A stretch of DNA of 64,000 nt. It comes from Gammaproteobacteria bacterium. GTDB taxonomy: Bacteria; Pseudomonadota; Gammaproteobacteria; Steroidobacterales; Foliamicaceae. This document shows, one piece after another, positions 1 to 64,000 of the stretch. The notes under the pieces are model-generated. The model did no database searches. It worked only from the letters and a program-made list of their open reading frames with translations, and had not been told where the DNA came from. The stretch covers positions 1 through 64,000 of the forward strand of contig JAPPHC010000021.1 in NCBI GenBank assembly GCA_028821145.1. The letters are read 5' to 3'. Positions within the stretch are counted from its first letter, which is position 1, and each line of letters opens with the position of its first letter. A program made the translations under genes and the position numbers.

Positions 1-177
1 GACATGCTGTTCATCCGCGCCGACGGCAGCATCGCCAGCATCGCCACCGACACGCGGCCGCTGAGCCTCGAAACCATCCGCTCCGGCGAGCCGGTCTCCC
101 GCGTCCTGGAGCTGAAGGCCGGCTCGGTCAAGCGCTGGGGCGTAAAACCCGGGGACAGCCTGCTCTCGCCCTGGTGA
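1..177 (+). CDS. DUF192 family protein, C-terminal fragment (5' truncated by window)
   Basis: Frame 1 translation DMLFIRADGSIASIATDTRPLS...VLELKAGSVKRWGVKPGDSLLSPW*, typical DUF192 C-terminus. Confidence 0.75.
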   Translation, partial: DMLFIRADGSIASIATDTRPLSLETIRSGEPVSRVLELKAGSVKRWGVKPGDSLLSPW

Positions 178-181
178 AGCG

Positions 182-2329
182 TCACGCCTTCAGCCCGTAC
201 AGGGGCTGTTCGCCTTCGACCTCGCCAACCACGACACCGGGCTCCCGGTCCTCCGGCCAGGCATCGACGTGGAGATTTACGCGGCGGCGAACGCCGGCTT
301 CCGCATTGCCGGCCAGATCCACCGGTTCGAACACCGAGACGTACTGAACGTCGCATCGATCCGGCGATATCCGCGCAACGAGGAAGCCGTGCGCGTCCGC
401 GTCCACGTAGTTCATGTACGGATTCACCTCGGGATCCGACGCCTGCAGAACTTCCTCCGGACCTGCTCCGCCGAACACGGCGTTGGCGGACGCGGCGCCG
501 TGCAGCATCCAGGCGTTTAGTGAAGGCATGATCGCCTGCTCGTAGCCCTGCGCGTTGCCGTCGAAGGTCACGAGCTTGCTGACTTCGGAATCGTGGGCGG
601 ACAGTTCCCTCTGGATGATCATCCGGCTGACCGCGCTGACCGCGCCTCCCGCGAACTCGGGCATTACGGCCACCGGTTCGTCGGCATCGAAGTCATCGCG
701 GATAACGCCGGCCAGGTGCGCGTGGCGGTCGCCGGTCAGTGAAACGACATTGGTGATCCGTTCGTCCCGGACAAAGGAGCAGATCTCCGTGCGTTCGACC
801 GGGTAGCCGTCCCAGCCGTCGGTCCAGAGCAGGCCGTTTTTGTGGCCGCCTTCGCGAAAACTGTCGTCGAAGCCATGGCGGATCAGGCCCACGTTCAAGC
901 CCATCAGCTTCCACCTGGCGCCGCTGTTCTTCAGGCCGCTCTTCAACCAGTCCTTCTGCCGCCGGCCAAGCATCGAGCCCATCGGCATGTCCTTGCGCGG
1001 GTTCGGCAAAGTCCTGCCGAGGTAAACCACTTCGTCCGGCGGATTGCCGCCGTTTGCGGTGCGGCCCGCGTTCAGGGTACGGATCAGCAACGGATCCACC
1101 GGCGCTTCCGGATAGGGGTGCCGCCCGATCGACAGCAGCTCCTGGGACAGCCCGCGCGGTCCCCGGTAGCTCCGGCCGTCGATCACGAACAGTTCCGCGA
1201 GATCACCCCATTTCAGCGAGCGATATATCGTCATCGAGTCGATCGCCGCGAGATTGTTGGGCTCATGGCTGAGATAGTGATCGTCAAAATCGCCCGCGGG
1301 CGTTGCGGTCACGTCAACCGGCGCGAAATCGCTCGCATGCGATGCCTGGCTGTCGCGGCCCCCGGCGCTCAGGGCCGCGGGGACGTATTCGAACCATGCC
1401 TGATTGGACGCGACCTTCAGTTCCGCGATGGACTGCTCCCGGTAGTAGCTCTGCCAGTAGTCGTTCAGCAGTTCATGGTCGTCCCAGATCTGCACGAACG
1501 GATACAGCGCCCTCGCCTCCTGCAGATCGGGGTCCGTCAGGTACCTCTTGTACAGCCAGCGATAGTCGTCCAGATCGACGGGCGCGATCCAGTTTCGCCC
1601 CGCCACTCGTCCGCCGGAAGGAAACGGCGCGCACCGGCGCACGCTCCCGTCGCGGTTCAAGAGTTTCAGGCGGTTGCCGTTGTGGTCCGGTTCCGCAATC
1701 GTGTCCGGTCCGCGGATCGATTCGTAGATGAAGTCGCCCACGTGCATCACAAAATCGATCCGGTCTTCGGGCCGCGCGGCGTTGTCGTCGAGAATCAGCC
1801 GTCGGTAAGCGGTGAAGTAGCCCTGTTCGTAGTCCTGGCAGGAAAAAACCGCGATGTTGAGCTGTCTTGTAGTTCCGACCGGCGCCGTCCGGGTCCTTCC
1901 CGTGCGGCTGGTTCCGCCGTCGGGGCCGATGAATCGGTAGTAGTAGAACCGGTCGGGCCCGAGGTCCGTGACCAGGACCCGGACCGTATGGTCCAGTTCG
2001 AGCAGTGCGGCAATTTCGGTCTCGGCGACAACGGAGTCAAATGACGGGTCCGTTGCGATCTGCGCGGTCAGACCGACGGCATCCGAACCCCCTTCCACCC
2101 GGGTCCAGATCACGACGGCGTCGGACTGGGGATCGGCCGAGGCAACGCCCTGCGGGAAAGAGAACCGCGACGGCTGGCCGCCCGGCCTGGCGCAGCCGCC
2201 CAGCGCCCCGGGGGACGCGCCGACCACGAAGCAGCCGGCCGCGGCCGAGAAATACCGGAGCAGATCGCGCCGCGAAATCACGGTTGCCGGTGCCGCTTGA
2301 CTGGTCGACACGGCGGGCTCAGGACCCAT
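182..2329 (-). CDS. PhoD-like alkaline phosphatase, Tat-type signal
   Basis: SRRDLLRYFSAAAG twin-arginine-like leader; FSFPQGVASADPQSDAVVIWTRV and HVGDFIYE / WDDHELLNDYW PhoD motifs. Confidence 0.9.
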   Translation of the reverse strand: MGPEPAVSTSQAAPATVISRRDLLRYFSAAAGCFVVGASPGALGGCARPGGQPSRFSFPQGVASADPQSDAVVIWTRVEGGSDAVGLTAQIATDPSFDSVVAETEIAALLELDHTVRVLVTDLGPDRFYYYRFIGPDGGTSRTGRTRTAPVGTTRQLNIAVFSCQDYEQGYFTAYRRLILDDNAARPEDRIDFVMHVGDFIYESIRGPDTIAEPDHNGNRLKLLNRDGSVRRCAPFPSGGRVAGRNWIAPVDLDDYRWLYKRYLTDPDLQEARALYPFVQIWDDHELLNDYWQSYYREQSIAELKVASNQAWFEYVPAALSAGGRDSQASHASDFAPVDVTATPAGDFDDHYLSHEPNNLAAIDSMTIYRSLKWGDLAELFVIDGRSYRGPRGLSQELLSIGRHPYPEAPVDPLLIRTLNAGRTANGGNPPDEVVYLGRTLPNPRKDMPMGSMLGRRQKDWLKSGLKNSGARWKLMGLNVGLIRHGFDDSFREGGHKNGLLWTDGWDGYPVERTEICSFVRDERITNVVSLTGDRHAHLAGVIRDDFDADEPVAVMPEFAGGAVSAVSRMIIQRELSAHDSEVSKLVTFDGNAQGYEQAIMPSLNAWMLHGAASANAVFGGAGPEEVLQASDPEVNPYMNYVDADAHGFLVARISPDRCDVQYVSVFEPVDLAGNAEAGVRRRVNLHVDAWPEDREPGVVVGEVEGEQPLYGLKA

Positions 2330-5033
2330 TCAGGTGGTCGCGTATCTGCCGAAGCAGGTTGACCTGGTGCGCCCGGTCCGCATCGTCGAACGTGGTCGCC
2401 AGGAACACCGCGACCAGATCGTGCTCCTGATTCACGTAGATCAACTGTCCGAGTCCGCCCGACGCAAGCAGTTCGCCCTCGGAGTTGTCCAGCACGCGGA
2501 ACTGGTTATGGTAGAAGACCGCTGTTCCGAACCGGGCCAGTTCCTCTTCGTCGTTCATTGCCTGACGAACGCCGTCATTGCCCGCGATCGTCCGCCGGAT
2601 CCACGACCGGGGAACGATCTGCCGGCCGAGGAAATGCCCGTCGCCTTCGATCACGAGTCCGAGCCGGGCAAGATCGCGCAAGGCGGCGCCTATCCCGGCG
2701 CTTGCGAATCCATGACCGGCAGGATCGACAATGACGATGGCGTCGCGCTCGGCACCCAGCCTGGACCAGAGCTTCTCCGCCAGGACCTCCTGCCAGTTGC
2801 GCCGGTAGGCGCGCGAGATCGACCAGGCGACGATCTCCGTATTCACAGGCGAGTAGAAGAAACTTCTGCCGTGTTCGCCATTCGCAGGAACCGTGGCGGC
2901 CAGCTCCAGCGTATTGCGATACGGAAATTCCTCGAAGCGGCGATGGAATCCTCCCGCCATGAAGTTGAGGAGCCGATAGGAACGCGGATCGTCCCAGCTC
3001 ATCGGTGCCTCCACGCCCAACGCCATATCGAGGGCGTGCTGCAGACTGGCGTTCGCCACGCCGGCCCCCGCCAGTTCGGGCAAGACGTCGCCGAGAGGCC
3101 GCTCAAGGTCCAGGCGGCCTTCCGCCTGGGCGATTCCGGCGAGCAGCCCGACGAACGACTTGGACACCGAATTGAGTTGATGGCGCGCATCCGGCGCAAA
3201 GCCGTTGTAGTAGAGCTCGGCCAGGATCGCACCCTCACGGACCAGGATGAAGCCGTCCGTGCCGATCGCGGCCAGGATCTCCTTCAGTGGCGCGGGTTCA
3301 CCGTTTTTTCCGGCGAATGAAGCCGTCGCGAGCGTGCAGTCGCCATAGGGAAGTGCGCTGACGGGCCCTTCGCCGCGGCTGATGGGATCGACTCTCAGAA
3401 TCTTCGACACGTTCTGGTGTGACCACAGCACCTGTTCGTAGTCCCGGGCCCAGGCGAGTCCGTCCGTAACGATCCGGTCCGGTGCGACCGGCACGCCCCG
3501 CATGTAGTGCGATCGGTTCGTGGGTTCGAGTCGTTCCGGCCCGCAAGTCGCGGCCTGCGGCTTGGTGGCGCTTCGATCCCGCCCTGAGCTTGCCTCCGCC
3601 TCGTGGGAGACGCATGAAGTCATCCTGACGCTTGGCGGCGACTCCTGTCGCCGACACTCCCACGAGGCGGAGGCAAGCTCAGGGCTTCCGGTGGCGTGGC
3701 GCCGTTCGAGCGATGCGTCGATTTGCCGGATCAGATCGACCTGAAAATTGCGCAACGGCCTGGACGGGGTCACCGCCAGAAACACGGCGACGACATTCGA
3801 CTCCATGTTCACGTAGATGCGTTGCCCCATGTGCCCCTGGGCGACGAACTCGCCGCGCTCGCCGTTCAGCACCCTGAAATGGTTGCGGTAGAAGGCGACG
3901 TGGGGCCGCTTCGCCGCTTCCTCGGAAGCCTGCCAGGCGGCCAGCGCCCCGGCGTCGCCCGCGCGCACGTCAAGCAACCAGTCCGCGGGCAGGATCTGCT
4001 CGCCGTTCAAACGGCCTTCCTGCTCCAGCATCAGGCCGAAGCGCGCGAAATCGCGAAGCGTGGCGCTGAATCCGGCCGTGGCGAAACCGTGCCCTCCGGG
4101 GTCGACCGTGATCAGAGCGTCATGCTCGGCGCCCAGCCTGGACCAGATGCGCTCGGCGAACGCCTCCTGCCAGTTCCTTCCTTCCAGCCTCGAGATGATC
4201 CAGCCGAGCGTTTCGGTGTTGCCCGGGTTGTACAGGCCGGCTTCGCCATGCCTTCCGGCCTTCTCCACCGACTGCAGAAACTCGAGCGTGTTCGGATAAG
4301 GAAAATCGGCGGGCCGCGACTGAAAACCACCGGCTTTGGAATTGAGATCCACCTGTGAGGTGGGATCCGCCCGGTCGTGATTCCAGACCACGTTCGTGGT
4401 CATATCCAGTACCTGGCGAATGGTCGCGTCGCCGTAACCGGAACCCGCCAGTTCCGGCAGGTAATGCGCGACCGTCTGGGCCAGGTCCACGCGGCCTTCG
4501 TGAACCAGGATGCCCATCAGCGAGCCCACCAGCGACTTGGTGACCGAGAACCCGATGTGGCGGCGGGTCGGCCCGAAACCGTTGAAGTAGACCTCGGTCT
4601 GCACGACGCCGTCTTTCAGAAGAATGAACCCGTCGATTCCCATGCCCTTGAGAATCTGCTGCAGCGGCGCGCGGTTCGAATCCGGCGCCGTGAACGACTG
4701 CTGCAGCAGACCGGTCCATTCGTAGGCCAGCGGTAGAACCGGCCCGGTGCCCCGGCTGACAAATTCCGTCGGCAGGATCTTGCTTATGTTCTGGAAGGAC
4801 CACTTGCCCTTTTCCGGGTCGAGCGCCCAGGAGTGATCGCTGTCAATGAGCCCGTCGGGCGGCGGCGGAAATCCGCGCATGTAATCCGTCTGGTACTCGC
4901 GCTCGACGATCACGTACGGCGGATCGCCAGGCGGGTCTTCCCGAGGGACTTCGCAAGAGGCCAGCGGCAAGGCCGCGCCGATCAGCAAGGCGATCCCGGC
5001 GCCGACGCTCTTGCCGTATGTGTCAGGCCGCAT
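2319..5033 (-). CDS. Tandem two-domain serine hydrolase (beta-lactamase/class C-like), fused duplicate
   Basis: Two homologous halves, each with an S-x-x-K motif (SVTKSLVG, SVSKSFVG) and repeated YMRG..P..., SKIL...SRG.GPV, IDGFIL.. segments; lipoprotein-like leader only on the first half. Confidence 0.85.
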   Translation of the reverse strand: MRPDTYGKSVGAGIALLIGAALPLASCEVPREDPPGDPPYVIVEREYQTDYMRGFPPPPDGLIDSDHSWALDPEKGKWSFQNISKILPTEFVSRGTGPVLPLAYEWTGLLQQSFTAPDSNRAPLQQILKGMGIDGFILLKDGVVQTEVYFNGFGPTRRHIGFSVTKSLVGSLMGILVHEGRVDLAQTVAHYLPELAGSGYGDATIRQVLDMTTNVVWNHDRADPTSQVDLNSKAGGFQSRPADFPYPNTLEFLQSVEKAGRHGEAGLYNPGNTETLGWIISRLEGRNWQEAFAERIWSRLGAEHDALITVDPGGHGFATAGFSATLRDFARFGLMLEQEGRLNGEQILPADWLLDVRAGDAGALAAWQASEEAAKRPHVAFYRNHFRVLNGERGEFVAQGHMGQRIYVNMESNVVAVFLAVTPSRPLRNFQVDLIRQIDASLERRHATGSPELASASWECRRQESPPSVRMTSCVSHEAEASSGRDRSATKPQAATCGPERLEPTNRSHYMRGVPVAPDRIVTDGLAWARDYEQVLWSHQNVSKILRVDPISRGEGPVSALPYGDCTLATASFAGKNGEPAPLKEILAAIGTDGFILVREGAILAELYYNGFAPDARHQLNSVSKSFVGLLAGIAQAEGRLDLERPLGDVLPELAGAGVANASLQHALDMALGVEAPMSWDDPRSYRLLNFMAGGFHRRFEEFPYRNTLELAATVPANGEHGRSFFYSPVNTEIVAWSISRAYRRNWQEVLAEKLWSRLGAERDAIVIVDPAGHGFASAGIGAALRDLARLGLVIEGDGHFLGRQIVPRSWIRRTIAGNDGVRQAMNDEEELARFGTAVFYHNQFRVLDNSEGELLASGGLGQLIYVNQEHDLVAVFLATTFDDADRAHQVNLLRQIRDHLNGS
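3581..3685 (-). repeat. Hairpin element H1 (29 bp perfect arms 3581-3609 / 3657-3685, 47 nt loop), in the linker of the fused hydrolase
   Basis: gccctgagcttgcctccgcctcgtgggag pairs perfectly with ctcccacgaggcggaggcaagctcagggc; reverse-complement loop tgtcggcgacaggagtcgccgccaagcgtcaggatgacttcatgcgt matches the H3/H5/H6 loops. Confidence 0.95.
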
Positions 5034-5066
5034 TGTCCTGGTGCCGTGTCACGGCTGCATTGTCGC

Positions 5067-5106
5067 AAAAAAAGCGGGTACGGCGACCTTGCATCGCCGT
5101 ACCCGC
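5067..5106 (-). terminator. Rho-independent terminator downstream of the TonB receptor gene
   Basis: 13 bp stem GCGGGTACGGCGA/TCGCCGTACCCGC (5074-5086/5094-5106), 7 nt loop, followed on the minus strand by T7 (A7 at 5067-5073). Confidence 0.92.
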
Positions 5107-5123
5107 CGTTTACGAATGTAGCC

Positions 5124-7385
5124 TCAGAATGCGGCGGTGGCCCGCAGTCCCCACTCCGCCGGTCTGCCGCGTTGGCGCCAGTTGGCGCCCACGACCCGGC
5201 TGTTCACGAACCCGTTCATCGCGTACACCTCGTCGGTCACGTTGCGGCCGAAGGCCGTGAGCGACCAACGCTCGAATTCGTAGGTGGCGCTCACATTCAA
5301 TAGACCGTAGGAATCCTCTCCATCGCGCTCATCGACTGCGCCGGTTGCGTCCCACAGCAATTCGTCACGCCAGGAGTAGTCCGCCCTGAGTCGCAACTCG
5401 CGGCCGTTCGCCAGCGGAGCGGAATAAACCGCCGACAGCGAATACGAGAGCTCCGGGGCGAACGGCAGCGCTTCGCCCGCAACCAGAAGAACGTCATCGC
5501 GAACTTCGTCGATCACGTCCTCGTTGTACTTCGTGTCGAGGAATGCGACGCTTGCCTGGATGACGAATCTGTCGCTCGCGAGCGCCGTAAGCTCGGCCTC
5601 CAGTCCGCTGGCCTCGGCGCTGCCGGCGTTGAAGAACGTGCGGACCTGGGATCCGGTGTTCTCATCGAAGAGAGTGGTGCGGACCTGGAGGTCCTCGTAA
5701 TCCATGAAGAAGGCCGCCAGATTGGCCCGAACCCGGCCGTCCGCCCAATCCGCCTTGAGACCCACTTCGTACGACCAGAGCGTCTCTTCGTTGAACGGCA
5801 GCAGCAAACTGTTGCCTTCGCTGTCTTCCAGCACGTCGTCACCGATGCCTCCGGACTTGAACGCTTGCGCAGCCGTGAAATACATCATGGCCGCGTCGTT
5901 GAGGTCGTATTCCAGCGAAACCCGGGGGGAGGTGTTGGACCAGTCGCCCTTTGCCGATGCGCTGGCGGTTGACGGCCTCGTGCTGCGCCCGCGGGTCTCC
6001 GAGCTGAATTGCGACTTCTCCTCGTTCATGTAACGAAGGCCGAGCGTTGCCCGCGCCCGTTCGGTCAGGGAATAAGTGCCGCTGGCGTAGAAGGCGTAGC
6101 TGTCCAGATCCTGCTCAATCCGGTTCCCGGTGTTGTAGTCCCGAATGCGTGGCACAACCCCGACGAATGGAATGGCCGAATTGGAGTTGCCGGCCGCCGC
6201 ATTGAATTCCAGCTCGTCGCGCAGGTAGTAGACGCCGGCCGTCAGGTTCAGCCGGTCCTCCATGTAAACGCCGTTCAGCTGAAGTTCCTGGCTGAACGCC
6301 TTGCCGTCCAGCCAGCGCCGGTTGTTCGACACCTCCAGGACCGATCCATCGGCGTCGAAGCCATCCGACGTTTCGTAGGTCTTGTACGAGGTAAGCGCAA
6401 CGAGCGATGTCGCACCGAACTCAAATTCCAGCCGGCTGGAGAGGGTTTCCTGGTTGGTCTTGTTGCGGGCCAGCGGGTCGGTGGCATTCGAACGGAATGG
6501 GTCGGTGGCAATGAATGACTCGTCGTAGCGGGGCCCCGGAATATGACCCCCGTCCACCAGCGCGTTGTATTGCGCCGGGAGCCGCGCGCGCGGGTTGACC
6601 CAGAGGTGGAAAATCGGAGACCCGTTGGAGTCCGTGCGCATCTGGTCGGCGCTCAGCAACCAGGTCGCCGTATCCGAGAGGTTCCAGAGTGCGGTGAGGC
6701 GAAAGCCCGTATTCTCCTGACTTCCGAAGTCCTGGTCGTTCGGTGTTTCCACGTAGCCGTCGGCATTTCGCGAAGCGGCCGACAACTGCAGCGCCAACTG
6801 ATCCTGTATCAGCGGAATATTCACCGAAGCCCTGGCATCGATTCGGTTGAAACTGCCGACGACAGCCGACACTTCACCGCCTGTTTCGGCCGTGCTCGGA
6901 CGCCTTGAGATCACGTTGATCGCGCCGCCCAGCGCGTTCTTGCCGTACAGCGTCCCTTGCGGTCCCCGCAATACTTCTATGCGCTCGACGTCGAGCAAGT
7001 CGAACAGGCCGCCCCAGACGTTGGTCCGGTAGATTCCGTCCACATAGGTGCCAACGCCCTGGTCAAGATTGACTCGGTTCGATGTCTGCCCGATTCCCCG
7101 GATAAACACGATCGCGTTCTGCGCGCCGGTGCCCGACGTTCCGATGTGCAGGTTGGGCGTTGACTCCGCGATGCTGAACAGGTTGCTGATCGTACGATCC
7201 GCGAGTTCCGCGCTCGTGAATGCCGTTACGGCGACAGGAACATCCTGAAGGCTTTGCTCGCGTTTCTGGGCCGTGACGATGATCTCTTCAAGCTCCGCCT
7301 GAGCCGATGCGGTCTGCATCGCGGCCAATCCCAGGAGCAAGACGCCAACGGTTCCGAACAGCTTGGATTCCGTCGAATGACGCAT
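5124..7385 (-). CDS. TonB-dependent outer-membrane receptor
   Basis: Signal peptide; EEIIVTAQKREQSLQDVPVAVTAF TonB box/plug; RGPQGTLYGKNALGGAINVISRRP; C-terminal beta-strand ending in F. Confidence 0.95.
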   Translation of the reverse strand: MRHSTESKLFGTVGVLLLGLAAMQTASAQAELEEIIVTAQKREQSLQDVPVAVTAFTSAELADRTISNLFSIAESTPNLHIGTSGTGAQNAIVFIRGIGQTSNRVNLDQGVGTYVDGIYRTNVWGGLFDLLDVERIEVLRGPQGTLYGKNALGGAINVISRRPSTAETGGEVSAVVGSFNRIDARASVNIPLIQDQLALQLSAASRNADGYVETPNDQDFGSQENTGFRLTALWNLSDTATWLLSADQMRTDSNGSPIFHLWVNPRARLPAQYNALVDGGHIPGPRYDESFIATDPFRSNATDPLARNKTNQETLSSRLEFEFGATSLVALTSYKTYETSDGFDADGSVLEVSNNRRWLDGKAFSQELQLNGVYMEDRLNLTAGVYYLRDELEFNAAAGNSNSAIPFVGVVPRIRDYNTGNRIEQDLDSYAFYASGTYSLTERARATLGLRYMNEEKSQFSSETRGRSTRPSTASASAKGDWSNTSPRVSLEYDLNDAAMMYFTAAQAFKSGGIGDDVLEDSEGNSLLLPFNEETLWSYEVGLKADWADGRVRANLAAFFMDYEDLQVRTTLFDENTGSQVRTFFNAGSAEASGLEAELTALASDRFVIQASVAFLDTKYNEDVIDEVRDDVLLVAGEALPFAPELSYSLSAVYSAPLANGRELRLRADYSWRDELLWDATGAVDERDGEDSYGLLNVSATYEFERWSLTAFGRNVTDEVYAMNGFVNSRVVGANWRQRGRPAEWGLRATAAF

Positions 7386-7520
7386 GATTTTGTCCCCAAT
7401 AGCGTTTTGGATTATTCTAATGCAAAATCCAATCCTTACACAATAGAAGCGAATTGGTACACTGAACTTTGTATTATCTTGCCAATCGGCTCAATTCATG
7501 AATGGTGCTAGTATTCCGGC
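7386..7520. promoter_or_regulatory. Divergent AT-rich promoter region between TonB receptor and GntR regulator, with inverted repeat TTGGATT-N12-AATCCAA
   Basis: Locally AT-rich spacer in a GC-rich context; IR at 7407-7413/7426-7432. Confidence 0.5.
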
Positions 7521-8435
7521 ATGGCTGAACTGAGAAACGGGGACCTAGCGCGCAGGACGGCGCACGAGATTCTGGTCATGATCCAATCCGGCGACATCAA
7601 GCCGGGCGACCACCTCCGATCACAGTTGCTGGCGGACAAATTCGGCGTTTCCCGGTCGCCCGTGCGCGACGCCATGCACCTGCTGTCCGACAAGGGCGTT
7701 CTCGAACAGCGCAGGAACCGCGGCTTTTTCGCGACCGATAAAGGACCAGGCCGGATAGCGAAACTGGTGCAGGCTTCTTCGCAGAACCTTGAAGACCAGG
7801 ATGTCTATCGACGGATCGCCGAGGACTGGCTGACCGACGCGATCGACGAAGAAGTCACGGAGCTTTTCCTGCAAACGCGCTACGACCTGACCAAGGCGGA
7901 GTTGAAGGACATCCTGCTTCGCGCCACGCGGGAAGGCTGGGCGGAACGCAAGAAGGGATACGGTTGGCGGTTCCTTCCGGTAGCGAAGACGCCGGAGGCG
8001 TTCGAGCAGATCTATCGCCTTCGCATGACGATCGAACCCGCCGCGATCCTCGAGCCCACTTTTACCCCCGACCGAAAACGATTGACGGAACTGCGCGACG
8101 ACCAGCAACGACTATTGGATACCGACGTCGAGAAGCTGCGCCTGGAACGCCTTCTGAACACCGGTTCCGACTTTCACGAAAGTCTCATTCAGCTGTCCGG
8201 CAACCCCTTCTTCCACATGTCGCTGGTCCGGGCCAATCGCATGCGCCGACTTCTCGAGTACCGGGCGAAACTGGACGCGGACAGGCTCTATTCGCAGTGC
8301 AGGCAGCACATCGAGATCATTGACCTGTTGGCCGCGGGCGAACTCATCGAAGCGTCCTATGCGCTGAAGAAGCACCTGCAGGGAGCGCTGGCCAAGAAGA
8401 CGCGGTCGAGCAGACCGGACCTGGTCGACTTCTAG
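7521..8435 (+). CDS. GntR-family transcriptional regulator with FCD-like C-terminal domain
   Basis: N-terminal wHTH IKPGDHLRSQLLADKFGVSRSPVRDAMHLLSDKGVLEQRRNRGFF; C-terminal helical ligand domain. Confidence 0.9.
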   Translation: MAELRNGDLARRTAHEILVMIQSGDIKPGDHLRSQLLADKFGVSRSPVRDAMHLLSDKGVLEQRRNRGFFATDKGPGRIAKLVQASSQNLEDQDVYRRIAEDWLTDAIDEEVTELFLQTRYDLTKAELKDILLRATREGWAERKKGYGWRFLPVAKTPEAFEQIYRLRMTIEPAAILEPTFTPDRKRLTELRDDQQRLLDTDVEKLRLERLLNTGSDFHESLIQLSGNPFFHMSLVRANRMRRLLEYRAKLDADRLYSQCRQHIEIIDLLAAGELIEASYALKKHLQGALAKKTRSSRPDLVDF

Positions 8436-8453
8436 CGGGAAACGCCGGCTAAA

Positions 8454-8552
8454 GCCCTTCGTTTGTCCCCCTCCTCGTGGGAGCGTTGGAGCAGGACAGC
8501 GAGAATCGAGCCAGGATGGCGCCTCCAACGAGGAGGGGGACGAACGAAGGGC
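8454..8552 (+). repeat. Hairpin element H2 (30 nt arms, 39 nt loop), short-loop subfamily
   Basis: gcccttcgtttgtccccctcctcgtgggag ... ctccaacgaggagggggacgaacgaagggc; loop matches H4 almost exactly. Confidence 0.95.
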
Positions 8553-8559
8553 GGAAGGG

Positions 8560-10062
8560 TTAGCGGCGGAGTGCGCGTAGCCGGACCAGGGCGGCCGCCG
8601 CGAAGATCGCTGCCACTACCGCGGTCAACGCCAGCGAGATCGGCCGGGTGATGAAGATCCGCAGGCTCCCGTCTCCGATCAGCAGAGACTGCAGGAAAGC
8701 GTTCTCCGCCATGCCTCCCAGCACGACGGCAAGAACCGTCGCAGCCGGGGAATAACCGAACCGCTTCATGCCGAAACCAAGCAGGCCCGTCGCGAGCAGG
8801 ATCCACGTTTCGATCATGCTGGAATGAAGCGCGAACGTCCCGACAATGCACAGCGTCACGATCACCGGCACGACCAGGCGATAGGGCACGTCGAGAAACT
8901 TGATGAACAGCGGAATGGCCACCACGCTCATCACTACCAGCATCAGGTTGCCCAGGTACATGCTGCCGATCAGACCCCAGACGAAGTCCGGGTTGTCGAC
9001 GATGAGCATCGGTCCCGGCTGCAGGCCCCACATCAGCAGCGCGCCGAGCAGGACCGCCGTCGCCCCCGAGCCCGGGATTCCGAGAGAAATCAGCGGCACC
9101 ATTGCCCCGGCGGAGGCCGCATTGTTGGCCGCTTCGGGAGCCACCAGGCCGCGGATGTCGCCCTTGCCGAATTCCCCGGGGTCCCTGGCCACTCTCTTCT
9201 CGACCGAATAGGCGAGAATCGAACCTATCGTGGCACCGGAGCCCGGCAGCACACCTGCGATGAAACCGATCAAGGATCCGCGCGCGAACGTGAAGCGCGA
9301 AATCCGGAAGTCCCCGGCCCGCGGCCAGAACGCCCTGGAAAAAATGGTCACGCTGATGCGTTTCGCCGCCTTTTTGTGTTCGCCGGTGTAGATGCAGTTC
9401 AGGAGTTCTCCGATCCCGAACAGCCCGATGGCAACCGGAACGAAATAGATGCCGTCTATCAGTTCCGGCGATCCGAACGTGAACCGCTGCGCGCCGCTGA
9501 TGACGTCCACGCCGACGGTTGATATGGCGAACCCAAAAAGCGCGGAGATGATGCCCTTGAGCAGGCTGTCGCCCATCAGCGTAGCCAGCAGCAGCAGCCC
9601 CAGGAAAACAATGAGGAAGTACTCCGAAGGGCCGAATGACGCGGCGAAACTCGAGAGCGCGGGCGCGAACGCGCAAATCAGGACGACGCCGACCGCGCCC
9701 CCGACAAAAGAGGCAACCGCCTGCATCACGAGCGCCGGCCCGGCCCGGCCGGCCTGGGTCATGGGATAACCGTCGAGCGTCGAAGCCACGGTGGCGGACT
9801 CGCCCGGGGTGTTGATCAGAATCGAAGTGATGGTCCCGCCGTACATGGCCCCGTAGTAGATGCCGGCCAGCAGGATGATCCCCGTCGTGGGTTCCAGCCC
9901 CAGGGTCATCGGTATCAGGATCGCGATTCCCGCGGCAGGCCCGAATCCGGGAAACAGGCCGACCAGCATTCCCACGCACACGCCCACAACGAGGAAGACC
10001 AGGTTCTCGAGCGACAAGGCCAGAGCGAGGCCCGACGCAAGATTGGCAAAGAGGTCTTCCAT
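8560..10062 (-). CDS. tctA: Tripartite tricarboxylate transporter large permease (TctA family)
   Basis: GLFPGFGPAAGIAILIPMTLGLEPTTGIILLAGIYYGAMYGGTITSILINTPGE signature. Confidence 0.95.
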   Translation of the reverse strand: MEDLFANLASGLALALSLENLVFLVVGVCVGMLVGLFPGFGPAAGIAILIPMTLGLEPTTGIILLAGIYYGAMYGGTITSILINTPGESATVASTLDGYPMTQAGRAGPALVMQAVASFVGGAVGVVLICAFAPALSSFAASFGPSEYFLIVFLGLLLLATLMGDSLLKGIISALFGFAISTVGVDVISGAQRFTFGSPELIDGIYFVPVAIGLFGIGELLNCIYTGEHKKAAKRISVTIFSRAFWPRAGDFRISRFTFARGSLIGFIAGVLPGSGATIGSILAYSVEKRVARDPGEFGKGDIRGLVAPEAANNAASAGAMVPLISLGIPGSGATAVLLGALLMWGLQPGPMLIVDNPDFVWGLIGSMYLGNLMLVVMSVVAIPLFIKFLDVPYRLVVPVIVTLCIVGTFALHSSMIETWILLATGLLGFGMKRFGYSPAATVLAVVLGGMAENAFLQSLLIGDGSLRIFITRPISLALTAVVAAIFAAAALVRLRALRR

Positions 10063-10074
10063 TCGTGTCGTGCC

Positions 10075-10524
10075 TCAGTACAACGGCGCCAGCACGCCCT
10101 GCGGAAGTCCCGCCTGCAGGACCACTTCGAACAACAGGTAGACCGCGGCCGAGAAGGCCACGGCGTACACGGCATTGAACCAGCCCCGGCCGCGATTGAA
10201 CCGATAGAGATACAGGCCGGTAAACGCGAATATCGTCAACAGGCTGCCGGCATACGGCAGCAATACAAGGAAAAGGGCAATCAGTCCCGTCACTTCGGCG
10301 ACGTCGCGCCAGAGTGCCCGAAGCGCCGTCCCCGCCTCCCGTTGCCGGCGATACTCGCGAATGCCGTTGGCGGCGGTCGTGGCGATCAGCAGGACGCCGA
10401 CGATCGCGGGGAAGAAACCGGGGCCAAGGCGATCCGCCCTGTCAAAAAGGTCGAGGGAATAAAGTGCGAACCCCGTATACGCCAGGGAAAACGCAAGCAG
10501 GGCCATCGAAAAGAGAAAACGCAT
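10075..10524 (-). CDS. tctB: Tripartite tricarboxylate transporter small permease (TctB family)
   Basis: Four predicted TM helices, position between tctA and tctC. Confidence 0.85.
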   Translation of the reverse strand: MRFLFSMALLAFSLAYTGFALYSLDLFDRADRLGPGFFPAIVGVLLIATTAANGIREYRRQREAGTALRALWRDVAEVTGLIALFLVLLPYAGSLLTIFAFTGLYLYRFNRGRGWFNAVYAVAFSAAVYLLFEVVLQAGLPQGVLAPLY

Positions 10525-10543
10525 CGCGGACCCGGGCGCCTGG

Positions 10544-11494
10544 TCAGTGGATCGAGCCGAACGAATTCAGGATGCGGCGATATTCCGAGTCCGTCCGGCC
10601 AAGATAGTCCCCGAAGTCATCCCCCCAGAGCACGGCGCCCGACAGCCCCCTGGTTTCCAGGTAGTTCTTCCATTCCGGGGTGGCGACGACCTTCTTGAGC
10701 ACGGCAATCCACCAGTCCCGGACGTCGGCCGGAATGCCGGCGGGCATGACGATACCGCGCGGCACCGCGAATTCGACCTCGTAACCCTGCTCGACGAAGG
10801 TCGGAACCTCCGGATACACCGTGCTCCTGGAATCCGCCGAGTACGCAAGCACCCTGAAGTTGCCGGCGGCGACCTGGCCCATGACCTCCGACGGATTCGA
10901 GACGAGCGCGTGGAGACTGCTGGACGTGAGGCCGGTCAGCAGACCCGATCCGTTCTGAAATGGAACGTAGGTGAATTCGATTCCGGCCGATTCGGCGAAC
11001 AGGCCCGCAACGACCCGGTCCGGTCCGGTCGCCCCGGTTCCGCCGATCTTCATATCGGATTGCCTGGCGCGAGCGACGAACTGGTCGATCGAGACGAACG
11101 GGGAGTCGGTGCGCACGACCAGGAACATCGCGTCGAGGGCAAGCAATGCGATCGGCGTGAAATCGCGATAGATCCAACTGGTTTCCGACACGATGGGCGT
11201 GGTCAGGAAGCTGCCGCTGGTCGATGTAATGACATAGGCGTTCCCGGCCTGTCGCGCTACGCGTCCGTAACCGATCGCGCCGCTGCCACCGGGGCGATTC
11301 TCCACCCGAACGTGCTGGTCGCCGTACAATTCGTACTGCCTGATGATGTCAACGACAGTGCGCGACATCAGGTCGTTGCCGCCGCCGGGACCGAACGCAA
11401 CCGTATAGGTCAGTGGCCGGACCGGGTACGCGGAGTCCGCGTCGGCATCGATCCACGCGAACGCCAGGACGAGCACTAACAAGACGCGGGACAT
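10544..11494 (-). CDS. Tripartite tricarboxylate transporter substrate-binding protein (TctC/Bug family); internal start preferred over the 11617 ORF start
   Basis: MSRVLLVLVLAFAWIDADADSAYPVRPLTYTVAFGPGGGNDLMSR signal peptide and Bug motifs. Confidence 0.88.
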   Translation of the reverse strand: MSRVLLVLVLAFAWIDADADSAYPVRPLTYTVAFGPGGGNDLMSRTVVDIIRQYELYGDQHVRVENRPGGSGAIGYGRVARQAGNAYVITSTSGSFLTTPIVSETSWIYRDFTPIALLALDAMFLVVRTDSPFVSIDQFVARARQSDMKIGGTGATGPDRVVAGLFAESAGIEFTYVPFQNGSGLLTGLTSSSLHALVSNPSEVMGQVAAGNFRVLAYSADSRSTVYPEVPTFVEQGYEVEFAVPRGIVMPAGIPADVRDWWIAVLKKVVATPEWKNYLETRGLSGAVLWGDDFGDYLGRTDSEYRRILNSFGSIH

Positions 11495-11631
11495 ATCCGG
11501 ACGATTATGGGTTTTTGCACAACAAAATACACAACTGCTCCCGAATTTCGTTCTTTTGGCACCGATATTGCATTTTGTCACACATTTAGCCAATATGTAA
11601 CGCTTCGTCACGACCAACGGCGCGAATTACG

Positions 11632-12696
11632 ATGAATTTCCTGGTACTACCTTGCGACGGCATCGGACCGGAAATCATAGAAGCTTCGATGACGGTGCTC
11701 CGCGCACTGGACGGCAAACTCGGGCTGGACCTGCAATACGAGTATGACGACGTTGGCTTTGCGAGTCTCGAAAAACACGGGACGACGCTGCGGGACGACG
11801 TGCTGGAAAAAGCGGCCGATTGCGACGGTGTCATTCTGGGGACCCAGTCGCATGCCGACTATCCGCCGCCGGAAGAAGGCGGGCGAAACGTGTCCGCCGG
11901 ATTCAGGGTCGGGCTGGACCTCTACGCCAATATCCGGCCTGCGCGCACACGGCCGTTTCTCCCGTCCAATCTCGCCGGGGGCAAGACCATGGACCTCGTG
12001 ATCATGCGCGAGGCAACCGAGGGCTTCTACCCCGATCGGAACATGACGCGGGGCTGGGGTGAAGTCATGCCGAGTCCGGACATGGCGTTGTCGACGCGAA
12101 AGATCACGCGCCACTGCAGTGAGCGCATTGCCCGCCAGGCGTTTGCATGGGCGATGAAACGCAGGAAGAAGGTCACGGCAATCCACAAGGCCAACAGTTT
12201 TCACATGACCGACGGCCTGTTTCTCGAGGCTGTCCGCGACGTTGGCCGTGATTTCCCGGAAGTGGAACTCGAGGAGCTTCTGGTCGATGCGGCGGCGGCT
12301 CACCTGGTGCGTACTCCGGAGGCGTTCGATGTGCTGGTAACCACCAATTTCTACGGCGACATTCTGAGTGACCTTACCAGCGAACTTTCGGGCAGCCTCG
12401 GGCTCGCCGGGTCGGTCATGGCCAGCGACACGCTGTGCTGCGCCCAGGCGCAGCACGGGTCCGCACCGGATATCGCGGGCAGGAACATCGCCAACCCGGC
12501 GTCGATGATGCTCTCGATTGCCATGCTGCTGTCCTGGATCGGCGAGCATCGCGACCGGCCGAAGTATCTTGAAGCGGGAGCGGTCATGACCGCCGCCGTG
12601 GACAAGGCCCTGGAAGACCCGAATACCAGGACTGGGGATCTCGGCGGCGGTGCATCGACCGCCGAGTTCTCGGAGGCAGTCACGGACGTCATCTGA
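11632..12696 (+). CDS. Isocitrate/isopropylmalate/tartrate dehydrogenase family protein
   Basis: PCDGIGPEIIEASMTVLRAL, DLVIMREATEGFY, TTNFYGDILSDLTSELSGSLGLAGS family motifs. Confidence 0.93.
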   Translation: MNFLVLPCDGIGPEIIEASMTVLRALDGKLGLDLQYEYDDVGFASLEKHGTTLRDDVLEKAADCDGVILGTQSHADYPPPEEGGRNVSAGFRVGLDLYANIRPARTRPFLPSNLAGGKTMDLVIMREATEGFYPDRNMTRGWGEVMPSPDMALSTRKITRHCSERIARQAFAWAMKRRKKVTAIHKANSFHMTDGLFLEAVRDVGRDFPEVELEELLVDAAAAHLVRTPEAFDVLVTTNFYGDILSDLTSELSGSLGLAGSVMASDTLCCAQAQHGSAPDIAGRNIANPASMMLSIAMLLSWIGEHRDRPKYLEAGAVMTAAVDKALEDPNTRTGDLGGGASTAEFSEAVTDVI

Positions 12697-12712
12697 GGCA
12701 GCATGCCGCACC

Positions 12713-13375
12713 ATGGACCCTCGGCGAATCACCGTCATTCACGCGACCGAAGCGTCGATGGCGCCCGTTGCCGATGCGTTTGACCGGAACTGGAGCGGTG
12801 CCGAGCTCACCCAGATCCTCGACGACGGCCTGTCGCGGGACCGGCAGCGCCAGCCGCGGCTGACGGATAATCTTCGCCGGAGAATTCACGATCTCGCGGC
12901 TTATGCCGCCGATTGCGGCGCCGAGGCGGTACTCTTCGCCTGTTCGGCGTTTGGTGAGGCGATCGACGCTGCGGCGCGGCAAATTCCCATTCCCGTCCTC
13001 AAGCCGAACGAAGCGATGTTTCGCGCCGCGCTGGACTGCGGTAACGAACTGGTGCTTCTCGTCACGTTCGAGCCGGCGGGTCCCGCCATGGCCGCCGAGT
13101 TCGGGGAAATGGCGGACCGCGCGCAGCCCTCGGCGCGCCTGACGACCGTGTACGTTCCCGGTGCGCTCGACGCCTTGCGGCGCGGCGACGAGACGACGCA
13201 CAACTCATTGATTGCGGACGCGGCCGGACAGGTATCGGGCGCCGACGCCGTCATGCTGGGGCAATTCTCGATGGCCTGTGCGAACGCGGATTGCGGACGC
13301 GCCACCAGCGTCCCGGTGTTCACCAGCCCGGACGCGGCCGTCGGGCAGCTTCGCGGTCTCTTTCACGGGGACTGA
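12713..13375 (+). CDS. Asp/Glu/hydantoin racemase-like protein
   Basis: ITVIHATEASMAPV, AVLFACSAFGEAID and late second-Cys region VMLGQFSMACANADCG. Confidence 0.75.
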   Translation: MDPRRITVIHATEASMAPVADAFDRNWSGAELTQILDDGLSRDRQRQPRLTDNLRRRIHDLAAYAADCGAEAVLFACSAFGEAIDAAARQIPIPVLKPNEAMFRAALDCGNELVLLVTFEPAGPAMAAEFGEMADRAQPSARLTTVYVPGALDALRRGDETTHNSLIADAAGQVSGADAVMLGQFSMACANADCGRATSVPVFTSPDAAVGQLRGLFHGD

Positions 13376-13386
13376 GGCGCCGCGGT

Positions 13387-14661
13387 ATGTTGCTCGGAGT
13401 CATCGCCGACGATTTCACCGGCGCCAGCGATATCGCCAACGCCATCTCGCGCGGCATGGCCGGCGACGACGGACTGGCGGCGACGATTTATCTGGGCGTG
13501 CCGGAATGCGCCGATACCCGGGCAGTCGACGCCGGCGTCGTTGCATTGAAGAGCCGATCGATACCGGCGGGCCATGCGGTCAGCGAATCGTTGCGGGCCC
13601 TCGAATGGCTTCTGTCACAGGGCGCGAGCCAGATTTTCTTCAAGTACTGCTCCACCTTCGATTCCACCCCCCAGGGCAATATCGGCCCGGTCGCCGAAGC
13701 GCTCGCCGATGCCCTGGGCGTCAAGGGCGTCGTGGCCTGCCCCGCTTTTCCCGAGAACGGCCGCACGGTCTATCAGGGCCACCTGTTCGTCCATGACCGG
13801 CTTCTCAACGAGTCCGGAATGGAGAACCACCCGCTCAACCCGATGACGGACCCGGACATTCGACGCTGGCTTCGCAACCAGACGCAGGCGCCGGTGGGCC
13901 ATGTGCCCCTGGACACCATTCGCAAGGGACCGGCGGAGGTGTCGTGGGCCCTGGACGAATGCGCCGAATCCGGCAGTGTGCTGGTCGTCGCCGACGCAGT
14001 CGAAGACGGGGATCTCGTGATACTTGGCGATGCCGTCAAGCACTCGCCCCTGGTCACGGGAGGCTCCGCCATAGCGGCCGCCCTGCCCCGCAACTTTCCG
14101 GCAAGCGCCCGCAGCCCGGGGGCCATGGACGCCGCGGGGGCGGTAGACGGACCGGGCGTCGTGCTGGCCGGAAGCTGCTCGAACGCCACGCGGACGCAGG
14201 TTGAAATCCATGCTGGTAAACACCCATCCATCGCCATTGACGTTGCGGCCGTGATGGAGGGCCGGTATACGGCTGCCGAGCTTTTTGCATCGCTCGAGCA
14301 ATATCGCGGCAAGTCGCCGCTGGCCTACTCGAGCGACGCGCCGGAGGGCGTCTCCCGGCTCCAGAAACGGTACGGCGTCGAAAGAATCGCCGCGCGGCTG
14401 GACGAATTGTTCGGAAGCACGGCGGTTATGCTGAGGCGGGCAGGCTTCGAACGCATCGTGGTGGCCGGGGGCGAGACATCGGGCGCGGTGATCGACGCAC
14501 TGGCCCCGGCGCGGCTCGCGGTGGGTCTGGAAATCGACCCGGGCGTGCCGGCCCTTTACTCGCCGGATGCAAGCGATGCCTATGCGATTGCGCTGAAGTC
14601 GGGCAATTTCGGGGCGCCGGACTTTTTCGAGAAGGCCCTGACCGTAATGGCCGGACAATAG
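13387..14661 (+). CDS. otnK: Four-carbon acid sugar kinase (OtnK-like / DUF1537)
   Basis: MLLGVIADDFTGASDIANAISRGM, FFKYCSTFDSTPQGNIGPV, VAGGETSGAVIDAL. Confidence 0.93.
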   Translation: MLLGVIADDFTGASDIANAISRGMAGDDGLAATIYLGVPECADTRAVDAGVVALKSRSIPAGHAVSESLRALEWLLSQGASQIFFKYCSTFDSTPQGNIGPVAEALADALGVKGVVACPAFPENGRTVYQGHLFVHDRLLNESGMENHPLNPMTDPDIRRWLRNQTQAPVGHVPLDTIRKGPAEVSWALDECAESGSVLVVADAVEDGDLVILGDAVKHSPLVTGGSAIAAALPRNFPASARSPGAMDAAGAVDGPGVVLAGSCSNATRTQVEIHAGKHPSIAIDVAAVMEGRYTAAELFASLEQYRGKSPLAYSSDAPEGVSRLQKRYGVERIAARLDELFGSTAVMLRRAGFERIVVAGGETSGAVIDALAPARLAVGLEIDPGVPALYSPDASDAYAIALKSGNFGAPDFFEKALTVMAGQ

Positions 14662-14665
14662 AGTC

Positions 14666-15301
14666 ATGAATGCTGAAAACAGGCTGCGGGACGAAATCGC
14701 CCGGCTCGGCCGTTCGCTTTTCGAGCGCGGGCTGACGTCCGGCAGCACGGGAAACCTGTCCGCGCGCCTCGACGACGGCGGATACCTGGTAACGCCCACC
14801 GACACCAGCCTGGGCTTTCTCGACCCGGCCAGGCTGTCGCGGCTCGACTCCGAAGGCAACTGGATCGACGGCGACAAGCCGACCAAGGAAGGATTTCTGC
14901 ACATTGCCATGTACCGCGCGAACGCGGACAGGCGGGCCGTCGCGCACCTGCATTCGACCTACTCCGTGTGCCTGTCCTGTCTTCGCGGTCTGGATACCGA
15001 AGACATGCTTCCGCCGATCACTCCCTACGTGCTGATGAAAGTCGGCCGGGTCGCCAAAGTTCCCTTCTTCCCGCCCGGGGATGAAGCGCTGGGCCCGGTC
15101 ATCGAAGACAAGGCCCGGACCCATTCCGGGATCATCATCGCCAATCACGGCCCGGTCGTCGCCGCCCGGTCGCTGCGGGCCGCCGTGTTCGGCATCGAGG
15201 AGGTGGAAGAGAGCGCGAAGCTGGCCTTCCTGCTGCGCAACGAAGACGTCGAGTTCATTCCCGAGGACTATCGGCAGACCTTGCTGAAGTCGGGGAAGTA
15301 G
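14666..15301 (+). CDS. otnC: Class II aldolase/adducin family; 3-oxo-tetronate 4-phosphate decarboxylase-like
   Basis: FERGLTSGSTGNLSARLDDGGYLVTPTDTSLGFL, VAHLHSTYSVCLSCL, IIIANHGPVVA. Confidence 0.92.
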   Translation: MNAENRLRDEIARLGRSLFERGLTSGSTGNLSARLDDGGYLVTPTDTSLGFLDPARLSRLDSEGNWIDGDKPTKEGFLHIAMYRANADRRAVAHLHSTYSVCLSCLRGLDTEDMLPPITPYVLMKVGRVAKVPFFPPGDEALGPVIEDKARTHSGIIIANHGPVVAARSLRAAVFGIEEVEESAKLAFLLRNEDVEFIPEDYRQTLLKSGK

Positions 15302-15302
15302 C

Positions 15303-16886
15303 GTGGACCGCAGGGAGTTTCTGTACCAGGCGGGCCTGCTCTCCGCGTCCGCATTGGTCGGGTTGCCGGCGGGTGCGGCTTCGCCATGGTCCGAAGGCCG
15401 GATCAGGCACCTGATTCCGCTGTCGAACCACGACAGCATTCGGATCAAGGCGTCGTTTGCCGAACCGCAGGCCGGGCCGCAATTGAAGATCGGCGCTTCG
15501 GTGTTTCCGGGCCGGCAGCGCGACAGCCAGGGTCGCTTCTGGTCGTTCCATGCCACGGGGCTGGAAAGCGACACGGAGTACGAGTTGCTGCTGCAATCCG
15601 CCGGGGGCGGCCCGTTGGCGGAAAGCTGGCCGCTGCGAACGGCGCCTGCCCTGGATGCGTCGAAGGAGCACCTGCGGGTGCTGATGTACACCTGCGCGGG
15701 CGGTCCGGACAATGCGCAATGGCTGAACGGCGAATGGCGGTTCCTGCCGGTGGCCACCCGCCGGAGACTGCTGCGCCGGGCGCTGGACTTCAGGCCCGAT
15801 ATCGCGATCGGCGTCGGCGATCAGACCTACTTCGACCAGTGGATTTCGCCCCGCAAGCGCGGCGGGCAGCATGCGGCCAACCGCGAGCGGATCTACGGCC
15901 GGTACGGCAATTTCGACCGCGACAGGCCGCTGTTCGGATCGAACAACGAGATCGTGCTGACGCGGTGCCTGGACGAACAGATCGCGAGCCTTTACGGAAC
16001 GGACTTTCGCTCTATTCCGCTCATCCTGACCCAGGATGACCACGATTACTTCGAGAACGACGAGGGAACGGACGAATTCGTGACCTTTCCGCCCGGCAAT
16101 TTCAGCGCCCGTCTGGGACGGGCGCAGCAGAGCCTGTATTTCCCGGAATTCCTGCCCGATCTCGATCGGCCGGTCCATCTCGCCGGTTCGCATTCCGACG
16201 GCATCAGCGAATCGTACGGATCCTGTCGCTGGGGGCGGCTGGCCGAATTCCTGCTGTACGACTGCCGCCGGTTCATATCCCTTGCGGGACCGTCGGCAAG
16301 ATTCGTCGAAGAGGACGCCGAACGCTGGATCACGGCCCGCACCCGGGTCGAGACGGCCGTTCGCCACCTGGTGCATGTTCCATCCACTCCCTTCGGCTGG
16401 ACGGCGGGCAAGTGGGGCGAGTGGTATCCGGATGTCCTTCAGGCGGACGGCAGCCTGGGGGTAGAACAGCCGAAACCGTATTGGCAATCGGGATGGTTCC
16501 GTCAGCACCAGCGGCTGCTGTCGGCGATCGGCGGACAGAAATCCAGGGTTCCGGTCGTCGTGTCGGGCGATTTGCATGCGGTCGCGGCCGGCCGAATACT
16601 CGAGAGCGGCGAGTTGGGCCTTGACTCGCCCGTCAACGTCTTTCTCTCCGGTTCGATCGGCACGGGGAACGGTTGGCCCAGCTCCGCCCGCGGAGTCGGC
16701 GCTTCGCCGCCACAAAATGTGACAATCGACGAACACCTGGAGCCCCTGGAGAGAAACGGTTTCACGATCCTGGATATCGATCCCGAGGGATTGACGGTCA
16801 GGCAGTTCGCCTGGGACCGTGCTCTTGGAATTGAAGCCATCGACACGCTTGAGCCCCTTTCGGAGATACGACTGGATCGGAAATGA
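15303..16886 (+). CDS. PhoD-like metallophosphatase, GTG start
   Basis: MDRREFLYQAGLLSAS leader; IGVGDQTYFDQWISP, LTQDDHDYFENDEG, VVSGDLHAVAAG metallophosphatase motifs. Confidence 0.85.
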   Translation: MDRREFLYQAGLLSASALVGLPAGAASPWSEGRIRHLIPLSNHDSIRIKASFAEPQAGPQLKIGASVFPGRQRDSQGRFWSFHATGLESDTEYELLLQSAGGGPLAESWPLRTAPALDASKEHLRVLMYTCAGGPDNAQWLNGEWRFLPVATRRRLLRRALDFRPDIAIGVGDQTYFDQWISPRKRGGQHAANRERIYGRYGNFDRDRPLFGSNNEIVLTRCLDEQIASLYGTDFRSIPLILTQDDHDYFENDEGTDEFVTFPPGNFSARLGRAQQSLYFPEFLPDLDRPVHLAGSHSDGISESYGSCRWGRLAEFLLYDCRRFISLAGPSARFVEEDAERWITARTRVETAVRHLVHVPSTPFGWTAGKWGEWYPDVLQADGSLGVEQPKPYWQSGWFRQHQRLLSAIGGQKSRVPVVVSGDLHAVAAGRILESGELGLDSPVNVFLSGSIGTGNGWPSSARGVGASPPQNVTIDEHLEPLERNGFTILDIDPEGLTVRQFAWDRALGIEAIDTLEPLSEIRLDRK

Positions 16887-17698
16887 TGGAAATGAACCTG
16901 AGCCCCAAGGAAATCGAAGCCTTTCACGCGGATGGAGTCATCCCCTTGCGCGGCGTAGTTGACGCGCAATGGCGGCGAGTCATTGCCGACGCCATCGAGG
17001 CCGACATCGCGAACCCGGCGCCCTACTTTCACGGCTATGAGCCGGAGGACGGGAAGGGACGCTTTCACGGCAACCTGCGCACCTGGGAATTCCACGACGG
17101 CTTCCGGCGCTTCTGCTTCGAATCGCCCCTTCCGCGCATCGCCGCGCAGATACTCGACTGCCGCAGGGTCAACCTGCTCTACGACCAGCTCTTCGTGAAG
17201 GAACCCGGCACGGCCAATCGCACCCGCTGGCACAACGACCAGCCGTACTGGTCCGTCAAGGGCTACCAGATCCTGTCGTTCTGGGTGGCCCTCGATCCCA
17301 CCACCGCCGAGACCGGCGCGCTCGAGTTCGTGCGCGGCTCCCATCGCTGGGGGCGGTTCTATCAGCCGGAGGTTTTCGGGCGCGCCGACGTCGACGACTA
17401 CGAGAGGAACCCGGACTACGAGACAGTGCCCGATATCGAATCGGCCAGGGACGACTACGACATCGTCAGCTTCGATCTCGAACCCGGGGACGTCTACGCC
17501 TTCCATGCGCTTACGCTTCACGGCGCCGGCGGCAATACCAGCGAACGAGTCCGGCGGCGCGGCTACACGGTCCGGTATACGGGGGACGACGTCATCTATT
17601 CCAGCCACCCCGGCACCAACCGGGCCCTGCGCAACAGCCTGCTCAAGGACGGCGACCGCCTCGACAGCGACCAGTACCCCCTCGTCTGGAAAGACTGA
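16883..17698 (+). CDS. Phytanoyl-CoA dioxygenase (PhyH) family protein
   Basis: TRWHNDQPYWSVKGYQ (HxD), GALEFVRGSHRWG, distal His HALTLHGAGGN. Confidence 0.9.
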   Translation: MMEMNLSPKEIEAFHADGVIPLRGVVDAQWRRVIADAIEADIANPAPYFHGYEPEDGKGRFHGNLRTWEFHDGFRRFCFESPLPRIAAQILDCRRVNLLYDQLFVKEPGTANRTRWHNDQPYWSVKGYQILSFWVALDPTTAETGALEFVRGSHRWGRFYQPEVFGRADVDDYERNPDYETVPDIESARDDYDIVSFDLEPGDVYAFHALTLHGAGGNTSERVRRRGYTVRYTGDDVIYSSHPGTNRALRNSLLKDGDRLDSDQYPLVWKD

Positions 17699-17749
17699 CG
17701 CCAAACACGGCCGAAACGCCCGGCGACTCCCTCCTCCAGCCCGGTCTAA

Positions 17750-17774
17750 AAGTGGACATATAATGTGTCCACTT
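17750..17774 (+). promoter_or_regulatory. TA promoter/operator: 9 bp inverted repeat AAGTGGACA-TATAATG-TGTCCACTT containing a TATAAT -10 box
   Basis: Perfect IR 17750-17758/17766-17774; TATAAT at 17759-17764, 22 bp upstream of the antitoxin ATG. Confidence 0.75.
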
Positions 17775-17795
17775 ATTCAATTTAGGGGTTATGTC

Positions 17796-18020
17796 ATGAA
17801 GACCGTGGGCGCGGCGAAGTTCAAGCAACAATGTCTGTCCCTGCTCGATCACCTCGATCCCGAGGGCCTCGTGGTTACCAAGCACGGCAAGCCGGTGGCG
17901 CGGGTTGTGCCCTACGAACGCGGGTTCGCTCCGCTGATCGGAAGCCTCAAGGACAAAATCGTCGTTAATGGTGACCTGCTGAGTACCGGATCCGTTTGGC
18001 AGGCCAATGCTGAATCTTGA
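17796..18020 (+). CDS. Phd/YefM-family antitoxin
   Basis: MKTVGAAKFKQQCLSLLDHLDPEGLVVTKHGKPVARVVP. Confidence 0.92.
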   Translation: MKTVGAAKFKQQCLSLLDHLDPEGLVVTKHGKPVARVVPYERGFAPLIGSLKDKIVVNGDLLSTGSVWQANAES

Positions 18021-18366
18021 CACCCACATCCTGATCCACGCGCTCGGCGGTGGACTGCGCCCCCGCGAAAGGGAGTTGCTGGAGCGAAACGAATGGAGTA
18101 TTTCCGCGATCGTGCTCTGGGAACTGGCCAAGCTGGCGCAGCTGGGCCGCATCAGGCTCGAACTCGATGACCGGGAAGTCATTCGAGTGCTTAGCGGAAT
18201 TCACCAGTGGCCGATCAGTCTGGATATCGCGCGAACCTCGACCCGGCTCGATTTCACCGGCGACCCGGCAGACGAGTTAATTGCCGCGACCAGCGTCGTG
18301 CATCAAGTGCCGCTGCTTACACGCGACGGTGCTATCCTGGATTCCCGCCTCGTTCCGCTGGCTTAG
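18007..18366 (+). CDS. PIN-domain toxin (VapC-like)
   Basis: MLNLDTHILIHAL..., SISAIVLWELAKLAQLGRI, DPADELIAATSVVHQVPLLTRDGAIL; overlaps antitoxin. Confidence 0.93.
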   Translation: MLNLDTHILIHALGGGLRPRERELLERNEWSISAIVLWELAKLAQLGRIRLELDDREVIRVLSGIHQWPISLDIARTSTRLDFTGDPADELIAATSVVHQVPLLTRDGAILDSRLVPLA

Positions 18367-18371
18367 TTGAA

Positions 18372-18451
18372 CCAGGGGGCGAGGAGAGAAGCGGGCAGTC
18401 CCCTTCTCGTCGAGGGCTGGAAGCACTCAACCCCCAGCGCTCGCCTCTTGG
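18372..18451. other. Cloverleaf-like structured intergenic segment between convergent genes; possible bidirectional terminator
   Basis: Outer stem CCAGGGGGCGAG/CTCGCCTCTTGG (12 bp incl. 2 G-T), inner hairpins GAGAAG..CTTCTC and GCTGG..CCAGC. Confidence 0.5.
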
Positions 18452-18452
18452 G

Positions 18453-19847
18453 TCAAGCGTTGCCGCCCGGCGAAACCCGTTGCAGGGGCAAGGGCTTGTC
18501 GGCGGCTGCCACCGCGTGCCGAAACACAAGGCTTGAGAGGGCCCAGGATGCGAACAGGCCGCCCGCCAGGAGCAGCGGCGCGAACACCTGCAGCCTGGGA
18601 GTCAGCACCGATGCGGTAAACCAGACGGACAGGAGAACGGCAATCACCACGACCGCGGCTATTTGCGCAATGTCCTGCTGTGGTCGGACAAGGTGAGCCG
18701 GACACAGCAGCGCACCGATGCCGACAGCGCCCGCCAGGGGCAAGGTCAGATCCGCGGCGGCCACAGGGTCCAGGGCGTAGAGCAGCGGAAAGGCCAGCGC
18801 CAACTGAATCAGTACCAGGATCGCCGGCAGCAGCGTCACGCAGGCGCCAAGTCTGCCGGTGGAGAGCGGCAGGCCCTTGAGCACGCGAAAATTTGCGTAA
18901 CGCGGCGCCGTTACGGCGAACCCAACTACGACCAGGCACGCAAATATCGATCCGCGCACGACGGGGTCGCTCAAGTCCATGTGCGGATGCGAACCACTCA
19001 GCTCCAACAGGTCCCTTATCCAGATATCGATGGCGAAGAATGCGCCAAGAGCGGCCACGATCGCGATCGGCATCCACAGACAGCCGGCCGTGATTGCGGC
19101 GAATCCCGTAAGGTTTCGCGCCACCGTCAACCGTTTGCGAATTGCCGGCCCGGGCGCCGCCAATCCTGGTCTGGATCGCGACACGCGCGCGGTCAACAAC
19201 GCCCGAGTTCGCGCGAAGCCGACACCCGACAGGACTGCGCCCAGGGCCAGCAGAAACAGCGGATGCTCCGGTTGCCATGCATCCGGGGACCCCAGGAAAT
19301 AGAACGAACCGAGAAACGAACCAAAGATGGCGTATTCCCCGACCAGCCATGCCGTGATAAAGAGAGCCCACATCGCGATCCTTGCCCAGCGTGGCGCGGA
19401 CTCCCCGCCATACTTGCGACCGGAATTCTCGAGCGCGTCCATGCAGAAGCACAAGCCGGCTACAAGGAACGCCCAGGCGACGGCCATCGGCACGGCAATC
19501 CAGCCGACTCCGCCAGCCAAAGAGGCAACCAGCCATGCGATCAGCGTAAGCCCCAGAGCCCAGGCCGTGGGCACACCGACAATCAAGGCGCAATAGGCCC
19601 TCGCAAGCGTGCGTCGATCGATCGGCAAGTGCATCATGACCCGCGTGAGCCCGCGTTGGCATTCGACGAGAAGGACGCATACGAGCACGCCCGCGTAAGG
19701 CATGCCGGAGAACACCAGAACAGCGTCGAATCTGTCAAGGCCGTTCAAGTTGTAATTCAGCAGCGACACGGCCATGTAGAGCGCGCTGCCCAACAGCAGG
19801 AACCTGGATCTGCGCTTCAGAAAATCGCGCGCGATGCGGCTAATCAT
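18453..19847 (-). CDS. Integral membrane protein, ABC-2-like permease; internal start preferred
   Basis: Polytopic hydrophobic protein MISRIARDFLKRRSRFLLLGSALYMAVSLLNYNL..., translationally coupled to an ABC ATPase. Confidence 0.75.
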   Translation of the reverse strand: MISRIARDFLKRRSRFLLLGSALYMAVSLLNYNLNGLDRFDAVLVFSGMPYAGVLVCVLLVECQRGLTRVMMHLPIDRRTLARAYCALIVGVPTAWALGLTLIAWLVASLAGGVGWIAVPMAVAWAFLVAGLCFCMDALENSGRKYGGESAPRWARIAMWALFITAWLVGEYAIFGSFLGSFYFLGSPDAWQPEHPLFLLALGAVLSGVGFARTRALLTARVSRSRPGLAAPGPAIRKRLTVARNLTGFAAITAGCLWMPIAIVAALGAFFAIDIWIRDLLELSGSHPHMDLSDPVVRGSIFACLVVVGFAVTAPRYANFRVLKGLPLSTGRLGACVTLLPAILVLIQLALAFPLLYALDPVAAADLTLPLAGAVGIGALLCPAHLVRPQQDIAQIAAVVVIAVLLSVWFTASVLTPRLQVFAPLLLAGGLFASWALSSLVFRHAVAAADKPLPLQRVSPGGNA

Positions 19848-20715
19848 GTTGCCGGCCTTCCACCAGACCCGTGAAGAGTTCTTCGAGAGTAACGGGCTGC
19901 ACGGATATGCCGGTCGCGCCGCAGCCGTCAAGGGCCTGGCGGTACTGGTCGGCGGAGTCCGTAAGGACGCGCTGCCGGTCGCCGTCGCACTCGACGAGTC
20001 GGGCCCCGCCTGGCGGCTCGCCGCCAAGCGTAAAGCTCACTTGTCGATGGGCCTCCAGCAGTTGGTCGGTGCGCCCTTCCGCAAGCAGCCTGCCTTCGTG
20101 GATGATGCCGATGTGATCCGTGAACCGCTCCAGATCGGCAAGATTGTGCGACGAGATCAGAACGGTATGGTCCTCGTCGCCCATCAGGGCCAGCAGTTCC
20201 GCGAACAGGTCCTTTTTCGAGAGCACGTCGAGACCGATGGCGGGCTCGTCCATGATCAGGACCCTGGGACGCCGTGCAAGCGCGAGGACCAGACCCAGCT
20301 TTGTGGCGCCGCCGAGCGAAAGCGACGCGATCTTGTCGTCCGGATCGATCCGGAAGCGCCTGAGCAGGTGGTCGCAGTAGGCCTGGTCCCAATCCGGATA
20401 GAAAGCGCTAATGAAGCGTATTGCGCGCCGCACATATTTCCAGGAAACGAAACTAGTGTGCGGACTGACGTAGGCTGCCGCGAGCTTGATATCCGTTTCG
20501 TCCTTCCTGTGGTCGTAATCGAGCACCTGGATTTCCCCGGCCTCCGGAAGTCCCAGACCAAAAATCAGGTCCAGCGTGGTGGTCTTCCCCGCGCCGTTCG
20601 GGCCGACCAGGCCGTATATGGCGCCGGCGGGCACGGTGAGGTCCAGGGGCCCCAGTTGAAAGCGCGGAAATATCTTTGTCAGACCTCGGATTTCAATGGC
20701 GTTGGTGCTTTGCAT
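19840..20715 (-). CDS. ABC transporter ATP-binding protein
   Basis: VGPNGAGKTTTLDLIFGL Walker A, SLGGATKLGLVLALARRPRVLIMDEPAIGLD. Confidence 0.93.
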   Translation of the reverse strand: MQSTNAIEIRGLTKIFPRFQLGPLDLTVPAGAIYGLVGPNGAGKTTTLDLIFGLGLPEAGEIQVLDYDHRKDETDIKLAAAYVSPHTSFVSWKYVRRAIRFISAFYPDWDQAYCDHLLRRFRIDPDDKIASLSLGGATKLGLVLALARRPRVLIMDEPAIGLDVLSKKDLFAELLALMGDEDHTVLISSHNLADLERFTDHIGIIHEGRLLAEGRTDQLLEAHRQVSFTLGGEPPGGARLVECDGDRQRVLTDSADQYRQALDGCGATGISVQPVTLEELFTGLVEGRQHD

Positions 20716-20717
20716 GA

Positions 20718-21131
20718 CTATTCCTCGGAAGGGGTTTCTTTGGTGATTCGAATTACGAAAGCCTTGGCCTCGGCGGAGCTGAGACCGGCTTCTTTGGCTT
20801 CCTGTATCGCCAGGCGGATCAGTTCCTCGGCGTGCCCGCGCTTCGCGGCGCGGCTGCGCTCGCGGCCGTCGGCGGCGACGAACGTGCCGAGTCCCTGACG
20901 GCGGTAGATGATTCCTTCTCTCTCGAGCTCCTCGTAGGCGCGGCGCACGGTGATGATGCTGACCAGCAGTTGCTCCGCAAGCAGGCGGAAGGATGGCAGC
21001 GGCGTATCGCCAGCCAGACGCCCCTCGCCGATCTCGCGCTTGAAGCCATTGACGATCTGCTGATACAGCGCGCCGGGCGCGGCTGGTGAGATCGGACCGA
21101 TCTGAACGGCGATTTCCCTGCGCTCAGTCAT
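20718..21131 (-). CDS. GntR family regulator, YtrA subfamily
   Basis: PGALYQQIVNGFKREIGEGRLAGDTPLPSFRLLAEQLLVSIITVRRAYEELEREGIIYRRQGLGTFV. Confidence 0.92.
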   Translation of the reverse strand: MTERREIAVQIGPISPAAPGALYQQIVNGFKREIGEGRLAGDTPLPSFRLLAEQLLVSIITVRRAYEELEREGIIYRRQGLGTFVAADGRERSRAAKRGHAEELIRLAIQEAKEAGLSSAEAKAFVIRITKETPSEE

Positions 21132-21138
21132 TCTGGTG

Positions 21139-21157
21139 TGTATATATAACATATACA
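21139..21157 (-). promoter_or_regulatory. Putative YtrA-type operator TGTATAT-ATAAC-ATATACA
   Basis: Perfect 7-5-7 inverted repeat immediately upstream of the GntR/YtrA gene start. Confidence 0.65.
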
Positions 21158-21227
21158 GTTGAGCGGAGCAATGCGTAGGGCGCATTGGGCTTGCGCTTGC
21201 TTACCGCCTTCGCTGGGCTGTTCTGTT

Positions 21228-21250
21228 GAGGGCGGGACGCCCTCGCTCCC
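21228..21250 (+). repeat. Half-copy of repeat family R2 (GAGGGCGGGACGCCCTCGCTCCC)
   Basis: Near-identical to one arm of the 37443-37514 inverted repeat. Confidence 0.75.
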
Positions 21251-21256
21251 AGGGGG

Positions 21257-23290
21257 CTAGTCGTCGCTGGGTTTGAAGGCTTCTTCGAGGGCCTTCTGGA
21301 TTGGGGGCGGGGCGGTGGCGTAGTGGTCGAATTCCATCGTGTAGGCGCCCTCGCCTCCGGTCATTGACTTGAGCCGGGTCTGGAAATCGCCGAGTTCGCC
21401 GATCGGCGCCTCGGCGGAGATGATCACCTGGTTGCCGGGGATGGAGTTGTTGCCGCTGATGCGGCCGCGGGAGCCGGACAGGTGGCCGGCGATGTCGCCC
21501 ATGTGCTGGCCGGGCGTGGTGACCTCGATCTTCGCGATCGGCTCCAGCACGATGGGCCGGGCCTTGCCGATCGCGTTCAGGAAGGCCTTCTTGCCGGCGG
21601 CGACGAAGGCGACTTCCTTGGAATCGACCGGATGGTGCTTGCCGTCGTACACGGTCACGCGGATGTCCTGCAGCGGGTAGCCGGCCACCGCGCCCTCCAG
21701 CAGCACCTGGCGCACGCCCTTCTCGACCGCCGGCATGAACTGCGACGGGATCACGCCGCCCACCACCTTGTCGACGAACTCGAAGCCGCCGCCGCGCGGC
21801 AGCGGTTCGATGTTGAGGAACACTTCTCCGAACTGGCCCGCGCCGCCGGTCTGCTTCTTGTGGCGGTGATGCCCTTCGGCCTTGCGCGTCACCGTCTCGC
21901 GGTAGGCGATGCGCGGTTGCCGGGTCTCGACCTCGAGGTTGAACTCCTCGCGCATCCGGTCGAGGATCACGCGCAGGTGCAGCTCGCCCATGCCGCGCAG
22001 GACGGTCTCGTTGGCCTGCGAATCGAACTCCAGCAGCAGGCTGGGGTCCTCGGACGTGAGCTTGGCCAGCGCGTCGGACAGCTTCTTCTCGTCGCCGCGC
22101 CGGGTGAGTTCCAGCACGACGCCGTGCATCGGCGCGGGAAGCGGTGCGTCACCGAACTTCAGCCGGTCATGCGCGTGTTCCGCGTGCAGGACGCCGCCGT
22201 AAGAGAGTTCGTTGATCTTCGACAGCGCGGCGATGCCGCCGGGGCCGACCGACGGGACTTCGTGCGACTCGGCGCCCTGAAGCGCGTACAGGTGCGCCGC
22301 CTTGATCGCCTTGCGCTGGTCGTCGAGATAGAGCGAATCGCCCACGTTCACCTGGCCCTGAAAGACGCGGAAGACGCCCATCTTGCCGACGTAGGGATCG
22401 ACGTTGATCTTGAACAGCAGCGCTACCGCGTCCGCGTCCTTGTCCGCCTTCAGCGCGACCGCCTCGCCGTTCAGCGAGCACGCCGGCGGATTGCCCTCGC
22501 GCGGCGACGGCGCCAGCAGGTTCATCGCGTTGAGCAGCTGGTTGATGCCGGACCCGGTGTCGGCGGATACGAAACACACCGGCACCAGGTGGCCGCGGCG
22601 CAGCGCGCGTTCGAACGCGCCGTGCAGCTGCTCCGGGTTCATGTCCTCGCCCTCTTCCAGGTACAGCTCCATCAGGTCGTCGTCCAGCTCCACGACCTGG
22701 TCGACGATGGCGGTGTGCGCCCCGGCGACCGAATCGAAGTCGGTGTCCGCGTCTTCCGGATTGAAATAGCAGTCGGCGACACGCGCGGCGTTGTCGGCGG
22801 GCAGGTTCAGCGGGATGCACTCGCGCCCGAAGCTCTCGCGGATCTGCTCCATCAATCCAGGCAGGTCGGCAGTCTCGCTGTCGATATGGCTGACCACGAT
22901 GAACCGGGCCAGCTTCATCTCTCCGGCCGCGTCCATCGCCCTGCGGGTCATCAGTTCGATGCCGGCGGCGGCGTTGATGACCACCATGGCGGTCTCTGCG
23001 GCGGGCAGCACGCCCAGCGCGCGCCCCGCGAAGTCCGCCGAGCCCGGCGTGTCGATCAGGTTGACGCGGGCACCGTCATGTTCAAAGTGGCAGAGCGCGA
23101 CATCGGCCGAATACTGCAGGCGTTTTTCTTCCGGGCGATAGTCGCACACCGTGGTGCCGCGTTCGATGCTGCCCGCCGTCTTGATCGCACCGGAAGCCTC
23201 CAGCAGCTTCTCGGCCAGCACGGTCTTGCCGGCGCCGGAATGGCCGAGGAAAACGATGTTGCGGATGGAGGCGGTGGATGGATGGGTCAT
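21257..23290 (-). CDS. Elongation factor G-like protein (EF-G paralogue)
   Basis: FLGHSGAGKTVLAEKLLEASG, LIDTPGSADFAGRALGVL, EF-G domain IV/V segments; divergent from canonical EF-G. Confidence 0.9.
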   Translation of the reverse strand: MTHPSTASIRNIVFLGHSGAGKTVLAEKLLEASGAIKTAGSIERGTTVCDYRPEEKRLQYSADVALCHFEHDGARVNLIDTPGSADFAGRALGVLPAAETAMVVINAAAGIELMTRRAMDAAGEMKLARFIVVSHIDSETADLPGLMEQIRESFGRECIPLNLPADNAARVADCYFNPEDADTDFDSVAGAHTAIVDQVVELDDDLMELYLEEGEDMNPEQLHGAFERALRRGHLVPVCFVSADTGSGINQLLNAMNLLAPSPREGNPPACSLNGEAVALKADKDADAVALLFKINVDPYVGKMGVFRVFQGQVNVGDSLYLDDQRKAIKAAHLYALQGAESHEVPSVGPGGIAALSKINELSYGGVLHAEHAHDRLKFGDAPLPAPMHGVVLELTRRGDEKKLSDALAKLTSEDPSLLLEFDSQANETVLRGMGELHLRVILDRMREEFNLEVETRQPRIAYRETVTRKAEGHHRHKKQTGGAGQFGEVFLNIEPLPRGGGFEFVDKVVGGVIPSQFMPAVEKGVRQVLLEGAVAGYPLQDIRVTVYDGKHHPVDSKEVAFVAAGKKAFLNAIGKARPIVLEPIAKIEVTTPGQHMGDIAGHLSGSRGRISGNNSIPGNQVIISAEAPIGELGDFQTRLKSMTGGEGAYTMEFDHYATAPPPIQKALEEAFKPSDD

Positions 23291-23331
23291 GCTCGGCAGT
23301 CCTCGGCGTTACTCTTAGGGCGACAGGAGAT

Positions 23332-23955
23332 CTAGGTGGCCCGGGTTTCCGTTTGCGCTTCCCCCGAAGCGTCGGAGCCGCCGGGGGTTTCCATGATCGC
23401 CGGTCCGGGTTCGAGTTTGGGCTGGTTTTCCAGGATCTCCTTGAGATTGGCCAGGCCCTGCTCGTATGCGGGACCCACCATGCCGTCCATCATCAGCCCG
23501 ACATAGCGCGCCACCGGGTTGCCGCCCATGTCCGTCTCCAGGGTCCAGGTCAGGATCGACCCGCCGGCGCCGACGGCATCGATGAGATAGTCGGCGTTGG
23601 CGAGGCCGCCGGTGCCGAAGTCAAGCGCCATGCGCACCCTGGAGTACGGCTCGCTCAGCGTGATCTCCTGCATGCCGTCGCCCACCTGGGGATGATCGCT
23701 GTACCAGGTCATGCGCGATCCGGCGCCGGTGGCGGGTCCTTCGTAAACGTAGAGGGTCGAGGGATCGATCTGCGCCCAGGGCTGCCAGCGGTTGAACTGC
23801 TGGAAGTCGTTGACCATCGTGAACACCGCTTGCGGCGATGCGTCGATTTCCACCGAGCGCTCGACCCGCACGTCGCGCGGAAGCAAAAAGCCGACGACGA
23901 AAAACAACACCAGCAGCGCCACGATGCTGAGCAGTATTCTCTTGATGATGACCAT
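23332..23955 (-). CDS. SRPBCC (polyketide cyclase/START-like) family protein with N-terminal TM
   Basis: VERSVEIDASPQAVFTMVNDFQQFNRWQPWAQIDP. Confidence 0.85.
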   Translation of the reverse strand: MVIIKRILLSIVALLVLFFVVGFLLPRDVRVERSVEIDASPQAVFTMVNDFQQFNRWQPWAQIDPSTLYVYEGPATGAGSRMTWYSDHPQVGDGMQEITLSEPYSRVRMALDFGTGGLANADYLIDAVGAGGSILTWTLETDMGGNPVARYVGLMMDGMVGPAYEQGLANLKEILENQPKLEPGPAIMETPGGSDASGEAQTETRAT

Positions 23956-24102
23956 GCCGAACCTCTCTTGCCGGAACCCCCCGCCCGCGCGTCGGACAGG
24001 GTGCGCGAATTTACCACAGCCCCGCCGGTTTGAGGCAATATGCGCTCTCCGGCGTCGTGCCGCGACAACGGTAAGCCTCCCGCAACGAAAAAGGGGAAGT
24101 CC

Positions 24103-24954
24103 ATGTCAAACGCTCCACCGCTGCGCTTGAGCCGCGCATTTGCCGACACGGCCAAGGGCCGCATTCACTACCGCTATCACTTTCCGGGTTCGGCGCAGGG
24201 CACGCTTCTGATGCTGCACGCCTCGCCCACTTCGTCGTGGAGCATGCGCACGCTGGGCGGGGCGCTGGCCGAGACGCTGAACGTCGTTTGTCCGGACACG
24301 CCGGGCAACGGCGACTCGGACGCGCTGCCGATGGAGCAGCCCCGCATCGAGGACTTCGCCACTTCCATGCTGGCGCTGCTCGATACGCTGGGTATCGAGA
24401 GTGCTTCCGCGTACGGCAGCCACACGGGCGCGCACACGGCCATCGAACTGGGAATCGCCGCGCCGGACCGGATCGGCAAGGTCATCCTCGACGGGATCGC
24501 GCTGTTCGAGGGCGAGGAGCGCCAGGACATGCTGAGCAACTACGCGCCGGAGGTGCACCCGGACCTGGAAGGCCGGCACTACCTCTGGGCCTTTCTGTTC
24601 ATGCGCGACCAGAACATCTTCTTTCCCTGGTTCAAGCGCGACAAGGAGCATCTGCGCGGCACGGGCATCGTGGCGCCGGAACAGCTGCACGCGGCGACGG
24701 TGGAGGTGCTCAAGGCGCTCACCACCTACCACAAGGCCTACCGGGCGGCCTTCTCGCACCGGGTCCGCGAGCGTATGCCGCTGCTGACATCCGAGGCGCT
24801 GGCGATCTGCGACGCGCAGGACCCGCTGCTCGAACACACCCGCGAAGCCGCGGCGCTCGCTCCCCGCGCGCGCTTCCTGGAGACGCCGGGCTACGAGGAC
24901 CCGGAGTTCCTGACCCGCAAGGTCGCGGCCATCCGCGAATTCGTGACCGGTTGA
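24103..24954 (+). CDS. Alpha/beta hydrolase
   Basis: LLMLHASPTSSWSMRTLGGALAETLNVVCPDTPGNGDSD, AYGSHTGAHTAIELGI. Confidence 0.88.
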   Translation: MSNAPPLRLSRAFADTAKGRIHYRYHFPGSAQGTLLMLHASPTSSWSMRTLGGALAETLNVVCPDTPGNGDSDALPMEQPRIEDFATSMLALLDTLGIESASAYGSHTGAHTAIELGIAAPDRIGKVILDGIALFEGEERQDMLSNYAPEVHPDLEGRHYLWAFLFMRDQNIFFPWFKRDKEHLRGTGIVAPEQLHAATVEVLKALTTYHKAYRAAFSHRVRERMPLLTSEALAICDAQDPLLEHTREAAALAPRARFLETPGYEDPEFLTRKVAAIREFVTG

Positions 24955-24960
24955 CAGTTT

Positions 24961-25070
24961 CGCCGGCTGCTGACCCCTGCCTGCCGGGAGTGTCGGAGCC
25001 AGGGATGGCGACGCCAAGCTCCATGGATGGATTCATGCGGCTCCCGGCAGGCAGGGGTCAGCAGCCGGCG
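24961..25070 (+). repeat. Hairpin element H3 (30 bp perfect arms 24961-24990/25041-25070, 50 nt loop)
   Basis: cgccggctgctgacccctgcctgccgggag / ctcccggcaggcaggggtcagcagccggcg perfect complement. Confidence 0.97.
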
Positions 25071-25099
25071 CGAGAGTTCGTCAGTTCGAGTAACGGAAT

Positions 25100-26842
25100 C
25101 TAGAGGAGGGGGCCGGGGTCGTCGGGGCCCATCATCGCTTCGCGCAGCGCCGGCAGCGGCGCGTTGCCGAGCGACAGCAGCTGCTCGTGAAAGTCCTTCC
25201 AGGCCGCGCGCCCGCCCCGGTCCGCGGTCCAGTCCTCGCGCATCTTCACGATGATGAGCTTGCCCAGCGTATAGACGAAGTAGTCGGGATCGTAGGTGCC
25301 CCTGAGCGCCTGCTGCTGCGCGTTGCCCGGATCCAGGTAGGCCAGTTCCGCGAACATCCGCTGCGAGGTCTCGACGTCCATGCCCTCCACGTGCAAGCCG
25401 ATGGATGACAGGAAGCGCACGTCGCGCATCAGCGCGTCGAGGATCTGACCGACCCTGAGCAGCGGCTTTCCTTCGCCCAGTCCCGCTTCCTGCATCAGTT
25501 CCTCGGTGTAATGGGCCCAGCCCTCGCTGAGCATGGCGTTCCAGAAGATCTTGCCCATCCGGTTGGCGGAGCGCTTGATGTAGAGCGAATGCAGGAAATG
25601 CCCGGGCCAGACTTCATGCACCGAGGTGTTGAGCAGGTCGGCTTCGCCGGGCACGTACTGCCGCTGCACTTCGGGCGGCCATTCCGGGTCCGGGCCGGCG
25701 ATGTAGTAGATGGCGGGCAGGCCTTCCTCGTAGGCGCCGGGAATCTCGATGTAGGCGGAATTGGTGCGCCGGTAGGCGGGCGCCTCCGCCACGAAGGCGG
25801 CCTCGTCGCTGGGAATGCCGACGATGTCCGCCTGGACCAGGAACTCCCTGAGTTCGGGCAACTGTTCGTTGGCGCGTGCCACGGCGCCCTGTTCGGGCTT
25901 GTCGTCGCGCACCATGGCGGCGCATTCGGCGATCGTGATTTCCGGATCGACCAGCTTGCAGGTCGTGCGCAGGAGCTCCAGGTTGCGCGCCAGGTCTGCC
26001 TGCGCCACGCCCTTGAGCGTCTTCCAGTCCAGGTCGATCCGGTAACGGCGCCAGAGCAGCTCCCGGTAGCGTTCCTCCCCGAGGGCGAAGTCGCCGCTCG
26101 CATCCTCGAGGCGCAGCTCCAGCCAGGTCTCGACTTCGCGCAGGGCCTGCACGGCGGGCGCCAGCGCTTCGGCAAACGCGGCCTGCAGGTCCTCGTCCTC
26201 GACATCGGCGAACAGGCCGGGCGCGTCGCCCTCGAGATGCGACGCCAGTCCGCCGAAGTTGACCAGCGCGGTGCGAACGAACGGCCGGGCAAAAGGCGGC
26301 TGAAGCGTGCCGCGCATCTGCTCCAGATAAGCCGGCACCTTCTGCAGGTGGGCGGTCAGGGCCGCCAGCCGCTCGTCCCTGGGTGCGTATTCGCGCGACA
26401 CATAGACGCTGGGGCTCAGGCGCCCCGCGTACCAGGCCGGGTTGCGCAGGTGATACTCCGCCACCTCCACGCTGAACAGCATGCCCTCGATGGAGGAAAC
26501 GAGATGCCGGCGCTCCAGGTCCTGTTCCGGACTCAGGGTATCGGCGGAAAACTCCTCCTGCGCCCTTCGTGCGTACCGCCGCAGCATGTCGCCGCGCTCG
26601 CGGATAGCCCGCGCGCTTACGTCCTGAAGCTGCCCGTCGAATTCGTGCCGGCCGGCCCACACGGCGCGCGTAGGCTCGGCGGCGAACAGGTCCTCGATGA
26701 ACTCCCCGGTGAATCGTTGCCACCCGGATTCGGCAATGGCCACCTGCTCCTCCTCCGGCGCTTCTCCGCCGCATCCCGACATCGCGCCGGCCGCCGCCGC
26801 CAGGGCGGCAATCAGGCCAACGGAAGTTTCGCGCAGGTTCAT
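25100..26842 (-). CDS. DUF885 family lipoprotein
   Basis: Lipobox-like AGAMSGCGGE; NTSVHEVWPGHFLHSLYIKRSANRMGKIF, GWAHYTEELMQEAG. Confidence 0.9.
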   Translation of the reverse strand: MNLRETSVGLIAALAAAAGAMSGCGGEAPEEEQVAIAESGWQRFTGEFIEDLFAAEPTRAVWAGRHEFDGQLQDVSARAIRERGDMLRRYARRAQEEFSADTLSPEQDLERRHLVSSIEGMLFSVEVAEYHLRNPAWYAGRLSPSVYVSREYAPRDERLAALTAHLQKVPAYLEQMRGTLQPPFARPFVRTALVNFGGLASHLEGDAPGLFADVEDEDLQAAFAEALAPAVQALREVETWLELRLEDASGDFALGEERYRELLWRRYRIDLDWKTLKGVAQADLARNLELLRTTCKLVDPEITIAECAAMVRDDKPEQGAVARANEQLPELREFLVQADIVGIPSDEAAFVAEAPAYRRTNSAYIEIPGAYEEGLPAIYYIAGPDPEWPPEVQRQYVPGEADLLNTSVHEVWPGHFLHSLYIKRSANRMGKIFWNAMLSEGWAHYTEELMQEAGLGEGKPLLRVGQILDALMRDVRFLSSIGLHVEGMDVETSQRMFAELAYLDPGNAQQQALRGTYDPDYFVYTLGKLIIVKMREDWTADRGGRAAWKDFHEQLLSLGNAPLPALREAMMGPDDPGPLL

Positions 26843-26896
26843 CGGATGAAGCCTGCAAATTGTATCTGGCCCGCGGGCCAGAGCCGTGTCGAGCAG

Positions 26897-27343
26897 CTAG
26901 TCCTCTTCCTCGAACCGGAATTCCTGATGGCAGTTGCGACAGGCGTCGGCCAGCCGTCTCAGCGACTGCACCATGAACTCACGGTCTCCCGATCCGGCCG
27001 CGGCCACCAGGTTGCGGCCCTCGCGTTCGGCCGCCTCGGCCCTGTTCAGAAACTGCTCGGGCCTTTGCCATATACCCGGCAGGGCCGAGGTGTCGCCTTC
27101 GTCAGATCCCGGAGGAAACAGCGAACTGACGAGTTGCGCGTTCAGCCCCAACGAAGTGGCCTGGGTTTCGACGTGACGCTCCTCCAGCTCCAGGCCGCCG
27201 GCCAGCAGTTCCGTCAGCGCCGAGAGGTGCGCCGCCATGCTCAGCATGACGTCCTTGCGGTAGTCGATCATGCCCTGTTCGTCCGCCGAGGCGACGGCCA
27301 GCAGAACTGCGGCCCCGATGGCTGCCGCAAACCCTCGGGGCAT
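26897..27343 (-). CDS. Cytochrome c556-like protein
   Basis: Signal peptide MPRGFAAAIGAAVLLAVASA; C-terminal CRNCH haem motif. Confidence 0.85.
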   Translation of the reverse strand: MPRGFAAAIGAAVLLAVASADEQGMIDYRKDVMLSMAAHLSALTELLAGGLELEERHVETQATSLGLNAQLVSSLFPPGSDEGDTSALPGIWQRPEQFLNRAEAAEREGRNLVAAAGSGDREFMVQSLRRLADACRNCHQEFRFEEED

Positions 27344-27347
27344 GACG

Positions 27348-28538
27348 CTAGAGCTCGCGCAGGGCCGAGGTGACCTGGGCGGTCGCCGCCCGCACCGCGG
27401 GGAAGATTCCACCCACCAGGCCCACGATCAACGCCGCGACGATTCCCCGTCCGAGGAGGTCCGGCGTAACCGCAAAATTGAACACGACCTGGCTGAAACT
27501 CGCGGCCAGCGTGGAGGCCTGAAAACCGTTCAGGGCGAACCAGGCGATCGCGCAGCCGAGCACGCCTCCGAGGAACGCCAGCACCACCGACTCCAGCAGG
27601 GTCGCCAGGGCGGTGGGAAAGGAACCGAAGCCGACCGCCCGCAGCGTGGCAAGCTCGCGCGCCCTGGCCGCAATCGACGCGTACATGGCGTTCAGCGCGG
27701 CGAAGACGGCGCCGATGCCCATGAGCACGGATACGGGCAGGCCGATGTTGGTAATCAGCGCGGCCGTGTCCTCGGCCTGGTCGGAGTAGAACTGCTTCTC
27801 GCTCCAGACGTCCACGCTCAGCCGCTGGTCGTCGCCCAGAGCCTCTTCCAGTTGCAAACGGCCGTCCGCGTCCTCCACGCGGGCGCGGACTACCTGAAAC
27901 CCGTTGCCGAGCTGATACGCCGACTGGAGCACGTTGACGTCGCACCACAGCTCCGATTCGAACACGGAACCGCCGGTCTCGAACGTCCCGGTCACAAGCC
28001 ATTCGGTCTTGCCGAAGCGGATGGTCTGCCCGGGTTCCAGGCCCACGAACTGGTTGCGCGCGCCGCGGCCGGCGATCAGTTCAAACCGTCCCGGAGTGAA
28101 TTCCCGCCCTTCCGCCAGCCGGTAATCCTTGCGCAGCGAATAGCCGGTGGGCTGGATGCCACGCAGCGCCACGTTGGCCTCCGTCCCGGACGACTTGCCC
28201 ACGGCGTTGACAATCCAGAACAGCTCCGCGGAAACCTCGGGCTCTCCTTCCGCGTCCCGGGCAATGCCCGGGGCGTAACGAATCACGTCCGCCTGCTCTC
28301 CATTGAAGCTGCTGTTGAGTTCCGCGGTGGAACCGCTGCGCAAGACCATCGCCACGTCTTCCCGCCCGGTTCCCTCCATGGTCTTCTCGAATCCCGACGC
28401 CATGGACAGCACGCCGGCGAACACGCCGGTCAGCGCGGCGATACCGGACATGGCGACCGCGGCCGTGCCGGGTCTGCGCGGCAGGCTGCGCAGGTTCAGG
28501 GCCGCGAGGGCCGCCGTCTGCGTCAGCCAGCCGAACAC
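27348..28538 (-). CDS. FtsX/MacB-type ABC transporter permease
   Basis: NLRSLPRRPGTAAVAMSGIAALTGVFAGVL; ELATLRAVGFGSFPTALATLLESVVLAFLGG. Confidence 0.92.
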   Translation of the reverse strand: MFGWLTQTAALAALNLRSLPRRPGTAAVAMSGIAALTGVFAGVLSMASGFEKTMEGTGREDVAMVLRSGSTAELNSSFNGEQADVIRYAPGIARDAEGEPEVSAELFWIVNAVGKSSGTEANVALRGIQPTGYSLRKDYRLAEGREFTPGRFELIAGRGARNQFVGLEPGQTIRFGKTEWLVTGTFETGGSVFESELWCDVNVLQSAYQLGNGFQVVRARVEDADGRLQLEEALGDDQRLSVDVWSEKQFYSDQAEDTAALITNIGLPVSVLMGIGAVFAALNAMYASIAARARELATLRAVGFGSFPTALATLLESVVLAFLGGVLGCAIAWFALNGFQASTLAASFSQVVFNFAVTPDLLGRGIVAALIVGLVGGIFPAVRAATAQVTSALREL

Positions 28539-28542
28539 GGCA

Positions 28543-29702
28543 TCAGGTGGTGCGCAACAGCGCCACGATGTCCAGCCTGAGCGCCCGAATGACCGGCGGG
28601 AGCACGGCCCCCAGGCTGATCGCCAGCATCAGCGCCAGGCCCAGCGTTATGGAAAAGGCGCCGATTTGCAGGCCGGCCGGGAACATGGCCCCCATGGTCC
28701 CGGCCACGACCGTCAGGGCGCCCCATCCCAGCAGCATCGCCAGGATTCCCACGGGCAGGACCAGCAGCAGGCCCTCCAGGACGGTCAGCCGGAAGATGCT
28801 CCCGGACGTAAAACCCAGCGTCTTGAGCACGCCCATTTCATGAATCCGCTCGCGCACCGATTGCGCCATGGTATGGCCGGTCACCAGCAGGATCATGAAC
28901 ACGACCGCGCTCAGGATCAGGGTCACGATCAGCCCGATATTGCCGAACTGCTTCGCGTATTCCTGGGCAAAGGCCGCCTCGGTCTTGGTCTTGGTTTCGG
29001 CCGGCGAATTTTCGAACTCCGCGTCGATCGAGGCCATCACATCCTCTATCGGCATCGAGCCGTCGCCCTTGGTCACGTACCAGCCGATGGTGCCCTTGCC
29101 GAAGGCCCGGGCCTCGTCGAAATAGTCGTAGTGAAACAGCACCACGCCCGCATTCATGCCGGCGTCGGTGTCGTCGAAAATGCCCTCGATATCGAATTCC
29201 CAGACGTTGCTGCCGTTGTTGCGCGTCCAGATGCTGGACCTGAGCGGCACCCGGTCGCCCAACTGCCAGCCGTACTGGTTCGCCACCGGACGTCCGACTA
29301 TGGCTCCCATCCGGTTGCCCAGCCAGGCCTGCTTCTGTCCCTCGTCCAGCTTGATTTCGGGATTGAGCGCCAGGTATTGCTCGGCCTCGACGGGGTACTG
29401 GGCAAATTCGGGATTGTCCTGATAGCGGGCCCCGAACCAGGTACCGTGGGAGACGGCCTCGATTCCGGAAAGACGCGCGATCCGGGACTCGTAGGCGATG
29501 GGCAGCATCATGATCAGCGAAACCTTGTGCGACGTCAGTAGCCGTTCCTGGGCCGCCGCGCCGACATCGGACAGGGAGAACGCGATCCGCAGGCCCTCGA
29601 GCAGGGTAAAGAGAAAGAACACCACCAGCACGGCCAGCATCGTGAAGACGGTGCGGATCGGCTTGCGCCAGAGGTTGCGCCAGATCAGCGTGAAGCGGTT
29701 CA

Positions 29703-29703
<1 letters not shown>
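28543..29703 (-). CDS. FtsX/MacB-type ABC transporter permease (second)
   Basis: MNRFTLIWRNLWRKPIRTVFTMLAVLVVFFLF; RERIHEMGVLKTLGFTSGSIFRLTVLEG. Confidence 0.93.
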
Positions 29704-30398
<695 letters not shown>

Positions 30399-30426
30399 GA
30401 ATCGCGCTCTTGTATTCCGTGCCGGC

Positions 30427-31662
30427 TCAAGGATATTGAATTTCCGCCCCGTCGGATAGCCCCGCGGGCGGATCGAGGATGACCCTGTCACCCGGCGACA
30501 GTCCGGAAAGGACCACCACTCTCCTGCCGTCGCGCTCGCCCGCCGCGACGCTGCGGCGCACGGCCCGTCCGTCTTCCGCCACGTATACCCAGTGATCGTC
30601 CGCCGGTCCCTGCAGGGCCGAAGAGGAGATGCTCAACCGCTCCGGACCGGCCACGGCTGCCGGCGCCGGTTGTCCCGCCTCGATGAACGATACCTTTGCG
30701 CCCATGTCCGGAAGAATGCGCGGGTCGCGCTCGAGAATGCCCACACGCACCCGGACCGTAGCCTTCTCGCGATTGGCCGCCGGCACGATCGCGATCACCT
30801 CCGCCGGAATGCGCCAGGAAGGATAGGCGTCCAGTCGCGCCGTCACCGCACCTCCGGGCCGCACCCGCTGCAGGTAGGCCTCGTTGACGTCCACCTCGAT
30901 TTCCAGCGATTCCATGTCCACCAGCGTGCAGATGCCGGTCCGGGTAAATCCGCCGCCCGCGGAGACGGGGGAAACCATTTCGCCCGGCTGGGCGTTCTTG
31001 TCGATGACCACGCCGGCAAAGGGAGCGCGAATGACCGTTTCGCTGTGCGCCTGCCGCTGCACCGCCACCGCGCGGTCCGCGACCGTAACGGCCGCGTCGT
31101 TCGATTCAAGGCGGGCGCTCAGCCGGTCGCGGGCGGCCGTCGCGGCGTCCAGCTCGGCTTCGCTGGCCAGTCCCCGCTCGTGCAGTTCCGACAGCCGGGT
31201 GTAGGACAGTTCGGCTTCATGAAGCTCGGCGCGGGTCTCGCCCAGCGCGCTGCGCGCCGAGGTCAGTTGCGCTTCCGCCAGGCGCAGCTGCGCGAGTTCC
31301 GCCGCGTCGTCCAGCTCGGCCACCACCTGGCCCTCCTCGACGGTCATGCCTTCTTCCACGAGCACCCTGCGGATTCTTCCGGTGCGCTGGGACGAAACGG
31401 TGGCGGAGCGCCGCGCGGTCACGTAGCCGCTTGCGTCCAGAACGCTGGCGGCAGCGCCTGCCGACGACGAATGCACCGTTTCGACCCGCACTGCCGTCGC
31501 GGAGTCGGGCCAGAACCAGGCGGCCAGCAGGGCGAGCGCGCCGGCCACGCAAACCGTGCCGATGGACGGCCACAGGAATCGCTTCAGGCGACTTTCCGGG
31601 GGCTGCTCATCCCGTGGAATGCGCAGCCCCTCGAGGCTTGGGCGGTCGCCGGTCTCGCTCAT
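30427..31662 (-). CDS. HlyD/RND-type periplasmic adaptor
   Basis: SGYVTARRSATVSSQRTGRIRRVLVEEGMTVEEGQVVAELDD; coiled-coil hairpin; APFAGVVIDKNAQPGEMVSP. Confidence 0.93.
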   Translation of the reverse strand: MSETGDRPSLEGLRIPRDEQPPESRLKRFLWPSIGTVCVAGALALLAAWFWPDSATAVRVETVHSSSAGAAASVLDASGYVTARRSATVSSQRTGRIRRVLVEEGMTVEEGQVVAELDDAAELAQLRLAEAQLTSARSALGETRAELHEAELSYTRLSELHERGLASEAELDAATAARDRLSARLESNDAAVTVADRAVAVQRQAHSETVIRAPFAGVVIDKNAQPGEMVSPVSAGGGFTRTGICTLVDMESLEIEVDVNEAYLQRVRPGGAVTARLDAYPSWRIPAEVIAIVPAANREKATVRVRVGILERDPRILPDMGAKVSFIEAGQPAPAAVAGPERLSISSSALQGPADDHWVYVAEDGRAVRRSVAAGERDGRRVVVLSGLSPGDRVILDPPAGLSDGAEIQYP

Positions 31663-33179
31663 TGAGCGCCGGGTTGGGCGCCGGCTGCCTGAGCCGGTGG
31701 GGCACCGGCCGGATCGGCCTCATGCTGCGACAGGACCGTATCCATGGCCTGGAAAAACGCCTCCACGATCGGTTCGCCGTAGCGGCCCACCGGCGTGCCG
31801 TTGTAGATGACCCGCGTCCCGTCCTGCACGAATTCCCGCACCAGGGGCTCGTTCCAGTCGGGATAGTCGATGGGATCGTAGCGGCTGTACTCGTCGAAGC
31901 CCTCGTAATTGACCATCGCGTGGCCGAAGGCGGTGTCGGTGTTCTCGGCGAAGAACGAGACGGGCAGGTTCACGATGTAGTCGTAGCCGGCGTTGATGCC
32001 GTTCCAGTACGCCTCGTTGGTGGACAGGTAGTCGTCCTCGGGATCGTTGAGCGGATCGGCGAAATTCTCCTGGCTCACGACCACCTCGCTGCGGGAAAAG
32101 CCGTAACTCTCCAGCGTTTCGCGGACGTCTTTCTTAATCGCTTCGAGATAAGGCGGCCCCAGTTCCAGCCAGGCCTCGTGCGGAACGTTGTCCCAGGGCA
32201 TGCCATGGCTCGATATCACCACATTGACGGAATCCGCGGGTGAAAACGTGTCCAGCCGGTCCCTCAGCATACGGACGTAGGCGGTGCGGAGGACCGGGAT
32301 GTCGCCGAGCTGGGGAGTGATGATCACCTTGATGTGCTTGCCGTTGCGCTCTTCCCACTCGTGGATGTAGTGCATGGCGTGCTTGACGCTGCCGTTGAAT
32401 TCCTCGTGGTGCGAATAGACCGGCCGCGGGATGGCCAGCAATACCGTGTCCACCCCGGTGTCCAGCAGCTCGTACATGGCCTTGCGCGCCATGCCGAAGT
32501 GTTCGGCGGTCACCCAGGCCCAGGGGATGTCGCCGTACTTTTCGTGCACCCGCTGCATCGCGTCCTCGGCGAGGAGGCGGCTGCCTTCCTCGTGCGGTAC
32601 CCGGCCGTCCATGAAACCCTTGCCGGGCGCGTAATAAAACACCCGGCACTTGGTGATCAGCCTGGCCGCCGAGGTGGACATGCCGGCCTTGCGGCCGGGA
32701 AGCAGGAAGAACCCCTGGGACATGTAGGTGGCGGTGGAGGGCGGCGACCAGACGACTTCGCCGGTCAGGTACTTGTCCGCATAGGGCACGCCGTCGAAGT
32801 CCGTATCGCGTCCCATGTGGTCGATCAGCCGCGTGGGCGTGAATTCCTCGAATTCGTAGTAGCGCTCGGCATCCATTAGCACCACGCCCCGGTCGGCTCC
32901 GGCGAAGTTGCGGATCGGCCAGGGAATGTACTGCAGGCTCTTTTTCGACAACACGTAGTAGTCCTCGAAACGCAGTTCCTCCGGCTGGATGAGGTGCGAG
33001 ATGAAGATTCCCACGCGGCCCTCGGGCACGGTGTCCTGGGCCTTGTAGTAAGCGAAGTAATTGGGTTCCGCCAGTTGCGGCGGAGTGCGGTTCATGTACT
33101 GAAACACGCCGAAGCCGGCCACCGCGAGCGTGAAAACCGCGATTCCGGCCACGACCAGCACCTTCAGCAGCTTCCTCAT
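31659..33179 (-). CDS. Membrane-anchored ferrochelatase-like (chelatase-fold) protein of unknown function
   Basis: N-terminal TM helix; VVISSHGMPWDNVPHEAW and YDYIVNLPVSFFAENTDTAFGHA resemble HemH SAHGLP and VPVxFxSxHxET motifs. Confidence 0.6.
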   Translation of the reverse strand: MRKLLKVLVVAGIAVFTLAVAGFGVFQYMNRTPPQLAEPNYFAYYKAQDTVPEGRVGIFISHLIQPEELRFEDYYVLSKKSLQYIPWPIRNFAGADRGVVLMDAERYYEFEEFTPTRLIDHMGRDTDFDGVPYADKYLTGEVVWSPPSTATYMSQGFFLLPGRKAGMSTSAARLITKCRVFYYAPGKGFMDGRVPHEEGSRLLAEDAMQRVHEKYGDIPWAWVTAEHFGMARKAMYELLDTGVDTVLLAIPRPVYSHHEEFNGSVKHAMHYIHEWEERNGKHIKVIITPQLGDIPVLRTAYVRMLRDRLDTFSPADSVNVVISSHGMPWDNVPHEAWLELGPPYLEAIKKDVRETLESYGFSRSEVVVSQENFADPLNDPEDDYLSTNEAYWNGINAGYDYIVNLPVSFFAENTDTAFGHAMVNYEGFDEYSRYDPIDYPDWNEPLVREFVQDGTRVIYNGTPVGRYGEPIVEAFFQAMDTVLSQHEADPAGAPPAQAAGAQPGAQ

Positions 33180-33182
33180 ATT

Positions 33183-34184
33183 TCAACTCTCCCGCTGTTC
33201 GCGAAGTGAATCGTCGCTCTTGGCGAACGGCACGCGGTCCAGCCAGGCGCGCGCGTCAACGGCGGTTTCGCGCGGCGCTTCCTGTATCGCCATGTGCCCC
33301 ACGCCGGGATAAATGATAGTCTCAATCGAAGGCGCGCTCTTCAGCAGCCGGGCCAGCTCGCCGGCCAGTTCCACGTGCACCTGCGGATTGTCCTCGCCCC
33401 ACTGGATCAGGACGGGCGCCGACACCTGACCGATCAGTTCCTCGATGTTGCCGGAAATGTACTGGCGCAGGCGTGCCAGTTGCGCCGGGCGCTGTCCTTC
33501 CAGCCGCCACAGGTCGTGCCAGCGGTCGACGAGTTCGGGCGAAACCCGGTCCGGATCGCTGAAGCCGCCCTTCAGCATGAACTCCGGCAGCGCGCGGGGA
33601 GTGATCCAGCGAACCAGGGCCGTAACGGGCGACATGCGCGGCGGCGCCTGCCGGCCGCGAACGCCGGGCTCCAGCGAGCCGGGCGAAATCAGGCCCAGGC
33701 CGGCCACCCTGTGGGGGTTGCGGACCGTGTAGTGAATGGCGACGGTGCCGCCCAGCGAAGTCCCGACGATCGCGCAGCGCTCCACGCCCAGGCGATCGAG
33801 CAGCCGCTCCATCAGGTCCACCGTGCGGGGCAGGCTGTAGTCGCCGGTCGCGTCGGCGCCGGACAGGCCGTGACTGGTCATGTCGAAGCGAATGACGCGA
33901 TAGCGGTCCTTGAGCGCGTCCACCCAGGGGTCCCAGCCGATCAGGCTGGCGAAGTTGGCGTGGATCAGCACCACCGTCGGGCCCTGGCCCTCGTCGCGGT
34001 AGTGGATGCGGGCCCCGTCGATCTCGACATACTGCGAAGCCGGCGTGCCGTAGCGGGCTTCGAGCGTCTCGGCCGGGATGTCCCGCCAGGTCCAGGCGGC
34101 GACGCCAAACCCGATCAGCGCAAGAGCGATCAGCCCGCCGGCGGTCCAGGCGAGCGCCAGAAAAATACCGCGCAGTATCCTCAA
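33183..34184 (-). CDS. Alpha/beta hydrolase with N-terminal TM
   Basis: VVLIHANFASLIGWDPWVDALKDRYRVIRFDMTSHGLS; AIVGTSLGGTVAIHY. Confidence 0.92.
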   Translation of the reverse strand: MRILRGIFLALAWTAGGLIALALIGFGVAAWTWRDIPAETLEARYGTPASQYVEIDGARIHYRDEGQGPTVVLIHANFASLIGWDPWVDALKDRYRVIRFDMTSHGLSGADATGDYSLPRTVDLMERLLDRLGVERCAIVGTSLGGTVAIHYTVRNPHRVAGLGLISPGSLEPGVRGRQAPPRMSPVTALVRWITPRALPEFMLKGGFSDPDRVSPELVDRWHDLWRLEGQRPAQLARLRQYISGNIEELIGQVSAPVLIQWGEDNPQVHVELAGELARLLKSAPSIETIIYPGVGHMAIQEAPRETAVDARAWLDRVPFAKSDDSLREQRES

Positions 34185-34954
34185 AGGGATTGTCCCGGGC
34201 GCGGGCCTTCGGCGGCCACCAGCAGCAGCGGTCCCTCGGACACCACCACGCCGCCGCGCTGCTCCAGCGTCACGGCGAAGGCCACCGGCTCGACCACGTT
34301 CAGCTTCGCGTCCACCGGGACAACGATATCGGCATCAGCGGAGGCGTCAAATACGCCGCCGTCCACCGGATGCGCATAGCGGTCCGGGACCACGATCCAC
34401 AACTGGTATTGCTGCGATTCGGGATCGTTGGGCGGCAGCCCGGCGAATCGCATCTCGCCGGCCTGCAGCGTATCGCTCCAGACGATTTCGCCGCGCACCT
34501 CCTCGTAACCGCCGATGTCCGAGCGCCATGGCAGCCTCACGACGTCCGGCGCCGACTGCACCGCCATGCCGTCCGGGACGGTCGGCTGGCGCGGCAGCAG
34601 CACGGTGCTGACGATCCAGACGATAACCATGGCCGTGGCCGCGGCCCATCCCCAGCGGGCCGGCCAGTTGGCCCGGCTTGCACGCGGGGGGCTGTCCACG
34701 GCGCGGGCGCGGGCCATGCCCAGCAGGCGTTCGCGCAAGTCTTCCGGCATCGGCCGCCAGGCCTCGCGGTCGGCCGCCAGGAACGCCGCCTGCCCCAGGG
34801 CCGCGACTTCGTGCATGGCGTCGCGTTCGCGGATGCGGTCGGCGGCCGGCATTTCGCCCAGCAATTGCCGCAACTCGCCGAACTCCGCATCGTCGAGACG
34901 CTCCCCGGCGGCCTCGGCCGCGAGCAATTCGCGGATTCTGTCAGCCGGCGTCAT
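34181..34954 (-). CDS. Anti-sigma factor (RskA-like)
   Basis: N-terminal cytosolic helices, central TM, RskA-like C-terminal domain; coupled to ECF sigma gene. Confidence 0.85.
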   Translation of the reverse strand: MTPADRIRELLAAEAAGERLDDAEFGELRQLLGEMPAADRIRERDAMHEVAALGQAAFLAADREAWRPMPEDLRERLLGMARARAVDSPPRASRANWPARWGWAAATAMVIVWIVSTVLLPRQPTVPDGMAVQSAPDVVRLPWRSDIGGYEEVRGEIVWSDTLQAGEMRFAGLPPNDPESQQYQLWIVVPDRYAHPVDGGVFDASADADIVVPVDAKLNVVEPVAFAVTLEQRGGVVVSEGPLLLVAAEGPRPGQSL

Positions 34955-35540
34955 TTTCGGCCTCCCCGCGCTGCACCTTGAGCGCCGCCCGCAGCCGGAT
35001 GAGGCTGCGGCGGATACGCGTCTTGACGGTTCCCAAGGGCATATTCAGGCGTTTCGCGATCTCGCTATGTGAATAGCCTTCGTAAAGGGACAGCGAAAGG
35101 ATTTCCCTTTCGTTCCCGGACAGCTCGCGCAGCAGCGGTTCGACCCGCATCATTTCGAGCTGCGCGTCGAGCCGGGCCTGGTCGCTGCTGTTCTGGTCCA
35201 CCTCGTCGCCCACCAGCGGCACGCCGCCGGAAAAACGGGCCTCGTGGCGGACCTGGTCCACGATCCGCCGGCGCGCGACCGTGAGCACGAAGGTCAGTTC
35301 GCTGCCGCGATCGGGGCGGAACCGCCCGGCGCTGGACCAAAGCGAAAGGAAGGCTTCCTGCACCGACTCCTGGGCGATCGGTGAGGCACCGAAGTAGCGC
35401 CGCGCCAGCGACCAGACCAGGTCGCCGTACTGGTCCACGAGTTCGGTCATGGCGCCCGGGTCGCCGTCCGCGATCCGCTCGAGGATCGCGCGCCCGGGCG
35501 CAGGCGTAGCGCCGGCCGTTGCCGCCTTGCCCCTGTTCAC
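34941..35540 (-). CDS. ECF RNA polymerase sigma factor (start uncertain, GTG proposed)
   Basis: DLVWSLARRYFGASPIAQESVQEAFLSLWSSAGRF; SLYEGYSHSEIAKRLNMPLGTVKTRIRRSLIRLR. Confidence 0.9.
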   Translation of the reverse strand: MNRGKAATAGATPAPGRAILERIADGDPGAMTELVDQYGDLVWSLARRYFGASPIAQESVQEAFLSLWSSAGRFRPDRGSELTFVLTVARRRIVDQVRHEARFSGGVPLVGDEVDQNSSDQARLDAQLEMMRVEPLLRELSGNEREILSLSLYEGYSHSEIAKRLNMPLGTVKTRIRRSLIRLRAALKVQRGEAENDAG

Positions 35541-35656
35541 GCGATCATCCAAGCAGTCGTTCGGACCCGAGAAAGACCGGATTGTATTCGCAGCGAGGTC
35601 CGGGCGGGTCGGTCTGGCATAGACTGAGGCGAGCGCAGCCTTGAGGGCGGGAAAGC

Positions 35657-37438
<1,782 letters not shown>

Positions 37439-37442
37439 CTCC

Positions 37443-37514
37443 GGAGCGAGGGCGTCTCGCCCTCGAAATCAGCCAGCGCTTTGTGCACTACCGAGGGCGA
37501 GACGCCCTCGCTCC
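37443..37514. repeat. Inverted repeat, family R2 (23 bp perfect arms, 26 nt loop)
   Basis: ggagcgagggcgtctcgccctcg / cgagggcgagacgccctcgctcc; half copy at 21228-21250. Confidence 0.93.
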
Positions 37515-37557
37515 AAGCGTGGTATAAACGCGCACTTCAACCAAAGGAGTCGAACTC

Positions 37558-38052
37558 ATGAATTCAGCACCCCGAATCCGGAACATCGTCAAACGCACCA
37601 CGCTGATCGTCCGGGACATGGAGAAGAGCCGCCGCTGGTACGAGCACGTGCTGGGGATGAAGGCCTGGATCGACATGCCCTACACACTTTCGGGCAAGGG
37701 CATAGCCGCGGGCAAGAAGGGCGATGTCACGCACCTGGTGATCATGCAGTGCGAAGACCCCAGGATCGGAATGATCGGCCTGCTGCAATGGGTGGACCCG
37801 CCGCTTCCGGCGCCGGAGATTCCAACCTCGGTTGGGTACGGGACGCCGGTTTTCGTGGTCGATACGGAAGACGCGGCGGAGGTTGCGCGCAGGGCCGCCG
37901 AGCTGGGCACGCGGGTGCATACGCCGGAGAGGACTTTCAAGGTCACGGGGTCCAAGGGCGAGACGCGGCATCTGCTGGGGTGCGCGATCTTCGATCCGGA
38001 CGGCTATTTTTACGAGTGCAACCAGGTGCTGCGTATCGACGATCCCGAGTAG
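37558..38052 (+). CDS. VOC/glyoxalase superfamily protein
   Basis: IVKRTTLIVRDMEKSRRWYEHVLGMKAW ... GCAIFDPDGYFYECNQ. Confidence 0.9.
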   Translation: MNSAPRIRNIVKRTTLIVRDMEKSRRWYEHVLGMKAWIDMPYTLSGKGIAAGKKGDVTHLVIMQCEDPRIGMIGLLQWVDPPLPAPEIPTSVGYGTPVFVVDTEDAAEVARRAAELGTRVHTPERTFKVTGSKGETRHLLGCAIFDPDGYFYECNQVLRIDDPE

Positions 38053-38098
38053 CGCGGTTCCCTGTTCCTCGGGGTCGGGCTGCTAGACTTCGGGCGAG

Positions 38099-38890
38099 AT
38101 GATCGAATATCCGCAGTTCGATCCTGTTGCGCTGCGCATCGGGTCGCTGGCGATACGGTGGTACGGGCTGACGTACCTGTTCGGCTTCGTCGCCGCCTTG
38201 TGGCTCGCGCACCGGCAGGCGCGTCGGCCCGGCAGCACGTTCACGCCGGTAATGGTCCAGGACCTGATCTTCTACTCCTGCCTGGGCGTGATCGCGGGCG
38301 GGCGCCTGGGCTACCTCCTCTTCTACGGCTGGCAGCAGATATTCGACGATCCGCTCTATATCGTGCGGATCTGGGAAGGCGGCATGTCGTTTCACGGCGG
38401 GCTGCTGGGCGTGTGCGCCGCCGTTCTCCTGTTCGCCCGCAAGCACTCGAAGACGTTCGTCGAAACCGCGGATTTCGTCGTTCCGCTGGTGCCGATCGGC
38501 CTGGGCGCCGGGCGTATCGGCAATTTCATCAACGGCGAACTCTGGGGCAAGCCCAGCGACGCGCCCTGGGCGTTCATCGTGGACGGCGTCGGCCGGCATC
38601 CAACGCAGCTGTACGAGGCTTTTCTCGAGGGACTGGTACTGTTCGTCGTGCTTTGGTGGTATACGGCCCGGCCCCTGCCGTCCGGCGCACGGCGCGACCT
38701 GGGACGCGCCACCGGACTGTTCCTGGCCGGCTACGGGATTTTCCGGCTCCTGGTGGAGTTCCTGCGCGTGCCGGACGCGCACATCGGCTACCTGGCCTTC
38801 AACTGGCTGACCATGGGGCAGCTTTTGAGCCTGCCGATGATCGGCTTCGGCCTGTGGCTGCTCGCCCGGCGGGCGCCACGGCCGGGTTAG
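38099..38890 (+). CDS. lgt: Prolipoprotein diacylglyceryl transferase
   Basis: [69 protein letters not shown]. Confidence 0.97.
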
Positions 38891-38910
38891 GACCTGCCAG
38901 CACCAAGCGC

Positions 38911-39705
38911 ATGCGGCAATACCTCAGTCTTCTCGAGGAGGTACTGGAAACCGGAACCGAGCGCCGCGACCGCACCGGCACGGGCACCCGGGCGCTGTTC
39001 GGGCGGCAGCTTCGCTTCGACCTGGCCGAGGGCTTTCCCATGCTCACCACCAAGAGGCTTCCGCTGCGGGTGATCGCGGTCGAACTGCTGTGGTTCCTGC
39101 GCGGCGGCACCAACGTGCGCTGGCTGCAGGAGCGCGGCGTGAAGATCTGGAACGAGTGGGCCGACGAGGACGGCAACCTGGGGCCGGTTTACGGGGCGCA
39201 ATGGCGGCGCTGGCCGGACGGCAACGGCGGCGCGATCGACCAGGTGGACCAGGCGCTGGAAATGATCCGAACCGACCCTCACTCGCGAAGAATCATCATC
39301 AACGCCTGGAACGTTGCCGAGATTCCGCGAATGAAACTCCCGCCCTGCCACATGATGCTGCAGCTGCACGTCAGCGGCGGCAGGCTGTCGGGCCAGCTCT
39401 ACCAGCGCAGCGCCGACCTGTTCCTGGGCGTTCCCTTCAATATCGCATCGTATGCCCTGCTGCTTTCCATGATGGCGGACCAGACGGCGCTCAAGCCCGG
39501 CGATTTCGTCTGGACCGGCGGCGACTGCCACCTCTACAGCAACCACTACGAACAGGCGCGCGAGCAACTGTCCCGCGAGCCGCGCCCCCTTCCCGAACTG
39601 CAGATCAGGGCGGGACGCAAATCGATCGACGACTACGTGGAAACCGACTTCGAGCTGATCGGCTACGATCCGCACCCCCATATTCCGGCGCCGATTTCGG
39701 TATGA
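38911..39705 (+). CDS. thyA: Thymidylate synthase (264 aa)
   Basis: [65 protein letters not shown]. Confidence 0.99.
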
Positions 39706-39728
39706 AGTACATCAGACAGGAGAAATAC

Positions 39729-40679
39729 ATGAGCAACAAGCCAGACCCCGCGAACCAGTCCGGCCTCGACAGGCGCACGGTCCTGAAGGGCCTGGGCGCG
39801 GGCGCGCTGGGAGCGTCGGCGCTTTCCGGATGCGCGGCCGAGCAAGGCGCGCCGCGCGAACCGCTGGACCTCAACGATCCCGTTTCGCGCTTTCGCGCGC
39901 GGGTCAAGGTGTTCGGTTCACTGGCCGAGGAAACGGTGCACCGCGTCTCGCGCGGTCACGTCTGGGGCTATGTCCACGAGGGCAACCTCGAGCCGCTGTT
40001 CAGCATGATCAACTACAACGTGACCCGCTGGCGGCAGGCGGAAGAGCACAAGTTTGTGGCCACGATGAACGAAACGGCGCTCTTTACCCGCTTCGACACG
40101 GACGAGGTGATCGACCACTGGGACAACATCTACACCGGGGAAACGGTCGAAGTCCAGCACTACTTCACCGGGCCGATCACCGTCGAGAACACGCTGGAGG
40201 GAACGATCACCGACGAAACCGCAACGATGAAGCCGAAGAACATGGAATGGTGGACGGTGGGCGGCAGGCTGTTCATTCCGATTCGCTCGCAATTCCGGTT
40301 TCCCAACCCGCTGCGTCCGGAAGTCTGGCCCAAGGCCTCCGTGGGGCCCATCTTTCACTGGGACTCGTTCATGTTCCTGATGGCGGAACTCGCCGACGTC
40401 GAGAACCCGGAACTGGCCAGGGCGCCGGCGATCAGCCACTATCAGGAAACCCTGAACTGGAACCACTGGATGCTCATGGGACAGCGGCCCGGGCGCCAGC
40501 TCTCCCGTGGCTACGGCTGCAAGCTGGACAGTCTCGAGGAGATGCCCGCCAAGCTGCGCGCCACGCTGGAGGAACACGCGCCGGAAATGTTCGATCTCGA
40601 GAACTGGACCGAAGTGAGGGACGACATGAAGGAATTCATCAAGAACCGGACGCCCGCGTCGGTCGAGCCGGAAGAATGA
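39729..40679 (+). CDS. DUF1838 family protein with Tat-type signal
   Basis: LDRRTVLKGLGAGALGASALSGC; EPLFSMINYNV...MNETALFTRFDTDEVIDHWDN. Confidence 0.75.
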   Translation: MSNKPDPANQSGLDRRTVLKGLGAGALGASALSGCAAEQGAPREPLDLNDPVSRFRARVKVFGSLAEETVHRVSRGHVWGYVHEGNLEPLFSMINYNVTRWRQAEEHKFVATMNETALFTRFDTDEVIDHWDNIYTGETVEVQHYFTGPITVENTLEGTITDETATMKPKNMEWWTVGGRLFIPIRSQFRFPNPLRPEVWPKASVGPIFHWDSFMFLMAELADVENPELARAPAISHYQETLNWNHWMLMGQRPGRQLSRGYGCKLDSLEEMPAKLRATLEEHAPEMFDLENWTEVRDDMKEFIKNRTPASVEPEE

Positions 40680-41047
40680 TCTCGGGCGACGACATTCTCG
40701 TCGAGGTGGAGCCGGCCTACCTGGGGCAGGATTCGCAGGGCGACCGCTACGTATTCAGCTACACGATCACGATTTCCAATCGAGGCGGAGAGCCCGCCCG
40801 GCTGCTGACGCGGCACTGGATCATCACCGACGGCAACGGGCACGTCGAGGAGGTGTTCGGGGACGGCGTAGTGGGCGAGCAGCCCCGGCTGCTCCCGGGC
40901 GAAAGCCACAGCTACACCAGCGGCGCAATCATCGATACGCCGTTCGGGACAATGCAGGGGAGCTACGGCATGGTCACGGACGGCGGCCAGGACTTCAAGG
41001 CGCCGATCCCGGTCTTCCGCCTTCAGACCCCCGGCGTCCTGCACTGA
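40676..41047 (+). CDS. apaG: ApaG
   Basis: YVFSYTITISNRGGEPARLLTRHWIITDGNGHVEEVFGDGVVGEQPRLLPGESHSYTSG. Confidence 0.97.
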   Translation: MISGDDILVEVEPAYLGQDSQGDRYVFSYTITISNRGGEPARLLTRHWIITDGNGHVEEVFGDGVVGEQPRLLPGESHSYTSGAIIDTPFGTMQGSYGMVTDGGQDFKAPIPVFRLQTPGVLH

Positions 41048-41063
41048 TCCGGTAGCCCCACCG

Positions 41064-41834
41064 ATGGCGGTTTGGGCGGTGGGGGACGTGCAGGGGTGTC
41101 TCGGGCCCCTGGACGAGTTGCTGGACCGGATCGGGTTCGAGCCGGGGCGCGACCGGCTGTGGTTCTGCGGCGACCTGGTCAATCGCGGGCCGGACTCGGC
41201 GGGCGTGCTGACGCGGGTCCGCGAACTGAAGGACGCGGTCGTCGTCGTGCTCGGCAACCACGACCTGCACTGGCTGGCGCAAAAGGTTCACGAGCAGGAT
41301 GCCGAAGTGCGCGCGCATGCGGAATGGCTGCGCAAGCAGCCGCTGGCGCATTTCGACGCGGACCTGAATTGCCTGCTGGTGCATGCCGGGGTGTTGCCCG
41401 GCTGGGACCTGGAGCACGCGCTGGCGCGGGCCGCGGAGGTGGAGAGCGTGCTGCGGGACGCGCACTATCGGGACTTCCTGGCCGACATGTACGGCAACGT
41501 GCCCAATTGCTGGCAGGACGAGCTTTCGGGAACCCGGCGCCTGCGGATGATCGTCAACGCCTTCACGCGGATGCGGATGGTGGATGCGCAGGGCCGGCTG
41601 GATTTTTCGTACAAGGGGCCGCCCGGCAAACAGCCGCCCTATCTCGCTCCCTGGTTCGCGCGCGTGGGAAAACTGCCGACCGGCTGCAGGGTCGTGTTCG
41701 GGCACTGGTCGGCGCTGGGGTGCTTCGTTACCGATCGCCATATCGCGCTGGATTCGGGCTGCGTCTGGGGCGGATCGCTGGCCGCGGTCCGGCTGGACGG
41801 CCCACCCCGATGCGTCAGCGTGCCCGGTCTCTGA
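41064..41834 (+). CDS. apaH: Symmetrical bis(5'-nucleosyl)-tetraphosphatase
   Basis: AVWAVGDVQGCLGPLDELLDRIGF; LWFCGDLVNRGPDS; VLGNHDLHWLA. Confidence 0.97.
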   Translation: MAVWAVGDVQGCLGPLDELLDRIGFEPGRDRLWFCGDLVNRGPDSAGVLTRVRELKDAVVVVLGNHDLHWLAQKVHEQDAEVRAHAEWLRKQPLAHFDADLNCLLVHAGVLPGWDLEHALARAAEVESVLRDAHYRDFLADMYGNVPNCWQDELSGTRRLRMIVNAFTRMRMVDAQGRLDFSYKGPPGKQPPYLAPWFARVGKLPTGCRVVFGHWSALGCFVTDRHIALDSGCVWGGSLAAVRLDGPPRCVSVPGL

Positions 41835-41846
41835 CGCTTCGATCCC

Positions 41847-41946
41847 GCCCTTCTTTTGCCCGCCTCCTCGTTGGAGACGCCATCCTGGCTCGATTCTCGC
41901 TGTCCCTGCTCCAACGCTCCCACGAGGAGGCGGGCAAAAGAAGGGC
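41847..41946 (-). repeat. Hairpin element H4 (30 nt arms, 40 nt loop), short-loop subfamily
   Basis: gcccttcttttgcccgcctcctcg (41847-41870) perfectly complementary to 41923-41946; loop nearly identical to H2 in reverse complement. Confidence 0.97.
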
Positions 41947-41954
41947 TTACGTAG

Positions 41955-42710
41955 CTAGTCGAGGTGTTCGGAGAGGCGGAGGTAGGCTTCTACGTCGATC
42001 TGCTCGGGGCGCTTGGTGGGGTCGATGCCGGCCGTGGTGATCTGCTCACGGTCGGCCAGGCCGCGCAGGGCGTTGGCGACGGTTTTGCGGCGCTGCGAGA
42101 AAGCCTGGCGCACGACGCGATCGAAGGTGTCGGGGCGGTGGATGCGGTAGCGTGAATCGGGCGTCAGCCTGACCACCATCGAATGCACCTTCGGGGGAGG
42201 CTCGAACGCAACCGGCGCAACCGAAAAGCACGGCTCGGCCCGGCAGCGGACCGCCGCCGTGACGGACAGGCGGCCGTAGCGTCGGCTGCCCGGTGGCGCG
42301 CACAGCCGCTCGGCCACTTCGCGCTGCAGCATGACCGTCATGTCGCGGAACCCGGCCGCGCTCTCAAGCAGGCGGAACAGCAGGGGCGTGCTCAGGTAAT
42401 AGGGCAGATTGCCGATCAGGCGCAGGTCCGGGATCTTGAGCGCCGCGTAATCGAACTCGAGTGCGTCCGCCAGGTGCACGCTCAGACGCTCGTGGGGAAA
42501 ACTCGCGCGCAGTCCCTGCGCCAGCGCCGGATCGATCTCCACCGCGTGAACGATCGCCCCCCTTGACAGCAAAGGACCGGTCAGCGCGCCGCGGCCCGGA
42601 CCGATCTCGACGAAATGTTCGCCGGCGCCGGGCGCCGTCGTCGTGACGATTTGCTGAATTACCGAGGCGTCGGTGAGAAAGTGCTGCCCCAGCCGGGGAC
42701 GCCGCTTCAT
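41955..42710 (-). CDS. rsmA: 16S rRNA (adenine1518-N6/adenine1519-N6)-dimethyltransferase
   Basis: MKRRPRLGQHFLTDASVIQQIV; GPGRGALTGPLL; LIGNLPYYLSTPLLFRLL. Confidence 0.98.
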   Translation of the reverse strand: MKRRPRLGQHFLTDASVIQQIVTTTAPGAGEHFVEIGPGRGALTGPLLSRGAIVHAVEIDPALAQGLRASFPHERLSVHLADALEFDYAALKIPDLRLIGNLPYYLSTPLLFRLLESAAGFRDMTVMLQREVAERLCAPPGSRRYGRLSVTAAVRCRAEPCFSVAPVAFEPPPKVHSMVVRLTPDSRYRIHRPDTFDRVVRQAFSQRRKTVANALRGLADREQITTAGIDPTKRPEQIDVEAYLRLSEHLD

Positions 42711-43705
42711 TGTTCCGGATGACCCGACCTGCGCCGCACCATGCGCGCGGCCGCCGCCACGGCCTGGACCAGGCTGCCTTCGTCGGCCTTCCCGGTGCCC
42801 GCGAGATCGAAAGCGGTGCCGTGGTCCACGGAGGTGCGGACGAACGGCAGGCCCAGCGTTACGTTCACCGCCTGGCCGAAGCCCGCGTGCTTGATGACCG
42901 GCAGGCCCTGGTCGTGGTACATCGCCAGCACTGCGTCCTGCCCGGCGAGATTGCCCCGCGTAAAGGCCGTGTCGGCCGGCCAGGGTCCGGTCACGCCCGG
43001 ATCGCCGAATTCGGCAATCGCTCTCGCCACGACATCGCGATCCTCGGCGCCCAGTTCGCCATCCTCGCCGGCATGCGGATTGAGTCCGAGAACCGCCACC
43101 CGCGGTCTGCCTATTCCAAAATCGCGCTTCAGTCCCCGCACCAGCACGTCGAGAACGGCGCCCAGGCGCTCGCGGGTAACGGCCCCGGGCACTGCGCTCA
43201 ACGGAATATGCGTCGTGGCCAGAGCCACCCTCAGCGGCGTGCGCCCGGGCCCCGTCTCGCCGGCCAGCAGCATGACCGGCATGGGCGCGCCGCTGAGCCG
43301 CGCCAGGTATTCCGTATGTCCCATGAAATCCAGGCCGGCCTTGCGCATGACCGCCTTGTTGACCGGTCCTGTCACGAGCGCATCGAACTCCCCGCTCAGG
43401 CACCCCTTCACGCCCCGCTCTATCGCCGCCAGCACGGCGGGTGCGTTGCGGGCGTCCGCCCGGCCCGCCCGGCACGGATGAGCGAGCGGCAGGGATGCGA
43501 TGCTCAAGCCGGGTGCGCGGTCGCGGGACTCGTACGAACCGGCCGGAAAGTCGCGTTCCAGCAATTCCGCGCGTTCGCGCAGCACGCGCGGGTCGGCGAG
43601 CAACACGATATCGAAGCAGCTCAGTTCACGGGCCGCCTTGATTACGATGTCCGGCCCGATTCCGGCCGGTTCGCCCACGCTGACCGCCAGTCTAGGGCCG
43701 CGCAT
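42707..43705 (-). CDS. pdxA: 4-hydroxythreonine-4-phosphate dehydrogenase
   Basis: SVGEPAGIGPDIVIKA; GPVNKAVMRKAGLDFMGHTEYLA; MYHDQGLPVIKHAGFGQAVNVTLGLPFVRTSVDHGTAFDLAG. Confidence 0.98.
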   Translation of the reverse strand: MRGPRLAVSVGEPAGIGPDIVIKAARELSCFDIVLLADPRVLRERAELLERDFPAGSYESRDRAPGLSIASLPLAHPCRAGRADARNAPAVLAAIERGVKGCLSGEFDALVTGPVNKAVMRKAGLDFMGHTEYLARLSGAPMPVMLLAGETGPGRTPLRVALATTHIPLSAVPGAVTRERLGAVLDVLVRGLKRDFGIGRPRVAVLGLNPHAGEDGELGAEDRDVVARAIAEFGDPGVTGPWPADTAFTRGNLAGQDAVLAMYHDQGLPVIKHAGFGQAVNVTLGLPFVRTSVDHGTAFDLAGTGKADEGSLVQAVAAAARMVRRRSGHPEQ

Positions 43706-43723
43706 TGTGTTTGCAGGCCCTCG

Positions 43724-45007
43724 CTACTTCTTGTATTCCACGAAAGCCTCGGCCCGCAGCCGTTGCAGCCAAAGCTGGGTTTCCTCCTGCACCTTGCGCT
43801 CCCGCAAGGCCAGCGCGGCGCGCTGCCGGCGCACGTCCTCGCTCACGTCCTGCATGCGGGTTCCGGAACGTTGCGCAATATGCCATCCGAAGGAGCTGCG
43901 TATGGGTTCGCTGATCTCGTCGCCCTCAAGCTCCGCCACGCCGGCGGCGAATGCGGGATCGAGGTCCTCGGGAGACACCCATCCCAGCATGCCGCCCTCG
44001 GCGGCGGAACCGGGGTCGGCCGAGTAAGCTCGGGCCAGGGCGCCGAAGCTCTCACCGGCCAGGATCTGCTCTCGAATTTCGGCAATCTCGTCTCGGGTCG
44101 CTCCGTCGTCGCGTATCTCGTTCGGCTGAAGCAGTATGTGCCTGAGTTCCCACTGCTCCTGAATAATGGGGTCCCCGCCGCGTGTTTCGTCCAGGCGCAC
44201 CACGTTCACTCCGCTGCCCGTCGTGATCAGCTCGGCCACGTCGCCGGGCTTGAGCTGAATGACATGCGCGACGAATGCGGTGGGCAGCGCATTGCGTTTG
44301 CGCCAGCCCAGGCTGCCGCCCTGCAGCGCGTTCTGCGCCTCCGAATAGGCGATTGCCAGTTCGGCGAAGCTCTCCCCTTCCAGCACGCGCTGACGCAACC
44401 TCTCCGCACGCTCGCGGGCCGCTTCGCGCTGACCCGCGGTGGCGTTCAGCGGCGTGCCGATCAGAATGTGCGACACCAGGTACTCCCGGTTGGCCTCCTC
44501 CCCGGCCTCGGCGCCGCGCAGGAAATCGTCCACTTCCCTGGGGTTGAGGAATACCCGGACGTCGCGCTGCCGGAGCGTGTCCAGTTCGATCTGCGCCCTC
44601 AGTTCCTCGCGGTAGCGGGCGTACTCGATGCCCTGCTCGGCCAGCACGTCCGGAAGATCGCTCAGTTCGACCCCGTTCTGCTGGGCCACGAAGCCGAGCG
44701 CCCGGTTGACCTGCTCGTCGGAAATCTCGATGCCGAGACGCGTGGCGCGCTGCAGTTGTATTTCCCGCAGGACCAGCCGCTCCAGCACTTGCGATTCGAG
44801 CACTGCCGAAGGCGGTGACCTGAGGCCTTGGGCGCGAATGTTGGCACGTACGCCGGCAAGTTCCCGGTCCAGTTCGCTGGTCAGGACAACGCCGTCATTG
44901 ACGACAGCGGCGATGCCGTCCAGAAACTCGCCATCATCGCTGAGCTGCGCCCCCACCGGCCCCGCAACCACCACCAGACACACCAGCACCAGCGCTCCGC
45001 GCCACAC
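43724..45007 (-). CDS. surA: Peptidyl-prolyl isomerase / OMP chaperone SurA (GTG start proposed)
   Basis: LDGIAAVVNDGVVLTSELDRELAGVR; two parvulin domains; start placed after hairpin H5. Confidence 0.93.
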   Translation of the reverse strand: MWRGALVLVCLVVVAGPVGAQLSDDGEFLDGIAAVVNDGVVLTSELDRELAGVRANIRAQGLRSPPSAVLESQVLERLVLREIQLQRATRLGIEISDEQVNRALGFVAQQNGVELSDLPDVLAEQGIEYARYREELRAQIELDTLRQRDVRVFLNPREVDDFLRGAEAGEEANREYLVSHILIGTPLNATAGQREAARERAERLRQRVLEGESFAELAIAYSEAQNALQGGSLGWRKRNALPTAFVAHVIQLKPGDVAELITTGSGVNVVRLDETRGGDPIIQEQWELRHILLQPNEIRDDGATRDEIAEIREQILAGESFGALARAYSADPGSAAEGGMLGWVSPEDLDPAFAAGVAELEGDEISEPIRSSFGWHIAQRSGTRMQDVSEDVRRQRAALALRERKVQEETQLWLQRLRAEAFVEYKK

Positions 45008-45017
45008 GCGCGGGTGA

Positions 45018-45127
45018 GCCTTTTCTTTCCCCCGGTCCTTCCGGGAGTGTTGGAGGCAGGGATGCCGGAACCAAGCTCCATGGATGGATTCATGCGTCTC
45101 CCGGAAGGGCCGGGGGAAAGAAAAGGC
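45018..45127 (+). repeat. Hairpin element H5 (30 nt arms 45018-45047/45098-45127, one G-T; 50 nt loop)
   Basis: gccttttctttcccccggtccttccgggag / ctcccggaagggccgggggaaagaaaaggc. Confidence 0.97.
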
Positions 45128-45171
45128 GTTGCCGGCAGATGCGTGAATCACGGCGGTTTTGGGGGCTGCTA

Positions 45172-47346
45172 CTAGCGGCTGGGGTAGCCGAGCATACCAC
45201 GCTCGATCATCGCCCGAGCGTCGCCGCCAAGGCTCGTCAGACCCTTCAGAGTGACCTGCAGATAGACCGACGCGCCGCCCAGCGTGGCGTCGCGCTCGAC
45301 ATGCCTGCGCCACAGCAGCGCAACGCTGATGCAGCAGGATTCGTACTCGAATCCGAGGTAGCGTTCCAGCTCCACATCCTCGGCAAACGAATAGTTGTAG
45401 CGGCCCACCGCGGTCCACCGGTCATTGACGGCCCACCGGAACGCCAGGTCCAGGTTTTCGGTCCGGGCCCAGCGGCTTCGGTAGGCCAGGCGCACGGTCC
45501 GGCGCGGGTCCTTTCTGTAGAGCACGGCGATTTCGGACCGGCTGGCGTTGTCGATTTCGGCGTCCCACAGGTAGCGCATGTCCACCTGCCAGTCCTTGCC
45601 CAGGCCGTAGGCGAACTCGGCGATGTAATCCGAGGCCGCGTCCTCGTGGGAACTCAGCCCCTCGAGGCTCACCTTGCGTCCGCGGAAGTTGTAGCGCTGC
45701 CCCAGCGTGAAGCGCAACAGTTCCTTGCCGTCGGCGCCGCGCTGCAGCACGCCCTGGACGCCCGCGCTCAGGTGCACCGAGTCGCCGACCCGGTCGAACC
45801 CCAGGTAGCGGTTGGGACGGAATAGCTGAACGTAGTTGAAGTCCGGAATGATCGTGTCGAAAACCGGGAAATAGTCCTGGTTCACCGTGGGAATGATGCT
45901 CAGCATGGCTCGCGGGCGCAGCGTCACGTCCAGCGCCTGCGACCCGAAACGCCGCCAGAGGCCGGCGCTGGCGTCCACGGTCGCGATCGGCAGCAACCGG
46001 TAGTAGGTGTCGGCATCATTACGGAACGGCTCTTTCACGTGGTAGCCGGTCACCATCAGGGAAAGGGACGGATTCACCTCGACCGGACCCGCGCGGTAGC
46101 GGGCCGTCAGTTCCGGTTCGAAATGGACCCGGGCGCCCGAAGTCCTTTGCGAATGCTCGAACCAGCCCGTTTCCATCCACAGGCGCCCGTCCACCCGGGG
46201 CAGCAATTCCGGCCACCGGCCATGCAATCGAATCTCCGGCAGCCGCACATGCGGGCGGAACAGCCGCTCCACGTCCGGATGCACGACCTGGTGTCCGGTC
46301 ACCCGGAACACGACATCCATGCGCTCGCCGCTGTAGGTGGCCGCCAGTTCCCGGCGCAGGTGAGTCTGGGCCTGTTCCCAGAAACCCCGCCCGATGTCCT
46401 CGATATAGAGATCGTCGGACACCCAGCGGCCATCGGCAAGCAGGCTCCACCGGTCCGACAGGGTCGTCTGCATCTCCAGGTTGACGTCGTAGCGCGAGCG
46501 GTTGCGCAGCTTGTCCTGGGGCAGGTAGCCGAGTTCGATTCGGCCCGACGAATTGCGCGTGATGTAGCGGTACTCGGCGCCGGCAAAAAAGCCCAGGCGC
46601 GACAGGTAGCGCGGCGTGAAGGTGGCGTCCATGTTGGGCGCGATGTTCCAGTACCATGGGGCCTCAAGTTCCAGCCCGCGGCGGCTGGAACTGCCGATCT
46701 CCGGCACCAGGAACCCCGACTTGCGAACGCCGCGGGCCGAAAAGGACAGCGACGGCAGGTACAGGATCGGCACGTCCAGCAGTTCCAGGCGGATCCTCCG
46801 CGCCCGGCCGAACCCGCTCTCCTGCTCCACCTCTATCGAACCGGCGCGCAGTTCCCAATGGTTGCGGCCGGGCAGGCAACTGGTGTAGACGACTTCCTCC
46901 ATGCGCACCAGGTCCTGCTGCGCGTCCAGGACGATTTCCTCGGCGCTGCCCCGCGCCAGGCTGTCCCGCAGCGCGTATTCCGCCGAGCCGAACCGGAGCC
47001 GGTCCTGGTTCAGGTCGAGCGTGGCATCCGTGGCCCGCACCCGGACCGAGTCCCCCGAATAGGCCACGTCGCCGCCAAACTCCACCCGGTTGCTGTCCTG
47101 CAACAGGCTGGCGTTGCGCACGTCCAGCCTGTTGTTGCCCAGGCAGAAGGACACGTCGCCCAGGAAATCCACACGCTCGCCGACGCTCCAGCGTATGCCG
47201 TCCTGCGCGGTAAGGCCGATCGTGGTGTCCGATCGCTGCGCGGCAATCTGGCAGGCCAGGCCGGCGCCGGGACTCTCCTCCCACAGGCCGGCCTGGGCCG
47301 GCGCAATGCATGCCGCGGCCAACGGGGCGAGCAATGAAACGGGCAT
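45172..47346 (-). CDS. lptD: LPS-assembly protein LptD
   Basis: LptD N-terminal OstA segment; [33 protein letters not shown]; beta-barrel C-terminus. Confidence 0.95.
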   Translation of the reverse strand: [724 protein letters not shown]

Positions 47347-47490
47347 GTGCGAGGTCCCGGAGCGTTACGCGGGCAGCGCCCCGGCGGCGCGGGTATGCGG
47401 ATTTGCTTTCATGGGCTGATCCTCACTTTACCCAAAAGCCCGCCCCGTGTGTGTCGGGCGCCGCATGCGAAAATCGCCACCCGGGACACC

Positions 47491-48183
47491 ATGACGAGAG
47501 CGCGAAACGAGTTCCGGCCCACGAGGGCGATGATATTGGCGGCCGGCCGCGGCGCACGCCTGCGGCCGCTCAGCGACCGCTTGCCCAAGGCGCTGATGGA
47601 GGTTGAAGGGAAGCCGCTGATCGAACATCTGCTGGCGGCCCTGGCGGCGGCGGGGGTGCGGGAGGCCGTGGTCAATCTTTCCTGGCTCGGAGGGATAATC
47701 CGCGCCAGACTCGGCGACGGTTCCCGCCATGGCCTCGGAATTCGCTACAGCGAAGAAGGCGATTCGGCGCTGGACACCGGAGGCGGCATAAGACGGGCCT
47801 TGCCTTTGCTGGGAGAGGAGCCCTTCTGGGTGGTCAACGCGGACATCCGCACGTCTTTTCCGTTTTCGGTGGGCAATCGCCGGTCGCGCGATCTGGCCTG
47901 GCTGATGCTGGTGCCCAACCCGGCGCACAATCCTGAAGGCGATTTCCGCCTGCGGAAGGAGCGGGTCGGAAAAGACGGGCCACGCTACACCTTCGGCGGC
48001 GTAAGCATTCTGTCCCCCGAACTGTTCCGGGACGCCACGGAGGAAAGATTCGGTCTGGCCCCGCTGTTGCGCGCGGCCGCCGATGAAGGGCGTGTTTCGG
48101 GTGCGCTGTACGAAGGCTACTGGGCGGACGCCGGCACCGTCGAGCGACTGGAAGCCGTCCGGCGCCGCCCGCTCGAAGCGTAG
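47491..48183 (+). CDS. Sugar nucleotidyltransferase, MurU-like
   Basis: AMILAAGRGARLRPLSDRLPKALMEVEGKPLIEHLLAAL; WADAGTVERLEAV; divergent from lptD. Confidence 0.88.
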   Translation: MTRARNEFRPTRAMILAAGRGARLRPLSDRLPKALMEVEGKPLIEHLLAALAAAGVREAVVNLSWLGGIIRARLGDGSRHGLGIRYSEEGDSALDTGGGIRRALPLLGEEPFWVVNADIRTSFPFSVGNRRSRDLAWLMLVPNPAHNPEGDFRLRKERVGKDGPRYTFGGVSILSPELFRDATEERFGLAPLLRAAADEGRVSGALYEGYWADAGTVERLEAVRRRPLEA

Positions 48184-48833
48184 AGGCGGGACAGCAGACG
48201 GGGCTGCAATTCGACCGCTGCGGCCGGGAGGCTGTCCGGGCCGCCAAGGCTCGCGAAATTGACCGCGTCGAGGCCCTCGAAGCCGCAGGGATTGATCCGC
48301 GAGAACGGACCCAGATCGGCGCAGACGTTCAGCGCCATGCCGTGATACGAGCACCCGCGCCGTATGCGCAGGCCGATGGCGGCCAGCTTGGCGCCCGCCA
48401 CGTATACGCCGGGCGCCCGGGGGCGGCGCGATGCCTCGATCCCGTAAGCCGCGGCGCAATCGATCACCGAGTCTTCCAGGGCGCAGACCAGGGTCCGGGG
48501 CCCCAGCCCGGCGCGGCGCAGGGACACCAGCGGGTAAACCATCAACTGCCCGGGGCCGTGATAGGTGACCTGGCCGCCGCGATCGGACTGTTCCACGGGA
48601 ATATCCCCGGGATCGAGGACATGGGAAGGTTCGGTCTTGACGCCCAGGGTGAAGACCGGCGGATGTTCGCAGAACCAGATCTCGTCGTGCGTGCAATCGC
48701 CGCGGTCGGCGGTAAACCGTTGCATGCGTTCGACGGCTTCCCTCCAGGGCAGGCGCCCCAGCCACCTTATGCGTGCGGAATCGGCGCCGCCTACTCGAAC
48801 CACAGCAGGACGGAGTCCCGGGTGCGCTGCCAC
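48117..48833 (-). CDS. lipB: Octanoyltransferase LipB (start uncertain)
   Basis: WFCEHPPVFTLGVKTEPSHVL; DRGGQVTYHGPGQLMVYPL; GAKLAAIGLRIRRGCSYHGMALNV. Confidence 0.95.
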   Translation of the reverse strand: MAAHPGLRPAVVRVGGADSARIRWLGRLPWREAVERMQRFTADRGDCTHDEIWFCEHPPVFTLGVKTEPSHVLDPGDIPVEQSDRGGQVTYHGPGQLMVYPLVSLRRAGLGPRTLVCALEDSVIDCAAAYGIEASRRPRAPGVYVAGAKLAAIGLRIRRGCSYHGMALNVCADLGPFSRINPCGFEGLDAVNFASLGGPDSLPAAAVELQPRLLSRLYASSGRRRTASSRSTVPASAQ

Positions 48834-49960
48834 AAGCCTCCGGACGGCACGGCGCGTTCCGGCACCAGCGGCAGTTCCGCCAGCGTCTCGCCGTCGCGGA
48901 CAAGAGCGACCCTGCCGACCGGCTGACCGGGCTCAAGCGGCGCAATCAGGGGCTCGTTCACCGTCACCCTGGTCTCCATCCCATCGCTTGCTCGCTTGGG
49001 CAGCGTCATGACCACATCGTCCTCCACGGTCAGGCGGACGACGGTCTCCTCCCCCTTCCATACGCGCGCCGAGCCGAAATCGGCGCCGGCTTCGAGCACC
49101 TTGCGGGTCTCGAAGTAGCGAAATCCGTAGCTCAGCAGCCGCAACGCGTCCTGGGCGCGTTGCGATTCGCTGGCCGCGCCCATGACGACGGCGATCAGGC
49201 GCATGCCGTCGCGCACAGACGAGGCCACCAGGCAGTATCCGGCCGACTCGGTATGCCCGGTCTTTACGCCGTCCACCGTCGCGTCGCGGGCAAGCAGCGT
49301 GTTGCGGTTCGGTTGCCGGATGTCGTTCCAGGTGAACTCGCGCAGGGCATGCATGCCGTACAGCGTCGGGTAGTCCCGGACCATGGCCTGCGTGAGAATG
49401 GCGGTGTCCAGCGCGGTCGTGTAATGGTTTTCGCCGGGCCAGCCGGTGGAGTTCTCGAAGTTCGTGCCGGTCATCCCCAGGCGCTGGGCGATCGAGTTCA
49501 TCAGGACCGCGAAGTCCTCCTCGGCGCCGGCCAGGTGCTCGGCCAGGGCAACGCTGGCGTCGTTGCCCGACTGGACGATCATTCCGAGCAGCAGGTTCTC
49601 CACGCTGACCCGGCTGTTGAGGTCCAGGAAAGTCCTCGATCCCTGCATGCGCCAGGCCTTTTCGCTGATGACCGCCTCTTCGTCCATCGAGGTTTCGCCC
49701 GCGGCCAGCGCTTCGAACACGGCGTAGGCGCTCATGATCTTGGTGATGCTGGCGGGCTCGACCCTCAGCTCCGGTTCAAGCGAGGCCAGAATCGTCGCGG
49801 TTTCCTGCTCCATCAGAACGAACGACGAAACGTTCAGGGCAGGCGGGCCCGGCAGTCCGGCGACCGGCTGCGGCGACTGGGCGGCGGCCGAACCCGCCGC
49901 AAGGGCGGCCGCGAGCAGAATGGCGAGTGCGCCGTTCGTTCTCATTGAATTCCTGGTCAT
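48791..49960 (-). CDS. dacA: D-alanyl-D-alanine carboxypeptidase (PBP5/6-like)
   Basis: EPASITKIMSAYAVFEAL (SxxK); VQSGNDASVALAEHLAG (SxN); VDGVKTGHTESAGYCLVAS (KTG). Confidence 0.96.
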   Translation of the reverse strand: MTRNSMRTNGALAILLAAALAAGSAAAQSPQPVAGLPGPPALNVSSFVLMEQETATILASLEPELRVEPASITKIMSAYAVFEALAAGETSMDEEAVISEKAWRMQGSRTFLDLNSRVSVENLLLGMIVQSGNDASVALAEHLAGAEEDFAVLMNSIAQRLGMTGTNFENSTGWPGENHYTTALDTAILTQAMVRDYPTLYGMHALREFTWNDIRQPNRNTLLARDATVDGVKTGHTESAGYCLVASSVRDGMRLIAVVMGAASESQRAQDALRLLSYGFRYFETRKVLEAGADFGSARVWKGEETVVRLTVEDDVVMTLPKRASDGMETRVTVNEPLIAPLEPGQPVGRVALVRDGETLAELPLVPERAVPSGGLWQRTRDSVLLWFE

Positions 49961-49974
49961 GTGTTTTTCCCGAT

Positions 49975-50712
49975 TCAGCCGGGCGGCGCAACGCCCTGCA
50001 CCCTGACGGTCCTCGAAATGCCGATGTTCGCCAACTGGCGCCTGAGCCTGGCAGTGTGCCTGCCATCGTCGAGCGGACCCACCCATACGGCATACACGCC
50101 ATTTCCCTTACGGCGCAAATACACTCCGGATATGCCGGCCTCCTGAATCCGGTAGTAGAGCTTGGCCGCGTTCTCGCGATACGCGAAAGCGCCGGTCTGC
50201 AAATAGGCGTAGCCGCCCCCCGCGGACGACGGCTCCGGCGAACCGCCCGCCTCCAGCGCCTCGACGCGGACTCTGGCCGTCCCGCGCCGATATACGCCCA
50301 GTTCCCTCGCGGCGCTGTACGACAGATCGATCACCCGGTCGTCCACGAACGGGCCACGGTCGTTCACGCGCAACTCGGCGCTGCGTCCGTTTTCGAGATT
50401 GGTCACCCGAACGCGTGTCGGAAGGGGCAGCGTCTTGTGCGCGGCGGTCATCGCGTACATGTTGTAGGGCTCGCCGAGCGCGGTGGGCCTGCCGTGAAAG
50501 TCCTCGCCGTACCAGGACGCGATCCCGGTTTCCACGAATCCTTCGGCCGAGATCAGCGGGCAATAGGTCTTGCCGAACTGGGTGTAGCAATCCTGTCCGG
50601 GCCGGCCGCCGGACGAACCGCCCCAGGGCCCGCCGACCATGCCGATGATTGCCGAACACCCCGCTGCAAGAGTCATGCAGCCCGCAAGGAGCAGCAACCG
50701 GAAGGGTTTCAT
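49975..50712 (-). CDS. rlpA: RlpA-like septal ring lytic transglycosylase with SPOR domain
   Basis: GIASWYGEDFHGRPTALGEPYNMYAMTAAHKTLPLPTRVRVTNLENGRSAELRVNDRGPFVDDRVIDLS. Confidence 0.95.
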   Translation of the reverse strand: MKPFRLLLLAGCMTLAAGCSAIIGMVGGPWGGSSGGRPGQDCYTQFGKTYCPLISAEGFVETGIASWYGEDFHGRPTALGEPYNMYAMTAAHKTLPLPTRVRVTNLENGRSAELRVNDRGPFVDDRVIDLSYSAARELGVYRRGTARVRVEALEAGGSPEPSSAGGGYAYLQTGAFAYRENAAKLYYRIQEAGISGVYLRRKGNGVYAVWVGPLDDGRHTARLRRQLANIGISRTVRVQGVAPPG

Positions 50713-51683
50713 CCTGTGTCCGCGGAGATTATGGCCTGTCCGAGTTGATGCACGACGAGGGCGTACATATAGCTGCGGTTGTAGCGCGTGATGACGTAGA
50801 AGTTGGGCAGCGCCAGCCAGTACTCGGGGCCGGACCCGCCGTTCATCAGCAGCAGCCCGGCAGGAGTCTCGTCCGGCAGGTCGCTGTCGAACAGAACGCC
50901 GTCCGAGCGCAGGGCCCCGAGCGTCGTGGGCGGAGACAGGCCCCGTTCCTGGGGCACGGCCCGGCTGTTTGCGGCCAGCCTTGCCGGCATCGCGACCGCC
51001 CCTCCGCGGCGCCAGCCGTGATCGCTCAGGTAGCCGGCCACGCTGCTGAGCACGTCGCGCCAGTTGGAGAACAGGTCGCGCCGGCCGTCGCCATCGCCGT
51101 CAACCGCATACCGGCGGTAACTGGACGGTATGAACTGGGCGCGGCCCATGGCGCCGGCATAAGACCCCAGGACCTCCGCCGCGTCGAGCGCATCCTCGCT
51201 GTGCAGCACCAGAAAGTCCTTCAGTTCGCGGCGGAAAAAATCGCCGCGCCGGGGATGATGGAACGCCAGCGTGGCCAGCGAGTCCAGCACCAGGTGCCTG
51301 CCGGTGATCCGCCCGTAGCGGGTTTCGACACCGAGAATGCCCAGCACCACCGAAGCGGGAACCCCGGTATCGCTTTCCACCTTCGCCAGCGATTCGGCGT
51401 GCAGGCGCCCGAAGGCCTTCCCCGAGGAAATCCTTCCCGAGTCCATGAATATCGCCCGGTAGTCGCTCCATTCGACCGTGCGCTCTGGAGCGCGGCTCAT
51501 GGCCTCGATCACTTCGGGGCGGAACTCCGCCGACGCGAGCAGCTTGCTGGCATCCTCCCGGTCCAGCCCCTCGTCGCGCACCAGTTCGTCGATGAACGCG
51601 CGGACTTCGGGTTCATCCACGTCGATGGCGCCCGCCGCGAGCGGCGCGCACAGGGCGGCCATAAGGAGGAATTTACGCAACAC
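50709..51683 (-). CDS. mltB: Lytic murein transglycosylase B
   Basis: VLGILGVETRYGRITGRHLVLDSLATLAFHHPRRGDFFRREL; GSYAGAMGRAQFIPSSYRRYAVDGDGDGRRDLF. Confidence 0.96.
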   Translation of the reverse strand: MLRKFLLMAALCAPLAAGAIDVDEPEVRAFIDELVRDEGLDREDASKLLASAEFRPEVIEAMSRAPERTVEWSDYRAIFMDSGRISSGKAFGRLHAESLAKVESDTGVPASVVLGILGVETRYGRITGRHLVLDSLATLAFHHPRRGDFFRRELKDFLVLHSEDALDAAEVLGSYAGAMGRAQFIPSSYRRYAVDGDGDGRRDLFSNWRDVLSSVAGYLSDHGWRRGGAVAMPARLAANSRAVPQERGLSPPTTLGALRSDGVLFDSDLPDETPAGLLLMNGGSGPEYWLALPNFYVITRYNRSYMYALVVHQLGQAIISADTG

Positions 51684-51690
51684 GGACTGA

Positions 51691-52797
51691 CTAGCGGGCG
51701 AGATAACGTCGATCGGAACGAATGGCCATGAGGATACCGAAGCCGGCCAGGAAAGTCACATTTGCGCTTCCGGCAACGCTGACCAGCGGCAGCGGCAATC
51801 CTACCACCGGCAAGAGCCCGGTCGTCATGGCCGCGTTCAGGGCAAAGCTGAAGAAGAATCCCAGCGCCAGGCTGGCGGCCACGATGCGGGAGTAGCGCCA
51901 TTGCGCGGCGAATGCGATCTGCAACATGCGCACCGTAATGGCGATGAACAGCAGCATCGCGACGACGACGCCCACAAATCCGAATTCCTCGCTGATTACC
52001 GCGAATATGAAGTCCGTCGTCGGTTCGGGGAGAAACCCGAACTGCGCCTGGCTGCTCTGCATGAAGCCCTTGCCGAAAGCGCCGCCGGAACCGATGGCGA
52101 TCTTCGATTGAATGATGTGGTAGCCGGCTCCCAGCGGATCGGACTCCGGATTCAGCACGCTCAGAATCCTCTGGCGCTGATAGTCACGCAGACTCACCCA
52201 CAGCGCCGGAATCGCCAGCACGCCCACCGCCGCCCCGCCGTAAATGAACTTGCGGTTCAGGCCGGACAGCAGCAGGGCGATGAAACCGAAACAGCCGATC
52301 ACGACGGTGGTTCCCAGGTCGGGCTGACGACTGACCAGGACAGCCGGCGCCACGATCAGCAGCAGGGCCAGCAGGGTCTTCACAAAGCCGGGGCGTTCCC
52401 GCGAGCCATGGAACATGCAGGCCACCATCAGCGGGACCGCCAGCTTGGCGAACTCGGACGGCTGAAAGCGGATTCCCAGATTCAGCCAGCGGCGGGCGCC
52501 GCCGCCTTCTTCGCCCATCACCAGCACCAGCGCCAGCAGGACCATCACCGCGCCGTATGCCCAGGGCGTGGCGCGGATCATGAATCGAGGATTGATCTGG
52601 GCGAGAACCAGCATCAGCCCGAGCCCGATCACCAGGCGCGAAACCTGAAAAAGCACGACGTCGCCGCTGCCGCCGGAGGCGCTGAACAGAACCGCCAGCC
52701 CGCCCGCAATCAGCAGCATGACCCAAACGAGCAACCAGCCGTCCAGTTTCAGGCGCTGCAGCACGCCCATGCCCTGCTGAGCCACCAGCATGTTCAT
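51691..52797 (-). CDS. rodA: Rod-shape-determining glycosyltransferase RodA
   Basis: GGGARRWLNLGIRFQPSEFAKLAVPLMVA; SSQAQFGFLPEPTTDFIFAVISEEFGFVG. Confidence 0.97.
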   Translation of the reverse strand: MNMLVAQQGMGVLQRLKLDGWLLVWVMLLIAGGLAVLFSASGGSGDVVLFQVSRLVIGLGLMLVLAQINPRFMIRATPWAYGAVMVLLALVLVMGEEGGGARRWLNLGIRFQPSEFAKLAVPLMVACMFHGSRERPGFVKTLLALLLIVAPAVLVSRQPDLGTTVVIGCFGFIALLLSGLNRKFIYGGAAVGVLAIPALWVSLRDYQRQRILSVLNPESDPLGAGYHIIQSKIAIGSGGAFGKGFMQSSQAQFGFLPEPTTDFIFAVISEEFGFVGVVVAMLLFIAITVRMLQIAFAAQWRYSRIVAASLALGFFFSFALNAAMTTGLLPVVGLPLPLVSVAGSANVTFLAGFGILMAIRSDRRYLAR

Positions 52798-54674
52798 TGC
52801 GCCCGGGCCACCAGGTCCGGCGGCGCATTGCCCGCCAGGTAGGTATCCAGAAGACGGCTGGCCACCTCGGCGGCGGGGCCGGACCCCGAACCGCCGTTCT
52901 CCACAATCACGGCAATCGCGATCACGGGATCGTGGACCGGGGCGAAGGCCACGAACAGCGAATGGTCCCGGAAGCGCTCCTCGACCTCTTCGGGCATTTC
53001 CTCGTCGTCCTGCGGCATCGCCCGTACCTGCGAGGTTCCGGTCTTGCCCGCCATCCGGAAGTCAAGCCGCGCGCCGGTCGCCCTGGCCGTTCCGCGCGGG
53101 CCGTGGACGACGCCAACCATGGAATCGACGACCGTGCGCCAGTGTTCCACCGCTTCCGAAGCGAGCGTGCCGGTCTGCACCGGCGGCATCCTCACCAGGC
53201 TGCCGCTTGCCGGGTCGCGGATGGCCTCGACCAGCCGCGGCCTGTAGCGCCGCCCCCGCATCGCAAGCTGCGCGACTGCCTGCGCGAGCTGCAGGGGCGT
53301 AACCGTCAGGTAGCCCTGTCCAATGCCCGCCACGACGGTGTCGCCCTGGAACCAGCGCTGTTGCGCAGGATCGCTGAAATTGGCGCGTTTCCAGGCCCTG
53401 GAAGGCACGATTCCGGCGCTTTCGCCAGCCACGTCCACGCCGGTCGGCGTGCCGAAGCCGAATTGAACGAGACTGTCGTGCAAACCTTCAACATTCATGT
53501 CGCGCGCCAGTTGGTAGAAGTAGACGTCGCAGGACTCCGCAACGGCGTCATGAAGATTCATCGCGCCATGCCCTTCCCGCTTCCAGTCCCGAAAGACCCG
53601 CCGGCTGCCCGGCAGCCGGAAGCTGCCCCAGCAATTGACCGTCTGGTCCGGCTCGCGATGCCCGGCCGTCAGTGCGGAGAACGCCAGCATCGGCTTGATG
53701 GTGGAGCCTGGAGGGTAGGTCCCGCGCACCGCCCGGTTGAACATGGGCCGGTCGGTGTTGCGGTTCAGTTCGGCAAAGGCGCCGCGGTCCATGCCGGCAA
53801 CGAAATCGTTGGGGTCGAAGGCCGGGCTGCTTACCAGGACCAGTACGCCGCCGTCCCTGGGATCGATTGCGACAACCGCGCCCCGGCGCGAATCCATGGC
53901 GGCGTACGCCTCCGCCTGAAGGTTCCTGTCGATCGCCAGGAGCAGGTCGGCCCCCGGTTCGGGTTCCAGTTCGCGCGTACGCGAAAGCGGACGCCCGTAA
54001 GCGTTCGTAACGACTCGCTCGCTGCCCGCACTTCCGCGCAGGTAGTCCTCGTAACTGCCCTCCACGCCGGTCTTGCCGAGGTGGGATATCCCGGCGTACT
54101 CCTCCGGTTCCAGGCGCTCCTTGTCTTCGGCGCTGACTGCGGTCACATAGCCCAGACCGTGGGCGCCCGCCTCGCCCAGGGGGTATTCCCTGAGCAGCAA
54201 TCCCTCGATGTCCACGCCGGCGAACCGGTGGCGCACAACCGCGAACCTGGCGACCAGCTCATCGCTCAGGCGGGTCCGTATCGGAATGGCTTCGAAGGGC
54301 TGCGAGCGTCTTGAGGATTCAATCAGCTCGGGCTTGGTGTCCGCATCGAGGATTCCGGAATGCGCAAGGCGCTCGAGCGTGCCGGACAGGTCGTCCACCT
54401 GTTCCGGCACCAGGGTCAGACGGAATCCAGCCCGGTTGGCCACGATCACTTCCCCGTTGCGGTCGAGGATGACTCCCCGCCGCGGCGCCACCTTGCGGGC
54501 CTGCACCTGGTTGCCCAGGGCCTGTCCGGCGTAATAGCCGTGCTGGATCAATTGCAGATAGCTCAGTCGGGCCAGCAGCACGCACGTCAGGAGCCCCAGC
54601 AGAAAAACCATGTAGGTGGCCCGCCGGACGAGCGTGCCCGGCTCCACGTGCTGGCTTGCCGGCCGGGTCGCCAT
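52794..54674 (-). CDS. mrdA: Penicillin-binding protein 2
   Basis: GTYPPGSTIKPMLAFSAL (SxxK); AGKTGTSQVRA (KTGT); PBP2 dimerisation domain. Confidence 0.98.
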   Translation of the reverse strand: MATRPASQHVEPGTLVRRATYMVFLLGLLTCVLLARLSYLQLIQHGYYAGQALGNQVQARKVAPRRGVILDRNGEVIVANRAGFRLTLVPEQVDDLSGTLERLAHSGILDADTKPELIESSRRSQPFEAIPIRTRLSDELVARFAVVRHRFAGVDIEGLLLREYPLGEAGAHGLGYVTAVSAEDKERLEPEEYAGISHLGKTGVEGSYEDYLRGSAGSERVVTNAYGRPLSRTRELEPEPGADLLLAIDRNLQAEAYAAMDSRRGAVVAIDPRDGGVLVLVSSPAFDPNDFVAGMDRGAFAELNRNTDRPMFNRAVRGTYPPGSTIKPMLAFSALTAGHREPDQTVNCWGSFRLPGSRRVFRDWKREGHGAMNLHDAVAESCDVYFYQLARDMNVEGLHDSLVQFGFGTPTGVDVAGESAGIVPSRAWKRANFSDPAQQRWFQGDTVVAGIGQGYLTVTPLQLAQAVAQLAMRGRRYRPRLVEAIRDPASGSLVRMPPVQTGTLASEAVEHWRTVVDSMVGVVHGPRGTARATGARLDFRMAGKTGTSQVRAMPQDDEEMPEEVEERFRDHSLFVAFAPVHDPVIAIAVIVENGGSGSGPAAEVASRLLDTYLAGNAPPDLVARAQ

Positions 54675-54680
54675 GCGCGA

Positions 54681-55136
54681 TCAGATCCTGACGAACAGGA
54701 ACGCGATCAGGATCAGCACGCCCCCGGTCATCAGGCTGCTTGCAAGCCCGGCCCAGGAGCCGGCGTAATCGAACCAGCCCCCGATCAGCGCCACCACGCC
54801 CAGGTACGCCGTCATCATCAGCATCGCCAGGAGAAACCTGAGCCAGGGAGGCGAGGAAACGACCCAGTGGCGCATATTGGCGGCAAGAAAAACCAGCACG
54901 GTGGCCGCCAGGGCGTGCAGACCCAGAGGCGAGCCCACCAGCAGGTCCTGAAGCAGTCCGGCGACAGCCGCTACCGCAAGCCGCGCGTCCTCGGGAGCGA
55001 CAATGACCAGCCAGATCAGCGCGACGGCCAGCCAGGGAGGCTGCCACAGCCCCACGAGCTGCGGCAGCGGCACGACGCTGATCAGCAAGGCCGCGCCTAC
55101 CAGCGCGTAATTCCGCGCAACGGCGCCTTCCGTCAT
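54681..55136 (-). CDS. mreD: Rod shape-determining protein MreD
   Basis: Small polytopic protein; LQDLLVGSPLGLHALAATVLVFLA; position between mreC and mrdA. Confidence 0.93.
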   Translation of the reverse strand: MTEGAVARNYALVGAALLISVVPLPQLVGLWQPPWLAVALIWLVIVAPEDARLAVAAVAGLLQDLLVGSPLGLHALAATVLVFLAANMRHWVVSSPPWLRFLLAMLMMTAYLGVVALIGGWFDYAGSWAGLASSLMTGGVLILIAFLFVRI

Positions 55137-56050
55137 GATCCTGCCGCGGCGGCGGGCGAGTCCCCGTTGACGGGTCCCGGTTCTGCGCCCGGCGGCGGCG
55201 GCTCCGAACGCAGCAACAATACCTGGCGGGGATTTTCGAGGTTGGCCGAGGGCGACACGAACGCCTCCAGGAAAGCCTCGCCCGAAGAGTTGCGCACATC
55301 CTCCACCACGCCGACCCTCAATCCCGCGGGGAACAGGCCGCCGGTGCCGGAGCTGACCACGGTATCGCCCTGAATCACGTCGGCATGGGCCGGTACGAAG
55401 GGCAGCAGCAGGCGATGGTCCCTGCGGCCGGTGCCCAGGGCGATGGCCTGCAGTCCCGTGCGCTCGAACATCACGTTCAGGGCGTGATTGGCGTCGCTGA
55501 TCAGCAGCGCCTCCGAAGTAACGAGGTAATCGCGGGTCACCTGGCCGACCACCCCGCCGGAATCGACGACCGGCTGACCGATAAACGCGCCCTGCCGGCT
55601 GCCCTTGTTCAGCGTCACGCGGTGGCGGGAGGGATCCGGATTTCCGGGCAGGGTCTCGGCGGTCAGATTGTTCGAACCGAGCTGGGCGTTGAGCGCGTGC
55701 AGCGATCGCAGTTCTTCATTCTCGGATTTCAGCGCCGACATCTGCTGCAGGTCCACGTCCTGGAGCAACAGCCGCGTACGCAGTTCCTGGTTTTCGCGCA
55801 TCAGGGACGACTGTTCGCGGAAATAGCCCTGAACCCCGCGAAAGCCTCCGGAAACGAGGCGCACGGTCGCCTGAACCGGCACAAGCATCAATTCACCGAT
55901 CCCGCGCACCTTCTGGACGGCGGGAAAGTTCGCTTCGACGACCAGCAGGCCGAAACTCAAAAGGCAGATCAGCAGGCACTCGCCCGCACGGCTCGGTCCT
56001 TTTCGCCTGCGAAAGCGATCCGCCCTGAGCGTTGCGGTCCACCGGTTCAC
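55133..56050 (-). CDS. mreC: Rod shape-determining protein MreC
   Basis: Coiled coil then VTLNKGSRQGAFIGQPVVDSGGVVGQVT; GDTVVSSGTGGLFPAGLRVG. Confidence 0.96.
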   Translation of the reverse strand: MNRWTATLRADRFRRRKGPSRAGECLLICLLSFGLLVVEANFPAVQKVRGIGELMLVPVQATVRLVSGGFRGVQGYFREQSSLMRENQELRTRLLLQDVDLQQMSALKSENEELRSLHALNAQLGSNNLTAETLPGNPDPSRHRVTLNKGSRQGAFIGQPVVDSGGVVGQVTRDYLVTSEALLISDANHALNVMFERTGLQAIALGTGRRDHRLLLPFVPAHADVIQGDTVVSSGTGGLFPAGLRVGVVEDVRNSSGEAFLEAFVSPSANLENPRQVLLLRSEPPPPGAEPGPVNGDSPAAAAGS

Positions 56051-56071
56051 GGCGCTATCCCATCTGACCCC

Positions 56072-57139
56072 TCAGTCCCACCGCGGGCCGGCGATCTCGC
56101 TGGCGAAACGCACCGTTCCCTGGGTCTCCACCAGGTGTCCGCAACCGCGCACCACGCAGGTCAGCGGATCTTCGGCCACGAAGGCGGGCACCGCGGCGCG
56201 TTCCCGGATAAGCGAATCCAGCTTCGGCAGCAGCGCGCCGCCGCCGGCCAGCACCAGGCCGCGCTGGCTGATGTCGGCGCCCAGCTCCGGCGGGGTATGC
56301 GAGAGGACGTCCAGCACCGCCTGGACGATTTCCTCCAGGGTGTCGTTCAGGGCGTCGCGCACCTCGTTGCTGTTCAGCGTGAACTGGGAGTGCAGGCCGC
56401 GCGAAAGACTGCGTCCGTGCAGCTTGATCTCGCTGATTTCCTCGCCCGGATAGGCGCTGGCCACCTCGCGCTTGATCACTTCGGCCTGGCTGGGTCCGAT
56501 CGACATGCCGTGGTTGCGGCGCACGTACTGCACGATGGCGTCGTCCATCCGGGTTCCGCCGGCCTTGACGGAGCGCGCGTAGACCACGCTTGACATCGAC
56601 AGGACCGCGACTTCGGAGGTGCCGCCCCCGATGTCCACCACCATGTTGCCGCAGGGCCGGTGCACCGGCAGACCCGCGCCGATGGCCGCGACGATGGGCT
56701 CGTCCACTACGAACACCTCGCGCGCGCCCGCATCGCGGGCCGATTCCTCGATGGCCCGGCGATCCACCGGCGTGGCGCCGTGCGGGACGCAGATCACCAG
56801 GCGCCGGACGGCCGGGCGAAAGAAGCCCAGGCCCAGGGCCTTGATGATGAAGTGCTTGAGCATTTGCTCGGCGACTTCGTAGTTGGCGATCACGCCATCC
56901 TTCAGGGGCTTGACGATCTGCAGATCGCGCGGGGTGCGCCCCAGCATTCCGAACGCTTCCGCGCCGATGGCCAGCACGCCGTCCGAACCGACATCGGCGC
57001 CGCGGCGAAGCGCGACGACGGAAGGTTCGTTCAGGACGATCCCCCGCCCGCAGACGTAAACAAGGGTGTTGGCGGTGCCCAGATCTATGGCCAGATCCAC
57101 GGCCAGCCGCTCAATGAAACCACGGACAAAATTGCTCAT
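56072..57139 (-). CDS. mreB: Rod shape-determining protein MreB
   Basis: LAIDLGTANTLVYVCGRGIVLNEPSVVAL; VVDIGGGTSEVAVLS; LAGGGALLPKLDSLI. Confidence 0.98.
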   Translation of the reverse strand: MSNFVRGFIERLAVDLAIDLGTANTLVYVCGRGIVLNEPSVVALRRGADVGSDGVLAIGAEAFGMLGRTPRDLQIVKPLKDGVIANYEVAEQMLKHFIIKALGLGFFRPAVRRLVICVPHGATPVDRRAIEESARDAGAREVFVVDEPIVAAIGAGLPVHRPCGNMVVDIGGGTSEVAVLSMSSVVYARSVKAGGTRMDDAIVQYVRRNHGMSIGPSQAEVIKREVASAYPGEEISEIKLHGRSLSRGLHSQFTLNSNEVRDALNDTLEEIVQAVLDVLSHTPPELGADISQRGLVLAGGGALLPKLDSLIRERAAVPAFVAEDPLTCVVRGCGHLVETQGTVRFASEIAGPRWD

Positions 57140-57231
57140 CGGCGCAGCACATCCCTGGGAGCGGTCACTCCCTTGAAATCGCGCAAATCATAGCAGATCA
57201 AGCAAAACAGCCCTATAGTATTCGCCACAAA

Positions 57232-57558
57232 ATGAACAACCTCCAGACACCCAGGGACCCTGAGCCGGCCGGAGATTTCTCCGACGAGGAACTGCTGCGC
57301 GTGGCGCGGTTGACCCGCCTTGCGCTGGAGGAAGGCGAGAAGGAAGAGCTGGTCGGCACCCTGCGCCGGATCATCGGTTTCGTGCAGGTATTGCAGCAAC
57401 TCGACACAGGGGGCGTGGAGCCCATGGTGCATCCGCTGGATCTCGTGCTCCCCCTGCGCGCCGACGAAGTGACGGAGACCGACGTGCGCGCGGACGCCCA
57501 GGCCTGTGCGCCGGATGTCGTGGACGGCCTGTACCGCGTGCCGAAAGTCATCGAATAG
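57232..57558 (+). CDS. gatC: Asp-tRNA(Asn)/Glu-tRNA(Gln) amidotransferase subunit C
   Basis: DEELLRVARLTRLALEEGEKEELVGTLRRIIGFVQVLQQLDTGGVEPMVHPL. Confidence 0.95.
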   Translation: MNNLQTPRDPEPAGDFSDEELLRVARLTRLALEEGEKEELVGTLRRIIGFVQVLQQLDTGGVEPMVHPLDLVLPLRADEVTETDVRADAQACAPDVVDGLYRVPKVIE

Positions 57559-57573
57559 CCGGAACGGACCTTC

Positions 57574-59052
57574 ATGATCGACTTTTCCCTGAGCGGTCTT
57601 CGACGCGCCCTGGACTCGGGCGACATCAGCAGCGTCGAACTCACGCAGGCATGCCTGGACCGCATAGAGGAACGGAACCCCGAGCTGAACGCGTTCCTGA
57701 CCGTGTGCGGCGAATCGGCGCTCGACGGGGCGCGCCGGGCCGATGCCGGCCGCGCGAACGGCGGGGCCCTGGCGGGGATACCCATAGCCCACAAGGACAT
57801 ATTCTGCACCCGGGGCGTGCGCACCACGGCCGGTTCGGGGATTCTGGACAACTTCGTTCCGCCCTACGACGCCACCGTCGTGGAACGGCTGGCGGAAGCC
57901 GGCGCGTTGCTGATCGGCAAGACCAACATGGACGAATTCGCGATGGGCTCGTCCAACGAGACGAGCTACGCCGGTCCGGTGCGCAATCCCTGGAACCTTT
58001 CCCGCTCGCCCGGAGGCTCGTCGGGCGGATCGGCCGCCGCCGTGGCCGCCGGCCTGGTTCCGGCGGCGACCGGCACGGACACGGGCGGGTCGGTGCGCCA
58101 GCCGGCGGCCCTGTGCGGGCTGACTGGCTTCCGGCCCAGCTACGGGCGGGTGTCGCGCTACGGAATGATCGCGTTCGCCTCCAGCCTGGACCAGGCCGGC
58201 TCGATTACGCGCACGGCCGAGGACGCGGCCATGCTGCTGGACAGCATGGCCGGCCACGATCCGCGCGACTCGACCTGCGCGGAGCGCGGCGGCGAGGACT
58301 ATTCGGGCCCCCTGCAGGGCCTGAAGGGCAAGGCCCTCGAGGGCGTGCGCGTGGGCGTCGTCAGGGAGTTCATGGACGAGGGGCTGGACGCCCGCTGCCG
58401 GCAGGTGTTCGTGGACAACATGGATACGCTGCGCGGCCTGGGGGCGGTCATCAGCGAAGTTTCGCTGCCGCGGCTGCCGCTCTCGGTTCCGGTCTATTAC
58501 GTCGTAGCGCCCGCCGAATGCTCGTCCAACCTGTCGCGCTTCGACGGCGTGCGATTCGGTCTGCGCGAAGCGGGCGCCGACAGTCTGGAGGAGCTGTATA
58601 CGAGGACCCGCCGGGCCGGCTTCGGCGAGGAGGTCCGGCGCCGCATACTGGTGGGCGGCTGGGTGCTGTCCAAGGGTTATTTCGACGCCTATTACCTTCA
58701 GGCCCAGCGCGTGCGCCGGCTGGTCGCGGCCGATTTCAGCGAGGCCTTCGAAACGGTGGACCTGCTGGCGGGACCGACCGCGCCCGCTCCGGCCTTCGGG
58801 ATCGGCGAGAAAATCGACGACCCGATCCAGATGTACTTGAACGATGTCTATACCATCGGCGCCAGCCTGGCCGGAATCCCCGCCATTTCGATTCCCGCCG
58901 GTACGGTGGACGGGCTGCCGGTGGGATTGCAGCTCATGGGCCGGCCGTTTGCCGAAACGGACGTGTTGCGCGCCGCGCACGCCTACCAGCTGGAGACCGA
59001 CTGGCACCGTCTGTGGCCGCCCGGCATGTCGGCGCCCGTCGGCTCGGCCTGA
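57574..59052 (+). CDS. gatA: Asp-tRNA(Asn)/Glu-tRNA(Gln) amidotransferase subunit A
   Basis: AGIPIAHKDIFCTRGVRTTAGSGIL; SRSPGGSSGGSAAAVAAGLVPAATGTDTGGSVRQPAALCG. Confidence 0.98.
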   Translation: MIDFSLSGLRRALDSGDISSVELTQACLDRIEERNPELNAFLTVCGESALDGARRADAGRANGGALAGIPIAHKDIFCTRGVRTTAGSGILDNFVPPYDATVVERLAEAGALLIGKTNMDEFAMGSSNETSYAGPVRNPWNLSRSPGGSSGGSAAAVAAGLVPAATGTDTGGSVRQPAALCGLTGFRPSYGRVSRYGMIAFASSLDQAGSITRTAEDAAMLLDSMAGHDPRDSTCAERGGEDYSGPLQGLKGKALEGVRVGVVREFMDEGLDARCRQVFVDNMDTLRGLGAVISEVSLPRLPLSVPVYYVVAPAECSSNLSRFDGVRFGLREAGADSLEELYTRTRRAGFGEEVRRRILVGGWVLSKGYFDAYYLQAQRVRRLVAADFSEAFETVDLLAGPTAPAPAFGIGEKIDDPIQMYLNDVYTIGASLAGIPAISIPAGTVDGLPVGLQLMGRPFAETDVLRAAHAYQLETDWHRLWPPGMSAPVGSA

Positions 59053-59066
59053 CAGAGGATCGCGCG

Positions 59067-60494
<1,428 letters not shown>

Positions 60495-60500
60495 CGGTAT

Positions 60501-61205
60501 ATGAGCACGTCCGCCATCCGTACGCGCGAGTTGACGCGGACCTACCGTATGGGAACCGATACGGTGGTGGCGCTGTGCGACGTCAGCCTGGCGGTGCGGC
60601 CCAACGAGTACCTGGCCGTCACGGGCCCGTCCGGATCGGGAAAATCGACGCTGATGAACCTGCTCGGCTGCCTGGAGACGCCCACCGCGGGAGACTATTG
60701 GCTGAACGGCGTGCACGTGTCGCGCATGAGCGGCCGGGAGCTGGCCAGGGTGCGCAACCGGCAGGTGGGTTTCGTGTTCCAGACCTTCAATCTGCTGGAG
60801 CGCTGCAGCGCCGTGCAGAATGTGGAGGCGCCCCTGATCTATGCCCGGATGCGCCGCCGCGAACGCCTGAAGCGGGCGACCGAGGCCCTGGAACGGGTCG
60901 GGCTGGCCGACCGCCTCGCGCACCGGCCCAGCCAGCTCTCGGGCGGGCAGCGGCAAAGAGTGGCGATCGCGCGCGCGCTGGTTACGCGCCCGAGCATCTT
61001 GCTGGCGGACGAACCGACGGGTAATCTGGACTCCGCGACCGGAGCGGAAGTCCTGACATTGTTCGATTCCCTGCACAGTGACGGTCACACGCTGATCGTC
61101 GTTACCCATGACGCCGGCATCGCCGCGCGCGCCCAGCGCAGGATCGAGATGCTGGACGGCCGGATCAAGGCCGACACCGGCGCCTCCGGTGAAGCCCGTG
61201 CTTGA
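60501..61205 (+). CDS. ABC transporter ATP-binding protein (MacB/LolD-like)
   Basis: [67 protein letters not shown]. Confidence 0.96.
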
Positions 61206-61303
61206 TTCCCCCTTTGCGTGGAGCGTCGGCGGCAGGACAGCCGCCGCCGAGCCCCATGGACGGGTTCATGCGTCTCCACGCAAAGGGGGAATCAAGCACG
61301 GGC
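61194..61303 (+). repeat. Hairpin element H6 (30 bp perfect arms 61194-61223/61274-61303, 50 nt loop); left arm contains the ATPase stop codon
   Basis: gcccgtgcttgattccccctttgcgtggag / ctccacgcaaagggggaatcaagcacgggc perfect complement. Confidence 0.97.
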
Positions 61304-62763
61304 GAGGGACCACGAGAACGCTGTGGCGCGGCGGTGCGGCTTTCGGGCTGATGCTGGTCATGGCCGGTTGCGCCGAGGAACCGGCGCCCGAACCGCAGGC
61401 CTACGACCAGGCGCCCGTGGAGCTTCGCGACATCCGCGTGTTCGTGGAGGCCGCCGGCGCGGTCGAACCGCTGCGCACCGTCGAACTGAAATCCAAGGCT
61501 TCCGGCGAGATACTCGCAATCAACGCCGAGAACGGCGACCCGGTTGAGCGTTCGGCCCTGCTGGTGCGGATCGACAAGCGCATCCCCACCAACAACCTGG
61601 CCCAGGCCGAGGCGGCGCTGAAAGCCGCCGAGTCGCGCCAGTCCATCGCCAAGTTGCAGATGGAGCGGGCGGAGAGGCTGGTGGCCGACAACACCATCAC
61701 CGACAGCGAGTTCGAAGAGACGGCGCTGGCGCTCTCGGAAGCCGAGGCGCAACTGGTTCGCGCCCGCGTGGACGTGGAAAACGCCCACATCGCGCTGGAC
61801 GACACCGACGTGCTGGCGCCGATCGACGGAACCATCATCGAGCGCAATGTCGAGCCCGGACAGGTCATTTCATCGCCCACCCAGGACGTGGGGGGCGGCA
61901 CATTGCTGTTGCGCATGGCCGATCTGGGCCGGGTCCTGGTGCGCACCCGCGTGGACGAGACCGACATCGGCAAGATCAATGCCGGAATGCAGGCGCAGGT
62001 CAGGGTGGCGGCCTATCCCGCCCGCGAATTCACCGGTTACGTGGAGAAGATCGAGCCGCTGGCCGTAGTCGAACAGAACGTCACGATGTTCTCGGTCCTG
62101 ATCCTGCTCGACAACCCCGACTCGCTGCTGCTGCCGGGCATGAACGCCGAGGTTCAGATCAAGATCGCCGAGGAACTCGAAGCGCCCGCCGTGCCGATGG
62201 CGGCGCTGCGCACGATCGACGACATCGAGGCGACGGCGCACATGCTGAACTGGCCTTACAGCAATCTTCACGACGCGGTCATGAAGGAGCGGGAAGAGAC
62301 CGGCGACGGCGGGCAGGCGGATCCGGCGGCAACCTCTGGATTCGATTCCGGGGATTTCGCGCGCCAGCAGAATCGGACCGGGCAGCGCCCGCAGCTCAGC
62401 CCCGAACAGCGCCAGGCCATGCGCAGGGCCATGGGCGACGCGATGCGCAATCAGCCGCGGCGCGTGGGACGGCCCTGGACCGGCGGCGCGAGACCGGGCG
62501 GCGGTCCCGGACGCCGCTTCCTGCAGCAGGGGCCGGATTACGACTTCAGGGCGGAATACTGGGTGCTGGTCATGCGCGACGACGGACCGGCGCCGGCCTG
62601 GGTTCGCACGGGCCTGAGCGACTTCGAGTACTCGGTCGTGCTCGCGGGACTCGAGGAGAACGACGAGGTGCTGCTGCTGCCCAGCGCGGGACTCTACGAA
62701 TCGCAGTCCAACCTGCGCAACTGGATGCGCCGACGCGCCGGCGGCCTCCCCGGCATCGGCTAG
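61198..62763 (+). CDS. HlyD/MacA-type periplasmic adaptor lipoprotein; start codon uncertain (GTG inside H6 or a non-standard start after it)
   Basis: FGLMLVMAGCAEEP lipobox; VELKSKASGEILAINAENGDPVERSALLVRID; coiled coil; APIDGTIIERNVEPGQVISSP. Confidence 0.85.
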   Translation: MLDSPFAWSVGGRTAAAEPHGRVHASPRKGGIKHGRGTTRTLWRGGAAFGLMLVMAGCAEEPAPEPQAYDQAPVELRDIRVFVEAAGAVEPLRTVELKSKASGEILAINAENGDPVERSALLVRIDKRIPTNNLAQAEAALKAAESRQSIAKLQMERAERLVADNTITDSEFEETALALSEAEAQLVRARVDVENAHIALDDTDVLAPIDGTIIERNVEPGQVISSPTQDVGGGTLLLRMADLGRVLVRTRVDETDIGKINAGMQAQVRVAAYPAREFTGYVEKIEPLAVVEQNVTMFSVLILLDNPDSLLLPGMNAEVQIKIAEELEAPAVPMAALRTIDDIEATAHMLNWPYSNLHDAVMKEREETGDGGQADPAATSGFDSGDFARQQNRTGQRPQLSPEQRQAMRRAMGDAMRNQPRRVGRPWTGGARPGGGPGRRFLQQGPDYDFRAEYWVLVMRDDGPAPAWVRTGLSDFEYSVVLAGLEENDEVLLLPSAGLYESQSNLRNWMRRRAGGLPGIG

Positions 62764-64000
62764 AGGTATTCGAGGATCTCGATCGCGGCGCGTTCGCCGG
62801 ACTCCATTGCGCCCTCCATGCCGCGATTCAGTTGCGCGGTGTGTTCACCGGCGAAGTGAATACGGCCATGCGGCTCGGCGATCGTTCGGGCGAACGCTGT
62901 GATCTGACCGGGCTTCCAGTAGGCGTAGGCTCCACCGGCATACGGGTTGTTTGACCATTTCCACAGGTAGATCGGCTCCAGCGCGTCCTTGAGTGACGGA
63001 CGCAGCCGGAACAGCTCCGCCGTCACCTCGGCGATCGCGGCTTCCTCGTCCATGTGAGCGAGTTTCAATGCGAAATGGCCGTTGACATAGGCCAGGCAAC
63101 TGGTGACCGAGTCGGGACTGCCCGGGTCGTTCTTCAGCGCCATGAACCGTCCGGGCAGCGCGTCCGTCCACATGCTCGGAGCCATTCCGTCCTGTTCCCA
63201 GTAGGGTTGCTTCACCGCGTAGTGGATCTGCGTGCACGGAGTATAGCCGAGGTTGTCGATCGCGGCCCTCTGTACGGCCGGCGGCTCGGGATCGAGCGCG
63301 ATCCTCCGCAGCGCCGAGAAAGGCATGGCGATGATCGCGCGCGCGGCATGAAGCCGGCGCCCGTCCTCCAGGCTGACCCGCACCCGGCCGCCCTCGTCGG
63401 CAATCGCCGCAACGGGGCTGTTCAGCAGCACATCGCCGGTCAGATTGCGCGCCATCGCCTCCGGAATCCGCTGGTTCCCGCCCTTGGCGGCCCCGCCCTG
63501 GCCCGGCCAGTTGGCCTGATGGATCGCGAAACTGATCGTGTGAAACATCATCAGGGCGGACAGGTCGTGATGATCGGTTCCGTAACTCGAATTGTGTCCC
63601 ACTCCCAGTTCGACGCCGGCTTCAGTCAGGCCCGCTTCCGTGAGCACTTCGCCGACCGGCCGGTCCCATGCGGCGAATTCCGGCCGCCGCCAGGCGCCCA
63701 GGTCCGCTTCCGGATACGGGTTCAGCTCGGCATAGACCTGGTAGGGCGGTCGCGACGGCATCATTTGCCGGGCCCAGTCCTGCCGGTACGGATTGAGCGC
63801 ATGACCGGGCCAGTCGTCCTCGCTGATCAACTGGCCCTTGACGCAGTACAGCATCTCGCCCTCGCGGGGCTCGGTGCGCGGGCGCACGGGCCCGATCTCG
63901 ACGCCGTACTGACTGGCCGCGTTCAGCAGCCTCGCATAACCGCCACCCATTCCGCTTGCACCCAGTTCCGGATGCCCGGGGACGATGTTGTCGGCAACGG
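62760..64000 (-). CDS. Flavin-containing monoamine oxidase family protein, 5' end beyond window
   Basis: RAIIAMPFSALRRIALDPEPP; GRIHFAGEHTAQLNRGMEGAMESGERAAIEIL; open frame continues to window end (VADNIVPGHPELGASGMGGGYARLL). Confidence 0.92.
   Translation of the reverse strand, partial: VADNIVPGHPELGASGMGGGYARLLNAASQYGVEIGPVRPRTEPREGEMLYCVKGQLISEDDWPGHALNPYRQDWARQMMPSRPPYQVYAELNPYPEADLGAWRRPEFAAWDRPVGEVLTEAGLTEAGVELGVGHNSSYGTDHHDLSALMMFHTISFAIHQANWPGQGGAAKGGNQRIPEAMARNLTGDVLLNSPVAAIADEGGRVRVSLEDGRRLHAARAIIAMPFSALRRIALDPEPPAVQRAAIDNLGYTPCTQIHYAVKQPYWEQDGMAPSMWTDALPGRFMALKNDPGSPDSVTSCLAYVNGHFALKLAHMDEEAAIAEVTAELFRLRPSLKDALEPIYLWKWSNNPYAGGAYAYWKPGQITAFARTIAEPHGRIHFAGEHTAQLNRGMEGAMESGERAAIEILEYL

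Follow-up and report, generated by a model that had tools for sequence, protein, structure and literature searches.

An amplified palindromic repeat as a probable in-frame spacer between two fused NylB-like domains in a gammaproteobacterial genus

The window analysed here, a 64-kb stretch of DNA from a draft gammaproteobacterial genome, carries a gene whose product comprises two serine-hydrolase halves in a single reading frame (Table 1). That these halves are homologous, as had been proposed in a first-pass annotation of the same DNA, is borne out by the alignment of residues 51-440 with residues 510-904 (48% identity over 388 aa, E 9e-124), and each half separately matches PF00144 (96.6 and 82.2 bits against a curated cut-off of 27). 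The closest solved structure by sequence is, for both halves, that of the 6-aminohexanoate-dimer hydrolase NylB (PDB 1wyc), which aligns with E 1.6e-54 to the whole protein, the best stretch lying in half 1, and with E 1.2e-46 to half 2. The motifs SVTK 163-166 (S163-K166) with Tyr268 in half 1 and SVSK 622-625 (S622-K625) with Tyr727 in half 2 align with the SxxK serine and lysine and the downstream tyrosine that are the catalytic residues of NylB. Both halves share these NylB positions; the fused protein differs from NylB in holding two such domains within one lipoprotein. With the class C beta-lactamase model (NCBIfam bla_class_C) it scores 37 bits, below the cut-off of 415, and its scores with beta-lactamase equivalog models were far under their cut-offs. 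An AlphaFold model of the fused protein, computed from three sequences only, reached a mean pLDDT of 28, too low for the model to be of use.

The fused gene was found in five separately assembled species of the genus, designated G000, G001 (97%), G005 (90%), G002 and G006. Reading of the sequence identifies a single leader with a lipobox (LPLASC) in the 904-aa protein, at residues 1-27, and a lipobox leader is absent from residues 485-510, ahead of half 2, in keeping with the earlier statement that the first half alone bears one. The leader of the gene in G005 (contig C50) and G006 (contig C9) also holds a second, unrelated in-frame insertion, which consists of two small palindromes, GGAGGACGTCCCGTCCTCC and GGAAGGCGGGACGCCTTCC.

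The junction between the halves is encoded by a palindromic element, H1, whose length of 105 nt (29+47+29) preserves the frame; the inverted repeat, with 29 of 29 arm positions complementary, and the translation both confirm this part of the first-pass annotation. The residues contributed to the fused protein are SPELASASWECRRQESPPSVRMTSCVSHEAEASSG, and two of the six frames through the element are open from end to end, one being the frame used. The folding energy of H1 is -85 kcal/mol, compared to -42 in shuffles (z -10), and the element scores 103.9 bits with a covariance model, R1, constructed from ten copies that include H1 itself.

Table 1. Features of the fused gene, of element H1 and of its repeat family in the window
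Feature	Position	Strand	Remarks
Fused gene, 904 aa, ATG start	2319..5033	minus	two NylB-like/PF00144 serine-hydrolase halves, one frame; ORF call
Half 1, residues 1-440	3714..5033	minus	alignment with NylB; stand-alone relative in G099
Half 2, residues 510-904	2322..3506	minus	own leader absent; PF00144 profile match
Lipoprotein-type leader of half 1, MRPDTYGKSVGAGIALLIGAALPLASC	4953..5033	minus	read from sequence
Palindromic element H1, 105 nt (29+47+29)	3581..3685	minus	encodes residues ~450-485, in frame
H1 5' arm (element sense)	3657..3685	minus	29/29 complementary
H1 loop, 47 nt	3610..3656	minus	two small hairpins: GGCGAC-AGGA-GTCGCC, GTC-AGGAT-GAC
H1 3' arm (element sense)	3581..3609	minus	outer 10-13 nt survive as scar in G006/G002
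3' flank motif GGGATCGAAGCGCC	3567..3580	minus	recurs beside family copies, kept in deletion scars
Family copies in the window	3581-3685, 8454-8552, 24961-25070, 41847-41946, 45018-45127, 61194-61303		

H1 belongs to a repeat family of which the model finds six copies in the window. Within the genus, its matches number from 37 to at least 150 per genome, and those in other families of the order are only scattered and weaker. Members consist of arms of ~30 bp around a conserved loop of 40-50 nt with AGGA/AGGGAT mini-hairpins. The loops are ~69% identical between copies, and the arms share 48% identity (ungapped) between copies, yet are 96.5% self-complementary. The closest relatives of H1 had been described as 110 nt long, a length that three copies in the window do have, but two others measure 99-100 nt, the family spans 96-113 nt across the genus, and the nearest loop relative of H1 seen (G002 C17:6742-6850) is of 109 nt. 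Family copies other than H1 sit outside real coding sequence, often just 3' of a stop codon, and H1 is the one clearly intragenic locus among the element loci examined. A search of Rfam at the gathering score returned no match in the window, a separate search with copy 45018-45127 giving chance-level matches only, and the literature on sponge symbionts or gammaproteobacteria yielded no specific account of the repeat. A RAYT/Y1 transposase was considered as the mobiliser and rejected, as its gene (PF01797) was not found in nine draft genomes of the genus, control genomes being positive.

A 3' flank motif marks a subset of the copies: the shared form CGCTTCGATCCC adjoins the arm at window positions 3567-3580 and 41833-41846, and the motif flanks 11 of the 57 family copies, the background being 0.0017 per 25-nt window, with these eleven counted per genome and representing about five independent places by site. 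At the sites of copies 8454-8552 (in G006) and 41847-41946 (in G006, G005, with two, and G002), some relatives hold elements with different arms and loops, which suggests site re-use or rapid turnover. In G002 the former site lacks an element, and two convergent genes end there almost atop each other. A hairpin of another type, with GGAGCGAGGGCGTCTCGCCCTCG arms and a 26-nt loop, is located at window positions 37443-37514, and G005 possesses a different hairpin at the matching position.

In G000, G001 and G005, H1 lies in frame, at the same place and with the same 105-nt length, whereas in G002 and G006 the fusion is present and the palindrome is missing; the linkers, all in frame, are 69 aa long in the former three genomes, 37 aa in G006 and 31 aa in G002. 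The draft genome from which the window comes is 66% complete, which might have pointed to an assembly or binning artefact, but G001 and G005, as separate assemblies, show the same junction, substitutions aside, so that assembly correctness is corroborated and an artefact is ruled out for practical purposes. In four further genomes (G003, G004, G007 and G008), the synteny check detected neither the neighbouring PhoD gene nor the fused gene, so that these genomes supply no empty locus that would be informative.

G005 and G006 are sisters, with a dS of 0.05-0.09 between them versus about 0.22-0.29 to the others, and the tree agrees. Since G006 is the sister of G005, the absence of H1 in G006 is evidently a secondary deletion; it measures exactly 96 nt and is bounded by two AAGC tetranucleotides. 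The deletion in G002 is of about 114 nt, both losses are multiples of three, and both linkers retain AGCTCAGGGC, from the outer 3' arm, followed by the flank motif. In the tree, the half-2 sequences place G002 with G005/G006 (support 96/87), the half-1 branch giving no resolution, and because of this grouping an independent loss is most likely, such that the absence in G002 is very probably also a deletion, separate from that in G006. H1 was evidently in place before G000/G001 and G005/G006 diverged, and on this evidence it is now dispensable, the fused frame being what is kept. The possibility that G002 and G006 represent pre-insertion sites, with the arms as inverted target copies, was rejected for H1, given that G006 is nested beside G005 and that the flank motif left behind is a feature of the element family. 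Fusions lacking the element in relatives, which the first-pass annotation had held to speak against an element-made junction, do therefore exist in G002 and G006, but phylogeny and scars mark the absence as a secondary deletion in G006 and very probably in G002, and leave the proposal standing.

With a dN/dS of 0.08-0.24, both halves of the gene are evidently under purifying selection. On either side of H1 the GC content by codon position shows a coding pattern, which is the case at no other element locus examined, and the only possible internal starts are ATG471 and ATG511, neither of which is followed by a leader; ATG471 is ACG in G005 and absent in G002 and G006. The in-frame losses, the purifying selection, the coding GC and the few, leaderless internal starts together make one fused polypeptide the best reading, which we infer to be exported by the leader of half 1. 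It is improbable that each half is produced as a protein of its own, with H1 as an mRNA hairpin between them: the hairpin is indeed very stable, at -85 kcal/mol, and ATG511 of half 2 occupies a conserved position, but half 2 is preceded by no leader or clear ribosome-binding site, the frame is kept in five of five genomes despite differing linker lengths, and no T-run lies beside the hairpin, which makes H1 unlike an intrinsic terminator.

The frame neutrality of H1 does not appear to be special and would often be expected by chance. The stretches compared contain 46 hairpins, almost all of them from this family; their lengths are 96-113 nt, except for one of 132 nt and one, of a different type, of 72 nt. 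Eleven have a length divisible by three, three of these being orthologues of H1, and of the 138 sense frames through the hairpins 105 (76%) are free of stops, so that about one insertion in four would be readable by chance; family insertions without a readable frame would escape notice. Between G000 and G005, H1 differs at 5 of 105 nt, all five changes being non-synonymous and none synonymous, and four of them pair up as two compensated changes in the arms (TC to CG in one arm, GA to CG in the opposite one), seen between window 3581-3685 and L022:8654-8758, so that pairing is kept despite read-through. The rest of the linker differs at 15 of 102 positions, above the rate in H1 (P 0.018). In this small sample, the insert thus seems to evolve as a palindrome, via template-switch correction or hairpin constraint, and not as protein, and no protein-level constraint on the 35 element codons is apparent. 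The DNA or RNA hairpin itself could be maintained, and a role as a pure passenger is for that reason not proven.

As to the origin of the fusion, a stand-alone relative of half 1 occurs in G099, a genome from another family; it is 447 aa long and 72% identical, and its stop follows directly on IDASVP, some ten codons ahead of the H1 edge. Because H1 sits where this stand-alone protein ends, a role of H1 in forming the fusion is plausible. There is a fair case, if somewhat short of an even one, that H1, situated in the spacer of tandem genes, made the fusion, its arrival or a subsequent indel eliminating the half-1 stop together with the half-2 leader and providing a stop-free linker. Apart from the end point of the G099 protein, the location of other family copies outside coding sequence, often just past a stop codon, the open state of most sense frames in these copies and the lack of a leader on half 2 are consistent with such a history. 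The search for separate genes at relatives' loci, which the first-pass annotation had pointed to, speaks against it: separate half-1 and half-2 genes were found in none of 396 genomes of the order, only a half 1 on its own turning up, in G099. Furthermore, half 2 branches in the tree before half 1 and the G099 relative separate, and the duplication is therefore old; of the tandem duplication that had been suggested, the fused tandem paralogues are upheld, but half 2 is a long-diverged copy and not a fresh duplicate. The loss of ~5 nt that the first-pass annotation had put forward is conjectural, given that family copies are of variable length and that there is no known pre-insertion site for comparison.

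The reverse order, in which the fusion came first and H1 was later inserted into an existing linker, an in-frame insertion being tolerated there as it is for Rickettsia palindromic elements (PMC10969869), is possible but on balance doubtful. It would fit the persistence of the fused gene without H1 in G002 and G006, the tolerance of the linkers for inserts and the gain by the G005/G006 gene of a further palindromic insert, likewise in frame, within the leader, but five of five fused linkers hold either H1 or its scar, and a never-occupied fused linker is not known. The more general notion that the repeat acts as a gene-welding cassette, which on landing between adjacent genes replaces a stop and a leader with a stop-free, in-frame linker, gives rise to a two-domain enzyme and is later excised to a short in-frame scar, is regarded as speculative and rather unlikely.

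Among known systems, the Rickettsia palindromic elements, which are inserted in frame in many genes (review PMC10969869), represent the closest phenomenon. These palindromes of ~100-150 bp lie in frame in genes whose homologues in relatives are without the insert (PMC10969869), and the same combination is seen for H1, whose insert-free relatives are, however, deletion derivatives. The H1 family differs in belonging to another lineage, that of gammaproteobacterial draft genomes, in lying mostly outside genes, and in arms that vary from copy to copy, while H1 itself sits at the joint of fused domains and its in-frame loss with a scar is visible. The REP/BIME repeats and the GTAG/CGTC-tagged repeat dimers are similarly abundant palindromes that are mostly extragenic and sometimes located in genes, where REP dimers code for 20-30 residues (PMC3733652). 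However, REP units are 20-40 bp long with stems of 5-13 bp (PMC3733652), in contrast to the single unit of 96-113 nt with ~30-bp arms in the H1 family, and the Y1/RAYT gene of REP/RAYT systems is the one not found in nine genomes of the H1 genus. H1 acts in the manner of Rickettsia elements and REP dimers but is a member of a distinct, genus-specific family and lies at a fusion joint.

Judged from the sequence comparisons as a whole, H1 is probably a translated, in-frame passenger spacer between fused NylB-like domains whose fusion is maintained by selection. One member of a palindromic family that has been amplified in the genus, and that was probably mobile at one time, would have come to lie within a genuine coding gene. 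There its in-frame translation would add ~35 dispensable spacer residues between two secreted domains served by a single lipoprotein leader; the insert would presumably be neutral to enzyme function, with selection maintaining the fused frame. H1 would already have been present in the shared ancestor of G000/G001 and G005/G006, with in-frame deletions following in G006 and, in what was most likely a separate event, in G002, each of which left part of an arm and the flank motif as a scar in the linker.

To our knowledge, most descriptions of in-frame palindromic inserts concern Rickettsia. The H1 locus would provide a comparable case in another bacterial class, traceable through presence, in-frame loss and a scar at a gene-fusion joint, and it provides a concrete way of testing whether small repeats contribute to the making of multi-domain proteins. 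If gene welding by such repeats were to prove true, arm-plus-GGGATCGAAGCG-type scars would mark old repeat-made fusions.
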